Source: a virus. Taken from it: 64,000 bases of DNA. The position numbers were made by a program, and so were the translations under genes. Positions 1 through 64,000 of the stretch are shown here, piece by piece. The stretch spans positions 18,590-82,589 of the IMG/VR virus record IMGVR_UViG_3300027499_000006. One strand, written 5' to 3'. Position 1 is the first letter of the stretch. Each line of letters starts with the position of its first letter. The notes under the pieces were generated by a model, which did no database searches, was not told the DNA's origin, and saw nothing but the letters and a program-made list of their open reading frames with translations.

Positions 1-3000
1 GAGAAGAAAACTGTAGACACTTCTGGAATTCTCGGTGAAAGACGTTCCGCAGTAAAGAAGTCCAAGGCCAAACTATCTAAAGACATCCCTACAATTGAGC
101 CTAAAGAACTCAGAAACATTATCTCCAACTATCCTGCTTGGGTTAAGGAGCAGAGAGATAACAAGATTGTAGATGAAAAGAGTCCTGCTACTAGGCCTAG
201 CCCCTATGAGCACCCCCTTCTTCAGAACTGGCTAAGGAAGAGAAGTGGCTCAGATAAATATCCAATGAGCTCTTGGTCTAATCCAATTACAGCTGCTGCG
301 GACGAGAAGCTTGTTAGTCCAGACACTAGTGATGTTCAACCTGTTTATATGGCCGTTGTGGATGCAGACGACCCGAGGGCAGTGTTGGATTTGATTAGTC
401 TTGTACCAGCAAGCACCGTGTCCAATTCTCCGATGGTCTACACCCGTGAGCAGGGTAAGTGGGTTCGTGACCCTAAAACTCTTACTGACCTCAATTCTCC
501 TACTCCTCCCCCCGTTGTGCCACTTGACTCGGAGGAAACTCTTAATGATGTTCTGAAGCAGGTTGACTTTGCCCAAGGCGTGACAGCCTCTATCGCACTC
601 ACTGTTTTGTATGGAAACGAGCCGATTGTTTCTTCCATCAAGGAAAACATCTCGAAAGCTCTCCGCAAGTACTGGATTGCTGGTGCTGGGGCCAAGAAGA
701 TTCAGTGGGGTGTTGGTGGCGACTGGTACCGATGTGTCCGTCAGCTTGCCCCTTTCATGGGGGTCAGAGCAAAGAGCTATTGCCAGATGCTCCACAAGAC
801 CGCTTTGGGCTACTACACCTCGACACATGCTCGCATGGAGAGGGCCAAGCTTGGGCAATTCGAGTTGGAAGAAGAAGAGCTTGCCGTTGAATTTACCGAA
901 GTTACTCAATCCGACATGCACACCCCCCTCGAAAAGATTCTTTCTCAGAAGGGGGAGGACGAAGACTTTGACATTGATGAGGACATCAAGATTCTTCTGT
1001 CCGATGTTGAGGCTTTAGATTACGAGGATTACGCCCTAATCGCAGCTGGGGGTGCTGACCGCAACCGTGGTGGAGCTGAGAACCTTCGTCGCTACTGGAC
1101 TATCGGTAAGGGTGGTCTCAAGATTCGTTGGGGTACACCTGGTGACTGGACTCGATGCGCTCGTCAACTCCGCAAATACATGGGCGCCCGTGCACAGGGC
1201 TATTGTGCCCTCCGTCACAAAGAAATGAACGGGTTCTGGCCTGGGGATAAGAAAAACAGGCGGAAGTTTTCTTTTGATGACACTTATATTCTTAAAGATG
1301 AAGAGCAACTAATCTCAGACTCTTTCTTCTCTGCACTATCTGACATGAGTCTCGAAGAGATTATTTTGGCTTCTGTTCACCATGAGACTGGAGACTTGGG
1401 CTACTCCCCTGAGGGAGAAGAAGAAGTGTTCATTACCGAGGATGGAGAGACATGTCCTCCATCTACTCAAGATATTCAACTTAATCTCGCCAATCGACAA
1501 AATGCAATTGACAATGTTGGTTACGGCCCACTAAACCCAGCTCAAGCAAATGACGTCTTCTGGCAAGACAAAGCTGAACGGTGGAACACCACTGTTAGAG
1601 AAGCAAAATCAGCACGGTGTGGGAATTGCGTCTTCTTCATTCGTACCCCAGACATGCTCAACTGCATTGAAAAGGGAATCGGTCTTGACCAAGAGGCAGA
1701 AGGCTCCGTAGAGGCTGGGGAGCTCGGCTATTGCAACGCTCTTGACTTTAAGTGCGCCTCTGAGCGAACCTGTAACGCTTGGGCATCTGGTGGCCCAGTT
1801 ACTGCTGGTGGAGACTACAAAGTTGGAGACGACGTAAACGTTGATGTCGAAGAGTTCTTCGCAAGGCCGATGTACGAACTCCCTGAGGGACTAAAAGAGT
1901 ATGTCGAAGAGGTAGAGCAAAGTGACGAGTATGAAATTATGCTTGACGACCTTGTTCCTACTCAACGTACCGTAAACATGGCTCGCGTTAAAGACGCTAT
2001 GGACTCCGACAAGCCAATCCAAGTTTGGGTTAATGAAGACGGTGAGCCTGAAATTGTGAATGGCCACCACCGCTCTGTGGCAAAAAGAATGAGTGGCGAA
2101 GACACTATTATGGCTAAAGTTTACGACTTTAGGGGGTTTGTTGCTACTGCTGGCTCAAAGCCTGCTCCCAAGAAAGAGCGAATTAAGGGCTCAAAGCGAA
2201 ACAAGTCAGGGTCTGGAAAAACTGGTGCTGGAGTAACTTTCACTCAGAAGATTGAAGATGCTCTGGCAACCAAAGCTACCAAGCACAATGAAACTGCCAA
2301 GCAGGGTAGAAAAACCAACATCAGAACTTTGAAGGCTGTCTACCGTAGAGGGGCAGGAGCATTTTCAACTTCGCACCGCCCCGACCAGAACCGCAACAGC
2401 TGGGCCATGGCTCGAGTAAACGCATTCTTGCACCTACTTAAGACTGGTACCCCCAAGAACAGTAAGTACATTACTGACAATGACCTTCTTCCCGCTAGCC
2501 ACCCAAAATCCACAAAAAGCGCGTCAAGTGCTTTAGTTTCTGCTGGCTATAGCGGTCAGGATGGGGCATCCTTCAGTATTCCTCTTGTCATTCCTGAAGA
2601 AGTCGAGTCTGGAGATGGCAGAAAGTTTAATAAGGGTGCTATTGAAATAAGGGAGCTTCCACTTCCACTCTTGTGGCAGATTGAAACTGGCAATGGCCAC
2701 GATGGTTCTGTTGTTGTTGGTCGGATTGACCGCATGGAACAAACCGAAGAAGGTATTGGAAACGCCTACGGTGTCTTTGATTCTGGGGTGTACGGGAGTG
2801 AAGCTGAGCGTCTAGTTCGCGAGGGCTTCCTCCGTGGTGTTTCTGCTGATATGGACAAGTTTGAAGCAACAGAAGAAGTTGTCACTGAAGCAAGTGACGA
2901 CGATGATAACAAGAAAATCAAAAAAGAAAAAATTATTATTAAGTCGGCTCGTGTAATGGCCGTTACAATAGTACCTAAGCCCGCTTTTCAAGAGTGCAAA

Positions 3001-4719
3001 ATTTTCCTTGAAGAACCCAAGGACCAACCCCAGGAGGATAACATGATTCCCGACGGAATCTATATTGAAGACATTGAGCCCGCTGAGGCAGAGGCAGTTG
3101 TTGCTTCTGGCCTTATTGCTGGGTCCATCCCCGTTGCACCACCCAAGTCGTGGTTTACTAACCCACAGCTTAAGCAACCGACACCCCTTACCGTCACCGA
3201 CGAGGGCCGTGTCTATGGACACATTGCAGCGTGGGATGTTGACCACATTGGTATGGTTTCAGGCACTCGCCCCCCACGTAGCCGTAGTAACTATTCCTAC
3301 TTTCACACAGGGGTCCTCCGCACTGAAGAGGGTGTTGATGTTCCTGTTGGTCAGATTACTCTTGCTGGTGGACACGCTGACATTCGCGCAAGCGCATCCG
3401 AGGCCGTCAAGCACTACGACGACACCGCAAGCGCAGCAATTGATGTTCACGCTGGTGAGGACGCTTACGGTATTTGGGTAGCTGGTTCGCTCCGCCCAGG
3501 TGTCACCCCCGAGCAGGTTCGTGCCCTCCGCGCATCTGCTCCGTCTGGTGACTGGCGTCCAATTCGTGGCAACCTCGAGCTTGTTGCAGTGTGTCAGGTT
3601 AATGTTCCTGGGTTCCCCATTGCTCGCGCAATGGTTGCCTCTGGACAGGTTACAGCGCTGATTGCGGCTGGTGCCTCGGTTCTGGCTAAGATGCGACACA
3701 ACCCCATGCAGGAGCTCAATGAGCGTCTATCTAAGCTCGAGCAGAAGGAGAAGGCTGGCCTTATCGCAGCAGCACAGGAAGCTCGCGCTAAGTTCCAAGC
3801 TCTTCGCCCATCACAGGAAGAGCCTGTTGTTGCAGATGCCTTCTATCAGGAAGTTCAGCCAAGTCTTGTCCCGATGCTAGAGAAGACTCTGGCTGATGTC
3901 GTATCCTTTACGTTTATCGCTCAGGGGTACCACTGGAACGTCAAGGGCAAGAACTTCCCTCAGTATCACGAGTTTTTCGGAGAAATTTACGAAGAGGTTC
4001 AGGGCTCGATTGACCCCCTCGCTGAGAACATTCTTAAGCTCGGTTACGACGCTCCCATGGGCATCCTGGCTTACGCCGAGATGAGTGAGCTTTCTGCTTC
4101 TGGCACAAAGGACTCTTCCTGTGAAGCAATGGCTTATGACCTGTACTTTGCTAACAACAAAGTCTTGGACGACTATAAAGAAGCTTTCGCAACAGCAGAT
4201 TCCATGAACGAACAGGGCGTTGCTGATTTCCTTGCGGGACGCATTGACATGCACCAGAAATGGGCGTGGCAGTTGAAGGCTTCTTCAATGCCCGAGAAGA
4301 TGCGCAAAGAGAGCTACGAGGACGCTCTCGAGCCGATGGACATGATGCGTGAATACGTTGATGAGGTCCCCGAGGTTGCCATGATTTCTAGTGGAGCCGA
4401 GCACAACTTTGAAGCTTTTAGCGCCCTTACTGAACTGGCTAAGTTCACTAAGGAGGAGCGCGAAGAGCTTGCCAAAGAGGGCAAGGCTATGCCAGACGGT
4501 TCCTACCCCATCAGGAATGAAGAAGACCTGAAGAATGCAGTGTCAACTTATGGACTTGGTAAGTCTGCAAAGAAGGACATTAAAGCTCACATTATTAAGC
4601 GTGCCAAGGAGCTCAACAAAGAAGACCTCATCCCTGAGAATTGGATGGGCAAGAAGGACTTCTCCGTTGAGGACATGCGCAACCGTATTGCCGAGCTTAG
4701 TGCCAATATGGAGAAGTAG
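1..4719 (+). CDS. Mosaic capsid maturation protease (5' end outside window)
   Basis: The frame is open from base 1, so the ATG at 265 is internal and the start lies left of the window. Numbering from that Met, the order is: two copies of a Trp/Gly/Cys module (about 125-180 and 268-330, each with a GDWxRC motif); a Cys-rich segment (450-505); a ParB-like nuclease fold (560-622, NGHHRS); a DUF5824-like segment (640-748); a prohead protease domain (760-917) with likely catalytic His812 (NGHDGS) and Ser860 (RGVSAD); an actinophage-type domain (960-1145); a Dps/ferritin-like domain (1195-1345); and a C-terminal DUF6582-like domain (1408-1460). The protease should cut scaffold and capsid N-termini during head maturation. 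It precedes scaffold-like and capsid genes, as expected. The accessory domain roles are inferred from motif resemblance only; the Dps insertion is unusual. Confidence 0.8.
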   Translation, partial: EKKTVDTSGILGERRSAVKKSKAKLSKDIPTIEPKELRNIISNYPAWVKEQRDNKIVDEKSPATRPSPYEHPLLQNWLRKRSGSDKYPMSSWSNPITAAADEKLVSPDTSDVQPVYMAVVDADDPRAVLDLISLVPASTVSNSPMVYTREQGKWVRDPKTLTDLNSPTPPPVVPLDSEETLNDVLKQVDFAQGVTASIALTVLYGNEPIVSSIKENISKALRKYWIAGAGAKKIQWGVGGDWYRCVRQLAPFMGVRAKSYCQMLHKTALGYYTSTHARMERAKLGQFELEEEELAVEFTEVTQSDMHTPLEKILSQKGEDEDFDIDEDIKILLSDVEALDYEDYALIAAGGADRNRGGAENLRRYWTIGKGGLKIRWGTPGDWTRCARQLRKYMGARAQGYCALRHKEMNGFWPGDKKNRRKFSFDDTYILKDEEQLISDSFFSALSDMSLEEIILASVHHETGDLGYSPEGEEEVFITEDGETCPPSTQDIQLNLANRQNAIDNVGYGPLNPAQANDVFWQDKAERWNTTVREAKSARCGNCVFFIRTPDMLNCIEKGIGLDQEAEGSVEAGELGYCNALDFKCASERTCNAWASGGPVTAGGDYKVGDDVNVDVEEFFARPMYELPEGLKEYVEEVEQSDEYEIMLDDLVPTQRTVNMARVKDAMDSDKPIQVWVNEDGEPEIVNGHHRSVAKRMSGEDTIMAKVYDFRGFVATAGSKPAPKKERIKGSKRNKSGSGKTGAGVTFTQKIEDALATKATKHNETAKQGRKTNIRTLKAVYRRGAGAFSTSHRPDQNRNSWAMARVNAFLHLLKTGTPKNSKYITDNDLLPASHPKSTKSASSALVSAGYSGQDGASFSIPLVIPEEVESGDGRKFNKGAIEIRELPLPLLWQIETGNGHDGSVVVGRIDRMEQTEEGIGNAYGVFDSGVYGSEAERLVREGFLRGVSADMDKFEATEEVVTEASDDDDNKKIKKEKIIIKSARVMAVTIVPKPAFQECKIFLEEPKDQPQEDNMIPDGIYIEDIEPAEAEAVVASGLIAGSIPVAPPKSWFTNPQLKQPTPLTVTDEGRVYGHIAAWDVDHIGMVSGTRPPRSRSNYSYFHTGVLRTEEGVDVPVGQITLAGGHADIRASASEAVKHYDDTASAAIDVHAGEDAYGIWVAGSLRPGVTPEQVRALRASAPSGDWRPIRGNLELVAVCQVNVPGFPIARAMVASGQVTALIAAGASVLAKMRHNPMQELNERLSKLEQKEKAGLIAAAQEARAKFQALRPSQEEPVVADAFYQEVQPSLVPMLEKTLADVVSFTFIAQGYHWNVKGKNFPQYHEFFGEIYEEVQGSIDPLAENILKLGYDAPMGILAYAEMSELSASGTKDSSCEAMAYDLYFANNKVLDDYKEAFATADSMNEQGVADFLAGRIDMHQKWAWQLKASSMPEKMRKESYEDALEPMDMMREYVDEVPEVAMISSGAEHNFEAFSALTELAKFTKEEREELAKEGKAMPDGSYPIRNEEDLKNAVSTYGLGKSAKKDIKAHIIKRAKELNKEDLIPENWMGKKDFSVEDMRNRIAELSANMEK

Positions 4720-5423
4720 TGCCTGATAACCTCAAAGAGTTTATTGCTTCTGAAGACCTGCGCAAGCTGGTCGAAAAAGTCGACCCATCCATCAAAGATG
4801 AGGCTGAAAAAGAGGCAGATAAGCTTGAGAAAGAGGCAGAAGAGCTAGAGAAGATTGATGGTCAAGCTCCCTCAGTTGACACTAAAGAACAAGAATACGA
4901 CAAAGAAGGTCGTAGGCGCTACACCGCCAAAACTCAGCCACGTGACGCACAAGGCAAATTTAGATTAGTTCTTGCAAGAATTAAACAGAATCTTGGGACA
5001 TCTGGAAACCAAGGTGTTCTAGAAAAAATTGAACAGGCTGAAAATCTTGACAATGCTGGTGACTACGCTGGCGCTGTGGAGGCGTCTTCTGACCTCATTA
5101 GCACAGTGGACCGCCTCGACTCTGGGGCTCTTAATGCAAAGTCTGTGGAAAATGTTCGACTCGCCACATCAGATTTGGGCAAGGTAATTTCTAACTTACC
5201 TCTTCCTTTTGATAATCAAGCTCAAAAGGTTCGGTATAGCGATTTACCCGCTGCTCTAAAGACTCTCACCAAGAAATTAATTTCTCGTGTTGAGGAAAAA
5301 ATCGGAGCGGAAGACGCCGAGATTGCAACAAAAGAACTACGCGACTTTATGTCAGGAGCTGACTTCTATAGTCAAGCAGAGGTTTCTGCACAATTAAATA
5401 GAATGCTCAGATTACTAACTTAA
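4719..5423 (+). CDS. Scaffold-like coiled-coil protein
   Basis: A 234-residue, highly charged protein. The GTG start shares one base with the upstream TAG stop (TAGTG), which implies translational coupling to the maturation protease. Residues 20-50 are a Glu/Lys coiled coil; residues 55-80 are basic and include TAKTQPRDAQGKFR; the rest is predicted helical. No family is recognised with certainty. Its place between protease and major capsid protein, and its charged helical make-up, suggest a scaffolding or head assembly factor. The capsid gene also carries its own acidic N-terminal region, so this could be a second assembly factor or a minor head protein. Confidence 0.55.
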   Translation: MPDNLKEFIASEDLRKLVEKVDPSIKDEAEKEADKLEKEAEELEKIDGQAPSVDTKEQEYDKEGRRRYTAKTQPRDAQGKFRLVLARIKQNLGTSGNQGVLEKIEQAENLDNAGDYAGAVEASSDLISTVDRLDSGALNAKSVENVRLATSDLGKVISNLPLPFDNQAQKVRYSDLPAALKTLTKKLISRVEEKIGAEDAEIATKELRDFMSGADFYSQAEVSAQLNRMLRLLT

Positions 5424-5429
5424 ATTTAG

Positions 5430-5442
5430 TGTAGTATATAAT
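5430..5442 (+). promoter_or_regulatory. Candidate promoter upstream of the major capsid gene
   Basis: A perfect TATAAT at 5437-5442 follows directly on TGTAGTA (5430-5436). It lies just after the stop of the scaffold-like gene and 120 bases before the capsid start. No good -35 hexamer is seen. The placement fits a booster promoter for the abundant capsid protein. Confidence 0.4.
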
Positions 5443-5511
5443 CATAAACTAGCGGGTGTAGTGCCTAAACATTTTTGTGTATTAGTCCCTATGCCTCAGA
5501 CTATTCGAACG

Positions 5512-5535
5512 CATGTGAGTACCATTACTCACATG
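5512..5535 (+). promoter_or_regulatory. Perfect hairpin in the capsid leader
   Basis: CATGTGAGTA, a four-base loop CCAT, then TACTCACATG: a perfect 10-bp stem. No T-run follows; the capsid ribosome binding site (AAAGGAGAGG) begins about 13 bases later. It may stabilise the capsid mRNA or be a processing or protein-binding site. Confidence 0.6.
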
Positions 5536-5561
5536 TATAACTGGCCCAAAGGAGAGGTACA

Positions 5562-7598
5562 GTGGACCAAATCAAATCGCAGCTAGACAGGCTTGCAGAC
5601 CTCGATGACGAACTAGTCACCGAGCTCGAGTCAAGTATCGTCACTGAGTTTGAATCGGTCGAAGCAGGTGAAACTACTCCCGAGTCAGTTGATGCCATGA
5701 CAGCTCTCGCTGAAATGCTCGAAACCGTTCGTGCGGAAACTCAACGCCGTGTTGCACAAGCTGAAGAGCTTACTGCCCGCGCTGCTGAGGCCGCTGCCCG
5801 AGTTAAGGGTGACGGAATCGAAGAAGCAGAAGTTGCTCCCATGGAAGAAGAGGAACCTGTCTCTACCGAAGAGGACGAGATGCCAGCTGAGGAGACTCCA
5901 GAAGAAATGATGGAAGACCCTGAGATGGAAGAGGAAACTCCTACCATGGAGGAAGAAGAGGACGAGGATAAGGATAAGACTATGTCCAAAGCATCAACAG
6001 AGTCGGGTAAAGCTGCAGAATTCACCGCAGAAGCCGATGAGAACGTTGTCGAAGAGGCTGTAGTAGAGGTCGCTGAAACAGAGTCTGAAGCAGGGGTGGC
6101 CGAAGAAGCCACTTCCGTTGAAGAGTCTGCCGAGGTCTTTGCAACAGAAGAGACAGAACCTGTTACCGAAGTAGAGGAAATCTCCGCTGAGGAAGCAGTA
6201 GAAGCACCCGAGGAAGCAACTGGTGAAGAAGTGTTCTCCACCGAAGAAGTTGTTGCTGAGGAATCCGAAACAGAAACTAGTGAGCCTGAGGCTCAGGAAG
6301 AGGCACCCGTGACCGCCGCAGTTGATGGAACTATTGATGTTCCTGCTGACCGCCGCCCAGTTGTATCCGTGGCGTCCGCTCCAGTAGCAATTACTGCTGG
6401 CGCTGACATCCCTGGACACTCGGCTGGTAGCACCCTTGCAGATATGCGCGAAGTTGCGGAGGCAATGGAGAAGCGTCTCCACAGCCTTCGTCGCGTAAAT
6501 GGTGGAGATGGAGAGCAGCACATTGTTGCATCTATCACCACTGAGTACCCCGAGGAACGTACTCTCGGTACTGACCCCGAAGAGAACCGCGCCAAGATTG
6601 AAAGATTAGTAGGAGCTGAGGCACTTGTTGCTTCGGGTGGTTTCGCCACCCCGCTTGAGGTCCGCTATGACGTTTTCGGTCTCGGTACAGCAGTCCGCCC
6701 CGTGCGTGACTCTCTTCCCCGTTTCCAGGCAGACCGTGGTGGCGTTCGCTACGTGACTCCGCCTGTATTGTCCAGCTATGCAGACGCCGTTGGTGTTTGG
6801 ACAGCTTCTAACGATGCAGCAGAGACACCCGACCCCGCAACCAAGACCAGCCTGACCGTCACAGCTGCTGCTGAGCTGACAGCCGTCACTGACGCTGTTA
6901 CTCTGCAGATGCAGTTTGGTAACCTGTTTACTCGCGCATACCCTGAACTGCTTGCTCGCCACAACGAGCTTGGTCTGATTCAGCACGCACGTGAGGCAGA
7001 GCAGAACATCCTATCTCGCATCGGAACTGGTTCAACAGCTGTCACAACCACAAGCCTCATTGGTGTCGGTCGTGACTTCTTGGTCCAGATTAAGCGTGCT
7101 GCAGCGGCCTACCGTTCGCGTCACCGCATTGACCCTAGCACCCAGCTTCGCGCCATCATCCCTTCGTGGGTGTACGACGCAATGGCTGCGGACCTCGCTC
7201 TGGCAATGCCTGGAGATGGCACCATCTCGGTGAGCAACTCCGAAATCAACGGATACCTAGCGAACTCCAACGTTGCCCTCGTGGCTTCTTTGGACGCAAA
7301 TGTGTTCGGTTCTCAGGGTACAGCTGCACTCCTTGAGTTCCCCGACTCATTCACTTGGTACCTGTTCGCTGAGGGAACATTCTTGTTCCTCGACGGTGGA
7401 ACACTCGACCTCGGAATTATCCGTGACTCGGGTCTCGTTGGAACCAACGACTACAAGATGTTCGTTGAGACCTTCGAGGGTGTTGCCAAGGTTGGCGTTG
7501 AATCGCTTGCCATCACCTCGACCATCTCGGTCAACGGTGCAGCAGCTGCCCTCCGCGACACCACTGGTGGCGCAACCGCAGCGGCTATCGAGTACTAA
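5562..7598 (+). CDS. Major capsid protein with acidic N-terminal region (HK97 fold)
   Basis: A 678-residue protein starting at GTG behind AAAGGAGAGG. Residues 1-80 are helical, 85-250 are extremely Glu/Ser/Thr-rich, and about 280-325 contains a helix followed by a short basic stretch. The capsid domain starts near 345 (ERLVGAEALVASGGFATP) and shows HK97-type features: an N-arm, a P-domain helix around HAREAEQNILSR and a late beta region. The fold should form the hexamer shell. The long acidic N-terminus resembles a fused scaffold (delta) domain and is probably removed by the upstream protease. Typical HK97-type capsid proteins are 300-400 residues, so the extra length is nearly all in this region. 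Function is assigned with confidence; the cleavage site is unknown. Confidence 0.87.
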   Translation: MDQIKSQLDRLADLDDELVTELESSIVTEFESVEAGETTPESVDAMTALAEMLETVRAETQRRVAQAEELTARAAEAAARVKGDGIEEAEVAPMEEEEPVSTEEDEMPAEETPEEMMEDPEMEEETPTMEEEEDEDKDKTMSKASTESGKAAEFTAEADENVVEEAVVEVAETESEAGVAEEATSVEESAEVFATEETEPVTEVEEISAEEAVEAPEEATGEEVFSTEEVVAEESETETSEPEAQEEAPVTAAVDGTIDVPADRRPVVSVASAPVAITAGADIPGHSAGSTLADMREVAEAMEKRLHSLRRVNGGDGEQHIVASITTEYPEERTLGTDPEENRAKIERLVGAEALVASGGFATPLEVRYDVFGLGTAVRPVRDSLPRFQADRGGVRYVTPPVLSSYADAVGVWTASNDAAETPDPATKTSLTVTAAAELTAVTDAVTLQMQFGNLFTRAYPELLARHNELGLIQHAREAEQNILSRIGTGSTAVTTTSLIGVGRDFLVQIKRAAAAYRSRHRIDPSTQLRAIIPSWVYDAMAADLALAMPGDGTISVSNSEINGYLANSNVALVASLDANVFGSQGTAALLEFPDSFTWYLFAEGTFLFLDGGTLDLGIIRDSGLVGTNDYKMFVETFEGVAKVGVESLAITSTISVNGAAAALRDTTGGATAAAIEY

Positions 7599-7602
7599 AA
7601 TA

Positions 7603-7648
7603 TGTGGACTCCCGGGGGGCTTCGGCCCCCTGGGTACCCCCATCCACA
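7603..7648 (+). terminator. Strong UUCG hairpin after the major capsid gene
   Basis: CCCGGGGGGC (7611-7620), a TTCG tetraloop, then GCCCCCTGGG (7625-7634), with an outer TGTGGA/TCCACA pairing (7603-7608 with 7643-7648). No T-tract follows, so it is a partial terminator or a 3'-end stabiliser that would set capsid expression above downstream genes. Confidence 0.6.
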
Positions 7649-7675
7649 CACAAGACTTAGCTAAGGAATAATCAC

Positions 7676-8551
7676 ATGGTCTTTCCAAAGAATGGCGTTG
7701 TAACGGCACCCAAGATTGTGCCTTCCGCATTTGGACTTTTGACTGTTGCCAAGCCCGAGAACTCTGCCGATGAGGACAGATGGATTCGTGGATTTGCCCA
7801 AGAGTGGGAGACCACAGTCAACTACCTGACCAACTGGGACGACACAGACACAACGTCAGATGCAATTGTCAACAATGCAACAGTTAACTACTACGACGAC
7901 ATCAAGCCTTTCTTCATTGAAGTTGAAGAAAACATTTCTACTTTAGGTCTAATCGGGCTGGACAGATTCGCCCGTCTTACTCGTCAAATTGAGGGTGTTT
8001 CTCAGAAAGCTATGGAAACTGAGCTTTGGGATGGGACCATCCGCAAAGGCGAAAGCCACAATAATCTCGCACTTTCTTCTGCGGGAGCAACAGTTCTTAA
8101 TGGTGGAACAGCACTTAATGCACGTCGCGCACTTGCCCTTCTTGAGTTTCAGATGGGAACTGTGTCCCACGCGGGGGAGCAGGGAGTAATCCACATGACT
8201 CGCGACGTTTTTGCCCTAATTAGTGCAAATGGTCAAGCTTTCTACCACGAAGAGGGAATGGACCACTTGCAGACTCTTGCGGGAACTCCCGTAATTGTTG
8301 GCTCCGGCTACACAGGTGTGGGACCAGATGGCGACGCAAACCTATCTGCCACTGCCACAAACAAATGGATGTATGCCACTGGCACTGTCAAGACTTATCT
8401 TGGTGAGGTTGATGTGGTAAACGATAACTTGGCACAAGCTTATGATGTGTCGGGAAACCAGAATGACATGAAGCTAAAAGCAATTCGCCCAGCGGCGGTT
8501 TACTTTGACCCTTCGATACACCTCGCAGTACGAGTAGACCTCACGGTTTAA
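7676..8551 (+). CDS. Second capsid protein, possibly the pentamer subunit
   Basis: A 291-residue protein starting at ATG after CTAAGGAATAATCAC. It follows the major capsid gene and its hairpin. The sequence has a capsid-like pattern: N-terminal GFAQEWET, a helix around LDRFARLTRQIEGVSQKAMETELWDG, then a beta-rich end with KAIRPAAVYFDPSIHLAVRVDL. Some actinophages encode separate hexamer and pentamer capsid proteins in tandem, and this order and size fit that arrangement. It is not an obvious duplicate of the first capsid protein at the sequence level. A decoration protein or encapsulin-like paralogue is possible. Confidence 0.55.
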   Translation: MVFPKNGVVTAPKIVPSAFGLLTVAKPENSADEDRWIRGFAQEWETTVNYLTNWDDTDTTSDAIVNNATVNYYDDIKPFFIEVEENISTLGLIGLDRFARLTRQIEGVSQKAMETELWDGTIRKGESHNNLALSSAGATVLNGGTALNARRALALLEFQMGTVSHAGEQGVIHMTRDVFALISANGQAFYHEEGMDHLQTLAGTPVIVGSGYTGVGPDGDANLSATATNKWMYATGTVKTYLGEVDVVNDNLAQAYDVSGNQNDMKLKAIRPAAVYFDPSIHLAVRVDLTV

Positions 8552-8598
8552 CTGTACAATTGAAATAACCAACAAGCTGAAAAAGGAGAATAGCTAAC

Positions 8599-9654
8599 AT
8601 GGCTACTCAAGATTATGCCGCAAGCATTCAAGGTGTGTCCATCCGTGTCACGCGCCTGAATGCCGACGGGACACTCGCTAATGGCGCTGGGGATAGCTAC
8701 ACTACCTCGGCTTTTATGCGCATGTCTTTCACCCCAGAGTACGAAGAAGGCGATGAAATTACAGAGAAGTCGGCCAACGGCTCCATCTGTGTTTCTTACA
8801 AAGCCCCTGACACACTCAAGCGCATCACGATGGAACTTGCCATCTGTGAGCCCGACCCCGAGCTGACAAACCTCATTTCTGGTGGTCTCTTGCTTCGCAA
8901 GAACCTCGGAACTTTTGGTACACCCAACCGCAAGAGCATTGGTTGGTCGTCACCAAACGTTGGAGATGACCCCTCTGGTAACGGTGTTGCCATTGAATGT
9001 TGGTCCTTCGCGGTTAAGGACGGACGTCGTGCTTCGACTCTTCCGTACTTCCACTGGGTCTTCCCCTACGCCAAGCTTCGCCAGAGTGGTGACCGAGTTA
9101 TCGAAAACGGTATGCTCGCAAACACCTTCGAAGGCTATGGATTGGGCAACGTTAGTTTCGGCTCCGGCCTTGACGAGCGCTGGGAGTTCCCAACTGCCAC
9201 GGAGCGTCCATACTCATACGCTCGCGCTTCCTATGCACCGACTGGACGTAATGGATTCTACACTTGGCATGGTGAACTGGACGCTACCATCACAGACCTA
9301 GCTGTCGCATCTAACGTTGCTACCGTTACCACATCCGCAGCACACACTTTTGCTGTTGGTGACGAGGTCATAATTGATTCTCTTGAGGATTCGGGAAATG
9401 TCGTTTACGATGGCACCTACACAATCACTGTTGTACCATCAACTACCACCTTCAGGTTCGCGTTTACGGGTGACAACCTAACTGAAGAGGCAGCCACGGG
9501 AACAGCTACTGTTCTCGCCGGTAGTCGTGAGGTGACCACCCTGCCAGACGTCAACACTGAGTCTGACGGAGATAACGTACCTGGTGCTGTTGACTTCAAC
9601 GCCGACGAGCCGATTGACTTTGTCTTGAACTCGTCTGAGGACCCCGCGTCCTAA
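8599..9654 (+). CDS. Putative major tail (tube) protein
   Basis: A 351-residue protein starting at ATG after AAAAAGGAGAATAGCTAAC. Residues 1-215 form a beta-rich domain with SFTPEYEEGDEITEKSANG and PDTLKRITMELAI, resembling major tail or tail-tube proteins of actinophages. Residues 228-300 hold an added beta domain with NVATVTTSAAHTFAVGDEV and GTYTITVVPSTTTF, the same repeat that recurs in the tail proteins at 16.8-26.6 kb. Its position before the head-tail connectors is unusual for a tail tube gene, so a head-surface or decoration role cannot be excluded. A possible -10 (TACAAT, 8555-8560) lies upstream. Confidence 0.55.
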   Translation: MATQDYAASIQGVSIRVTRLNADGTLANGAGDSYTTSAFMRMSFTPEYEEGDEITEKSANGSICVSYKAPDTLKRITMELAICEPDPELTNLISGGLLLRKNLGTFGTPNRKSIGWSSPNVGDDPSGNGVAIECWSFAVKDGRRASTLPYFHWVFPYAKLRQSGDRVIENGMLANTFEGYGLGNVSFGSGLDERWEFPTATERPYSYARASYAPTGRNGFYTWHGELDATITDLAVASNVATVTTSAAHTFAVGDEVIIDSLEDSGNVVYDGTYTITVVPSTTTFRFAFTGDNLTEEAATGTATVLAGSREVTTLPDVNTESDGDNVPGAVDFNADEPIDFVLNSSEDPAS

Positions 9655-9668
9655 CAAGTACCAACGAT

Positions 9669-9705
9669 TAAGCGGGTGGTATGCGTAATGTGTACCACCC
9701 GCTTA
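9669..9705 (+). promoter_or_regulatory. 13-bp perfect intergenic hairpin
   Basis: TAAGCGGGTGGTA (9669-9681) pairs perfectly with TACCACCCGCTTA (9693-9705) around an 11-base loop. No T-run follows, and the next gene's ribosome site (AAGGAGGG) starts 5 bases later. It is likely an mRNA stability, processing or attenuation element separating two structural genes. Confidence 0.6.
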
Positions 9706-9721
9706 CCGTAAGGAGGGCAAA

Positions 9722-10780
9722 ATGACTAACTTGTGGCTCACAACCCAGGAGCTCGGCGCAGACTGGGAAGATTCGCCCTACGCAGAAGAGGCAGTTCGTA
9801 GTGCCTCATATATTCTGTGGGCTCTTTCTGGTCGCAAATACACAGGGCTCACAACAGTAACTGAGCGGTACGTTCGCTTTGTGCCCCTCATCAATACTCG
9901 TATGCTCCAGCAGGAAGCGATTCTCAACTCTCGCGTAAACCGCGCCCTCCAGCTTGTTGAGCCTTGGGTCTCTCCCGAAACTAGGATTAGACTTCGTGGC
10001 CAAGCTGTTCGAGAGATTAAGACAGTGCGTGCCACTAATGGGGACATAATGTCTCCCGATAAGTATTACCTTGTTGACCACTCAACAATACAGTTTGCCG
10101 AGGGCGCTCTGATTGTTCCTGCCGACATCGAGATTACTTACACATACGGTTCTGAGCCACCCGTCATGGGTAAAATGGTTGCCAAGAGGCTCGCCACTGA
10201 ACTTCTAAAGTCGTGGAACGGACACTCCGACTGCGCTCTCCCCGAGCGTGTGACGTCTATCACTAGGCAGGGAGTCTCCTATACTCTGCTAGATAGCCAA
10301 GACTTTCTTGAGGAAATGCGTCTTGGTATTTATGAAATTGATTTGTTCCTGAAGACAGTTAACCCCAACAAGGCTCAGAAGCGCTCTAAAGTGTTTTCCC
10401 CCGACATCTCTCGTGCTCGCAGATACACACCAAAACCTATTAAGCTTGCAGTAGACGCAGATTTTGACATTTCTGTACCCAAGCTAGGGATTGGAACCAA
10501 GAGTTTTACCCTAGAAGATGTCAACGCAGAGTTTCTCGAGTCTGAGGCTGGTTGGACACTCCAACTAGTTCTCAAGAGTTGGGGCGCTGACAGACAGAAG
10601 ACTTTAACCGATGAAGAGTATATAAGTTTAGAAGACGGAGAAATAACCGTATCTATCTCATATTACGATGCATACTCCGCCATTCAGTACACCGACCCAG
10701 GGACTTGGGACCTCTACGGTGAGAAAGATGGGGAGCTTACTCCTATTGCATCTGGTAACTTGTCTATAAATCTAAATTAG
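9722..10780 (+). CDS. Head-to-tail connector with extra C-terminal domain
   Basis: A 352-residue protein; ATG follows AAGGAGGGCAA. Residues 1-230 match the pattern of actinophage head-tail adaptors (HK97 gp6-like): an N-terminal helical region with AVRSASYILWALSGRKY, a beta insertion, and a C-terminal helix pair around SYTLLDSQDFLEEMRLGIYE. Residues 240-352 form an extra beta-rich domain (from KLAVDADFDISVPKLG) that resembles structural immunoglobulin-type modules. The adaptor would sit under the portal ring. The next gene begins 16 bases downstream. The role of the extra domain is unknown; it may decorate the neck. Confidence 0.65.
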   Translation: MTNLWLTTQELGADWEDSPYAEEAVRSASYILWALSGRKYTGLTTVTERYVRFVPLINTRMLQQEAILNSRVNRALQLVEPWVSPETRIRLRGQAVREIKTVRATNGDIMSPDKYYLVDHSTIQFAEGALIVPADIEITYTYGSEPPVMGKMVAKRLATELLKSWNGHSDCALPERVTSITRQGVSYTLLDSQDFLEEMRLGIYEIDLFLKTVNPNKAQKRSKVFSPDISRARRYTPKPIKLAVDADFDISVPKLGIGTKSFTLEDVNAEFLESEAGWTLQLVLKSWGADRQKTLTDEEYISLEDGEITVSISYYDAYSAIQYTDPGTWDLYGEKDGELTPIASGNLSINLN

Positions 10781-10796
10781 ACCGGAGAGACAAACA

Positions 10797-11309
10797 ATGT
10801 CAGTTATCAACATTAGCAATCTAGATTTAGACCCAACGGCCTTAAATCTTAGGGACCTGCTCGAGGGAGTTCTGAATAGAGTTGTAAGTATTTACGAGTC
10901 ATATGGAATGCCACTTCCTACTAGACGCTACTACACCTTTGGACAGCCTGCCGTCGACTGTGAACAAGTTGTTGTCTCGTTTGCTCAAATGTATTTAGGC
11001 CCCCCAGGGGATGAAGCATCTCTCCCCCAAAGATGCAACATGCCAAGAACAGTAGTTATGAACATCTTTGTCTCTCGGGCTATCCCTGTAGTGGGCGCTA
11101 ATGGTAAGGCCCCAGATGGAGATAAAATTGAAAAGGCAGCTGAAGTATCTGCTGTCGATGCTTGGATTCTTATGAACTCTCTCTATCTACTTGACCAGTG
11201 GGAGGAAGACGGTCCTTTTGGGCTGGGGGTTATTGCAACAGTAGATGTGGATGAGCCCCAAGGCGGGTTCCAAACAGTCAACATGCAAATAACCATGGCG
11301 GTCCCCTAA
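10797..11309 (+). CDS. Tail terminator protein
   Basis: A 170-residue protein; ATG follows ACCGGAGAGACAAAC. It begins with a helix (LLEGVLNRVVSIYESYGM), then the pattern RYYTFGQPAVDCEQVVVSF and a C-terminal beta strand, typical of actinophage tail terminators that cap the tail tube and join it to the neck. Its placement between connector and gp10-like gene agrees. The stop overlaps the next start by one base (TAATG). Confidence 0.65.
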   Translation: MSVINISNLDLDPTALNLRDLLEGVLNRVVSIYESYGMPLPTRRYYTFGQPAVDCEQVVVSFAQMYLGPPGDEASLPQRCNMPRTVVMNIFVSRAIPVVGANGKAPDGDKIEKAAEVSAVDAWILMNSLYLLDQWEEDGPFGLGVIATVDVDEPQGGFQTVNMQITMAVP

Positions 11310-11854
11310 TGGTTTATGGAATTAGAGACAGCTGGGTCCTTTGGGGGGCAAGGAGAATTGCTCGTTCATTAGCTAGAGCGGGAACGGTGGCTGCTTCTGG
11401 TTTTGGGGGTACTGACGGAGTTAGATATACCTGGCGTGTGGGTAATGTAAAAATATATGACGCCAAATTAAAAACTATGTTGAAGGGGCCTAGAGGCGAT
11501 GTAGCAAGATTTATGAGGGGTATTGGACAAGAAATTCAAGTTTTAGCTAAGCAACAAGTAAAAATTAGAACCGGAAAGCTGAGAAGCTCCATCAGAGTAA
11601 CCCAAAGAACGTGGAGAACTGAGCGAGCAGTGGAAGTTGGTTCTAAGATGAAATATGCATATATGCATCACGAGGGCACTAGACCGCACTTAATTGTTCC
11701 CGTTAGAGCCACTCATTTAAAGTTCCGCTCAGGTGCCCGAATTGTTTTTGCTAAATCTGTCCTACACCCTGGGACTAGGGCTAACCCATATCTCAGGAGA
11801 GCAATGCGCCTAGTTATGATGTCTTCCACTTACAACGCTCGAATTGGGGCTTAG
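11309..11854 (+). CDS. HK97 gp10-like neck protein
   Basis: A 181-residue basic protein coupled to the tail terminator gene through TAATG. It contains the gp10-type pattern: a helix (FMRGIGQEIQVLAKQQ), VKIRTGKLRSSIRV, and the loop YMHHEGTRPHLIVP. Members of this family help complete the neck or tail. The following 80 bases are non-coding and contain a candidate promoter before the chaperone genes. Confidence 0.72.
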   Translation: MVYGIRDSWVLWGARRIARSLARAGTVAASGFGGTDGVRYTWRVGNVKIYDAKLKTMLKGPRGDVARFMRGIGQEIQVLAKQQVKIRTGKLRSSIRVTQRTWRTERAVEVGSKMKYAYMHHEGTRPHLIVPVRATHLKFRSGARIVFAKSVLHPGTRANPYLRRAMRLVMMSSTYNARIGA

Positions 11855-11864
11855 AGTTTTGTTT

Positions 11865-11879
11865 CTCAGGTATACTGAG
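11865..11879 (+). promoter_or_regulatory. Candidate promoter or operator before tail chaperones
   Basis: TATACT (11871-11876) sits inside the small inverted repeat CTCAG-GTATA-CTGAG (11865-11879). A weak TTAGAG lies 14 bases upstream of the hexamer. It could drive the chaperone, tape measure and tail genes. Confidence 0.3.
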
Positions 11880-11934
11880 TATTAGGCTGAATGCCAAAAT
11901 GACAATTTAAGTTAACGAAAAAAGGAAAAATATA

Positions 11935-12276
11935 ATGAGTGAAAAAGCTAGGTTCAAAGACTTTGGAGCTGGAGTAGCAAAAGAGGCTAGTCCGCTTTCA
12001 TTTAAAATTCATTCTGAGGAGTTTCATTGTGTTCCCAGAATTCAGGGTCAAGTTCTTCTTGATTTGATTGCCAGCACTGGCGACAATAGTGCTCAAAATT
12101 CTGCTGGAGTTATGAATATGTTCTTTAAGAATGTTCTTCAGGATGAGAGTTACACACGATTTGACGCTCTCACCCGCGACAAAAACCGCATCGTGGAAGT
12201 TGAGACTCTTGCTGAGATTGTTTCTTGGCTTATGGAAGAGTACTCTGACCGCCCCCCGACGCAGCCAGAGGATTAA
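11935..12276 (+). CDS. Tail assembly chaperone (gpG-like, unshifted product)
   Basis: A 113-residue protein; ATG follows AAAAAAGGAAAAATATA. It has the general shape of actinophage gpG-like chaperones, with a central helix and an acidic C-terminal helix (ETLAEIVSWLMEEYSD). It sits directly ahead of the tape measure gene and would bind tape measure protein during tail assembly. Its last codons include a run of six C where ribosomes can slip into the -1 frame to make the longer product. Confidence 0.78.
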   Translation: MSEKARFKDFGAGVAKEASPLSFKIHSEEFHCVPRIQGQVLLDLIASTGDNSAQNSAGVMNMFFKNVLQDESYTRFDALTRDKNRIVEVETLAEIVSWLMEEYSDRPPTQPED

Positions 12277-12686
12277 TAGGTTGGGCTATAGCCCTCTGGC
12301 CCTACATAAATGGAAAAGCCCTAACACAACACCTTAGTTTGAAAGAAATGGAGGCATCAGAGATGCTTGATGTTATTCATTTTTATCTTGAGGATGATTT
12401 TGCGGGCAACTCTCAAGAGTCAATACAAATTAGAAGCATGTCTCGAGAAAACCTATATCAAGAGCTATATGGAGTGACATACCAGTTCCCCGTAAAAAAT
12501 AGTGAATCCCGAAAAGGAAAATCCTTTGACGTCGAAATGTTACCGTTCGACAACGAAGATGGACCAGAGGAAGAGATAAAGCCGTTTGACCCCAAACAAA
12601 AGGCGAAGCCCTATGTTGCTCCGACACTTGTTTCCGCTTCTGAGCCACTTCCCTTCGGGAACATACTAGATGCACCACTGAAATAG
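12249..12686 (+). CDS. Tail assembly chaperone, -1 frameshift extension (gpGT-like)
   Basis: This frame is open from 12249 and is read only after slippage from the upstream chaperone. It encodes DAARGLIGWAIALWPYINGK, then LTQHLSLKEMEASEMLDVIH and an acidic, Pro-rich tail. The LSLKEMEASEM segment is a hallmark of the second chaperone in actinophages. The internal ATG at 12339 is not the true start because the family sequence extends upstream of it. The fused product joins gpG residues 1-107 to about 140 further residues and would recruit tail tube protein to the tape measure complex. The stop is 7 bases before the tape measure start. Confidence 0.75.
   Translation, partial: PPPDAARGLIGWAIALWPYINGKALTQHLSLKEMEASEMLDVIHFYLEDDFAGNSQESIQIRSMSRENLYQELYGVTYQFPVKNSESRKGKSFDVEMLPFDNEDGPEEEIKPFDPKQKAKPYVAPTLVSASEPLPFGNILDAPLK
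12252..12258 (+). other. Programmed -1 frameshift site (C CCC CCG)
   Basis: Zero-frame codons CGC CCC CCG give the slippery heptamer C CCC CCG. The -1 frame has a TGA at 12246-12248 and the zero frame stops at 12274-12276, so any shift must occur between 12249 and 12274. The C-run is the only good slippery sequence there. After slippage the frame runs on to 12686. Confidence 0.75.
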
Positions 12687-12693
12687 GTAGATA

Positions 12694-15600
12694 ATGGCAG
12701 TCGTTGGCGAAGCCCACATCATTGTTAGAGCTATTACTACTTCCGTTGAGAAGGATATTCGTAAAGGGTTTAGCGGTATATCTGGTGCTGGTGGTGAGGC
12801 TGGAGACAATTTAGGTAAGTCTTTTAGAAAAGCTCTCGATAAGCAGATGAGTGCTAGCGGACCAGGGAAGCTTGCAGACGCACTTAGAGGACTTGTCCCT
12901 GAGGCTGAAAGAGTATATCTACAGTTTAGGCGACTTACTCGTATTGGCTATGCTGCCCAAGCTGGGTTTGGTGCCATTGTCGGTTCAATTGGCTCCATTG
13001 TAGGCGGGCTAGGTGCTTTAATTGGTGTTGCTGGGGCTGCCGCATCCTCGCTTATTGCGGTGGCCAGCGCTGGTGCAAGTATTGGAACAGCATTTGGGGT
13101 TGCTAAATTTGCTTTTGGCGGTATTGGAGAAGCAATGCAAGAAGCCAGGGGTGGTGGTGGTGGAGGTGGACAGGACAACACTGCAGCTATAGAGGCTGCG
13201 CAACGTAAGTTGGCAGAAGTTATTGCAAAAAATAGCGACAAACTAGTTGACGCAAACAACAAGGTGACAGTAGCGCAGGAAAAACTTAATCGAGCTCTAA
13301 GGGAGGGTAGGGAGGAACTTCAGCAAATATCCTTCTCTGCCGAGCAAGCTGCTCTCGATGAGAAAGAGGCAGCTATTGAACTGGAGAAAGCCAGAGAGAC
13401 ACTCCAAGGTGTGCAAGACCTACCACCAAATTCTAGGGCTCGAAGAGAGGCGCTTCTTGCATATGAGCAAGCCGAACTAAATCTCAGATTGGCTCAAGAC
13501 GCTGCCTCGGACTTGGCTACTGAAGAGCAGAGACTATCTCGATTAGGTGTCGAAGGCACGGAAGATGTTATTGATGCTAGGCGGGAGCTAGCCGAAGCAG
13601 AAGAAGACAGAATCAGAGTTATCAGAGACAATGCTTTTGACTTAGCAGATGCTGAAGCTGACCTTGAGGAAGCCCTACGAAAAACTTCTGCAGCACTTGG
13701 AGCAGCTACCCGAGCCTATGACAAGTTGACTGCCAGTCAAAAAGTTTTTGTTGGATTCCTGAAACAGATTAAACCCCTCTTTGCTGGGCTACGAGAAGAT
13801 GTTGCTGGGGGGTTCCTTCCAGTTCTTCAGACACAGATACAGAGGTTTATTGACGCTGGGCTCGTAGGAGTTCTTAGTGCGGGGTTTACTGAAATTGGTG
13901 TTGCCCTTGGCGAGACTAGTGAGCTATTTACAAGCGCGTTCTTGAATTCTCGGGGGCTAGATAATCTTTCTAGCTTCTTCACTACTACAGCTCGAGTAGT
14001 TCCTTCTATGGGTAGGGCACTAGGTCTTAGTTTTGGGAGCTTCCTAGAAGTACTAAAGGCTGCCGAGCCAATCACTATAAGATTTGTAGAGTTTATTGAG
14101 GGCAAGGCAGAGACTCTCCAAAATTTTCTAAGTGTTAAAGGCGCAAGTGGAGAACTTGAAGCATTCTTTACTAGAGCTGGGGATTTGGGTGCCCGCTTTG
14201 GAGACGTATTTGGGAACATATTTGGGTTCTTAGGCGATATTATTATGGCCAACTTTGGACCTGGTAGTGGCGGAGACATGGTCCTATCGTGGCTTCAAAA
14301 AGTCACACAGGGATTTAATGATATTGACCCAACCTTCTTGGAGAGCTACTTTAAGGGTGCATCAGAAAATGCAATTGCTCTCCTAGACTCATTTGGAATT
14401 TTGTTCGAGCTCCTTATTAGAGCTGGTGATGACCCTGGGGTCAAGGGATTTTATGACAATCTAAACCAAGGTGCTTCAGCACTAGCAATAATTATTAGGG
14501 AGTCTGTGGCAGCTGCTCCATCTTTAGGAAGATTTTTGGCCCTAGCGACCGAAATTATTGCTATATTTGCCGACTCTGGGTCTGTCAAGGCATTTTTTGA
14601 CACACTAAATATAGGTCTTGGGGCACTTCTCAACTTCCTAGAAGCGATAAAACCGGCTATTGACTTTGTTGGACCAATTTTTGCTACCATTACCGCTATA
14701 ACCTTGATGGGCTCTCTTCTACTTACAGTAGGTAAAGTCTTTGCTGGATTCGGCATTACTGCGCTTACTAGTCTGGCAAGAATACCCGCAACTGCCACTC
14801 TTGGTATTAACGGCTTAACAGGTTTATCTGGTGCTTCTACGAGGGCAGCTGCTGCTCTTGCAACTGTTGGCCCCGCTGCCACGGTAACCGCAGCGCAGAC
14901 GACAGCTGCTGCCAAACTTACAGCTGCTGGATGGACTGTTGTGCCTCCCGCCATTGCAAAATCAACAGCTGCTCTTGCAACTGTTGGCCCCGCTGCCACG
15001 GTAACCGCAGCGCAGACGACAGCTGCTGCCAAACTTACAGCTGCTGGATGGACTGTTGTGCCTCCCGCCGCGGGGGCAGCAGCTACAGCATCAACAGTTG
15101 CTGGAACAGCGATAAAGGCCGCTTTTGGTCCGATTGGTATAGCGATTGGATTAGTAACTGCAGCTTTTGCTTTACTTGCGTACCAATCTGGGAAAACTCA
15201 GGAGGCAATTGATAATGCCTCTGTAGCGACAACAAACGCCATGAAGTCTGGGGCTGACGGAACAGAAATCTTTAATAGCGCTCTCGCAGCCGTTGGGGAT
15301 ACTGCCACTAGGGATGTTCTTGCTGGGACCAAGAATCTTGCCGGTAGCATAGATGGTCTAATCTCCAGTCAGGAGAACGCTACCACAGTAATGACACGCT
15401 ATGGTAGGGCTACTATAGGCCCGAACAAAATCTCAGAGGGATATAAAAATACCCTAGAAGCTGTCGGAAATTCTTTGGGAAACCTTGCTACAACTAATCT
15501 TCCCGAAGCTCAACGCAGTTTTAGTAGTCTGGTAAAAGCACAGAAAATCTCCAACGACGGTGCTTTGGAAATGCTTGCCACCAATGACGGTATGAGGCAG

Positions 15601-16797
15601 TCTTTTATTGACCAAGCAAACCAAATGGGAATTAATATTCTTGGCATCAACGGAATGGTTGATGAGCAACTTCTCCTCAATTTTGCTCTAGGTCAGGGAG
15701 AAGTTGCTGTTAGGGCAGCGGCGGATGCGGAGCGCTCAAGGCTGGAGGGCATCCGTAGAGTAAACCAAGGTCTCTCTGAGGCGGCTCAAAGAGCAGTTGG
15801 ATTTGGTGACGCCACTTCTATTGCGCTAAAGAACGGCGAAGTAAATTTTGAGCAGACAGTCAAAAATCTTAATGACAAAGCATTTGCATCTACTCAGTTC
15901 TTTAATAATCTACTTACACTCCAGCAAAAGGGCATAAGCGAATCGGCTATTAATTTCTTGAAAACAGCAGGAGACCAAGGTGTGCTTCTTGCTCAAGATT
16001 TGGTGGGTAGGACCTCAGCTGAGCTTTTGAAATTTAATGCTCCATTCAAAACATTGGAATTGCAGTCTGGCCCAACTTTTACTCGAATTAGTGACAGCAT
16101 AACTAAAGCTTTGAACGGTGGGAAAATTGGTACTGAAACTGCAGCCAGACTGCAGGCTCAACTTTCCAGTGCCACAACCGCAGCAGATATGCAACGAATC
16201 GGAGGGCAACTTGCCCGAGAGATAGAGAAGTCTGTAAGTGCAAAAGACCCTTGGAAGAGAACATCCGCGGCAGTCACTGCGGGCGTCGATGGTGCAGCCA
16301 CGGGTAAGGGCATCGCTGATGCAGTTACGGGAGCACTTGGAAGTGTAAAGACTATGAATGACGCCAAAAATGCTGGAAATGGGATAAGAAATTCACTACA
16401 GAGTAGCTTTAGTACGCCAATTAGTGTGACTATACAGGTTAAAACCAAATACCTAAAGGCTACTGGAGGAATTGTTGAAGCAGCAGTTGGAGGTCTTATT
16501 CGAGGCCCTGGGACTGGGACCAGTGACAGCATTCCAGCAATGCTTTCTGATGGTGAGTACGTCATTAATGCCAAAGCAACTTCTATGTTTAGACCAATCC
16601 TTGACGCAATCAACTATGGAAAGTCAATTCCTGCGTCTCCCCCAACAGGGGCTGTCAATACTAAACAAGGCTCCACTTCTTCCCCTCAAAATATCAACAT
16701 CACCGTAAACCCATCCGCTGGTATGAACGAACGAGAGCTCGCTAAACTGGTATCTAGAGAGATTGCATACTCAATGCGTAAGGGGGCCATGTCGTGA
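12694..16797 (+). CDS. Tape measure protein
   Basis: A 1367-residue protein, by far the longest in the tail assembly part. It has a hydrophobic Gly/Ala segment (about 93-150), a long coiled coil (165-350), several membrane-like helices (about 560-700 and 800-830), and a C-terminal Gly-rich motif (GPGTGTSDSIPAMLSDGEYV) common in tape measures. It sets tail length and probably passes into the host envelope with the DNA. No muramidase or peptidase motif is seen. Residues 720-753 and 759-792 are an exact duplication of 34 residues (102 bp in DNA). The last four bases (GTGA) overlap the next start. Confidence 0.92.
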   Translation: MAVVGEAHIIVRAITTSVEKDIRKGFSGISGAGGEAGDNLGKSFRKALDKQMSASGPGKLADALRGLVPEAERVYLQFRRLTRIGYAAQAGFGAIVGSIGSIVGGLGALIGVAGAAASSLIAVASAGASIGTAFGVAKFAFGGIGEAMQEARGGGGGGGQDNTAAIEAAQRKLAEVIAKNSDKLVDANNKVTVAQEKLNRALREGREELQQISFSAEQAALDEKEAAIELEKARETLQGVQDLPPNSRARREALLAYEQAELNLRLAQDAASDLATEEQRLSRLGVEGTEDVIDARRELAEAEEDRIRVIRDNAFDLADAEADLEEALRKTSAALGAATRAYDKLTASQKVFVGFLKQIKPLFAGLREDVAGGFLPVLQTQIQRFIDAGLVGVLSAGFTEIGVALGETSELFTSAFLNSRGLDNLSSFFTTTARVVPSMGRALGLSFGSFLEVLKAAEPITIRFVEFIEGKAETLQNFLSVKGASGELEAFFTRAGDLGARFGDVFGNIFGFLGDIIMANFGPGSGGDMVLSWLQKVTQGFNDIDPTFLESYFKGASENAIALLDSFGILFELLIRAGDDPGVKGFYDNLNQGASALAIIIRESVAAAPSLGRFLALATEIIAIFADSGSVKAFFDTLNIGLGALLNFLEAIKPAIDFVGPIFATITAITLMGSLLLTVGKVFAGFGITALTSLARIPATATLGINGLTGLSGASTRAAAALATVGPAATVTAAQTTAAAKLTAAGWTVVPPAIAKSTAALATVGPAATVTAAQTTAAAKLTAAGWTVVPPAAGAAATASTVAGTAIKAAFGPIGIAIGLVTAAFALLAYQSGKTQEAIDNASVATTNAMKSGADGTEIFNSALAAVGDTATRDVLAGTKNLAGSIDGLISSQENATTVMTRYGRATIGPNKISEGYKNTLEAVGNSLGNLATTNLPEAQRSFSSLVKAQKISNDGALEMLATNDGMRQSFIDQANQMGINILGINGMVDEQLLLNFALGQGEVAVRAAADAERSRLEGIRRVNQGLSEAAQRAVGFGDATSIALKNGEVNFEQTVKNLNDKAFASTQFFNNLLTLQQKGISESAINFLKTAGDQGVLLAQDLVGRTSAELLKFNAPFKTLELQSGPTFTRISDSITKALNGGKIGTETAARLQAQLSSATTAADMQRIGGQLAREIEKSVSAKDPWKRTSAAVTAGVDGAATGKGIADAVTGALGSVKTMNDAKNAGNGIRNSLQSSFSTPISVTIQVKTKYLKATGGIVEAAVGGLIRGPGTGTSDSIPAMLSDGEYVINAKATSMFRPILDAINYGKSIPASPPTGAVNTKQGSTSSPQNINITVNPSAGMNERELAKLVSREIAYSMRKGAMS
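14851..15069 (+). repeat. Exact 102-bp direct repeat inside the tape measure gene
   Basis: Bases 14851-14952 and 14968-15069 are identical and separated by 15 bases; the period is 117 bases (39 codons), so the frame is kept. Identity at the DNA level points to a recent tandem duplication, which would lengthen the tail slightly. Confidence 0.95.
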
Positions 16798-19616
16798 CTA
16801 GAGTAAATTTAGCTTTCAACCCCTCCTTCCGTCTGGGTACTAGTGGCTGGGAACCTATTGGTGACGCAACAATTGCAGAGTCAACTGCATATGGTTTCTT
16901 TGGGACGCGCTCTCTAGCAGTCACTCGCTCTTCAACTGTTGGTACGGGTGTAAGAAACTCCACTCCTTATCGAGTGCAAGCAGGGTTGCCCTATAGCGCG
17001 TCTATCTATGTCTTTATCCCAGTTATTGTCCCAGCCATTGAGTCTGCTCCTCTCCAGCTCACCATTACATGGCTTGATATAACTGGAACAGAAGTCGGAC
17101 AAAACTCTTCCGTAGTTGTGACAAAAACTCCCAGCGCCTCGTGGAGCAGACTGACACTTTCCGTTGCGCAGGCCCCCGTTGGCGCTTATTCTGCCTATGT
17201 CTCTCTGGCGCAGGTTATCTCTGGCTCCTCAGGGAAGCTTTTCTACATAGACGCAGTTTTGTTTGAGCAGTCTGACTTTGTTGGTGAGTATGTTGACAAT
17301 CTCACTCAAACTGAAGAAAACACTTATGTTAATAACTCACTGACTCAAGTTCCAATTCCAAAAATTACTGGTATGGAGCTCAATGGTGACATTAGCTTGG
17401 GAAGTCTTATCCTCAATACTATTGACGAGGACGGTGTTGTGTGGGTCTGCACCAACATCACGGGATGGTGGGAACAGCCAAACGCTGAAATGCCCGATAT
17501 CACTAGAGGAACAGAAGACGGCTCTTATCAAGTAAATGGTCGCTATACGGCAAGATTTATCACTTTAGAAGGAGTGTTCCTCCCCCAAAACAAAACTCAA
17601 ATTGCTACGGCACGTGACAAGCTGACGGCAGCTAGCAATCTTGTCCGTCGCGGGGAGTGGCTACGTGCTAACGAGGGGCCAACTCGGGCAGCCTTTGTTC
17701 GTTTGACTGGTCAGCCCAGAATGGAAACAGTTAATCCTCGTGGGCGCACTGAATTTTCTATAGGTCTTGTTGCTCCAGACCCAATTAAATATCAGTGGAA
17801 TGATAACGACTCAGAAAATGGTCTGTTTCAAGCCACGTCGCCCGCTGGGTCTCCCTTGGTAATATACAACAGTGGGACAGCAGAAGTTAAATGCGTTTTG
17901 GCAGTACGTGGGCCTCTTGGGGCCGAATCAACTATTGAGAATGCAAGCAATGGAAACATTTTAACACTCTCTGAGCCTCTACGTGGACGTGGGCCAATAG
18001 GAAAAATAACTCAGATTCAAAGATTTCAGGGTGTTGCCACAGCCACCACAGAAAAAGCTCACAGCCTAGTTGTGGGAGATAAAATTGAGGTCTTCAACGC
18101 CCCCACTCAATTTAACTCAAGTCAAGGAACACCATTTTTTACTGTTTTGAGTTCTACAACCGAAGAGCCGTATCAATTTAGCTATAGCCTACCTGGAGGA
18201 GACATCTCTGAAGTTAATGTGTCAGGTACAGTAGCTCTGGTAAGCGAAGATGTCATAGAAATAGACACTTATGACCAGTCGGTTAGTTTTAATGACGACA
18301 CCGTCGGGGAGAGATTCAGACTATCCCCTTTGGTTGACTGGATTGCTCTCATCCCAGGAAACAACACTCTAGTTGTTACTGAAGACCATGACCCATTTAA
18401 GGTTGAATCTAAGTCTTACGCTCGTAAGGTTCTCGGTGTTGCTAGTGGTGCTAACACTGGTGCTACCGTACCCGTGGACGACGCCACCCTATTTGAAGTT
18501 GGTATGGTTGTTGACACTCAGACTGGCGCTACTGTTGACAACACTGGACTGGTTGTTGCGTCTAGGAGCCTCACTGTTGGTGCCAACACGGTTACCTTTA
18601 CCACTACCCCATCCACACCCACTGCTGATGGTGACACCCTTCTTCATGTTGGTAATGGTGTCGCCACTCTTACTTTGGATAGGGCCCACTTTATTAGGAT
18701 TGATGGTGAGAAAACCATCGACGTTTTTCTGCCAGAAACAGCCGAGGTTGTGGCTAAAGAGATTGACGAGGAAGTTGCTACTCTGACGACCACTGCCCCC
18801 CACGGGTTTGCAGTCGGAGATATCATTGATGTCAAGCTGACCGTGTCTGTTGATATTGACACTAAAGAAGTAGATACTAACGTTGCAACACTTATTACCA
18901 CTGAGAGCCACGGCATTGAAGTAGACGAAGAATTTGACGTTGATATGGCGACTGTGGCATCAATAATTACCAAACAGAGTACAGGCAATGTAGTAACCTT
19001 GAGAACTTCTGCTGACCACAGGTTCTCGGATAATGACTCGGTGGAAGTAGATTTACCAACAGAAGCTTCAATCTCCAAAAAACTTCTATTTGCCAATATT
19101 GCAACTCTAACTACTTCAGCCACGCACAACTTTTCAAACGGAGACACCATTGATGTCAATCTCCCCGAGACTGCCACTATCAACCAAAAAACAATTCTCG
19201 GAGATACTGTAACTCTGCGGTCAACCTCTGCGCATGGATTCTCTTTGCAGGACAAAGTTACAGTAGACTTTAATGAAACTGCTAATATTACAGATTTTTC
19301 TTTTGATGGAACTACTTCTTATTCTGTAACACTTACAACAGAAGACCCACATAATTTTTCAGTCGGTGATAGAATAGAAGTTGATATTACTGACGACAAT
19401 GTAAATGTGCAATTCAACGGAACATGGATTGTCAATGCCATTCCTTCCTCTACTCAGATAAAGTACTTGTACTACGAAGACGACACCACCGTGACCTCCT
19501 TAGAACTCACTGGAACTGGAACTGTTACCAACCTCACCAACCAAGAGATAAATGGACTGGTCACAATTACATCTATTCCCAGTAGCACTACGTTCACATA
19601 CGTTAAGGAGGTGTAG
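16794..19616 (+). CDS. Distal tail protein with N-terminal jelly-roll domain
   Basis: A 940-residue protein whose GTG start overlaps the tape measure stop as GTGA. Residues 1-165 look like a carbohydrate-binding jelly roll (NLAFNPSFRLGTSGWEPIG, a common CBM-like opening). Residues 190-340 resemble a siphovirus distal tail (Dit) domain (VWVCTNITGWWEQP and ARFITLEGVF). From about 410 on there are some eight copies of a beta module with the pattern VATLTTxxxHxFxxGDxIxV, often followed by FNGTxxV and PSSTTFxY. The Dit ring joins tail tube and adhesion machinery; the jelly roll may bind host glycans. The repeats are shared with the major tail and hub proteins. Confidence 0.7.
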   Translation: MTRVNLAFNPSFRLGTSGWEPIGDATIAESTAYGFFGTRSLAVTRSSTVGTGVRNSTPYRVQAGLPYSASIYVFIPVIVPAIESAPLQLTITWLDITGTEVGQNSSVVVTKTPSASWSRLTLSVAQAPVGAYSAYVSLAQVISGSSGKLFYIDAVLFEQSDFVGEYVDNLTQTEENTYVNNSLTQVPIPKITGMELNGDISLGSLILNTIDEDGVVWVCTNITGWWEQPNAEMPDITRGTEDGSYQVNGRYTARFITLEGVFLPQNKTQIATARDKLTAASNLVRRGEWLRANEGPTRAAFVRLTGQPRMETVNPRGRTEFSIGLVAPDPIKYQWNDNDSENGLFQATSPAGSPLVIYNSGTAEVKCVLAVRGPLGAESTIENASNGNILTLSEPLRGRGPIGKITQIQRFQGVATATTEKAHSLVVGDKIEVFNAPTQFNSSQGTPFFTVLSSTTEEPYQFSYSLPGGDISEVNVSGTVALVSEDVIEIDTYDQSVSFNDDTVGERFRLSPLVDWIALIPGNNTLVVTEDHDPFKVESKSYARKVLGVASGANTGATVPVDDATLFEVGMVVDTQTGATVDNTGLVVASRSLTVGANTVTFTTTPSTPTADGDTLLHVGNGVATLTLDRAHFIRIDGEKTIDVFLPETAEVVAKEIDEEVATLTTTAPHGFAVGDIIDVKLTVSVDIDTKEVDTNVATLITTESHGIEVDEEFDVDMATVASIITKQSTGNVVTLRTSADHRFSDNDSVEVDLPTEASISKKLLFANIATLTTSATHNFSNGDTIDVNLPETATINQKTILGDTVTLRSTSAHGFSLQDKVTVDFNETANITDFSFDGTTSYSVTLTTEDPHNFSVGDRIEVDITDDNVNVQFNGTWIVNAIPSSTQIKYLYYEDDTTVTSLELTGTGTVTNLTNQEINGLVTITSIPSSTTFTYVKEV

Positions 19617-19619
19617 CAG

Positions 19620-22600
19620 ATGACTACCCAAGTTGTTAAAAATGCACCAAATAGTCTTGTTCAGTCTGCGAACACTACTGTAACCACAACAGGCATTGTT
19701 TTCGCGTCCACTACTGCTTCTACTACAGTAGCTGGACGAGTCGCTGCAAATGGCAACTTCCCCATTCTCGTTACCCAAGTTGGAACTTTTGTTTCCGGTA
19801 GTGGTGGCACTAGAAACATAACCCTCACCTTAGGAACTTCCTCGGTAAACTTGCCGTCTGTTGCATCAAACGCGGCCGCCCAAGATACTGGGTTTCAAAC
19901 ACTAACCACAGCCCTATTAATTCCCGATACTAGAGCCACTACTAATAGGCCAAGTTTCTCTATATCGGTGTCTCCTACGGGCGCTGGGAACGAGTTTTTA
20001 TTTGGAGCACTAACAACTGCCACAGCCACAACTAGCGCGGGTTCCCCCGGTACCAGCCCCATCCAAGTTTCTACTGACCCTGTCACGACTATCACGGGTA
20101 AACTTCCCATTAAGTTTGGCTATGTTCAGGCACCAGCACAACCAGTTCTCACACTTACCTCGCCAACTACCTTAGGCTCCACATCGGGGAGAATTACAGC
20201 ATCGTGGACTGCCCCCGACAACGGTGGAACAGCCATTACGGGCTATCGTCTTGTGTGGTCTACTAATTCTCTTCTAGGTAGTAATAATAATGAAGTAACT
20301 GTTAGTGGGTCAACGCTCACATACAATGTTGACGGCCTGATTCCTGGCACTAGGTACTACTTCAAAGTTTTTGCAAAGAACGCAGTAACCGATACTGCTG
20401 GGACAACTGGTCCCTACCCAGATGCCCAAATTAAAAATATAGTTGCTGAGGGTACTCCAGTTAATGCCCCCACTCTTACCGCAGCCAACCCCAGTACAAC
20501 TGTTCTGGGTCGGGTAGACCTCACTTGGACCGCGGCACCTGCAACTTTAAGTCCCATAACTAGGTATAAAGTCTACGCAGACAACGTTCAAATTGCTGAC
20601 GTGGCTAGCACAGTACTTTCTCATAGTGCTACTGGGTTAAACCAACGTCAAACTTACTCTTTTACGGTAAGAGCCCTAAATGCTTACGCTGTAGCTAACA
20701 GCACAACTGGTCCTAATTCAAATGCTCTGGAGAGACAATCTCCTGGAGTTCCTAGCGCCCCTCGAAATTTAAGTGGGGTTTCAGTGGAAAATTCAGTAGA
20801 CCTATCTTGGGATGTGCCCGAAAATGTCGGAACAACTGGCGGTTCTATCACTCAATACGAGGTTCTCAAGTCCGGTTTTACCCCCATTACAGCCACTGGT
20901 GGTACGGTAACACAGGTTACTAGGGATGGCGTTGTGTGGAATGTGCACTCTTTCACTGGCAATGGGAGCTTTGTCGTTTCCAATGCTGGTTCTGACGGGG
21001 AAATCAGATACTTAACCGTTGGTGGTGGTGGTTCGGGTGGTAAGTCGGCAACCGTTTCTGGTGGTGGTGGTGCGGGTGGATTCGTCTCCAGCAATGCATT
21101 CCTAGACGCTACAACCTACACGGTCACGGTTGGTGCTGGTGGGGCAGCAAAAACTACAATTGGTGTAGGAAATTCAGGTGGAAATTCCTCTATATCCACT
21201 ATTGCCGAGTCTGTCGCCCTAGGTGGAGGTGGTGGTAGTGACGGAGTTTCTGCTGGTGCTGTAGGTGGCTCCGGTGGTGGTGGAGCGCCATCAACAACTG
21301 CTGTTCTTGCTGGCGGGCTTGGTACCGCTGGGCAGGGCAACAACGGTGGCTCTGGGTTCTTCAATGCAACAGTCGCTAACCGCTCTGGAGGTGGTGGTGG
21401 TGGTGCTGGGGCCTCGGGTAGTAACGGTGTATCAGCACAGGGTGGCAATGGAGGAGTAGGTCTTTCCAGCGATATTAGAACTGGGTCCGCAGTATTTTAT
21501 GCTGGCGGTGGTGGTGGTGGTAAGGCCACTACCACTGGAGTAAATCCTACGGGAGGAACTGGAGGTGGCGGTGCTGGTGGGGAGACCACAACAGCTGGAA
21601 CCGCAGGAACAGCAAACACAGGCGGTGGTGGTGGTGGTTCGGGTACGGGTAACGGTGGAGCAGGTGGCTCGGGTATTGTTGTAATTACCTACCCAACAGC
21701 AACTCCTGTACTGTCTAGGCAGGCTGGAGCTTTGCCAAGAACTTTTACCCACACTGGCAGAGTGATTGGTAGTACTTATAGCTATGTAGTCCGTGCTCGT
21801 AATGCTATTGGGGACACTAACAACACCACAAGCGCCAATTCAAACATAGTCTCCGTTCTTATCTCAGTTAGTGGACCAGAGAACTTTACTGTGGAGGCTG
21901 CAACTGACGCAGCTGGTCGACTAGTTCTTTCGTGGAGTGAGCCAGCTACATCAACTGGATACAAAATTTTCCAAGTTATTGATGGAAATGATGTTTTGAT
22001 TCAAGACCTCGGTCTCGTCACTGTCTTTAAGATTGATGAACTAACTGCTGGAACTACGTACACGTACAAAATTAAGGCAACAAGCATTGCTCAGCCACAG
22101 GGGGGGTACTTCTCTGGTCCAGTAGATGCTTCGCCAAACGCGGGTAGTGTGCAAACAGTTCCAAGTGTTGCGGTGACTAACGACACTAACGAGCGCTTTT
22201 CGGGAACTTTTGCAACTATTAACGTCACCGCAACCACTCTTGAGTACGCTAATGAGAATCCCAGCTACCCAGAAAACACCGTTCCAGCAACATTTGGAAC
22301 CATCAACAACTTGACCAACCAAAACCTAGAAGGCACATACACAATTGCTATCCCTACCTCTGACACAATAACCTTTTCCCGAGACGGGTCTGACATCCCT
22401 GCCAACACTTCTGTGGCCCAAGGAACCCTTACTAATGAGACTAATGTGCCTTTAGTAGGAACTAAGACTGCCCTGGCTGGAACAACTGGCTCCTCAATTT
22501 TATATTCGGTGACTAGCCCAGATGTCACTGCCGAGAGTGCCATAGGAACTGTTACTGGTCTGACCAGTCGTGAATTTAACGAAACTGGGGCTGAAATTAC

Positions 22601-22892
22601 TGCAGTCACAGAAACAACTTTTTCTTACGCTCTTGCCGGAGAGGATGACTTGGCCCCCTCAGTTGCTGCGGGAACTGTTAGCAACAAAACTAATGCTGAA
22701 ATTTTTAATGGTGAAGACATTGAAGTAGATAATATTGTAGGCTACGACACAGTTTCGTATAATGTAACAGGAGCCAGTGCGCTATTAAATAGTGCCCACT
22801 CCTCTACGGTAGACTATCCTTTAGACGCAGTGGAAAAGGTTGACAGCGAGGCTGAACTTACAGTCAAGTATCGCTCTGGCTGGCTCGCCTAA
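19620..22892 (+). CDS. Minor tail protein with FN3 domains and a glycine-rich insert
   Basis: A 1090-residue protein; ATG follows AAGGAGGTGTAGCAG, 3 bases after the upstream stop. Residues 1-170 are a beta-rich N-terminal domain. Four fibronectin type III domains can be read at about 175-275, 285-375, 380-745 (split) and 752-840. The third is interrupted by a glycine-rich domain of about 260 residues (nucleotides 20906-21698) ending GGSGIVVITYP; FN3 strands resume after it. The C-terminal 240 residues carry half-repeats related to the shared beta module (NLEGTYTI, SDTITFS). It is likely an adhesin-type minor tail protein at the tail tip; the glycine-rich part may touch the receptor. Confidence 0.7.
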   Translation: MTTQVVKNAPNSLVQSANTTVTTTGIVFASTTASTTVAGRVAANGNFPILVTQVGTFVSGSGGTRNITLTLGTSSVNLPSVASNAAAQDTGFQTLTTALLIPDTRATTNRPSFSISVSPTGAGNEFLFGALTTATATTSAGSPGTSPIQVSTDPVTTITGKLPIKFGYVQAPAQPVLTLTSPTTLGSTSGRITASWTAPDNGGTAITGYRLVWSTNSLLGSNNNEVTVSGSTLTYNVDGLIPGTRYYFKVFAKNAVTDTAGTTGPYPDAQIKNIVAEGTPVNAPTLTAANPSTTVLGRVDLTWTAAPATLSPITRYKVYADNVQIADVASTVLSHSATGLNQRQTYSFTVRALNAYAVANSTTGPNSNALERQSPGVPSAPRNLSGVSVENSVDLSWDVPENVGTTGGSITQYEVLKSGFTPITATGGTVTQVTRDGVVWNVHSFTGNGSFVVSNAGSDGEIRYLTVGGGGSGGKSATVSGGGGAGGFVSSNAFLDATTYTVTVGAGGAAKTTIGVGNSGGNSSISTIAESVALGGGGGSDGVSAGAVGGSGGGGAPSTTAVLAGGLGTAGQGNNGGSGFFNATVANRSGGGGGGAGASGSNGVSAQGGNGGVGLSSDIRTGSAVFYAGGGGGGKATTTGVNPTGGTGGGGAGGETTTAGTAGTANTGGGGGGSGTGNGGAGGSGIVVITYPTATPVLSRQAGALPRTFTHTGRVIGSTYSYVVRARNAIGDTNNTTSANSNIVSVLISVSGPENFTVEAATDAAGRLVLSWSEPATSTGYKIFQVIDGNDVLIQDLGLVTVFKIDELTAGTTYTYKIKATSIAQPQGGYFSGPVDASPNAGSVQTVPSVAVTNDTNERFSGTFATINVTATTLEYANENPSYPENTVPATFGTINNLTNQNLEGTYTIAIPTSDTITFSRDGSDIPANTSVAQGTLTNETNVPLVGTKTALAGTTGSSILYSVTSPDVTAESAIGTVTGLTSREFNETGAEITAVTETTFSYALAGEDDLAPSVAAGTVSNKTNAEIFNGEDIEVDNIVGYDTVSYNVTGASALLNSAHSSTVDYPLDAVEKVDSEAELTVKYRSGWLA

Positions 22893-22915
22893 AGACGTGA
22901 AAGATAGAAAGTGAC

Positions 22916-30759
<7,844 letters not shown>

Positions 30760-30768
30760 TCAATAAAT

Positions 30769-30784
30769 GGTGTATAATTACACC
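30769..30784 (+). promoter_or_regulatory. Palindromic -10 element before short fibre genes
   Basis: GGTGTA-TAAT-TACACC is a perfect inverted repeat that contains TATAAT (30773-30778). No convincing -35 is present. It may be a promoter for the 30.8-33.3 kb genes or a small hairpin ahead of the ribosome site GGAG. Confidence 0.35.
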
Positions 30785-30798
30785 GATTGGAGTTTTAA

Positions 30799-31038
30799 GT
30801 GCCACTAGACTTTCCCGCCAGCCCGTCTGACGGGGACCTATATGAAGACTTTTACTGGAGTGCATCCGCAGGCATCTGGAGAAGGCAGCTCAGTACCGTT
30901 GAGAATATTGACGACTTAGCTAACGTCGATGCTGTGAACCCAGCTGATGGGGATATACTTGTTTACAGCTCATCTTCAAGTACTTGGGTGGCGCAGGAAG
31001 ATGCTACAATTGGTTTAATACTTGCCCTAGGAGGGTAG
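30799..31038 (+). CDS. Short virion protein with DFPxxPxDGDxYE module
   Basis: A 79-residue protein; GTG start behind GATTGGAG. It opens with LDFPASPSDGDLYEDFYW and repeats a related unit at 49-66 (VNPADGDILVYSSSSSTW). The same N-terminal module opens the genes at 33754, 34790 and 36292, so it is probably a shared docking element of fibre proteins. This copy has almost nothing else and could be a stub of a lost fibre or a free adaptor. Confidence 0.55.
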   Translation: MPLDFPASPSDGDLYEDFYWSASAGIWRRQLSTVENIDDLANVDAVNPADGDILVYSSSSSTWVAQEDATIGLILALGG

Positions 31039-31041
31039 TCT

Positions 31042-31368
31042 ATGGCGCAAACATTTAAAAACGCAAAAAAGGTTCTAACTGCCTCTTCATCTGCCATTTA
31101 CACCGTGCCATCGGCAACAACAGCAATTATTATTGGGTGTCAGGTCACAAACGTGGGGATTGCCAGTCACGACTTGACTATGTCTTGGACAGATAGCTCA
31201 GACGGTGATGCTGAGATTTATTTAGCTGAAGTAATCCCCATTCCAGACTCGGCTGCTTATGAACCCATTGGCGGGAAGTTAGTTCTTGAGGCTGGAGATG
31301 TTTTAAAGGGTCTTGGTGACACCACGGAAGTTCTAGAAGTGACTGTGAGTATCCTGGAGATATCGTGA
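31042..31368 (+). CDS. Small beta-structured virion protein
   Basis: A 108-residue protein starting at ATG, 3 bases after the previous stop (AGGAGGG lies upstream). It has the pattern VLTASSSAIYTVPSATTAII with alternating strands, as in small phage beta-sandwich proteins found near tail fibres. Its stop overlaps the next GTG start as GTGA. Exact function is unknown; a fibre accessory protein is likely. Confidence 0.5.
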   Translation: MAQTFKNAKKVLTASSSAIYTVPSATTAIIIGCQVTNVGIASHDLTMSWTDSSDGDAEIYLAEVIPIPDSAAYEPIGGKLVLEAGDVLKGLGDTTEVLEVTVSILEIS

Positions 31369-32417
31369 CAGGTGGCGGAGGCTATCTAGGCTTCGGCAGG
31401 GTCCCAGAGTGGCTCAATGCAACTACTGGGATTGGTAGGTGGGGTAGTGATGACGTCTACCTTGCCAGACTAGAAAATGAGTGGCCTGGTTATCAGATAC
31501 CAGTTGAGTACGTTGTTGTTGGGGGCGGTGGTGGCACAGGCGGAACTAGAGACGACCTACAACTCTCTGGTGGGGGCGGTGGTGGTGGGTATAGGTGCAG
31601 TGTCTTTGGTGAAAGAAGCGGTGGTGGTACAGCTATACCAGCAGAACCCCCTTTTCTTGCCAGTGTTGGTCAGTCCGCCACAGTAACTGTCGGGGCTGGG
31701 GGAGCGTCTGGTGTGGGGGGCGGTACCCCAACTAACGGGGCAAATGGGGGTAACTCTGTTTTTGGCAGTATCACAGCTTTGGGTGGTGGCTATGGAGCTA
31801 CTGACACTGGGACTGGTCTTGGAGGAGACGGAGGCTCTGGCGGTGGTGGCACTAACAGGAGCAGGAACGGAGGCATAGGGACACCTGGTCAAGGCTTAAA
31901 CGGTGGTAAAGGTGGCCCATATGGCGTAAACCCAACGGGGGCTGGTGGTGGTGGTGGGTCTAGAGAGGGTGGTTATGGGGGAGACGTTGTAGAGTTTGAT
32001 GCTATTGGTGACGTAAATGTTGGTGGAGATGGTATTGGGGGGAACGGTGGTAGAGGTCTCTCCAGCTCGATAACTGGCTCCTCCGTGGCTCGTGGTGGTG
32101 GTGGTGGTGGTGGTGCCAGTGGAACAGCTGGGCTTGGCAGGGCTGGCGGTGCCAACGGAGTAACGGGAACTACAGATGGGCTTTCTGGAACAGCAAACAG
32201 GGGTGGCGGTGGTGGTGGTTCTGCATATTTCTCCAAGATAGCGGGTTCTAGTAATGGTGGAGCAGGTGGCTCTGGAATCGTTATACTCCGATACCCAAAC
32301 ATATATGGTAATTTGACTGTTGGTGCTGGACTATCATTTACTGGTCCTACAACAGTTGGAGAGTATAAGGTGTACCAATTTACTTCTGGTAGTGGGTCGG
32401 TGACTTTTAATGCCTAA
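31365..32417 (+). CDS. Glycine-rich tail fibre protein 1
   Basis: A 350-residue protein starting at GTG (GTGA overlap). The N-terminal 45 residues contain Trp/Arg-rich sequence (VPEWLNATTGIGRWGSDDVY), probably the attachment part. The rest is a glycine-rich domain with runs of five to seven glycines, ending GGSGIVILRYP, followed by a short C-terminal unit (YKVYQFTSGSGSVTFNA). Glycine-rich adhesin domains form polyglycine helix sandwiches in some phage receptor-binding proteins. The next gene overlaps by 8 bases and is a paralogue. Confidence 0.65.
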   Translation: MTGGGGYLGFGRVPEWLNATTGIGRWGSDDVYLARLENEWPGYQIPVEYVVVGGGGGTGGTRDDLQLSGGGGGGGYRCSVFGERSGGGTAIPAEPPFLASVGQSATVTVGAGGASGVGGGTPTNGANGGNSVFGSITALGGGYGATDTGTGLGGDGGSGGGGTNRSRNGGIGTPGQGLNGGKGGPYGVNPTGAGGGGGSREGGYGGDVVEFDAIGDVNVGGDGIGGNGGRGLSSSITGSSVARGGGGGGGASGTAGLGRAGGANGVTGTTDGLSGTANRGGGGGGSAYFSKIAGSSNGGAGGSGIVILRYPNIYGNLTVGAGLSFTGPTTVGEYKVYQFTSGSGSVTFNA

Positions 32418-33318
32418 AAATGCTGGCTTTAAGGGATTCCAAAACATCCCCACATATTCTTCTGCTCCCGGTATATGGAGTGTTAAACAAGTTTACACCG
32501 CTCTTAGTGCTGGTCCTTGGCCAAATCCTCCTCAGGTTGAGTATTTATCTGTTGCTGGGGGTGGAGGTGGTGGAACTGCTGACAACGAAACCGAGGCTGG
32601 TGGAGGTGGTGGTGCTGGGGGATTTAGAACTGGCACAACAAGGCTAAATATTGGTGCTGGTGTTTTGATTTCTGTTGGTGCTGCTGGTATTGGTACTGGT
32701 GGTATCTCCTTCCTCGCTAATGGTACCCCCGGTGGAATATCTAGGGTAGGGAGTATTATCTCTGCTGGCGGTGGTGGTGGTGGGCAGGCTAGAGGTGGCG
32801 ACAATGCTGGCGACGGGGGCTCCGGTGGTGGTGGAGCTTCGAGAAATACTGAGGGTGGACTTGGAAACGTTCCAGAAACAATTCCGGCACAGGGATATGA
32901 CGGAAGGCTCGGCTCCGGTAATGACGGTGGTGGTGGTGGTGGTGCCGGAGGCGTTGGTGTTGGTTCTATATACATAGCTGGAGTCGGAGTTTCCTCTTCC
33001 ATCTCAGGGAGTCCTGTAACTTATGCTACGGGTGGACAGGGTGGTAGGGGGACAAATAGTTCTGGGTCTGTAGTGGGGACTGCTAATACTGGGCAAGGTG
33101 GTGGAGGTGGTGTTGCCTCTGGAGAGGCAGCTGGTGGGGCCCAACGAATGGGCCCTGGGAAAAATGGTGGTAGTGGGGTAGTTATTATAAAATACCCAGA
33201 AGCATACCCAGTTTTATCATTTGTAAATGCGCCTGGGCTTGTTTCTGATGCACCAACTGTTTCTGGAGGATACAGGGTATATAGGTTTACTTCTGGTTCT
33301 GGCACCGTAAGTTTTTAG
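32410..33318 (+). CDS. Glycine-rich tail fibre protein 2
   Basis: A 302-residue paralogue of the preceding gene, overlapping it by 8 bases. It has a short N-terminus with a Trp/Pro-rich segment (SAPGIWSVKQVYTALSAG), a glycine-rich core, the boundary motif GGSGVVIIKYP and the C-terminal unit YRVYRFTSGSGTVSF. Two tandem versions may give the virion two receptor specificities or form mixed trimers. Confidence 0.65.
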   Translation: MPKNAGFKGFQNIPTYSSAPGIWSVKQVYTALSAGPWPNPPQVEYLSVAGGGGGGTADNETEAGGGGGAGGFRTGTTRLNIGAGVLISVGAAGIGTGGISFLANGTPGGISRVGSIISAGGGGGGQARGGDNAGDGGSGGGGASRNTEGGLGNVPETIPAQGYDGRLGSGNDGGGGGGAGGVGVGSIYIAGVGVSSSISGSPVTYATGGQGGRGTNSSGSVVGTANTGQGGGGGVASGEAAGGAQRMGPGKNGGSGVVIIKYPEAYPVLSFVNAPGLVSDAPTVSGGYRVYRFTSGSGTVSF

Positions 33319-33333
33319 TTTATAGGAGATAAA

Positions 33334-33711
33334 ATGGCGCACTACGCACTGATAAATGAAAACAACGTTGTTTTTAACGTGATAACTGGTCGCGATGAGG
33401 ATGAAGTTGTCGGTGGTATCTCCGACTGGGAGCAGTATTATGGTGAGCTTCATAACTGTCTCTGCCTCAGAACTTCTTATAACACTCTAGGGAACACACA
33501 TCTTTCTGGTGGCACCCCCTTCCGTGGCAACTATGCTGGAATTGGGTTTATGTATTTGGAAGACTTAGATATTTTTATTCCACCAAAACCATATGAGTCT
33601 TGGGTTATCGATGAGACCACTGCTCTGTGGGTGCCCCCAGTTGCGTATCCTTCTGACGGAGAACGCTATGTCTGGAATGAAGATAGGATTTCTTGGGATA
33701 TAGAGAGCTAA
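33334..33711 (+). CDS. Short tail fibre-associated protein (aquatic phage type)
   Basis: A 125-residue protein; ATG follows ATAGGAGATAAA. The pattern is that of small proteins common in cyanophages and other aquatic phages: MAHYALINENNVVFNVI, a central TSYNTLGNTHLSGGTPFRGN, then GIGFMYLEDLDIFIPPKPYE and a Trp-rich end. Such proteins occur beside tail fibre genes. The exact role is unknown. Confidence 0.6.
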   Translation: MAHYALINENNVVFNVITGRDEDEVVGGISDWEQYYGELHNCLCLRTSYNTLGNTHLSGGTPFRGNYAGIGFMYLEDLDIFIPPKPYESWVIDETTALWVPPVAYPSDGERYVWNEDRISWDIES

Positions 33712-33722
33712 ATAAGACTCTA

Positions 33723-33731
33723 TGCTATACT
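33723..33731 (+). promoter_or_regulatory. Candidate extended -10 promoter
   Basis: TGC-TATACT (33723-33731) forms an extended -10 in the short gap between two virion genes, with the next start 22 bases downstream behind GGAG. No clear -35 is seen. Confidence 0.4.
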
Positions 33732-33753
33732 TAGTCAAGATTGGAGATACCTT

Positions 33754-34011
33754 ATGTCACTAGACTTTCCTAATGCACCAGATGATGGTGACCAATATGA
33801 AGGTTATGTGTGGAATGACGCTGTCGGTGTTTGGCAGATTGACAATAACTTTAATTACAGCGACCCTATAAGGCTTTTCCAAGCTGACCCAGAGATTGGT
33901 GCAGACTTTTCTGTACCAGAAAATTTTAATTTTATGACTATTGGTCCGCTGTCAGTGGCTTTTGATATGACACTGACAATACCAATTGATTCAATAGTTA
34001 TTGTTTTTTAA
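33754..34011 (+). CDS. Short virion protein with DFPxxPxDGDxYE module
   Basis: An 85-residue protein; ATG follows GATTGGAGATACCTT. It starts with LDFPNAPDDGDQYEGYVW, the module shared with the genes at 30799, 34790 and 36292. The second half (FQADPEIGADFSVPENFNFM) looks like a generic fibre segment ending in a strand. It may be a minimal fibre or an adaptor. Confidence 0.55.
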   Translation: MSLDFPNAPDDGDQYEGYVWNDAVGVWQIDNNFNYSDPIRLFQADPEIGADFSVPENFNFMTIGPLSVAFDMTLTIPIDSIVIVF

Positions 34012-34036
34012 GTAAATTTAGCTAACAAGGAGAAAA

Positions 34037-34783
34037 ATGAGTGTCATTAGGGTAAACCAGCTTAAGAATCTGGATGACCAAGAAATCTTTACTACCACTA
34101 GTGGAACACTGGTTTTGCCAGCTGGAAGCACAAGTAGGGCTCCCATGCAGTTCACTGCTGGTCCAGGACTGACTACCCCCGTTGCTGGTAGCCTTGAGTT
34201 TAATGGGAACACGTTTCTCACAACATCGAACGCAACCTCTGGTCGAGCCTTCAACGACGACAGCCTTTTGTATGGACTAGATGCTGACAGGACTATTGTT
34301 GCTACTGTTGTTGCCGGTACTTTTTACGATATTTTTGGTTTTGGTATTTCTGTACCCGCTGGTGGCTCATACATTTTTGATATTTTTGTGGGTCTTAGGA
34401 CTGGTGCAACTTCACACACTGTTTCTTTTGCTTTTGGTGGAACAGCAGTAATCGATAAAACTCAGTTCCGCACAGAGTTTACAAACGCTCTGGTATCGAC
34501 TGGTGTAGCTGTCCCAGCTGCCCCCGCATCTTCAGTAGAAGTATTTTTCACGGGAAACCCCAACTCAGCTGCCAACGGTGTGATTTCAGCAGCTTCAACT
34601 GGTGTCACTAAATTTTTTAGGGTTCACGGCATGGTTGAAATTTTGACTGGTGGGGTGCTTAGACCCCAAATTGCTTTCAGCGCAAACCCCACAGGAACAA
34701 ATCAAGTTACTCGCTTGTCTTACGCAAGGTTTAACTCTGTTGGGTCATATTCAGGAAACTTGATAGCAGGGAACTGGTCTTAG
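34037..34783 (+). CDS. Putative tail fibre head-domain protein
   Basis: A 248-residue protein; ATG follows AACAAGGAGAAAA. It begins with a short segment (IRVNQLKNLDDQEIFTTTSG) seen in phage fibre proteins before a beta sandwich. Residues 60-245 are beta-rich with AGSLEFNGNTFL and AGTFYDIFGFGISVPAGGSY. It is probably a short fibre or knob protein of the tail tip. No enzyme motif is seen. Confidence 0.5.
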   Translation: MSVIRVNQLKNLDDQEIFTTTSGTLVLPAGSTSRAPMQFTAGPGLTTPVAGSLEFNGNTFLTTSNATSGRAFNDDSLLYGLDADRTIVATVVAGTFYDIFGFGISVPAGGSYIFDIFVGLRTGATSHTVSFAFGGTAVIDKTQFRTEFTNALVSTGVAVPAAPASSVEVFFTGNPNSAANGVISAASTGVTKFFRVHGMVEILTGGVLRPQIAFSANPTGTNQVTRLSYARFNSVGSYSGNLIAGNWS

Positions 34784-34789
34784 TGATTA

Positions 34790-36292
34790 ATGACAGCCCT
34801 AAACTTTCCGCTAGCCCCCGATGACGGTGACACATACGAAGACTATTTTTATGACGCCGAATCTAGTGCTTGGCGTCTAAACCCCTCTCCTCTGGTAACG
34901 GGTCCAACAGGTCCTGCTGGGGCTCAAGGAAAATTTACTGTATCTCCAACAGCTCCCATAGGTCCTGTAGAGGGTGACACTTGGTTTTACTCTGAAGACG
35001 GTACATCTTTTATTTGGTATGAAGATGCTGACGGAGGCCAGTGGGTAGAGTTCGGTAATCTCTCTCAGGGGCCCGCAGGGGAGAACGGGGCCGTGGGCGC
35101 TACAGGTCCTACTGGTCCTAGGGGACTTAGTGACACTCCCGCTGGTGTCGTGGTACCGTGGCCATCCACCACACCGCCCACCGACTGGTTGTTATGTGAT
35201 GGGTCTCAGGTCAATAAAAACACATACCCCAGTCTTTTTGCCGTAATTGGATACACCTATGGGGGGTCGTCGCCCAGCAACCTTTTTAACCTACCCAACC
35301 TATCTGGTCGGGTTGTTGTGGGGCGCAATGCTTCTGATGCAAGTTTTGACGTTTTGGGTGAGACTGGTGGCTCAAAAACGCACACCCTCACAACTTCGGA
35401 AATCCCATCTCACACTCACGCCGGAGAATCTCATAGCCATGCCACCACTACAACTAGTGAAGCCGGAAGTCACTCCCACACTATAAGTACAAATAGTGCT
35501 GGCACGCACGGCCACAACTCAAGTATCGGAAGCGGTGGCTCACACTCCCACGGCGGTAGTACTACTAATACTGGCTCCCACAGCCACACCCACAGCAGAA
35601 TTGGAAGTCTTAACACTGCTAACGTCGCGGCTGGAGCTAACGCACTTAGGGCAACAGGGTTTAACACCATTAACACCGCAACCACTAGCAATACTGGTAG
35701 TCACTCGCACAACATCACCACAAACACTGATGGGTCACACAACCACAGTATTTCTATAGCTGAAAATGGTAGCCACTCACACAGTGGTAATACGAGTAAC
35801 ACGGGAAGCCACACTCACACTGTATCAGTAGATAGCTCAACAGCAACGGTACAAAACACTGGTGGTGGACTAGCACACAATAATCTTCAACCCTACATAA
35901 CACTTAACTACATTATTAAAGCAACTGCTGCTGAAGTTGCGGGAGAGCCAGAACTTGCCGTTCGGGTTACAGCGTTAGAAAACGCAACCGAAGTAACCAC
36001 TGTCACAGTAAATACAATAGTTTTAGACTTTTCTTCGGGCGACGGGCTCCTATCTAGGACGGTTACAGGAAACATAGATTTTAGTGTTTTTGCTTACGCA
36101 ACTGGGGCAGAAAGAACAGTAAGACTAGTTGGAGATGCCTCAACGCGAACTTTAACTTTTCCAGCAGGGTGGGTATTTCTTGGCACCAAACCTACAGAAC
36201 TGGCTGCGAACACGGTTGGTGTTTTGAATCTAAGATGCTTTGGCTCCAACGAGGCCAACTGCGTTGCTCAGTGGGGGGCTAGTGTTGCATAA
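34790..36292 (+). CDS. Tail collar fibre with His-x-His repeats
   Basis: A 500-residue protein; start ATG. Residues 1-30 carry the shared DFPxxPxDGDxYE-type module, followed by a short collagen segment and one copy of the module [17 protein letters not shown] found in the 26620 gene. Residues 120-185 form a phage tail collar domain ([20 protein letters not shown]). Residues 195-350 contain many His-x-His motifs (GSHSHT, SHTHS). In T4-type fibres such histidines bind iron along a trimeric needle, and the same could hold here. The last 100 residues are a small beta domain. The stop overlaps the next ATG by one base (TAATG). Confidence 0.75.
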
Positions 36293-38586
36293 TGGCTGAA
36301 CTAGAATTCCCCGACGGGCCAGATGATGGGGACATCTACGAGGATTTTGAATACGACGCCACTCTAGGTGTGTGGCGTCTTAAAGTTCTCCCCACACCTA
36401 CTGGTCCACTTGGACCAACTGGACCTACCGGACCTACAGGTGCCACTTCAACTGTTACAGGACCAACTGGACCTACTGGCCCTACTGGCCCTACAGGTGC
36501 TGTAGGTTCTACAGGTGCCACAGGGCCCGAGGTAACAGGTCCAACTGGACCTACTGGCCCCACCGGACCTACAGGTGACACAGGAGTAACTGGACCTACA
36601 GGAGCACAGGGAGAAGCATCAACTGTCACAGGTCCCACTGGACCAACTGGAGCCACAGGGCCCACAGGGGCTAAAGGAGATTCTATAAACTTCAGAGACA
36701 GCCTCTCTCTTATTAGTGAACTTCCGTCAGGAGGAAACTCTGTTAACGATGCAATATACGTAGAAGAAGATGGTGTTTTGTACGTATGGGACGGAACAAT
36801 CTGGGTATACGTAGGTAGAATTGAAGGCCCACAAGGGGAGCAGGCCTATCCAATTAATTTGCTAGGAAGTGTTGCAGCATTCGCCAACCTTCCTACGGGA
36901 CCTTTTTTTGAAGACGCCTACGTCACTCTTGATACGGGTGATGTGTATTTCTGGGACGGAACCGAGTGGGATGACCTTGGCCCCATTGTAGGACCGCTGG
37001 GGCCTACGGGTCCTACGGGTCCTGTCGGTGCACCAGCCTATCCAATTAATTTGCTAGGAAGTGTTGCAGCATTCGCCAACCTTCCTACGGGACCAACCTT
37101 TGAGGATTCTTATTTAACCCTCGACACGGGGGACGTTTACTTCTGGGACGGAACCGAGTGGGACAACATAGGTCCCATTGTTGGCCCTACGGGTGCAGTA
37201 GGTGGAACAGGTCCCACAGGTCCTTCGGGACCAACTGGACCTACAGGTGCCACAGGCCCTGCTGGTTTCATTTTGCTGGGTTCTCTAGCTTTAATTGCTG
37301 ACTTACCCCCCAGTGGCAACACAATAGGAGATGCCTACTACGTTGAAGAGGGCACAGATGTTTATATCTGGGATGGCACTGAGTGGGACAACATTGGAAA
37401 CGCCCTAGGACCTACTGGCCCTACTGGCCCTACAGGTTCCGAAACCCTTTCTGGGCTGACAGACACAACTATCACCTCTGTTACTCAGGGGGACCAGCTT
37501 GTATACAACGGCTCTGTCTGGACTAACCAGCCTCGTTTTGGACAGAATTTGCTCTATAACGGTGCGATGCAGGTGCACCAACGGGGAACATCTTCAACTG
37601 CGATTACTACTACTGGGTACTACACCGCAGATAGGTGGAGCACTGACATTGTTTCGTTAGGGACGTGGACACAAACTGTAGAGAACGACGGCCCAACTGG
37701 CTCAGGGTTTAGGAAATCACTAAAAATGCTGTGTACTACAGCTGACTCAAGCCCCTCAGCATCCGATGAGTTAAGGGTAGTGCAACGCCTAGAAGGACAA
37801 GATGTACAGGGAATAAAAAAGGGAACTTCAGATGCGCAAGCTCTTACTGTTTCTTTCTGGGTAAAATCCAACGTCACTGGCGACTACGTTTTTAATGCTG
37901 TTGATTTAGACAACACTAGACTTTTTTCTCAGGAATACACTATTTCAGCCTCTGGGGTCTGGGAAAAGAAAACTATTAGTATCCCAGCGGACAGCGTTGG
38001 TGTCATAGATAATGACAATACCACTGGATTACTTGTTAGTTTTTGGCTGGGGGCTGGCTCCGATAGGACTTCTGGTTCTCTTCAGACGACGTGGGGCGCA
38101 TCAGTAGACGCCAACCTTGCGCCAAGTCAGACTAACCTTGCTGCTAGCACCTCTAACTACTGGCAGATTACGGGCGTCCAATTAGAGATTGGGTCCGTTG
38201 CTACCCCGTTTGAGTTTAAACCGTATGGTCAGGAGTTGGCAAAATGTCAACGGTATTATTACAAGACGGTTTTGGGTGCCACTAATAAACGTATTGGAAC
38301 AGGATATGCAGCAAGCACAACATTGGCGAGAATTATGACCCCCCTACCTGTAAGTATGAGAACTGCCCCGACTGCACTCGAGCAGAGTGGTACTGCCACC
38401 GACTACGGATTGTTGTACCTAGCAACTGGGGCAACGTGTTCTTTCGTTCCGTTGTTCCTAGACGCAACCACCGAGGCTGCTTTTTCTACGTTTTCTGTTT
38501 CATCTGGATTGACTGCCGGAAATGGGTTATTTGGTTACTTGGTAACTGGTACAGACAGTTTCTTAGCTTGGAGTGCTGAACTATGA
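36292..38586 (+). CDS. Collagen-like fibre with jelly-roll tip
   Basis: A 764-residue protein coupled to the preceding gene through TAATG. Residues 1-30 have the DFPxxPxDGDxYE-type module ([18 protein letters not shown]). Residues 40-125 and later stretches are Gly-Pro-Thr collagen triplets. Four modules of the pattern DxYxVxxxxxVYxWDGTxWxxxG lie at about 145-185, 200-235, 265-300 and 345-375. The C-terminal 360 residues form a jelly roll ([14 protein letters not shown], and [20 protein letters not shown]) common in aquatic phage tail spikes. It likely binds surface glycans. The stop overlaps the next ATG (ATGA). Confidence 0.75.
36844..37094 (+). repeat. 59-bp direct repeat in the collagen/jelly-roll gene
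   Basis: Bases 36844-36902 and 37036-37094 are identical (period 192), encoding [19 protein letters not shown]. The following module halves (ending [10 protein letters not shown]) are also near identical, so a unit of about 190 bases was duplicated in frame. Confidence 0.9.
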
Positions 38587-38735
38587 CTTGGGTTATTGTG
38601 GCTGAAAATGAAGACGGCTCAAACCTTTACGGGCGCATTGACGGAGACGGTTTAATGCGGATTACCGCCATTGAGGGATACCCAGAACTTGATGAGTGGC
38701 TCGCAGAAGGTAACATTCCAGAGGAACACTCTTAG
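38583..38735 (+). CDS. Small acidic protein, 50 residues
   Basis: Its ATG overlaps the stop of the large fibre gene as ATGA. The protein (starting [18 protein letters not shown], with [18 protein letters not shown] near the end) is acidic and has no recognised domain. The tight coupling suggests a fibre chaperone or accessory factor, but this is inference from position only. Confidence 0.5.
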
Positions 38736-38822
38736 ACCCGCCTGAGAAGGCTATCAACGAGAAAATTTCTACATAGTCCTGTAGAGTATGGGTGTGTCAA
38801 TACATCTAACGGAGTCTACAAA

Positions 38823-39878
38823 ATGAAAATAGCCGTGTACTCAATTGCTCTTAATGAAGAGCAGTTTGTTCAGCCGTGGTTTGATAGCGCACAAGAGGCA
38901 GACTACCTTCTTATTGCAGATACAGGCTCAACGGACAAAACAGTTCAGAAAGCCAAAAAACTTGGTATTAACGTTGTTAATGTAGTTGTAAAACCTTGGC
39001 GTTTTGATATTGCAAGGAATACTGCACTAGCTTCCTTGCCAGCAGATATTGACTATTGCGTTGCTCTCGACATGGACGAAGTTCTTCTTCCTGGTTGGAG
39101 GAAAGAGCTTGAAAACGCTCATAAAGCTGGACTAACTCGTCCACGCTATCAGTACACTTGGTCGTGGGTTGATGAAGAGAAGGGTATTCCTGGTCTTCAG
39201 TATGGTGGAGACAAAATTCACGCTCGTTTTGGGTATAGGTGGAAGCACCCCGTTCACGAGGTAATTGTCCCAGACCGTATTGAGGAGAAGCAGGGTTGGG
39301 TAGGACTGGAGATTCACCACCACCCAGACTCTGAAAAGTCTCGCTCTCAATATATGCCTCTTCTTGAGCTTGCTGTTCGGGAAGACCCATCAGACGACAG
39401 AAACACTTATTACTACGCCAGAGAACTTTTTTTCCACAGAAGGTACAAAGAGGCTAGGCAGGAGTTTCTTCGCCATCTTTCTCTTCCTAGAGCAACGTGG
39501 AAGCCCGAGCGTGCAGCATCAATGAGGTATATTGCCAAGTGCTCAGAGGACGCAGAGAAAGAGCTTTGGTTTAAAAAAGCAATCGAGGAAGCCCCCGACA
39601 GGAGAGAAGCTCGGGTAGACCTTGCCGAATATTACTATCTTAAAAAGATGTGGCAAGAGTGCTACGACTCCTGTAAAGAAATTTTGGAGATTAAAACTAA
39701 GCCTCTTGAGTATTTAGTTGAGGCTAGGGCTTGGGGATTTCTTCCACATGATTATCTTGCAATTTCTGCCCACTATCTTGGCAAAAAAGAAGAGGCTTTG
39801 GAGCATGGAAACATTGCTCTGGAACTAAGTCCTGGTGACCCGAGGCTGGAGAAAAATCTAGAGTTCTACAAACAGTGA
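38823..39878 (+). CDS. Family 2 glycosyltransferase with TPR-like C-terminus
   Basis: A 351-residue protein; ATG follows AACGGAGTCTACAAA. Residues 1-100 are a GT-A fold with the nucleotide-binding pattern (SIALNEEQFV), DTGSTD at 33-38 and the metal-binding DMDE at 83-86. Residues 170-350 are helical repeats resembling TPR units (YYYARELFFHRRYKEARQEF, LAISAHYLGKKEEALEHGN). This domain pairing occurs in SunS-like and surface glycan transferases. It lies between fibre genes, so the likeliest target is a virion fibre such as the Thr-rich collagen chains; host cell-surface modification is an alternative. It has its own 87-base leader. Confidence 0.85.
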   Translation: MKIAVYSIALNEEQFVQPWFDSAQEADYLLIADTGSTDKTVQKAKKLGINVVNVVVKPWRFDIARNTALASLPADIDYCVALDMDEVLLPGWRKELENAHKAGLTRPRYQYTWSWVDEEKGIPGLQYGGDKIHARFGYRWKHPVHEVIVPDRIEEKQGWVGLEIHHHPDSEKSRSQYMPLLELAVREDPSDDRNTYYYARELFFHRRYKEARQEFLRHLSLPRATWKPERAASMRYIAKCSEDAEKELWFKKAIEEAPDRREARVDLAEYYYLKKMWQECYDSCKEILEIKTKPLEYLVEARAWGFLPHDYLAISAHYLGKKEEALEHGNIALELSPGDPRLEKNLEFYKQ

Positions 39879-39913
39879 TAAAATAGGTGTAATCGTCTTC
39901 TTACAGGAGCCAC

Positions 39914-40840
39914 ATGCCTATCATCAATGTAACAACTCTTCAGGACATCTTGGGTGGAACTGCTTCGACTGACGCAATTTTTACCGCGTACATGATGCGA
40001 GCCGACACTCGAGCAGTCAGAGTGCTAGACGATGAAGTGATATTCCCTGCTCAAATAAATGTAAAGTTTGTAGACGGAGAGCCAGAAGAGCCGATTGAGC
40101 TTGAGACTCCGCCAGCAGATTGCTACTGGAGTATCCGTATCAAGGGACCAGAGCGCGTTCTTCTAAGGACCAACGTAATTCTTCCAGCAGGGGCTGGACC
40201 CTTTGACTTTGATGAGCTGATTGAAGTTGACCCTACGACGGCACTCCCAGATGCTGGGTCCGCTCTAGCCGATGCTTTTCTAGAGTCAATAGAGACTGCA
40301 ACGCAGGGAGCAACAGGACCTACGGGCGCAACGGGGCCAACAGGCCCGACAGGTCCTACTGTAACTGGACCAACTGGACCTACGGGTGCAACAGGACCCA
40401 CAGGTGCATCCGTGGGTGCCGAAACAACATATACCGTTCAGGGGGGTACGTCTGGTACTCAGCCGACTTTTAGTGGGGAACCGCTATTCACTGGTAGTTA
40501 TGTCCTAATATCAAGTGAGCTTGTACATTTCCAAATTCAAGTAGACTTTGACAACATCACCAGTTTTGGTACTGGCCAATATTATGTGAGTCTGCCTTTT
40601 CCTGCAAAATATGGTTATAAATTTAGAGAGGGTTGCCTCCACGACATTTCAACAGGTAAGGACTACGAAATCGGTGGGCACGTCAATGCAGGTTCTTCTA
40701 CCCTGGAACTCACCAGCACGGACACACAGAGCGGGGCGGTCTTTGACATTGACTTTACGGCAACTGCTCCAGTCACACTAACTACCGCTGACAACTTCCA
40801 CATTGCTGGAACGTACATTGCAGATACAGAAGCTCCGTAA
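39914..40840 (+). CDS. Third collagen-like virion protein
   Basis: A 308-residue protein; ATG follows TTACAGGAGCCAC. Residues 1-125 form an N-terminal beta domain ([19 protein letters not shown]). Residues 132-170 are collagen triplets. Residues 172-305 form a C-terminal beta domain beginning [16 protein letters not shown], similar to phage fibre tips. It is separated from the other fibres by the glycosyltransferase gene. It may be a short upper fibre. Confidence 0.65.
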
Positions 40841-40854
40841 TACTCTTTTGTAAG

Positions 40855-40863
40855 TGCTAAGAT
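40855..40863 (+). promoter_or_regulatory. Candidate extended -10 promoter at the start of the replication region
   Basis: TGC-TAAGAT (40855-40863) is an extended -10 in the 58-base gap before the replication genes, with an AAAGGAG ribosome site downstream. No strong -35 is seen. The position fits an early or middle promoter for 40.9-48.5 kb. Confidence 0.4.
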
Positions 40864-40898
40864 ATTAATACGAAGCGACAGTAATAAAGGAGACAGAT

Positions 40899-41369
40899 AT
40901 GTACGCTGTGAAAGACGGAGACAGGACTCTCGAGTTCGATGGCGTTCTATTGGGCTCCTCATCTTCCAAGCGGAGAGACTCCCTTCGCTGGATTGAGTTT
41001 AAACTATATAAAACTGAAAATGGCACGTATATTCTCTCCCGTATTGGGGCTTCAGTTGTTTATCACTCAGGAGCGTGCCATTTAGTAAGTAAGTACAGAC
41101 TTTCTGAACTATCAGTGGGTAAAATATCCTTACAAGCAGAGCCGTGTGAATCCTGTAATCCAACTTTAGAGGCTCCAATTATTTTTCCCGAAGAATACCG
41201 CTACTGGGCACAAGTCAGTGAAGAGCCTCAGGCCGTGCTGGATGCACTGTACAAATATGATGAGGGAGGTGCACGATACCTCACCGCTGTGGCGAAAAGA
41301 GTCCTAAAAGAGGCTGCCACAAAAGACAAAGACATCGACATGGTTTATAGATTTGAGCGTATTCCATGA
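40899..41369 (+). CDS. Conserved actinophage-type hypothetical protein
   Basis: A 156-residue protein; ATG follows AAAGGAGACAGAT. The beta-rich first half has the pattern YAVKDGDRTLEFDGVLL and RWIEFKLYKTENGTYILSRIG, which recurs in actinophages near replication genes. It contains Cys at GACHL and CESCN, a possible metal site. Function unknown. Its last bases overlap the next start as ATGA, so it is the first gene of the replication operon. Confidence 0.6.
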   Translation: MYAVKDGDRTLEFDGVLLGSSSSKRRDSLRWIEFKLYKTENGTYILSRIGASVVYHSGACHLVSKYRLSELSVGKISLQAEPCESCNPTLEAPIIFPEEYRYWAQVSEEPQAVLDALYKYDEGGARYLTAVAKRVLKEAATKDKDIDMVYRFERIP

Positions 41370-41653
41370 GCGAGGAGGGAAAGGAGTCCTCTGCTGAATC
41401 TCCAGTGAGCCCTACCAGCCCTCTGAAGAATATTCTTATAGAGTTTCACGAGATTTATCAAGAGCTAGAGGGGGTCGGCTTTTCCGAGAGAGTAGCCACT
41501 CAAATTCTTTCTAACATGCTTATTGAAATTATTCTCTACAGAAGTGGTGGCGATAACCCTCAGTTTCAAGTAGAGTTAGAAGAAGAAGACGAAAATGACG
41601 AAGGAGATACAATTGACGGACCAGAGCCAGACGGAGAGCCAGGGGTTGGGTAG
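41366..41653 (+). CDS. Small acidic hypothetical protein
   Basis: A 95-residue protein coupled by ATGA to the gene before. Residues 20-60 are helical (KNILIEFHEIYQELEGVGF), and the C-terminus is a strongly acidic tail (about 30 residues, many Glu/Asp). The polymerase gene starts inside its last 59 bases in another frame. It may be a DNA-mimic-like or polymerase-associated factor, but no family is recognised. Confidence 0.5.
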   Translation: MSEEGKESSAESPVSPTSPLKNILIEFHEIYQELEGVGFSERVATQILSNMLIEIILYRSGGDNPQFQVELEEEDENDEGDTIDGPEPDGEPGVG

Positions 41654-43454
41654 CGTAAAGCTCCATCTAGTCGATAGCGTAGAAAAAGCCAACGATTTTA
41701 TATCATGGTTGGCTCAGAGAAGGCCATACAACGCTGTCGCTGTCGACATCGAAACTGGTGAACTTCCCGGTCGCAACCCTAAAGATGCCTTATCTCCTTG
41801 GCATGGCCGTATTCGTCTTGCTCAGATTGGTGACGGAGAGCAGGGATGGTCTATTCCTTGGGAGCAGTGGTCTGGCGTCTTCTATCAAGGTATGAATGAC
41901 TATGACGGCCCTGTTGTTTTTCACAACATTGCTTTCGAGGCTAGGTGGTTTGCCACTAAGTCAGAGTGGACCATGCCTTGGCATCAAGCTCACGACACCA
42001 TGATTATGGCTCAGATTATTGACCCACTGGGTACTGGTGCTCTCAAGCAACTCGCAGCTAGGTATGTAGACCCGCGTTCTGTAGCACTTCAGAACACTTT
42101 AGATAAAGAGCTTTCTGCAAATGGTTGGACTTGGGGGACCGTTCCTGTTAATTTTGAACCCTATTGGGCATATGGAGCTCTCGATACTGTTCTTACTATG
42201 AGAGTTTGGGAGCAGTTCTATGAAAAGTGTGGCCCCGGGAAGGCCTACAGCAGTCCTTATGAGTTGGAGATGGCCACTCGTCGTATAGTCACTCAGATGG
42301 AGCTAAACGGTGCTCGAGTGGACCTAGAGTACTCGCAGAAAAAACTAGACGAGCTAACTGCGTACACAGAGGGTGTAAAGACTTGGGCTAAAGAGGCGTA
42401 TGGCACCTCGATAACTAGCAATGTCCAACTTGTCAAAACCTTCGAGGGCCTTGGTGCAGTTATCACTGAGTTTACGCCCTCTGGACAGAAGTCCATGACA
42501 AAAGAGCAGATAGAGAAACTTCTTCGTGATGGAAACGACGAAGTTAAGACTCTTGCTGATGCTGTTCTCAAGCAGAGGAAGGCTGACAAACTTGCTAGCT
42601 CGTATTTCTCTAACTTTCTTAAGGACAATATTGACGGAATCGTCCATCCCTCGGTGCGCACCCTCGGAGCACGTACTGGTCGTATGTCTATTACTGACCC
42701 AGCTCTGCAGACTCTTCCTGCAGGAGACGCCACAGTCCGTCGGGCGTTTATTCCTCGAGAGGAGGGCAATGTCATTATCTCTTCCGACCTTGACCAAGTG
42801 GAGTTCCGCTTAACTGCCTCATTCTCGGGGGACGAGTCTCTTATTAAACTGTTCCACGAGGCAGACGCCACTGGTGGGGACGTGTTTACATCAATTATGC
42901 GTCAGGTCTATCAAGACGAGACTCTTACGAAGGACGACCCTCGAAGGAAGCTCATCAAGGGAGTGGTCTACGGAAAGTTGTATGGGGCAGGTGTTGAGAA
43001 AATGGCACTTACTGCAGGAGTACAGACAGACCTTATGAGAAGCGTTGTTGATGGCTTTGATAGGAACTACCCTGGAGTTCGGGAGTTGCAGAAAAACATT
43101 GAAGATGCTGGGACCCAGAGGCTAGAAAATGAGGGCCAAGGATATGTGAGCACCCGTACTGGTCGTCGCCTCCCCTGTGATGATGACCGTGTATATAGCC
43201 TTACAAACTACCTCATTCAAGCCAGCGCTGCAGAAGTCTTTAAACAGAACCTTGTCAAGCTGGACCAAGCTGACTTAACCGACTATCTTATTGTTCCCGT
43301 TCACGACGAAATTGTTTTGGAGGCCCCCAGAGGGGAAGCCACGGAAATTATGGAGCTCGTACAAGAGTGTATGACAACTCGAGATGGGTGGGCAGTTCCA
43401 CTTACGGCTGGAGTAGATGGCCCATTTGAAAATTGGGGGGAGAAGTACCAGTGA
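41595..43454 (+). CDS. polA: DNA polymerase I (family A) with 3'-5' exonuclease domain
   Basis: A 619-residue replicative polymerase. Residues 20-200 form a DnaQ-like exonuclease (VAVDIETG near 45, FHNIAFEARWF near 110). The palm motifs are A at about 395 (SSDLDQVEFR), B at about 450-465 (RRKLIKGVVYGKLYG) and C near 568 (VHDE). Tyr459 occupies the site equivalent to E. coli Phe762, a residue class reported for virulent phages. No 5' nuclease domain is present. The ATG lies within the end of the previous gene (59-base overlap), and the stop overlaps the next start as GTGA. It should synthesise the phage genome together with the prim-pol helicase at 51.9 kb. Confidence 0.93.
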   Translation: MTKEIQLTDQSQTESQGLGSVKLHLVDSVEKANDFISWLAQRRPYNAVAVDIETGELPGRNPKDALSPWHGRIRLAQIGDGEQGWSIPWEQWSGVFYQGMNDYDGPVVFHNIAFEARWFATKSEWTMPWHQAHDTMIMAQIIDPLGTGALKQLAARYVDPRSVALQNTLDKELSANGWTWGTVPVNFEPYWAYGALDTVLTMRVWEQFYEKCGPGKAYSSPYELEMATRRIVTQMELNGARVDLEYSQKKLDELTAYTEGVKTWAKEAYGTSITSNVQLVKTFEGLGAVITEFTPSGQKSMTKEQIEKLLRDGNDEVKTLADAVLKQRKADKLASSYFSNFLKDNIDGIVHPSVRTLGARTGRMSITDPALQTLPAGDATVRRAFIPREEGNVIISSDLDQVEFRLTASFSGDESLIKLFHEADATGGDVFTSIMRQVYQDETLTKDDPRRKLIKGVVYGKLYGAGVEKMALTAGVQTDLMRSVVDGFDRNYPGVRELQKNIEDAGTQRLENEGQGYVSTRTGRRLPCDDDRVYSLTNYLIQASAAEVFKQNLVKLDQADLTDYLIVPVHDEIVLEAPRGEATEIMELVQECMTTRDGWAVPLTAGVDGPFENWGEKYQ

Positions 43455-43864
43455 AACTGTGTTCAAGTTGCAATATAAGTAAGCCATATAGTGACTTTGA
43501 AAGTGATTCTCGATATAAATCTGGATACAGAAGTCAGTGCACATACTGCAACAGAAAAGGAAAAACCTTATCAAGTCTAGGTAACAACTTAAAAAAGTAC
43601 GGTATAACTCTAGAGCAGTATAATTTTCTACTTGACAGTCAAAAGGGAGTCTGTAAAATATGCCAAGAAAAAGAGACTAGAGTTACTAGACCTAAAGCAA
43701 AAATATCTATGGGCTATGAGCCAAGACTTGCTGTAGACCATGACCATAAAAATGGAGAAGTCAGGGGGCTTCTATGTCATAGATGCAATGTGGGGCTAGG
43801 AAACTTTCAGGATAATCCAGAACTTCTATTAAAAGCTTATAAATATCTTAAGGATTTTAAATAA
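43451..43864 (+). CDS. Recombination endonuclease VII-like HNH nuclease
   Basis: The GTG at 43451 overlaps the polymerase stop (GTGA) and gives 137 residues; a longer TTG start at 43433 is less likely. The protein has four Cys pairs (CSSC, CTYC, CKIC, CHRC) and the core VDHDHKNGEVRGLLCHRCN, the pattern of endonuclease VII. The enzyme cuts branched DNA such as Holliday junctions. The gene is visibly more AT-rich than the flanking polymerase and resolvase genes, which suggests later insertion, yet its junctions are tight on both sides (TAATG at the 3' end). Confidence 0.85.
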   Translation: MKLCSSCNISKPYSDFESDSRYKSGYRSQCTYCNRKGKTLSSLGNNLKKYGITLEQYNFLLDSQKGVCKICQEKETRVTRPKAKISMGYEPRLAVDHDHKNGEVRGLLCHRCNVGLGNFQDNPELLLKAYKYLKDFK

Positions 43865-44325
43865 TGCACATCCTCTCAGTTGACCCTGGGAAAACAACAG
43901 GTGTTGCTCTTTTTTCTTGGGAGCTAGAGGGGGAGCCAAAACTTATTGATTCTAATGAGGTTGACTTCTCTGGGTATGCAAAGTTTTTAAGAGATAAGTT
44001 TGATGAGCACTCTGAGGAACATGAGTTCCATGTGGTTTGCGAACGCTTCACAATTAATGCTCAGACCGTAAGAAACTCTCAAGCTCCTTTCTCTCTAGAG
44101 AAAATTGGGGTTCTCAAGCAGATTCTCCTTGACTACGGGCTAACAATTGACTCCCTCCACATGCAGTCACCAGCAGATGCGAAAGCCATGTTTGACAATG
44201 CTAAGTTGAAAAAACTTGAGTACTGGCACCGAGGAGGTGAGGGACACGCTCTTGATGCTATTAGGCATGGACTGCTCTATATGGTAAGATTGGGCTGGAG
44301 TCCACTAGACAGACTTCGTAGTTAA
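43864..44325 (+). CDS. RuvC-like Holliday junction resolvase
   Basis: A 153-residue protein coupled through TAATG. It shows RNase H-fold resolvase features: Asp7 in SVDPGKTTGVAL, a Glu in VVCERF near 60 and the acidic pair in GHALDAIRHG near 130. It would cut four-way junctions that arise in recombination and replication restart. The presence of both this and endonuclease VII side by side gives two junction nucleases. Confidence 0.82.
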   Translation: MHILSVDPGKTTGVALFSWELEGEPKLIDSNEVDFSGYAKFLRDKFDEHSEEHEFHVVCERFTINAQTVRNSQAPFSLEKIGVLKQILLDYGLTIDSLHMQSPADAKAMFDNAKLKKLEYWHRGGEGHALDAIRHGLLYMVRLGWSPLDRLRS

Positions 44326-44340
44326 CCACAGAAAGACACA

Positions 44341-46158
44341 ATGACTATTTTTGTTGAGCTCGATGCTTCGAGCAGTAAGATTCTTATTAACGCCGAGTGG
44401 CGTTACAAAGAGTTGTGCAAAAGTATTCCTGGGGCTAAGTGGGACCCTAAAGAAAATTACTGGCATTTACCACTCTCATGGTCTGGTTGCCTTGCTTTGC
44501 GCTCTACATTCAAGTCCAACTTGGAAATTGGGCCCAATCTAACTCAGTGGGCGACGAATGAAAAGACTAGTCGAATTGACCCCGCTAACTTCCTCCGCGA
44601 AGTTACAGAGCAGATGGAGGGAGACGAAGACCTTTTTCCTCATCAGCGTGCTGGTGTTAACTTTCTTAGCACAGCACGTCGGGCTTTGCTTGCCGATGAA
44701 CCGGGGCTAGGTAAGACTGCTCAAGCTATTCGGGCACTAAAGAAACTTAAAGATGGCGGAGAAGCAGTTTTTCCCGCTCTTATCGTGTGCCCCAACACAC
44801 TTAAAATGAACTGGAAGCGCGAGTTTGCTCTGTGGTGGCCCGAGGTAAAAGTTGAAATTGTGACTGGCACTCCCGCTCAAAAGAGAAAACAGTTTGACTC
44901 TTTTGGTAGCTCTGAAGAGCCAGCAGATGTGTTAGTTATTAACTGGGAGTCTCTCCGTACCCACTCGAGGCTGGCACCTTACGGCTCTGTAGCACTAGCC
45001 CGCTGTAATGAGTGCGGTGGACTTAGTGAAAAGGTTACCCCCGCCCGGTGTGAGGTACACAAGCGTGACCTTAATGAAATTGATTTTAAATCTGTTATTG
45101 CTGACGAGGTTCACCGCTCCAAGGACCCCAAGTCAAAACAGACTAGAGCTCTTTGGTCCGCTACAGGTGACGCAGACATCCGATTTGCTTTGACTGGTAC
45201 GCCTATTGCAAACAACGTCGTGGACCTGTGGACAATTCTTCACTGGCTCTCCCCCGAAGAGTGGCCTAGTAAAACTCGCTGGATTGACCGAATGGTTGAT
45301 ACTATGCTTAACGCTTTTGGTGGTCTTATGGTTCTTGGAATCAAGTCCCACATGAAAGAAGAGTTCTACGCAACTCTCAATCCCCGTATGCGAAGGATGC
45401 TTAAGACTGTTGTACTTCCTTGGCTTCCAGAGGTTACCGTAGAGCGTCGCGATGTTGAGATGTCAACTAAGCAGAAGAAGGCATACAACGAGATGCGGGA
45501 CTGGATGATTGCTGAGCTGGAGACTGGAGGAGTTGTTTCGGCTCCTAGTGTTCTGACTCAAACTCTTCGACTCCTTCAGTTTGCTAGCTCATACGCTGAG
45601 ATGACAGCTGACCCATCAACTGGTGAGCCCAAAGCAACTCTCATTGAGCCTTCCTGCAAAATTGATGCGTTGATGGATGATATCTCTCATGGAGACTTTG
45701 GCGATGACTCTATTGCAGTTTCTGCGGTATCTCGTCAGCTTATTGAGTTACTGAGTGCTCGTCTAACTAAAGCAGGCATTGCACATGGACTAATTACGGG
45801 GGCTCAGAATGAAGAAGAGCGCCAGCGTGCTGTAGACGACTTCCAGTCTGGTAAGAAAAAGTGGATTCTTTTTACTGCTCAGGCTGGTGGGGTTGGTATC
45901 ACCCTAACCGCTGCTCGTCGATTGATTCGTCTCCAGCGTCCTTGGAGCCTCGTGGACGACAAGCAGGTCAACGACCGAGTTCACCGTATTGGTTCTGAGA
46001 TTCACGACAACATCATCATCACTGACTACGTTACTTCGGGTACTGTTGAGGAACGTGTACGACAGGTTCTTGAAACCAAGGCAGACAGCTTTGAAGAAGT
46101 GGTGAAGGATAAAGAGCAACTTCTTAAGATGCTCCAAGAAGAGAAGGCCAACAAGTGA
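44341..46158 (+). CDS. SNF2-family helicase with HARP-like N-terminus
   Basis: A 605-residue protein. Residues 1-65 resemble a HARP annealing module (WDPKENYWHLPLSW). The helicase core has Walker A at about 119 (DEPGLGKT), DEVH near 254, LTGTPIANN near 283, and the C-terminal lobe with GVGITLTAA and NDRVHRIGS. A Cys4-like insert (CNECGG and CEVH) lies near 222. SMARCAL1-type enzymes anneal RPA/SSB-coated strands and remodel forks, which fits the recombination neighbours. The stop overlaps the next GTG (GTGA). Confidence 0.88.
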   Translation: MTIFVELDASSSKILINAEWRYKELCKSIPGAKWDPKENYWHLPLSWSGCLALRSTFKSNLEIGPNLTQWATNEKTSRIDPANFLREVTEQMEGDEDLFPHQRAGVNFLSTARRALLADEPGLGKTAQAIRALKKLKDGGEAVFPALIVCPNTLKMNWKREFALWWPEVKVEIVTGTPAQKRKQFDSFGSSEEPADVLVINWESLRTHSRLAPYGSVALARCNECGGLSEKVTPARCEVHKRDLNEIDFKSVIADEVHRSKDPKSKQTRALWSATGDADIRFALTGTPIANNVVDLWTILHWLSPEEWPSKTRWIDRMVDTMLNAFGGLMVLGIKSHMKEEFYATLNPRMRRMLKTVVLPWLPEVTVERRDVEMSTKQKKAYNEMRDWMIAELETGGVVSAPSVLTQTLRLLQFASSYAEMTADPSTGEPKATLIEPSCKIDALMDDISHGDFGDDSIAVSAVSRQLIELLSARLTKAGIAHGLITGAQNEEERQRAVDDFQSGKKKWILFTAQAGGVGITLTAARRLIRLQRPWSLVDDKQVNDRVHRIGSEIHDNIIITDYVTSGTVEERVRQVLETKADSFEEVVKDKEQLLKMLQEEKANK

Positions 46159-47102
46159 TTACTAACGGTACAGGAGAGGTATACACCCTCTCAAACTCCG
46201 AAATTCAGACGTATAAAGACTGCCGAAGAAAGTGGTGGTTGTCTTACTATCGACGTCTCAAGCCTAGGGAGAAGAAGTTTACTGGCCCTCTGGCTTTGGG
46301 GTCTAGAATTCACGAGGCCCTTGACCAGTACTACACCAATGGGACCCCTCTTCTGGAAGCTCACGAGAGTCTTGTTGAGCAAGACCGACTTACTATTTCT
46401 GATGACTTTCGTGACCCCAGTGAGCTGGACAGCGAAGCAGACCTCGGGAGAGTGATGCTTGAGGGCTATCTTCAGTGGGTAGAGGAAGAGGGCATTGACA
46501 ATGAAATTGAAATGATTTCTACTGAAGAAATTCTTTCGATGCCACTGTTCGATGGTGAGGTGGAACTCCAAGGCAAAATTGATATGCGAGTTCGTAGGAA
46601 AGCTGACGGAGTTCGTCTTTTTAGGGACTTCAAGACTGTCGGAGGTTCATTCGGTGAGTTTGCTAGCACAGCGCACATGAACGAGCAAATTTTGACATAC
46701 ATGTTGCTAGAAAATCACCAGAACGAGGGTACAGAGGAGCGCTCTGAGGGAGGTATTTTTACTCTTCTCAAAAAGGTTAAAAGAACAGCTAATGCAAAGC
46801 CTCCTTTTTATGAGCAGTTTGAAGTACGTCATAACTTGTTTTCTTTGCGTTCTTTCTGGAATAGAATTCATGGTGTTGTATCTGACATGATGAGTACGAA
46901 AAAAGCACTTGATGAGGGAGTTTCTCACCAAGTCGTTGCGTATCCCCGACCAAGCCGAGACTGTACTTGGAAGTGTCAGTTTTTCTCTATCTGCCCGATG
47001 TTTGATGACGGTAGTGCAGTTGAGCAGGCTATTGAAAATGTATTTGACGAAGGCGACCCATACGACTACTATGGGAAACAAGATAAGAAAGGAACTGACT
47101 AG
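46155..47102 (+). CDS. Cas4/RecB-like PD-(D/E)XK nuclease
   Basis: A 315-residue protein starting at GTG (GTGA overlap). It has SNSEIQTYKDCRRKWWLSYY at the N-terminus, GSRIHEALDQYY, the catalytic GKIDMRV and FRDFKT motifs near 140-160, and a C-terminal Cys cluster (CTWKCQFFSICP). With the N-terminal Cys23 this could hold an iron-sulphur cluster, as in Cas4 and AddB. It probably resects DNA ends for the neighbouring Sak4-like recombinase. No CRISPR genes are nearby. Confidence 0.83.
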   Translation: MITNGTGEVYTLSNSEIQTYKDCRRKWWLSYYRRLKPREKKFTGPLALGSRIHEALDQYYTNGTPLLEAHESLVEQDRLTISDDFRDPSELDSEADLGRVMLEGYLQWVEEEGIDNEIEMISTEEILSMPLFDGEVELQGKIDMRVRRKADGVRLFRDFKTVGGSFGEFASTAHMNEQILTYMLLENHQNEGTEERSEGGIFTLLKKVKRTANAKPPFYEQFEVRHNLFSLRSFWNRIHGVVSDMMSTKKALDEGVSHQVVAYPRPSRDCTWKCQFFSICPMFDDGSAVEQAIENVFDEGDPYDYYGKQDKKGTD

Positions 47103-47845
47103 TGTCAGAAGTACAGCGTTCGCTTACAATGATGATTTACGGTGAATCAAAGGTTGGTAAGTCAACTTTTGCCGTTACTGCTCCATACCCACGGCTTATG
47201 CTTGATGTGGAGGGTGGCCACCGCTTCCTTCCTATTAACGTCAAGTACTGGGACCCAATGAGTGAAGAGCCCCCCAAGGCCGACGGTACTTGGGATACTT
47301 GTGTTGTACTCGTTCACGATTACGACACTGTTCTCAAGGCATACCAGTGGCTTCAGGCAGGCCAGCACCAGTTTAAGAGCTTGATTATTGACTCCATCTC
47401 GGAGCTCCAAGTCAAACTGTTTGACAAAATTGCTGGGACAGATGCTCTCAAGATGCAACAGTGGGGTGAAATTCTCCGTCACATGGGCTCGCTTTTGCGT
47501 GACCTCCGTGACTTGACTATGCACCCTATTGCCCCACTTGAGGCAATTGTTTTGACTGCCATGGCTAGCCCAGACAGGGATGGTCGTTTCCACCCCTATC
47601 TTCAGGGACAGCTCCGTGTGCAGGCTCCATATTTCTATGACATCTTAGGTGCAATAACAGTCGAGTCATTTCCAAACCCAGACCCGATGAAGCCACCGTA
47701 CAAAGTACGAAGGATGTATGTAGAACGTACTGATAAGTACGAAGCTGGCGAGAGGGTTCAGGGTAGACTTGGCCCAATTGTCGAACAAGAAAACCTTGGA
47801 GTAGAGCGTATGCTAGACTTGGTTTTCGGACCAAAAGCGGAATAA
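47102..47845 (+). CDS. Sak4-like RecA-fold ATPase
   Basis: A 247-residue protein starting at GTG (TAGTG overlap). It has Walker A at 14-22 (GESKVGKST), LMLDVEGG, and Walker B (SLIIDS). The length and single RecA core match Sak4-type phage ssDNA annealing/recombination ATPases. It is followed by the SSB-like gene, its usual partner, and preceded by an end-processing nuclease. Confidence 0.78.
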   Translation: MSEVQRSLTMMIYGESKVGKSTFAVTAPYPRLMLDVEGGHRFLPINVKYWDPMSEEPPKADGTWDTCVVLVHDYDTVLKAYQWLQAGQHQFKSLIIDSISELQVKLFDKIAGTDALKMQQWGEILRHMGSLLRDLRDLTMHPIAPLEAIVLTAMASPDRDGRFHPYLQGQLRVQAPYFYDILGAITVESFPNPDPMKPPYKVRRMYVERTDKYEAGERVQGRLGPIVEQENLGVERMLDLVFGPKAE

Positions 47846-47872
47846 TATCCACCAATAAGTAAGGAAAACATA

Positions 47873-48439
47873 ATGACGCAGTTAAACTGGAATGAGCTTC
47901 TGGAAGCAGCAGACAGCTCTGGTGGGGGAGACTACGCCCCCATTCCAGAGGGGGTATATGAGCTGAAGATTGTTGAATCTGTCCCAGCCATGTCCTCCAC
48001 TGGAAAAGTAATGTTCAAGGTGAAATCTGAGGTCCAGTCTGGCCCTCACGCACGTCGCCTTGTGTGGGATAACATTGTTATCTCCCCTGAGAACCCTAAG
48101 TCAATGAATATCTTCTTTTTGCAGATGGGCTCTCTCGGACTGAGCAGGGAGTACTTCTCGCAACAGCCGAACAATGACCAGATTGCTAGCGCAATGAAAG
48201 ACCGTCTCTTCCGTGGTCAGATTGGTGTTCGTCAGTGGAATGGTCAGGACCGTAACGAGATTAGTCGTTATATGGCTATGGCTTCAGATTCAATTCCAGC
48301 AATGGTTTCTGCATCTGCACCAGCACCAGCACCAGCACCTGCTCCATCTCCCGCTGGAGCTGCGGTTCCACCGCCTCCACCAGCTCCGACTGTGGTGCCA
48401 ACTGCTGGAGGAGCAGTTCCTCCTCCTCCTCCGTTCTAG
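47873..48439 (+). CDS. Single-strand DNA-binding-like protein
   Basis: A 188-residue protein; ATG after AAGTAAGGAAAACATA. Residues 1-145 are an OB-type domain (PEGVYELKIVESVPAMSSTG, KFKVKSEVQSGPHARRLVWD pattern) of the DUF669-like group found beside Sak4. The C-terminus is a low-complexity Ala/Pro tail with two poly-Pro blocks ending in PPPPPF. Bacterial SSBs use acidic DDIPF tips to recruit partners; here the final PPF is similar but the acidic residues are missing. It likely coats phage ssDNA. Confidence 0.7.
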   Translation: MTQLNWNELLEAADSSGGGDYAPIPEGVYELKIVESVPAMSSTGKVMFKVKSEVQSGPHARRLVWDNIVISPENPKSMNIFFLQMGSLGLSREYFSQQPNNDQIASAMKDRLFRGQIGVRQWNGQDRNEISRYMAMASDSIPAMVSASAPAPAPAPAPSPAGAAVPPPPPAPTVVPTAGGAVPPPPPF

Positions 48440-48457
48440 AGATTGCTTTAAGTAGGA

Positions 48458-48490
48458 GGGGGCTGGGTCGACAAGACTCGGCCCCTTTTT
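48458..48490 (+). terminator. Rho-independent terminator of the replication operon
   Basis: A GGGGC...GCCCC stem (48459-48463 with 48481-48485), extended inward by G-C and G-U pairs, with a short loop, then TTTTT. It follows the SSB-like gene and closes the 40.9-48.4 kb transcript. Confidence 0.8.
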
Positions 48491-48516
48491 ACTATTTTTA
48501 ATGTAAAGTAGGAGAT

Positions 48517-48939
48517 ATGAATTCAGTAGATTATGAATGGGTCAAGGAACAATTGACCAAAGCAAGAGCCCGAAAAGGTTCTGGTGATGCTGCTATTGAG
48601 CTTCTTAAAACTTGGGAGAATATTGATATTCCCGAGGAGTTGCAATCAGAGGCAGTAAAAATTTTTGCCTCTCTCGCTCAAGGCCACGCCCTCGTAGCTG
48701 AAGGTGACAAAGAAGAAGTCTGGGTGCCAGCGCAAGCGGGAAAGATGAAAGTCGCCGACCAAATTAGAGTTAAGACCGATGCATTTTCTGGCTCTCTAGG
48801 TAAAATGCATAATGGTAGGCGTGGAGTAATTATTGCCATTAGATACGGGGACATTATTGTTAACAGTACAGACAGCCGTAATCCTAAATTATCTGGTGCT
48901 CACTATGCCCCACATCATCTTGAAAAACTAATAAAATAA
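48517..48939 (+). CDS. Hypothetical protein with SH3-like C-terminus
   Basis: A 140-residue protein; ATG after AGTAGGAGATATG region. Residues 1-60 are helical. The C-terminal half is beta-rich (DQIRVKTDAFSGSLGKMHNG, GVIIAIRYGDIIV), like a small SH3/KOW fold. No function is known. It is flanked by two terminators, so it is probably an independently expressed single gene, though no clear promoter is visible in the 26 bases before it. Confidence 0.6.
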   Translation: MNSVDYEWVKEQLTKARARKGSGDAAIELLKTWENIDIPEELQSEAVKIFASLAQGHALVAEGDKEEVWVPAQAGKMKVADQIRVKTDAFSGSLGKMHNGRRGVIIAIRYGDIIVNSTDSRNPKLSGAHYAPHHLEKLIK

Positions 48940-48942
48940 AAT

Positions 48943-48972
48943 AGGGCCAGCGTAAGCTGGTCTTATTTTTTT
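48943..48972 (+). terminator. Rho-independent terminator with GUAA tetraloop
   Basis: A nine-pair stem (48943-48951 with 48956-48964, including two G-U pairs) closed by the GNRA tetraloop GTAA, followed by ATTTTTTT. Good intrinsic terminator after the 48517 gene. Confidence 0.85.
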
Positions 48973-48985
48973 GTACTTTTACGTG

Positions 48986-48991
48986 TATAAT
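48986..48991 (+). promoter_or_regulatory. -10 element positioned for a leaderless transcript
   Basis: TATAAT ends 6 bases before the ATG at 48998. Transcription would then begin at or next to the start codon. There is no Shine-Dalgarno sequence in between. Leaderless mRNAs are common in actinobacteria. Confidence 0.5.
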
Positions 48992-48997
48992 TATTAA

Positions 48998-49351
48998 ATG
49001 GACTTTATTAGAGCTGCAGAAGACTTGTGGTTTGAGTGGGACGGCATTGGGTTTACTAGCAGTGGCTATAAAAGTGTTGTGTACTTTACATATGACCATG
49101 TAGATATGGAAAACTCCATATGCCTCGGTGGCCTTGCTTCTTCTCTTCAAAGAGACGGTTTGGTAGATAGTTTATTCGATGGTAGAAGTGCAATTCAAAA
49201 ATCTAGTGTTTTTTGTCATGGTTTTGCTGGGTCGGTAGACGACAGCCCAGAACTAACTATCTGTAGCGCTACTGGGGAAACATTTTACGGAGACTTTGTA
49301 GATACAGCAAGAAGTATAACTTTGGTTGAGGTGTACGGAATTGGGGAGTAG
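48998..49351 (+). CDS. Hypothetical protein, probably leaderless
   Basis: A 117-residue protein whose ATG lies 6 bases after a perfect TATAAT and just after a terminator. The sequence (FIRAAEDLWFEWDGIGFTSS) is acidic and mixed alpha/beta without recognised motifs. The WhiB-type gene starts inside its last bases, so the pair should be co-expressed from the leaderless promoter. Confidence 0.6.
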   Translation: MDFIRAAEDLWFEWDGIGFTSSGYKSVVYFTYDHVDMENSICLGGLASSLQRDGLVDSLFDGRSAIQKSSVFCHGFAGSVDDSPELTICSATGETFYGDFVDTARSITLVEVYGIGE

Positions 49352-49814
49352 AAAAAACTCTTGGCAAGATGATGCCCTCTGTGCACTTCCTCAAATAGAA
49401 CCCTTCAAAGAAATGTTTTTCTCTGACAACGAAGACGACATAAAAAACGCAAAAATTATTTGTGGTTCCTGCCCCGTAAGAAAACAGTGCCTAGAGTTGG
49501 CTCTTGAGAATAAGGAAATATGGGGGGTCTGGGGAGGAGTAGACCAAGACGAACTCAGGATAGTCCTATCTGTGGACGAAGACGGTCAAGAAGTTAGAAG
49601 AATTAGAAAGGGAGAGGCACCTTTCTGCCCAAACTGCAAGGCTGGTACCGCAGAGCTCAAACTATCTGAGCGGGAAGTCCCTGGTGGAGGAAGGTGGACA
49701 ACTAAAAAGGTTATTACCTGTAGTTCATGCTCCTTCTCTTGGGAGAGTAGAGCAAGTGCCAACTCGATTGAAGCTTTTTCAAACTTAAAGCAAAAACCTA
49801 ATCAACAGGAATAA
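49341..49814 (+). CDS. WhiB-family regulator with C-terminal zinc ribbon
   Basis: The TTG at 49341, 7 bases after GAGGTG, is preferred and gives 157 residues; a TTG at 49326 is possible. Cys14, Cys41, Cys44 and Cys50 form the WhiB Fe-S ligand set (CGSCPVRKQC), followed by GVWGG at 62-66. The C-terminal 60 residues add two Cys pairs (CPNC and CSSC), a zinc ribbon not usual in WhiB proteins. WhiB proteins bind sigma factor and control transcription; phage versions can block host WhiB2 function. It is the strongest host-range clue in the window because the family is confined to actinobacteria and their phages. It ends convergent with the phosphoesterase gene, overlapping by 17 bases. Confidence 0.85.
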   Translation: MGSRKNSWQDDALCALPQIEPFKEMFFSDNEDDIKNAKIICGSCPVRKQCLELALENKEIWGVWGGVDQDELRIVLSVDEDGQEVRRIRKGEAPFCPNCKAGTAELKLSEREVPGGGRWTTKKVITCSSCSFSWESRASANSIEAFSNLKQKPNQQE

Positions 49815-50997
49815 TCCCAACAAACTCTCTCGGGTCTTGGTTTCTACCAATTACCATGGAAAGAACCCCTGGCTTTGATGAGCGTCCAGAACGGTCTCTA
49901 AACCAGTCCGAGCCTGGGTCTGTTGTGGGGCACTGTACCCAGAGGCGTTCTCCCACTTCCTGTGCTTTGAAGTGGTGGTAGTGTCCTGAAATCCAAACAT
50001 CAGCGCCACCTAGAGCTGTCTGTCCAAGCATCTGCCCCGACAGGTATTTCTCGACATCCCTAGAGAACTGGTGACCGTGGAAGAGGCCAAGCATCACTCC
50101 ATTGATGTCTATAGCTAGAGTTTGATGACCTGACGCTGGGTAGCGGAACTCTACGTGGGAGAGCTTGTCACTCTCTCTACAAGCATCCTCAACAGCGGAA
50201 GCAATCTCGACGTTCCAACCGTCAGCAGGGTCTGCAGCAACCTGACGAGTCACCTCATCGTGGTTTCCATTAATTACTGGGACAATAATTCTTTCGGCGT
50301 GGGGAACAAAAGCTTTAATCTGTGCCATGAGTAGACGACGAGCAACCCTGACCTGTTCGGTCTGGCCGAGGTCGGAGGATGCTAAACCTTGAAGACGTCC
50401 AGCCTGCGAGACGTTGCCCTCCACGTGGTCACCTGGAAGAGCAATAACAACTGTGCCAATACTCAAACCCATTTTTCGAAAGGCTTGTAGTTTATGTACA
50501 CCGCGCTCGGTGGCAATAAGTAGCCTGTCAATCGATTCTTGTGTCCCACTATCGCCACTTTTCTTACCAATTTGCTGGTCGCTCGGAGCGAAAACGAAAG
50601 AAGAATCTCCCGAGGTAGCAGATGGGGACTTTGATGGCTTCCAATTCTTAATATCATCCACAAGCTTTTCAAGGTCAAAGTCTGATTGAGCGATGTGCTG
50701 TGCTGGGGCCAGTGTGATTCTGGAAGACTCTAGCCAGTCCCCATTAAATGTTTGCCACTTTCCGTGGCGAGCGTTTGTTACTACCCACTCTTGGGGGTTT
50801 AGCCCATGCTCGAGCATAATGTCTTCGGCCCCCGGAGTGTTCCCGAGGGGGCGAGGGCTAGAGATTGCGAAACCGCCTTGCTGGTCGACCTCGGAGCGTG
50901 GACGCCAATTCTCTGGGGTCTGTGTTGCTCTGGTATCAGAACCAGATATTCCTGGGCTTGCCAACTCGGCAAGTTTCTTTTTGAGGGAGTCGGTCAT
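49798..50997 (-). CDS. Calcineurin-like metallophosphoesterase
   Basis: The ATG at 50997 overlaps the upstream stop (ATGA) and gives 399 residues; a longer start at 51021 is less likely. Residues 1-90 are a variable N-terminus; the phosphoesterase domain follows with ALPGDHVEGN, NGNHDEVTR, GLFHGHQF and SGHYHHF, the metal-binding motifs of the calcineurin-like family. Substrate is unknown; nucleotide or DNA-end phosphodiesters are likely (SbcD-like enzymes share the fold). It is the last gene of a leftward three-gene block. Confidence 0.8.
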   Translation of the reverse strand: MTDSLKKKLAELASPGISGSDTRATQTPENWRPRSEVDQQGGFAISSPRPLGNTPGAEDIMLEHGLNPQEWVVTNARHGKWQTFNGDWLESSRITLAPAQHIAQSDFDLEKLVDDIKNWKPSKSPSATSGDSSFVFAPSDQQIGKKSGDSGTQESIDRLLIATERGVHKLQAFRKMGLSIGTVVIALPGDHVEGNVSQAGRLQGLASSDLGQTEQVRVARRLLMAQIKAFVPHAERIIVPVINGNHDEVTRQVAADPADGWNVEIASAVEDACRESDKLSHVEFRYPASGHQTLAIDINGVMLGLFHGHQFSRDVEKYLSGQMLGQTALGGADVWISGHYHHFKAQEVGERLWVQCPTTDPGSDWFRDRSGRSSKPGVLSMVIGRNQDPREFVGIIPVD

Positions 50998-51260
50998 TTC
51001 GTGCTTCTTCCTTTGTAGCATGTGCAGACTTTTCTTCGGTGCTCAGATAGAACCGAGCGACCTATGTCGTAGCCTTCTTCTCGTAGAGTGAGAACTAAGT
51101 TTACATTGGAGACAGAACCTTGTCGGTCTTGAGGCACAGAAATAATCTGTTGAAGGAGGGCGCGAGACTCCTCATCCATTGAATGCAGAAGCTCAGCAAA
51201 CTTGCATCGCTTGGATGTGTTGCTGAGCTCTTGGAGCTTGTTTGCTAGGGTAGATGTCAT
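50994..51260 (-). CDS. Small HTH-like DNA-binding protein
   Basis: An 88-residue protein with helices throughout; the end (LREEGYDIGRSVLSEHRRKV followed by CTC) resembles small actinophage proteins with a helix-turn-helix-like fold that recognise short DNA sites. Its stop overlaps the phosphoesterase start (ATGA). It could be a regulator or a DNA-processing partner of the phosphoesterase. The family call is tentative. Confidence 0.5.
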   Translation of the reverse strand: MTSTLANKLQELSNTSKRCKFAELLHSMDEESRALLQQIISVPQDRQGSVSNVNLVLTLREEGYDIGRSVLSEHRRKVCTCYKGRSTK

Positions 51261-51267
51261 AGTTTGT

Positions 51268-51298
51268 GTAGTCCCTCCCCTTTAGTGGGGCGTACTAC
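51268..51298 (-). promoter_or_regulatory. Hairpin between leftward genes
   Basis: GTAGT...CCCC-TTTAGT-GGGG...ACTAC forms an interrupted stem (51268-51272 with 51294-51298, inner 51277-51280 with 51287-51290). It lies between the coiled-coil gene and the HTH-like gene on the minus strand; no T-run follows, so it may be a processing site or operator. Confidence 0.4.
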
Positions 51299-51326
51299 AA
51301 CATACTAGCGCAGATATTAGATATTT

Positions 51327-51758
51327 CTAGTTATTTAAGAATATACCGTTGACAATGAAAGCCGTCGTTAAACTTACTATGAGAGATAGAAGGGCACCAA
51401 ATACTGCCATATATACAGAGAGAACTCGGGTTTTTTTCTGTTTCTGGGTCTCCTGCTGACCCTCAATAATGTTATCGATTCGACTATTGATAAGCTCGCT
51501 CTCCTCATCAAAATCTGCAATAACTTGATTAATTCTTTCGGTAATCATGTTTTTAAGTTCTTGAGTCGAACGGGTGGAGTTCTCATTCATCTGACGAACG
51601 TCAGTTTCAATCCTCTGTACTCGGTCATTGAACAAACCAAATTTATTGTCCACAAAATCTTTAGTAGCCATTTCAGACTTGACTTGATGAAGAGTCTCTA
51701 AGATACTGTCCAGAACGAGCTTAGTCTCGCCTGGGGTGGGTGAGTCAGGTACCTTCAT
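51327..51758 (-). CDS. Tail-anchored coiled-coil membrane protein
   Basis: A 143-residue protein. Residues 15-105 are a long coiled coil (FNDRVQRIETDVRQMNENST); residues 112-138 form one transmembrane helix (AVFGALLSLIVSLTTAFIV) near the C-terminus, so the bulk should face the cytoplasm. No family is certain; phage proteins of this type are sometimes called membrane or holin-like proteins. It is the first leftward gene, divergent from the prim-pol gene with 130 bases between. That gap holds a possible minus-strand -10 (TATCAT, complement of 51793-51798) and no other strong signal. Confidence 0.55.
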   Translation of the reverse strand: MKVPDSPTPGETKLVLDSILETLHQVKSEMATKDFVDNKFGLFNDRVQRIETDVRQMNENSTRSTQELKNMITERINQVIADFDEESELINSRIDNIIEGQQETQKQKKTRVLSVYMAVFGALLSLIVSLTTAFIVNGIFLNN

Positions 51759-51888
51759 AGAAAGACTTTCTTATTGGACAGTGGTTATTCCTATGATACC
51801 GAGTTTTCCTACCCTCGACCCGAACTACCTCGTGGTACTATTAAGATAATTCTCTACTCAAACCACAACACCGACGTGACGGATTTAA

Positions 51889-54516
51889 ATGGACAACCCC
51901 TCTCCCCTTGCTAAATACTCTAGCTACTTTGGGCAAATAGGCTGGGCAGTTCTGCCTTGTCACGGAATTACTGCGGAGGGGATGTGCACGTGTGGGGGCA
52001 CTCACTCTGCACCCAAGGACGTGGGGAAGCACCCAGCTTGTAGCTGGGACAAGGAAGCAACTTCCGACGTAAACAAAATCGACCTGTGGTGGAACACTAA
52101 TCCCGAATACAATATCGGGGTCCTTTGCAAGAATTCTGGGTTTTTTGTTATTGATATTGACCCTCGCTCTGGGGGGTTTGAATCTTTTGAAGAATTTGAG
52201 GCTCTTGTTGGTGGAAACATTCCTCCAACAGTAGAAGCGATTACAGGGTTCTACTCAGACAAGGGTAGGCAGGTTCGCGGGAGACACCTCTACTACAAAG
52301 TTGAAGATGGCGAAGCACTTATTGGAAATCTTCGTGGTGCCAAATTGCCGGGTATCGATATTAAGCACAATGGCTATGTTCTTGTTCCTCCGTCCCGTCA
52401 CGTCTCGGGAACGTCCTATGAATGGAAACCAGGACACGCTCCTTGGGAGATTGAGATGGCTAAGGCTCCTGAAGAGCTTTTGGCTCCACTAAGGAGACGT
52501 ACTACGAGCTCCTCAAGGGTGGCATCCTCTTCCACTTCCTCATCAGAGTGGGGAGTGTTTGATGGACTTGAGTTTCAAGGCGAGAAACTTGATATTGAAA
52601 AAATTATGCGCGAGGGAATCGACGAGGGGGCACGAGCCGTCGAACTCTATCGTTTAGCCTGTGCCCTCGGAAATAAATACGGAACTGACGAAAGTGGTCG
52701 GTATATTGTCGAAACCGCAATGATTCGACTGAACGCAGAAAACGTTCGTCCCCCTCTAGAGTTAAACGGCCCTGGTGGTCTGCTTATGCACGTCAACAGA
52801 GCCCTAGATTTTGTTGATGCAAATCCTAAGACTTCCTCTAGGACATGGGGGGATATCGAGGACTGGCAGAAAGAGGCTGCTCAGAGGATTAGTCAGGGAA
52901 TGTTTAGGGCTGGTGGTGGTGTCGTTGAATCCACTAGTGACCCCGATGACGTAGATAAAAATGATATCTACACAGCGCCTGGAACTATTGGTGGCGCTGT
53001 TGCAAATGCAGCTTATGCTGGTCACTCTTCTCGCGAGGCCTCCAAGCTGACAAACGTTGATGTGCCAAAAGACCGAGATGCTCTTACCGAAGAAGAGGGT
53101 GGAGACCCATCAAAACGAACTCTTACTGACGTCGGTAATGGCCGTCGTCTTGTGGACGCCTATCAGTCTGTTGTTCGCTACACCCCAGGGTTGGGGTGGT
53201 TTGCGTGGTCGGGGCAACACTGGGAGGTAGACGTAGAGCACCTAAATCTTAGGGAACTAGCCAAACAAATTGCACCAAGCATTGCGAGTGAAGTGGCTGA
53301 GTATGACGAGAAAGAGCGAGTAGAAGTTCTTAAGTGGGCGAACATGGCCAAATCTACTGCTCGAATCGATGCCACAATCAAAAACGCCAACTCGGACCCC
53401 CGCATAAATGTACGAGTGGACGAGTGGGACCACGACCCGTATCTTCTTGGAGTATCCAATGGGGTGGTAGACCTTCGCACGGGGGAGCTTCTAAAGTTCA
53501 GACCAGACCTACATATCACTAAAAAGACTCCCGTTGCTTACACTCCTGGAATGCAGAGCTCTAGATTTAAGAACTTCTTGGACTACGCCACCAACGGCGA
53601 TGTCGAGTTCCAAGACTGGCTCCAGCGTGCTGTTGGTTATACCTTTACTGGACTCAACAACTTAGATTTAATGTTTGTAGTCTACGGAGCACCTGGTTCT
53701 GGTAAGAACACTTTTGTCGAAGCATTTATTAAGGCTCTTGGAACTAGGCAGTATGCGTGGCCTATGGACTCAAGTATTTTGGCGCAGAATGACAACAATG
53801 TGTCTTCCACAGACCTGTATCACTGGGCAGAGCTTCGTGGCAAGCGTGCTGTGTGGTTTGACGAACTCCCCGATGGGGAACGCATTAAAGAGAATTCAGT
53901 AAAGAAGCTGACGGGTTCGTCAGAAATTTCCGCTCGGTCCCCTGGAGAACGTCCGTTTACTTTTCAGGCTCAGGCAAAGATGTGGATTACAACCAACCAC
54001 CGACCCATTATTACCGATGATGCTATGTGGCGTCGTATTCGTCCTATCCCATGGGCTCGCGTCCCCGAGAAGTCAGACCCAACTTTAAAGAAGTACCTTT
54101 TTGACTCGGAGGGCGGATTACCGGCAGTTCTTGCTTGGGCTATCGAGGGAGCGTACAAGTACTTGAACTCTACAGAGGTAGATGGTCTGGGCTGGTGTGA
54201 GGTTGTTAGCAAAGCTGCAGAAATGTATCGAAAGAGTGAAGACCGTCTCGGCATGTTCTTTGATGATGATATGCAAAAGATTGACGGGGCCTCGGTACCA
54301 ATCAAGTCTGTCTACACTATTTATCGTATGTGGAGTGAGGGACGTGGTGAACGTCCAGTATCTCAGATTAGGTTTATTAGAATGTTGCGTGACCGAAGTG
54401 TTGAGGTCACTGGTGAGAGCGGTGGGGCTGATATTCTCGGGTATACTCTTAAACCAAAGACAGCTACTGCAAATACCGATTTAGACTGGACTGTATTAGG
54501 GAGGTTCGCACAATGA
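51889..54516 (+). CDS. Primase-polymerase / superfamily 3 helicase
   Basis: An 875-residue protein. Residues 1-205 form a bifunctional prim-pol domain (FGQIGWAVLPCHG, NIGVLCKNSGFFVIDIDPRS with the catalytic Asp pair, and IDIKHNGYVLVPPSRH). The middle (about 390-560) resembles D5_N. The SF3 helicase has Walker A near 600 (YGAPGSGKNTF), Walker B (RAVWFDELPDGERI), and sensor ITTNHRP. It should unwind and prime the phage genome for the family A polymerase. The start has no good Shine-Dalgarno sequence. The stop overlaps the next ATG (ATGA). Confidence 0.9.
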   Translation: MDNPSPLAKYSSYFGQIGWAVLPCHGITAEGMCTCGGTHSAPKDVGKHPACSWDKEATSDVNKIDLWWNTNPEYNIGVLCKNSGFFVIDIDPRSGGFESFEEFEALVGGNIPPTVEAITGFYSDKGRQVRGRHLYYKVEDGEALIGNLRGAKLPGIDIKHNGYVLVPPSRHVSGTSYEWKPGHAPWEIEMAKAPEELLAPLRRRTTSSSRVASSSTSSSEWGVFDGLEFQGEKLDIEKIMREGIDEGARAVELYRLACALGNKYGTDESGRYIVETAMIRLNAENVRPPLELNGPGGLLMHVNRALDFVDANPKTSSRTWGDIEDWQKEAAQRISQGMFRAGGGVVESTSDPDDVDKNDIYTAPGTIGGAVANAAYAGHSSREASKLTNVDVPKDRDALTEEEGGDPSKRTLTDVGNGRRLVDAYQSVVRYTPGLGWFAWSGQHWEVDVEHLNLRELAKQIAPSIASEVAEYDEKERVEVLKWANMAKSTARIDATIKNANSDPRINVRVDEWDHDPYLLGVSNGVVDLRTGELLKFRPDLHITKKTPVAYTPGMQSSRFKNFLDYATNGDVEFQDWLQRAVGYTFTGLNNLDLMFVVYGAPGSGKNTFVEAFIKALGTRQYAWPMDSSILAQNDNNVSSTDLYHWAELRGKRAVWFDELPDGERIKENSVKKLTGSSEISARSPGERPFTFQAQAKMWITTNHRPIITDDAMWRRIRPIPWARVPEKSDPTLKKYLFDSEGGLPAVLAWAIEGAYKYLNSTEVDGLGWCEVVSKAAEMYRKSEDRLGMFFDDDMQKIDGASVPIKSVYTIYRMWSEGRGERPVSQIRFIRMLRDRSVEVTGESGGADILGYTLKPKTATANTDLDWTVLGRFAQ

Positions 54517-54704
54517 GCATTACAATGAACTTTGGAGAAGAAGACCTGCCAAAGATTGTAGATGACGGAAAGGGCTACATCAAAATTGGTGACTGGAGTT
54601 TTGATATTGAAGATGAGCTCGAAGCTAAGAATTGGTGGGACTCCGTAAAGACTTGGATTGTTTTAGCTAGACACATGGACAGTATGTCCAAATCCGAAGA
54701 GTAA
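54513..54704 (+). CDS. Small acidic protein coupled to the helicase
   Basis: A 63-residue protein joined to the helicase gene by ATGA. It has GKGYIKIGDWSFDIEDELEA and a C-terminal helix. Acidic, soluble, no recognised family; a replication accessory role is suggested only by position. Confidence 0.55.
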   Translation: MSITMNFGEEDLPKIVDDGKGYIKIGDWSFDIEDELEAKNWWDSVKTWIVLARHMDSMSKSEE

Positions 54705-54723
54705 CTGTATTTTTTCTTCTGTG

Positions 54724-54732
54724 TGTTAGAAT
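54724..54732 (+). promoter_or_regulatory. Candidate extended -10 promoter before the holin-like gene
   Basis: TGT-TAGAAT (54724-54732) is an extended -10 in the 59-base gap; the holin-like gene starts 32 bases later behind AGGAG. A T-rich stretch precedes it, with no clear -35. Confidence 0.4.
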
Positions 54733-54763
54733 TAATCGTCATTACACATAGACTAGGAGAAAT

Positions 54764-55063
54764 ATGAACGACCAAATTATCGCAATTATTCGCACAGTAG
54801 TCCCCACTTTGGTAGGAGCCTTTGGAGCATTTCTATTGGCTGCAGGAGTTGAGCTGGATAATGAGACTAAGAGTGCAATGGTTGTTGCACTGACAGGCAT
54901 TTTTTCAGGAGCTTATTACGCCATTATTCGCTCTTTTGCATCTAAGGTTCCACTGGCAGGATGGCTTTTAGGCTATCCAGCAACTCCCGCATACGGGACA
55001 CCCAGTACCCCCGAACCAGTAGCAAAAACCTCGCCTAAGGGCAAGACTGGCGCAAAGAAGTAA
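54764..55063 (+). CDS. Holin-like protein
   Basis: A 99-residue protein; ATG after CTAGGAGAAAT. Two transmembrane helices are evident (about 8-29 and 39-60), then GWLLGYPATPAYG and a basic Lys/Pro/Gly tail. This matches a common actinophage holin type with a short GWLLG-type linker and charged tail. Holins open the cytoplasmic membrane at lysis. It stands alone, flanked by a promoter and a terminator, about 7 kb from the endolysin. Confidence 0.65.
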   Translation: MNDQIIAIIRTVVPTLVGAFGAFLLAAGVELDNETKSAMVVALTGIFSGAYYAIIRSFASKVPLAGWLLGYPATPAYGTPSTPEPVAKTSPKGKTGAKK

Positions 55064-55083
55064 ATTGTCTAGTAAGACTAGAG

Positions 55084-55118
55084 CTAGGGAGGTCAGAAAT
55101 GGCTTCCCTAGTTTTATT
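55084..55118 (+). terminator. Terminator after the holin-like gene
   Basis: CTAGGGA (55084-55090) pairs with TCCCTAG (55105-55111), with further inner G-U and G-C pairs, followed by TTTTATTT. Confidence 0.75.
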
Positions 55119-55136
55119 TAGTGTGTATGTAGAGAG

Positions 55137-55150
55137 TGTAGTAATATTAT
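55137..55150 (+). promoter_or_regulatory. Candidate leaderless promoter
   Basis: TGTAGTA (55137-55143) then TATTAT (55145-55150), ending 6 bases before the ATG at 55157. The spacing equals that at 48986-48998 and the TGTAGTA block equals that at 5430-5436. No Shine-Dalgarno sequence lies between. Confidence 0.4.
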
Positions 55151-55156
55151 TAGACT

Positions 55157-55354
55157 ATGAAAAAAGACTGGTCTTTTTTACTTGGCAATGTTGAATTTTA
55201 TATAAAACATTACCATCCACTTGGCGCAGGGGAAAAACCAAAGTTTGGCTGGCTTATCAGCAAGAACCCTAGCGGACTTTTTGGTAGGGGATTCACGACG
55301 GAACTTTATTTTGGGCAGAATCTTTTTGTCCTAGTGGTTTCGAGGTTTAATTAG
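55157..55354 (+). CDS. Hypothetical protein, 65 residues, probably leaderless
   Basis: A small basic and aromatic-rich protein (FLLGNVEFYIKHYHPLG, FGWLISKNPSG) preceded by a -10-like element 6 bases before ATG. No family recognised. Its stop overlaps the next GTG start (TAGTG). Confidence 0.5.
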   Translation: MKKDWSFLLGNVEFYIKHYHPLGAGEKPKFGWLISKNPSGLFGRGFTTELYFGQNLFVLVVSRFN

Positions 55355-55590
55355 TGTCGTACTGTAGATTTTTAGAGGGGGATGTTTATGTCTTCCTCAG
55401 TGGGGTTGGAGAGCTCGAGTGTTGCGCCTGCATACTGGACCCGATGGGGGAGCCATGGGGATTTTTTAAAGCAGAGAGTACTCAAGAAATGGTGGACCAC
55501 CTCGAGGCGCACAAAAAAGTTGGGCACTTTATTCCTTGGGGGGTAGTTGAACACTTGTGGGATGATGACAAAGAGAACTTTCCACTATGA
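55354..55590 (+). CDS. Conserved actinophage-type small protein
   Basis: A 78-residue protein coupled through TAGTG. It opens SYCRFLEGDVYVFLSGVG and contains CCACILDP, then an acidic end; similar small proteins are widespread in actinophages. It may bind a metal through the Cys residues. Function unknown. It overlaps the next gene as ATGA. Confidence 0.6.
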   Translation: MSYCRFLEGDVYVFLSGVGELECCACILDPMGEPWGFFKAESTQEMVDHLEAHKKVGHFIPWGVVEHLWDDDKENFPL

Positions 55591-55835
55591 AAATCACAAC
55601 TGAGACAGGTTCTGTCTACGACATCGACGACCACGGTTTCTGTGTCAAGACCGACAAGCACGGCAATCGTATGGATGCTTTTAAGGCATTCGTTATGATT
55701 CCTGTCCCCGAAAGTGTAAAAATTGTAAAAGAGGTTTTTACCCTCCCAGAAGGAAAACCTGTTGTTGGTCAGCGTCTCTACATTTCAGGGCTTAATGTCT
55801 GGTGGCTCACCACCCTCGTAGTTTCTGTCGAATAG
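55587..55835 (+). CDS. Hypothetical beta-rich protein
   Basis: An 82-residue protein coupled through ATGA. It has short strands (KITTETGSVYDIDDHGFCVK) and a hydrophobic end (LNVWWLTTLVVSVE). No recognised domain. It ends the operon that starts at 55157; a GC-rich hairpin follows directly. Confidence 0.55.
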   Translation: MKITTETGSVYDIDDHGFCVKTDKHGNRMDAFKAFVMIPVPESVKIVKEVFTLPEGKPVVGQRLYISGLNVWWLTTLVVSVE

Positions 55836-55839
55836 ACAA

Positions 55840-55987
55840 ACCCCCCACCAGCACGACTTGGCGGGGGGTGCGGACTGGGCATCAGTCCTTGCCTTGGACA
55901 CGACATGAGTGGTTTCTAGCGTCAAGCGGGTGTCGGCCCAATCTCACTGCCCGCGCTAGTCCTTGGCTTAAACGGGATGCCTCCCGT
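55840..55987 (+). ncRNA. Candidate structured RNA (four hairpins)
   Basis: This non-coding stretch is clearly more GC-rich than its surroundings. It can form: ACCCCCC/GGGGGGT (55840-55846 with 55863-55869, plus inner CCA/TGG); GGACT/AGTCC (55872-55876 with 55884-55888); a stacked CTAGC and GCGGG with CCCGC and GCTAG (55916-55959, with a five-base bulge); and ACGGGA-TGCC-TCCCGT (55972-55987). No tRNA T-arm pattern is seen, and the reading frames across it look like chance. The first hairpin may be the terminator of the gene before. The strand is not certain. Confidence 0.4.
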
Positions 55988-56025
55988 CGGCTGGACGCTG
56001 ATGGGGTAAGTATAGCGCTAAAAAC

Positions 56026-56055
56026 TTGACTTGATGTAGCAGATGTGGCTATACT
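56026..56055 (+). promoter_or_regulatory. Sigma-70-type promoter
   Basis: TTGACT (56026-56031), an 18-base spacer, then TATACT (56050-56055). Close to consensus for both hexamers. It would start transcription near 56062 and serve the short genes from 56079 on. Confidence 0.7.
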
Positions 56056-56078
56056 AGCCCTAATTGAAGGGATAAAAC

Positions 56079-56216
56079 ATGGCAGGAAAAGGCAGAGGTG
56101 GGGGAAACTCCGCCCCAAAGAGCCCAATTAGTGACCGTAAAAATAACAAGTCTTCGAAAAAGCGTCCTAAAGTATTCGATTCTGTGAAGCGCAGATTAGT
56201 CACTAAAGATGTCTAG
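56079..56216 (+). CDS. Small basic protein, 45 residues
   Basis: The first gene after a strong promoter; ATG follows GAAGGGATAAAAC. The protein is very basic with a Gly-rich opening (MAGKGRGGGNSAPKSP) and Lys/Arg clusters (KNNKSSKKRP), suggesting nucleic acid binding. It overlaps the next gene by 8 bases. Strong early expression of a small basic protein fits a host-takeover factor, but no family is known. Confidence 0.6.
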   Translation: MAGKGRGGGNSAPKSPISDRKNNKSSKKRPKVFDSVKRRLVTKDV

Positions 56217-56433
56217 AGGACAATGTACTCTCTGCGGGGACATCATGGAATCCAAGCACCGTCACGATTTTGTGAAGTGCAAGTGTGGTGAGTCTTTCCT
56301 AGATGGAGGAGACGACTACTGGCGCAGAACAATGACGACAGTTATGATTGACGAAACGACCTACACGGGCGGGGAGCTCCTCGCTCACTTAGACGAACTA
56401 GACAAGGAGGATGACAATGGGAAAGCACAATAA
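56209..56433 (+). CDS. Small zinc-ribbon-like protein
   Basis: A 74-residue protein with a Cys/His cluster: CTLCGDIMESKHRHD followed by CKCGES. Four Cys suggest a zinc ribbon. The second half is acidic (LDELDKEDDNGKAQ). ATG lies inside the previous gene's end. A recurring phage zinc-ribbon type; target unknown. Confidence 0.6.
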   Translation: MSRGQCTLCGDIMESKHRHDFVKCKCGESFLDGGDDYWRRTMTTVMIDETTYTGGELLAHLDELDKEDDNGKAQ

Positions 56434-56773
56434 GGACCTTGGCCCTGCTGACAAGATTTACAATCTCGAGGACGTAGACCAGATAACTCTTACTCAGTAT
56501 CTTGAGGGACAGCGCAAGGGTATGTACGAATGCCACGAAGCATTCAGTGACACCATCGAACGACTTCGTCGAAGCCTCGAGGATGTCTGGGCTATTGAAT
56601 ATTCGGGGGTTATCACATCTGATAAGAAGGCTCGGGTAGAAGAGATTACCTTTGCCATTAACACTCTTACCACTCTTGATGACATGTTTCAGGGAGCCTA
56701 TGACGAAAAACTCTCTGCTATCAATGTGGAGGATGAAGACTGGGGCGAAGGCCACGGGGAGGTTCGGCTGTGA
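56417..56773 (+). CDS. Hypothetical helical protein
   Basis: The ATG at 56417, 6 bases after AAGGAGG, is chosen over the ATG at 56411 that abuts the ribosome site. The 118-residue product is helical (LEGQRKGMYECHEAFSDTIE, SLEDVWAIEYSG) with an acidic tail. No recognised family. It overlaps the previous gene by 17 bases and the next as GTGA. Confidence 0.55.
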   Translation: MGKHNKDLGPADKIYNLEDVDQITLTQYLEGQRKGMYECHEAFSDTIERLRRSLEDVWAIEYSGVITSDKKARVEEITFAINTLTTLDDMFQGAYDEKLSAINVEDEDWGEGHGEVRL

Positions 56774-56937
56774 GCAACCTAACTAACCAAGACAGGGCGG
56801 ATTTCGACTTCATCACAGACTTCCTCAATAGGAAGCCCTACACAGCTCCCGATGGCAAAGTCTTAACGGGAGATAATGCCTTAGAGTTTATAGAGGCTTT
56901 CTTCCCCGAGGAAGCGGAGAAGTTCAGGAACAAGTAA
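56770..56937 (+). CDS. Hypothetical protein, 55 residues
   Basis: GTG start overlapping the previous stop (GTGA). Protein: helical and acidic, with RADFDFITDFLNRKPYTAPD and FIEAFFPEEAEKFRNK. No recognised domain. The next gene begins 4 bases later. Confidence 0.5.
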   Translation: MSNLTNQDRADFDFITDFLNRKPYTAPDGKVLTGDNALEFIEAFFPEEAEKFRNK

Positions 56938-56941
56938 GCAA

Positions 56942-57094
56942 ATGAAGGTTATTAAGCACTTCTACAGGGTAGGCAAGGCACTGTTTAGAAGTTTTACTTG
57001 CAAACATGAAGACAGCTATTCGGCTCTGTGTCCGTACACAGAAAAAATTTATGTGACTTGCACTAACTGCCTTACTAGGATTGATGAATTTTAA
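56942..57094 (+). CDS. Small Cys-rich protein, 50 residues
   Basis: ATG 4 bases after the previous stop. Cys at 20, 30, 40 and 43 (CKHEDS, ALCPYT, CTNC) suggest a small zinc-binding fold. Basic N-terminus (KVIKHFYRVGKALFRSF). One of several small metal-binding proteins in this block. Function unknown. Confidence 0.5.
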   Translation: MKVIKHFYRVGKALFRSFTCKHEDSYSALCPYTEKIYVTCTNCLTRIDEF

Positions 57095-57123
57095 ACTTAC
57101 CACTAGAGGAATGAGGGCTAAAA

Positions 57124-57618
57124 ATGAAGTTACCCTACCGAAAACCAATTACCTCCCTAAGCGAGGAGCAAATGGCATTTATTCTTTCTAGCCGATTTAG
57201 GAATGACTTAAGTGACGTGGGCGGTTTTGTTGGCCCGGGCTGGAATAACATTATTTACGACCTCAACAAGAAGCTCGAAGCCGAGAAGCCTGACTATCAG
57301 ATTCTTCAGATTAAAGAGAAGTTTGGGGGGCTTAGGTTCTACACCGGCGAACTGCCCTACTCAGGTTGGGAATACATCAGCGAGGCAGAGAAGCTTTCCC
57401 TGAAGACCTGTGAAGAGTGCGGCCGACCCGGTAAGATTTGGAACCGTAGGGGCTGGGTTCGCACTCTGTGTTGGATTGACTACAACGTCTCGGAAATTAA
57501 CAAGAGCCTCTGGATTCTCCAACGGCGTGGTCTTACTGCTTTCTTTAAAAGTTACTTTTACGTCCGCCGTCTACGCAGGAAAGTGAAACGGGAAGAGAGC
57601 GCGGAAAATAAAAATTAA
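57124..57618 (+). CDS. Conserved phage hypothetical protein with CxxC motif
   Basis: A 164-residue protein; ATG after AGAGGAATGAGGG. The pattern GWNNIIYDLNKKLEAEKPDY, then IKEKFGGLRFYTG and CEECGRPGKIWNRRGWVRTL is seen in many phages of actinobacteria. It probably binds zinc through its Cys residues. The C-terminus is very basic (RRLRRKVKR). Function unknown. Confidence 0.65.
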   Translation: MKLPYRKPITSLSEEQMAFILSSRFRNDLSDVGGFVGPGWNNIIYDLNKKLEAEKPDYQILQIKEKFGGLRFYTGELPYSGWEYISEAEKLSLKTCEECGRPGKIWNRRGWVRTLCWIDYNVSEINKSLWILQRRGLTAFFKSYFYVRRLRRKVKREESAENKN

Positions 57619-57647
57619 CTTTTTTAGTGTCCTGTGCTTTACTTTAA

Positions 57648-57656
57648 TGGTAGAGT
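57648..57656 (+). promoter_or_regulatory. Candidate extended -10 promoter before the HNH gene
   Basis: TGG-TAGAGT (57648-57656) is an extended -10 about 27 bases before the HNH gene start; an AAGGAG ribosome site follows. No good -35. Confidence 0.4.
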
Positions 57657-57682
57657 ACAGACACCTAAATTAAGGAGTAAAT

Positions 57683-58111
57683 ATGCCTAGGTCCAAAAAA
57701 GAGTACAACGCTTACATGCGCGAATATCAGATGCGCAGGTACCACACCCGCAGGGCAATGTTTATTTTTGAGATGGGCGGGAAGTGCGCTGTATGCGCAT
57801 CAACCGAAGGTCTTGAGTTCGACCACATTGACCCCAAGCTCAAGTCTTTCAATGTTGGCGACAGGTTGTCGAATCGCAGTGAAGAGGTAATTCGCGCAGA
57901 GCTAGAAAAGTGTCAGCTTTTGTGCACACCGTGTCACAAGTCTAAGTCTCGTGCTGGCGCTTCTTTTGGTCACGGGGGTGGCAAGACTGGAATGCGCAAC
58001 TGCCGTTGCGAGCTTTGCGCTCCGCTAAAGAATGCCTACATGCGAGAGCTGAAGCGTCGTCGCGCCCAAGAAAAGAATCAGAAAGAGAGCGCGGGAAATG
58101 GGATTCTTTGA
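57683..58111 (+). CDS. HNH endonuclease
   Basis: A 142-residue basic protein; ATG follows TTAAGGAGTAAAT. It has CAVCASTEGLEFDHIDPKLK, then CQLLCTPCHKSKS, the HNH core (His-Asn/Asp-His) with flanking Cys pairs. The N-terminus and C-terminus are very basic, and a second Cys pair (NCRCELCAP) follows. It may be a homing-type nuclease or a DNA packaging nuclease. It sits far from the terminase side, so a mobile or defence role is more likely. Confidence 0.8.
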   Translation: MPRSKKEYNAYMREYQMRRYHTRRAMFIFEMGGKCAVCASTEGLEFDHIDPKLKSFNVGDRLSNRSEEVIRAELEKCQLLCTPCHKSKSRAGASFGHGGGKTGMRNCRCELCAPLKNAYMRELKRRRAQEKNQKESAGNGIL

Positions 58112-58196
58112 AAGTAGCTTTTGGACTAGTGGCTACCCTATCGGGATTGCAATTGTTATTACTCTTTTATTTATTATTAAGAAGTACAAACTTTAA
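58098..58196 (+). CDS. Small membrane protein, 32 residues
   Basis: Starts within the last 14 bases of the HNH gene. A single transmembrane helix (YPIGIAIVITLLFII) is followed by KKYKL. Such single-span small proteins often affect the host membrane. No family recognised. Confidence 0.45.
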   Translation: MGFFESSFWTSGYPIGIAIVITLLFIIKKYKL

Positions 58197-58210
58197 CGAC
58201 GGAGCTATAA

Positions 58211-58405
58211 ATTTTAAATGACTTAAAACTTTTAGATGTTTTTATTCTTGAAGTTACTCTTGTATCTCTTTGTATCTTTACATTTTTATGGTTTTGGGTT
58301 ATTCTTGTCTATGAACCAAAAAAACGGGGTCGCCATACTTACGACTATTACTACGAGCCTCGAGTAGAAAAGAAAAAAAGACGCGGCCGTCATACTTACG
58401 ACTGA
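58211..58405 (+). CDS. Small membrane protein with twin RGRHTYD repeats, apparent ATT start
   Basis: The frame opens after a TAA at 58208-58210 and contains no ATG, GTG or TTG start before the membrane helix. The first codon, ATT at 58211, follows GGAG (58201-58204) at 6 bases, a normal spacing. The 64-residue product has one transmembrane helix (VTLVSLCIFTFLWFWVILVY), then a basic tail with two copies of RGRHTYD. The regular protein-like tail argues it is real. The start assignment is inference. Confidence 0.4.
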   Translation: MLNDLKLLDVFILEVTLVSLCIFTFLWFWVILVYEPKKRGRHTYDYYYEPRVEKKKRRGRHTYD

Positions 58406-58431
58406 TATAAAACAAAGATGGAGGATTTTTA

Positions 58432-58908
58432 GTGGAGTATCAAATTACATGTCGTCCTTACGCAGAGCACAACTGCAGCAAGAAACATAAAAACAAAGAA
58501 GACCAATTTGTATGTTATTTTAGCGAAGGGTTTTCAGTGAGGAAAGTTCGTCTCGGCGAAAAGCAACCTGCTTTTTGCGAGTTTCAAGGAGCTGGAGACT
58601 GGGCGGTTATTCACGCTCTAGATGCTCGAGGCTCTAAAGAAGTACCGCAACCGCACACCAAGTATTACATTAAGTTTTTTGAGCTTCTTGATGATGCGGC
58701 TCAGTACTGGAAAGAGCTCAAAGCAGAGCATGGTGAAGAAGGGAAGTGTGCCCCCCAGTGTGTGGGCGTATACCCACATATTTTAACTATGCACATGGGT
58801 TGGCCTATTAAAGGTGAAGGCAAAAACCCTAAACCGCTCTGGCCAAAGGAGTTTGTAAAAAATTTGTACTTCTATGAGCGGTACACAAAAGTTTTAGAAG
58901 TTAGCTAG
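58432..58908 (+). CDS. Hypothetical protein
   Basis: A 158-residue protein; GTG start after GATGGAGGA. Basic first part with several Cys and His (CRPYAEHNCSKKHKN), then a mixed region (CEFQGAGDWAVIHALDARGS). No family recognised. Transcription probably continues from the HNH region. Confidence 0.55.
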   Translation: MEYQITCRPYAEHNCSKKHKNKEDQFVCYFSEGFSVRKVRLGEKQPAFCEFQGAGDWAVIHALDARGSKEVPQPHTKYYIKFFELLDDAAQYWKELKAEHGEEGKCAPQCVGVYPHILTMHMGWPIKGEGKNPKPLWPKEFVKNLYFYERYTKVLEVS

Positions 58909-58942
58909 ACAACAACGTAATTAAGGAAAGACAGTACTGCAA

Positions 58943-59461
58943 ATGAAAATTCTTGAGACCGAAGAACTGGACGGAAAGCTAAAAACTGTCCCAGGCTACT
59001 ACATTCCGTTAGGCGAGCAACAGCTACTAGTTCCTGAGAGAGCTAGTCGTTACGTTGTTTATGAAGATGTAGAAGCCAAAGTTAAGGTGACTATTGCTTT
59101 AGTTGATAGTAGATTCGAGGTTGTCAGTTTAGGAATTGGAGACGGCTCTCAGCCTGTCTATACTAGGTCTCTAACAAAACTCTCTCTTCCTAAAGTTGTT
59201 CGTGAGATTGCCCTCCGTGCAATTCCTCGCAGTGACTATTGGACTTCTAAGTCTCTGGTTAGTAAATTAGATATCACGGATGACTATCTTGCTCAGCTGT
59301 ATTGGTTTGAGTACATAACTCGAGGTGCCCCTCGGGAAGCAATTATGCAAGCTACTGGGTGGTCTAGGGCAAATGCCAACTACCACATTCGACGCATCTC
59401 TAAATTTATCGATTTACCTAACCCAAGTTCAGAAGTTAAAGAAAAAGCGAGCGTTAAATGA
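58943..59461 (+). CDS. Putative HTH protein of actinophage type
   Basis: A 172-residue protein. The C-terminal 60 residues (LYWFEYITRGAPREAIMQAT, then GWSRANANYHIRRIS) have a helix-turn-helix-like pattern that recurs in actinophages. The N-terminal part is beta-rich (YYIPLGEQQLLVPERASRYV). It is likely a DNA-binding regulator. The stop overlaps the next ATG (ATGA). Confidence 0.55.
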   Translation: MKILETEELDGKLKTVPGYYIPLGEQQLLVPERASRYVVYEDVEAKVKVTIALVDSRFEVVSLGIGDGSQPVYTRSLTKLSLPKVVREIALRAIPRSDYWTSKSLVSKLDITDDYLAQLYWFEYITRGAPREAIMQATGWSRANANYHIRRISKFIDLPNPSSEVKEKASVK

Positions 59462-59703
59462 CATTTACACTACACACTATTGTCGAAGAGTACTTGCAGG
59501 AGCTCGACAAAATTACTGAGGCTCGAGAGGTGTTACGTAATCGCATAGTGGACCTTTATGAGCAGTCGTATGAAACCGACGATGACAGCGAGCGAGATGC
59601 TCTAGTTGTTGATGCCACAAAGATGGAGCAACAGGTCGACGCATTTACGGCCAAAGGAAATCACTACATTCTTAAGATAGACCAGCTAAATGGGGTCCGC
59701 TAA
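59458..59703 (+). CDS. Small coiled-coil protein
   Basis: An 81-residue helical protein (VEEYLQELDKITEAREVLRN) coupled by ATGA to the HTH gene before it and by TAATG to the next. No domain recognised; it may partner one of the flanking DNA-binding proteins. Confidence 0.5.
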   Translation: MTFTLHTIVEEYLQELDKITEAREVLRNRIVDLYEQSYETDDDSERDALVVDATKMEQQVDAFTAKGNHYILKIDQLNGVR

Positions 59704-59948
59704 TGAGTGAATTTATATCTCTTGCAGAGATAGCTAAGCTTCTTGGGGTTCCTCGATGCAACGTCAAAGAGCACTTTAATCGAGGTGGCTACTTAGAGTT
59801 TGTGCCTAGACCCCTAAACCCAGATGCGGAGTGGCGCATTTACCGAAAAGACTTTGATAAAGCTGTGGCAAGAAAAGAGCAACAGTTGGCAGAAGAACGA
59901 GTGTCGTGGGACAGCCTCTTCACACTAGATGTTTTGCTCTTGGACTAA
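59703..59948 (+). CDS. Small HTH (excisionase/MerR-like) protein
   Basis: An 81-residue protein coupled through TAATG. SLAEIAKLLGVPRCNVKEHF followed by WRIYRKDF is a winged helix-turn-helix pattern typical of excisionase/MerR-type DNA-binding proteins. There is no integrase in this window, so it is more likely a regulator or a DNA-bending protein. A 141-base AT-rich leader separates it from the exported protein gene. Confidence 0.6.
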   Translation: MSEFISLAEIAKLLGVPRCNVKEHFNRGGYLEFVPRPLNPDAEWRIYRKDFDKAVARKEQQLAEERVSWDSLFTLDVLLLD

Positions 59949-60029
59949 AAATATATTGCCAATCAAAGCTATTTTTCTTTCTACTACTGCTTGACTTAAA
60001 AACAATATAGAATAACTCTGTTAAAATAA

Positions 60030-60089
60030 AACTGTGTAATTTTAAAATATTATCTATTTGTAAAATAAACATAGTAGGAGTACACAGTT

Positions 60090-60098
<9 letters not shown>
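60030..60098 (+). promoter_or_regulatory. Attenuator-like inverted repeat around a ribosome site
   Basis: AACTGTGTA (60030-60038) pairs perfectly with TACACAGTT (60081-60089), across a 42-base loop, followed by A and eight T (60091-60098). This has the form of an intrinsic terminator, but the AGGAG ribosome site (60076-60080) lies in the loop and the start codon directly after the stem. A TTGACT (59991-59996) upstream may be part of the promoter, though no matching -10 is clear. Confidence 0.5.
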
Positions 60099-61333
<1,235 letters not shown>

Positions 61334-61334
<1 letters not shown>

Positions 61335-61525
61335 TGGTAAAAAAATATCTATCAGAAATGTTTAAAGACATTATTGACCAAGCTTGGACACTCTTGGGCA
61401 TGGTTATAGCTTGGTTTGTCTTAGACGGCTCAGCTCGGGACGTGGTTGGACTAATGATTGTCATTACTCTTGCTATTTGGATTGTCACATTCCCGTTGCG
61501 TAGAGAAAAAGAAGAACTACCCTAG
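61334..61525 (+). CDS. Small membrane protein (holin-like)
   Basis: A 63-residue protein coupled to the exported protein by TAATG. Two hydrophobic segments (about 14-29 and 35-52) and a charged end (RREKEELP) give a holin-like profile. It could act with the exported protein at the membrane, or be a second holin or antiholin. It lies convergent to the endolysin gene. Confidence 0.5.
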
Positions 61526-61566
61526 GAGACAACCTGACTTCCATAGGAACAATATAGTTTAAATAA

Positions 61567-61596
61567 CAGACCCCCCTACCGAAGTAAGGGGGTCTG
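61567..61596 (-). terminator. Terminator for the endolysin transcript
   Basis: CAGACCCCC (61567-61575) pairs perfectly with GGGGGTCTG (61588-61596). Read leftward the hairpin is followed by TTATTT, as an intrinsic terminator. It may also end rightward transcripts but has no T-run on that side. Confidence 0.65.
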
Positions 61597-61637
61597 CCCA
61601 ACTATAGAGGGTAAACGAGTGGGTACTCGTTAGTGGC

Positions 61638-62432
61638 TTACAGTTTCTCCCAAGTCAATGGTCCCACTACACCATCAGCAGTAAGCTTATTCTTTGTCTG
61701 GAAAGCTTTGACTGCTCTTTCTGTCGCGGGGCCAAAAACTCCGTCAGCTTGAATTTTTAGCACTTCCTGTAGGTAGGAGACAGTTGCACCCTTAGAGCCA
61801 ACTTTAAGCGTACCGCGCAGGGCTGGCTTAGCTTTTGTAGCAGTGCTGACTGGGTTCTTGGAAATTGGCTTTGAGTGGTCAGGAGCTGGCTGAGTTGGTG
61901 CGTCCTCGGGGGTTGCCTGAGGACCCTTCTCGAGCTGGCCGTCCATCGCCTCGAGAGCCTGAAGGAATGGGATTGGGTCGAGGAAGCCAGAGCCGTTGTC
62001 GGACCAACCAACCTTCTTGCCAATGTGGATTTCAAAGTGGAGGTGGGGACCAGTTGAAGCGCCAGAGTTTCCGAGGATTGCCAAAACCTGACCAGCCTTG
62101 ACCTTGTCACCAGCCTTAACTTGGAACGAGTCCTTGAGGCAGTGAGCGTAGAGCGCCACATAGTCCTTGCCACCAATCTTGTGGCTGACAGCAACCAAGT
62201 AGCCGTAACCATTGGGTTCGCCATTTGCTTTCTTTGCCTTAGCTGCGCGAGCCTCGAGGACCGTACCTTCGTAGATTGCCTTGAGGTACGCGGGGTTGTG
62301 GGTAGTCGAAATGAGGTCCTCGCCATTGTGGTGCTTGCGAGTCTTTTGGATAGGGTGAACGCGCCAACCAAAGGAAGACGTGGTTTTGAAGTTCTTTTCA
62401 TATACCCCATCAAGGGGCCAAGACATGGTCAT
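61638..62432 (-). CDS. Endolysin: M23 endopeptidase with peptidoglycan-binding domain
   Basis: A 264-residue protein. Residues 15-150 form a peptidase M23 domain with His35 and Asp39 (HHNGED), His97 (YAH) and the HLH motif at 130-132. A Pro-rich linker (170-200) leads to a PG_binding_1 domain (205-264, VGSKGATVSYLQEVL and DGVFGPATERAVKAFQ). It cuts peptide cross-links of the cell wall at lysis. No signal peptide, so it needs a holin, which is encoded just upstream. Two ATGs (62432 and 62426) are possible; the first is kept. Confidence 0.9.
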   Translation of the reverse strand: MTMSWPLDGVYEKNFKTTSSFGWRVHPIQKTRKHHNGEDLISTTHNPAYLKAIYEGTVLEARAAKAKKANGEPNGYGYLVAVSHKIGGKDYVALYAHCLKDSFQVKAGDKVKAGQVLAILGNSGASTGPHLHFEIHIGKKVGWSDNGSGFLDPIPFLQALEAMDGQLEKGPQATPEDAPTQPAPDHSKPISKNPVSTATKAKPALRGTLKVGSKGATVSYLQEVLKIQADGVFGPATERAVKAFQTKNKLTADGVVGPLTWEKL

Positions 62433-62475
62433 GTTTTATTCCTAAATTGTTTAGTTACAGGGTATTATTTTGCTT

Positions 62476-62724
62476 TTAGTCAGGTAGCTCTGAGTTAGCC
62501 TTTGAAAACACACCATCAATTTCATCTACAGAGATTTTACCGTCGTTCAAGTATGCACGAGAAAGACCCTCTAGTACTGTTGCTACTCCGCCAATTCCAG
62601 CCATAAGAGCGGCCTGCCAGACCTCAACGCCAATCAGTGCGCCTGTGCCGATAACACCAAGAGCGGTAGCAATAAACACTGCAATCATGCGACCAGCAAT
62701 GTCTTTTAATTTTGCTGTAGACAC
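62476..62724 (-). CDS. Holin
   Basis: The GTG at 62724 directly after GGAGGA is the likelier start and gives 82 residues; an ATG at 62766 would add 14. Two transmembrane stretches (RMIAVFIATALGVIGTGALI and WQAALMAGIGGVATVL) and a charged end (LNDGKISVDEIDGVFSKAN) match a common actinophage holin found next to endolysins. It would form the membrane lesions that release the endolysin. Confidence 0.75.
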   Translation of the reverse strand: MSTAKLKDIAGRMIAVFIATALGVIGTGALIGVEVWQAALMAGIGGVATVLEGLSRAYLNDGKISVDEIDGVFSKANSELPD

Positions 62725-62838
62725 TATTCCTCCAGTAAATAGTTTAAAAACGGATATCCTCCACATCTACTATTGTAGTACAGAAGTATTTAGTGATAAA
62801 AACTATGTTTTACAAAACCAACTAGAAGTTTAGTGGGA

Positions 62839-62867
62839 TTGCGCACAGTGCACGCTCCATGTATAGT
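62839..62867 (+). promoter_or_regulatory. Candidate sigma-70-type promoter
   Basis: TTGCGC (62839-62844), 17 bases, TATAGT (62862-62867). It points rightward, away from the leftward lysis genes, into the 62859 reading frame and antisense to the Cys-rich gene. Confidence 0.45.
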
Positions 62868-63125
62868 AAAGTACCTCATGTTCAGAGCCTCTATTTAAAG
62901 CTCAAAAAAAAAGAAAAGAGCGAAACATTGCTTCTTCTTAGCATTATTTTTGCCATTGTTGCCCCTTGGATAGGCGTTATGTACTGGCTAATTTTCCGTT
63001 GCCCCGAGATGCCTTCTGCACAGACGAGGCCCTTGCCCGTGATGGTCTACGAGGAGCCTCTACAAAAACCTCTTTTAACGCAGGCTTTTCTTTACCTTCG
63101 TGACAAGCGCAATCGCATTCGGTAG
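62859..63125 (+). CDS. Possible small membrane protein, antisense overlap
   Basis: An 88-residue frame with a basic N-terminus, one transmembrane helix (LLLLSIIFAIVAPWIGVMYW) and a basic end. A promoter-like pair lies over its 5' end, but the predicted transcript would start after this ATG, so a later start (for example the TTG at 62928) is needed. Its 3' half overlaps the opposite-strand Cys-rich gene by 149 bases. It may be real in a shortened form or not at all. Confidence 0.35.
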   Translation: MYSKVPHVQSLYLKLKKKEKSETLLLLSIIFAIVAPWIGVMYWLIFRCPEMPSAQTRPLPVMVYEEPLQKPLLTQAFLYLRDKRNRIR

Positions 63126-63201
63126 CACCACTTTCCCACCTAAACCACACCGTACACTTGTCGTGTATAGAGTCGATGCACCAGCCAAAAAGACTGCTCA
63201 A
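62977..63201 (-). CDS. Small Cys-rich protein
   Basis: A 74-residue protein; its TTG start overlaps the upstream stop (TTGA). The N-terminal half has Cys in a pattern frequent in small actinophage proteins (GWCIDSIHDKC and CDCACHEGK), a likely zinc site. The second half is basic and low in complexity. The coupling to the preceding gene supports it. It is antisense to part of the 62859 frame. Confidence 0.5.
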   Translation of the reverse strand: MSSLFGWCIDSIHDKCTVWFRWESGATECDCACHEGKEKPALKEVFVEAPRRPSRARASSVQKASRGNGKLAST

Positions 63202-63914
63202 TTGTATTCTTTCTTAGTCCAAAACCCATCACGATAAGAGTTAAAGAACTTTGCCGTGAGCTTCTTATAGTCCTTGTGGGGGTAGTCATCTTTCAGTTCT
63301 GACTTAATCTTCACGGTGTGGCTGTAGTTTTCTCGCTTAAAAGGTATGGCTTGGACTATTGGAGTTCCTGCGGGAATAATCCCAGTCCACGTAGGGTCAT
63401 TCATTTTAAAGGGGAACTGAACTGGATTGGTGTACCTATCGGTGTCTACAACCCCCTCGAGAGAATAAAACAAAGATTCTCGATGAAAAGGCGTGACAAA
63501 AAGCGTTGAATATCCCTTAGGTGTACGAATAGACCAAGGATTAAACCATTTGGGTGCAGAAATTGCGTCTTCTCCACCAATAGTTGGGTGCTTTCTAAAC
63601 TGTTCCACGGGGTGCGAGTTAATCATTGGCTCATCGCTGGGCCACGTATACACAACCTGCCCATCAATAATGGCCACGTCTACATCGGCGGAGCTGAAAA
63701 TAATATACCCCGAGGTTAAGGCATCAAAAACAGGAACACAACGCTTAATGGTGGCATTGGTCGCCCTACCGCCTCCGCGAAGGATGTCTTTCTTTGGTCC
63801 CGTATAGGAGGGAGTAGACCTATACCAATCGGGAAGAACGAATTTAGCTGGCTTAGGCCAGTACTCTTCAGGGACCGAGTTAGAGGTGTCGACAAATTCG
63901 ATTTTTATTGCCAT
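63198..63914 (-). CDS. DUF6065-like protein
   Basis: A 238-residue protein starting at ATG. The pattern EEYWPKPAKFVLPDWYRSTP, then IKRCVPVFDALTSGYIIFS, HPVEQFRKHP, NPWSIRTPKGYSTLFVTPFH and GVVDTDRYTNPVQFPF is typical of a conserved family of unknown function found in cyanophages, T4-like and other aquatic phages. It probably binds a small molecule or modifies a cofactor, but this is not established. It is the first gene of a leftward pair. Confidence 0.7.
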   Translation of the reverse strand: MAIKIEFVDTSNSVPEEYWPKPAKFVLPDWYRSTPSYTGPKKDILRGGGRATNATIKRCVPVFDALTSGYIIFSSADVDVAIIDGQVVYTWPSDEPMINSHPVEQFRKHPTIGGEDAISAPKWFNPWSIRTPKGYSTLFVTPFHRESLFYSLEGVVDTDRYTNPVQFPFKMNDPTWTGIIPAGTPIVQAIPFKRENYSHTVKIKSELKDDYPHKDYKKLTAKFFNSYRDGFWTKKEYN

Positions 63915-63955
63915 GGTCTAGAGGGTATCATGGAGACACCCAGAAGTCTATGTAG

Positions 63956-63984
63956 TTGACACGGAAGATTTGAAATAGTATCCT
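63956..63984 (+). promoter_or_regulatory. Consensus-type promoter at the right edge
   Basis: TTGACA (63956-63961), 17 bases, TATCCT (63979-63984), then GGAGG at 63992-63996. A rightward gene begins just outside the window. The promoter is divergent from the DUF6065-like gene. Confidence 0.75.
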
Positions 63985-64000
63985 GAAATCTGGAGGAACC

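Follow-up and report, generated by a model that had tools for sequence, protein, structure and literature searches.

Why should a ferritin-like domain be built into the protein that matures a phage head? The window analysed here, a 64,000-nucleotide stretch covering bases 18590-82589 of an 82,589-base IMG/VR virus record, raises this question because a Dps domain is encoded in one open frame with an S78-like head maturation protease before it and a conserved C-terminal domain after it.

Extent and parts of the head polyprotein

The first-pass annotation had numbered the protein from a methionine whose codon is at window position 265. The frame runs past the left edge of the window, upstream to a GTG codon (G000:C1:17315). 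Met265 is therefore internal, the N terminus lies upstream of the window, and the product, which ends at window position 4719, comprises 1,997 amino acids (Table 1). The Dps domain occupies residues 1718-1852 of this protein, or 1205-1339 when counted from Met265, the numbering kept below for individual residues. The polyprotein consists of several unrelated domains (DUF5824, phrog_6439 repeats, protease, and Dps) and is encoded among head genes. The linkers on either side of Dps are flexible and have low confidence in the structure model, and a model of a longer construct (715 aa) reached a pTM of 0.31, which is too poor for domain packing or assembly to be read from it. The gene boundaries of the head polyprotein move freely, as its C-terminal part was found split off here and fused in many relatives. 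The highly acidic N-terminal extension of the major head protein may be a built-in scaffold.

Table 1. Features of the head polyprotein and adjoining genes, in window coordinates.
Feature	Position	Strand	Remarks
Head polyprotein ORF	1..4719, start upstream	+	1,997 aa in total
phrog_6439 repeat	1069..1263	+	One of two stretches, no assigned function; E = 3e-42
DUF5824 domain	2188..2466	+	Also fused to Dps in L185 and L192
Head maturation protease region (phrog_859/phrog_21470)	2593..3804	+	
S78-like core within protease region	2695-3006	+	Invariant His812 and Ser860 (Met265 numbering)
Second beta-rich domain (phrog_18402)	3133..3678	+	Profile and structure model
Long linker helix at protease-Dps junction, probable coiled coil	3706..3804	+	Model residues 379-411
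Dps ferritin-like domain	3877..4281	+	Profile, PDB, and fold matches
Putative ferroxidase motif	3931..4026	+	His 3931, His 3967, Gly 3979, Asp 4012, Glu 4024
Conserved C-terminal helical domain (KAMPDGSYPIRN...LIPENW)	4441..4644, bounds approximate	+	
C-terminal part of the polyprotein (YTAKTQPRD...LLRLLT)	4719..5423	+	Separate gene here, fused in many relatives
Major head protein (phrog_777)	5562..7598	+	Long acidic N-terminal part

The embedded domain is a true Dps

The domain was matched by the Pfam ferritin profile PF00210 over residues 1205-1339 (E = 5.9e-16; 59 bits against a cut-off of 24.5), by the phrog_3636 profile (E = 5e-23), and, at the level of sequence, by the Dps structure 8ff9 in the PDB (E = 2e-16). 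AlphaFold2 was run on the monomer encoded by window positions 3832-4302 together with 51 viral relatives. The resulting model (pLDDT 92.0, pTM 0.86) contains four long helices and a short BC helix (H12-36, H42-69, H78-84, H97-124, and H128-152); a BC helix of this kind sets Dps apart among the ferritins. When this model was used for fold searches, the best 50 PDB matches were all Dps proteins (TM 0.82-0.89), and the best matches in the viral library BFVD were phage proteins named either Dps or "Prohead protease." The concordant profile, PDB, and fold matches rule out a chance resemblance, and we conclude that positions 3877-4281 encode a true Dps domain. The original proposal of a Dps four-helix domain between the protease part and the C-terminal domain, made from the letters alone, was thus borne out by the structure prediction, which returned a four-helix bundle, as well as by the profile and fold searches, which returned Dps.

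The preceding region is a head maturation protease

The region in front of Dps matched the profiles phrog_859 (3e-88) and phrog_18402 (4.5e-56). Its score with the Pfam S78 profile was 15.2 bits, below the cut-off of 21; L005 and L008 came near it, with 20.4 and 20.1, and the proteases of the type B fusions described below lie far above the cut-off. His812 and Ser860 (H43 and S91 of alignment A2) are invariant in 36 protease sequences and, given the pattern of the S78 family, are likely to be the catalytic residues. Matches to the protease region came from 835 phage records, almost all of them from phages of Actinobacteria (Mycobacterium, Gordonia, Microbacterium, and Arthrobacter), which makes an actinobacterial host likely for the window phage. 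Among isolates, Actinomycetia phage DSL-LC01, which came from Dishui Lake, is nearest by this region, at 68.9% identity. Public names for the region (2593-3804) are misleading: records of Gordonia phages call it "RNA ligase," and it appears as "portal protein" both in PHROG 859 and in several mycobacteriophages.

Dps has been joined to head proteases in several ways

Scanning viral contigs with the Dps sequence of the window returned 117 relatives, and a profile scan returned at least 587. The counts that follow refer to 120 distinct viral Dps domains from the retained loci. Of these, 80 stand alone, 29 are joined to a head maturation protease, and 11 carry other long extensions. One member of the last group (L211) also matches Peptidase_S78, and a major capsid protein gene adjoins it. 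Three kinds of protease are joined to Dps, and both domain orders occur. In type A (n = 8) the protease of the window type precedes Dps; in type B (n = 17) a canonical S78 protease follows Dps, and a polynucleotide-kinase-like or phrog_2859 part often comes first; and in type C (n = 4) a phrog_9427 protease precedes Dps. The fusion of the window recurs in related phages, a family known from environmental sequences, as type A, and types B and C join Dps to other head proteases in other arrangements. An assembly chimera or frameshift artefact is ruled out by the fusions in other contigs, which include one 78% identical to that of the window as well as more distant and differently arranged ones. 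The further partners of fused Dps domains are of the head or cargo type, such as the zeta toxin in L213. There, a gene annotated as "minor head protein" (L213:5593-8004) encodes Dps plus zeta toxin, and the next, separate gene has head maturation protease matches.

In a tree of the Dps domains, which was built from few columns and is poorly supported at its deep forks, type A was grouped (support 78), type B fell in three places, and type C in two. Several independent fusion events are therefore likely, although their number is not exactly countable. Within type A, most protease relatives lack Dps and consist of the protease and helix, a short linker, and then the C-terminal helical domain. 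A single strict gain of Dps in type A was rejected, as the six Dps-bearing rows failed to form one clade (p-AU 2e-5) and the Dps-less L086 is nested among them. The L086 protease is 83% identical to its counterpart and is followed by neither Dps nor the C-terminal domain; the simplest reading of these sequences is that Dps was lost there, and because L086 is without the domain, Dps is dispensable in some close relatives. A genome scan for a prophage or cellular source, by a method that reaches close relatives only, yielded just two MAG contigs with 31-36% identity. The GC content of the Dps segment (0.50-0.51) is intermediate between those of its flanks, and no sign of recent transfer was seen in its base composition relative to them.

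Head association of viral Dps is common but not universal

Portal and/or major-capsid genes are nearby at every fusion locus checked. In the window phage, the fusion gene is preceded by genes for terminase and portal (the latter a weak match, E = 0.0045) and followed by that for the major capsid protein (phrog_777). The capsid gene likewise follows the fusion in the type A cassette of L007; the type B cassettes of L195 and L214 run portal, fusion, major capsid protein; and the type C cassette of L204 runs portal, fusion, phrog_1623 virion protein, the same virion protein being present in L070. Stand-alone Dps genes lie directly behind a portal gene in 36 of 80 cases. In L033 the polyprotein behind such a portal-Dps pair (L033:7399-11007) matches both a head protease and an Alt-like ADP-ribosyltransferase. 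Giant polyproteins also stand behind portal-Dps pairs in L046, L009, and L075, that of L046 having ParB-like and weak Alt-like matches. A non-head setting was seen in L038, L058, L062, and similar loci, where a stand-alone Dps gene lies on the strand opposite genes for a DnaB-like helicase and other replication proteins. Because some stand-alone forms (L038) are near replication genes, head association of viral Dps is common but not universal. As the L038 type sits among replication genes and 31 of the 80 stand-alone genes have neither portal nor terminase in the available stretch, Dps can evidently be used by phages without head targeting.

The window phage encodes a further large head-region protein. 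A 2,899-aa ORF upstream of the window (L002:7440-16139, in record bases) contains a zeta-toxin kinase domain (PF06414, 1.9e-18) and is likely a second cargo polyprotein of the same phage.

Ligands, selection, and charge

The five ferroxidase ligands of Dps (H, H, D/E, D, and E), which act between subunits, are spaced 0, 12, 16, 27, and 31, and the residues first assigned to these places, His1223, His1235, Gly1239, Asp1250, and Glu1254, are correct. In the window domain, Gly replaces the usual Asp or Glu at +16, and Glu is found at +17, so the earlier statement that four of the five ligands are retained is correct for the window. It also holds across the family: the ligands H, H, D, and E are invariant in all 120 viral domains, in an alignment with a mean column identity of ∼46%, with the qualification that the scan patterns included HWNV, so that the first His is to some extent conserved by construction, and that the second scan ignored the other three ligands. 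The fifth position is variable: 30 of the 120 domains have an acid at +16, 57 resemble the window in having one at +17 but not at +16, and 33 have neither. A non-acidic residue in this place (Gly here, and no acid at +16 in 90 of 120) may weaken one iron site.

Comparison of the window with L005 gave dN/dS values of 0.085 for Dps, 0.082 for the protease, and 0.246 for the C-terminal part, all rough because dS was 1.2-1.5. The Dps domain is under purifying selection, like the protease, and the dN/dS of 0.085 together with the 120 of 120 conserved ligand sets rules out a relic or decaying domain. The median net charge of Dps is -13 to -15 in fused forms and -10 in stand-alone forms. The stand-alone forms inspected have no lysine-rich N-terminal tail, and the fused domain is acidic with no basic tail. 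A DNA-binding lysine-rich tail is a trait of only some Dps proteins and is not needed for membership in the family. Because the domain is acidic and without such a tail, direct DNA binding is less likely, and, as judged from the sequences, the ligands, dN/dS, and charge speak for iron or peroxide chemistry rather than for binding of DNA.

Discussion

Comparison with known systems. Full-text searches pairing Dps or ferritin with head proteases, in a collection without most subscription journals, turned up no description of a Dps-protease fusion. The initial statement that no such fusion had been described accordingly stands for the papers found. It does not stand for databases, since three BFVD entries named "Prohead protease [uncultured Caudovirales phage]" (A0A6J7XDU5, A0A6J7WPK9, and A0A6J7WIS1) have the Dps fold. 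These BFVD/UniProt entries represent the same kind of fusion as the window but carry automatic annotation, and no description of them was found. The papers found describe phage Dps solely as the product of separate genes (PMC6669764, PMC8008677). Such stand-alone proteins of Lactobacillus phages, the gut "Gratiaviridae" (PMC6669764, PMC8008677), and cyanophage S-SRM01 belong, like the window domain, to the Dps family of tailed phages and are likewise believed to deal with iron and oxidative stress; unlike it, they are described as acting in the host cell and have no head-protease fusion. Actinophage capsid maturation proteases (phrog_859; Mycobacterium, Gordonia, Microbacterium; DSL-LC01) share the protease region and the head cassette, but Dps was not found in the isolates with this protease. 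Bacterial Dps proteins (PA0962, V. cholerae Dps, and B. subtilis MrgA) share the fold, the BC helix, and the HW...H...D...E ligands, but are free dodecamers, usually with Asp or Glu at the fifth ligand and some with a basic tail. There is also a parallel in organization with polyvalent or head-cargo polyproteins and MuF fusions (Iyer et al. 2017, PMC5512222), which are also large, multidomain, encoded with head genes, and thought to be packaged and injected; the zeta-toxin polyprotein upstream adds to this likeness. Their cargo, unlike Dps, consists mostly of host-acting effectors, and the words "Dps," "ferritin," and "iron" are absent from that survey (PMC5512222). New relative to these systems are Dps as a putative passenger of head polyproteins and the setting in which phage Dps is found here.

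We favour, with a probability of roughly 55%, the reading that Dps is a putative ferroxidase cargo for the phage head, co-encapsidated by way of the protease; its packaging, cleavage, iron binding, and delivery are steps that we infer. In HK97-type assembly, the prohead encloses both the scaffold and the maturation protease, which acts within it. Because head proteases work inside the prohead, Dps would be expected there too: tethered to the protease by flexible linkers, it would enter alongside in many copies. The protease would then probably cut the polyprotein and free Dps within the head, where the freed domains would pair through the conserved two-fold ferroxidase centre and oxidise Fe2+ with H2O2 or O2, keeping Fenton reagents from the packaged genome. 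Dps may also leave the head with the DNA at ejection. That other phages have joined Dps and protease in different ways suggests, by the repeated and varied nature of the joining, that Dps is taken into the shell of the virus.

A role in the infected cell is the alternative that the stand-alone genes bring to mind. Dps would be made late with the head genes, be cut off or left outside the virion, and limit iron and peroxide damage to the cell late in infection. Many viral Dps proteins are free-standing, some among replication genes, and stand-alone phage Dps has been read in this way (PMC8008677, PMC6669764); a soluble enzyme, however, needs neither repeated fusion to head proteases nor a portal-adjacent position, and we consider this role unlikely for the fused domain. 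An improbable explanation is that Dps serves as an oligomerisation module whose pairing or 12-mer organises the protease or scaffold in the prohead, with iron chemistry secondary. The dodecamers established for the family fit such a module, as does the position of Dps within an assembly protein, where a long helix and a conserved C-terminal domain adjoin it, but the invariance of the four ligands exceeds structural need, and most type A relatives lack Dps altogether.

Two further readings place Dps in the virion with other functions, and both have low probability. Virion Dps cages might carry iron to the host or for entry, a "Ferrojan Horse" shifted from tail to head. The ferroxidase ligands are conserved, and a ferritin-type protein, gp217 of the Vi01-like phage Sajous1, was reported in virion mass spectrometry (PMC10892097). 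Unlike the window domain, gp217 is encoded by a separate gene in a tail-related operon and was identified by Phyre2 only; in the same study TonB/FeoB mutants and the wild type were infected equally well (PMC10892097), and the domain studied here sits in a head protein rather than a tail protein, so that we regard iron delivery as very improbable. Condensation or shielding of packaged DNA in the manner of E. coli Dps is the least probable. It would agree with family membership and with the PHROG name "DNA binding protein," but Dps proteins without DNA binding exist, and the negative charge of fused and stand-alone forms, along with the missing lysine-rich tail in the latter, speaks against it.

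Returning to the cargo reading, its broader form, in which tailed phages have repeatedly made the head protease a ferroxidase carrier and mature heads hold Dps mini-cages, possibly iron-loaded, next to the genome as an antioxidant or iron cargo, is put forward tentatively, at somewhat less than even odds. Should Dps prove to be present in the virion, the phage head would contain a working metal-handling enzyme with the potential to protect the genome against Fenton damage, and viruses would have a new route for handling iron and oxidative stress. The head maturation protease would then be an addressing device for cargo, and the question of iron in virions becomes directly testable.
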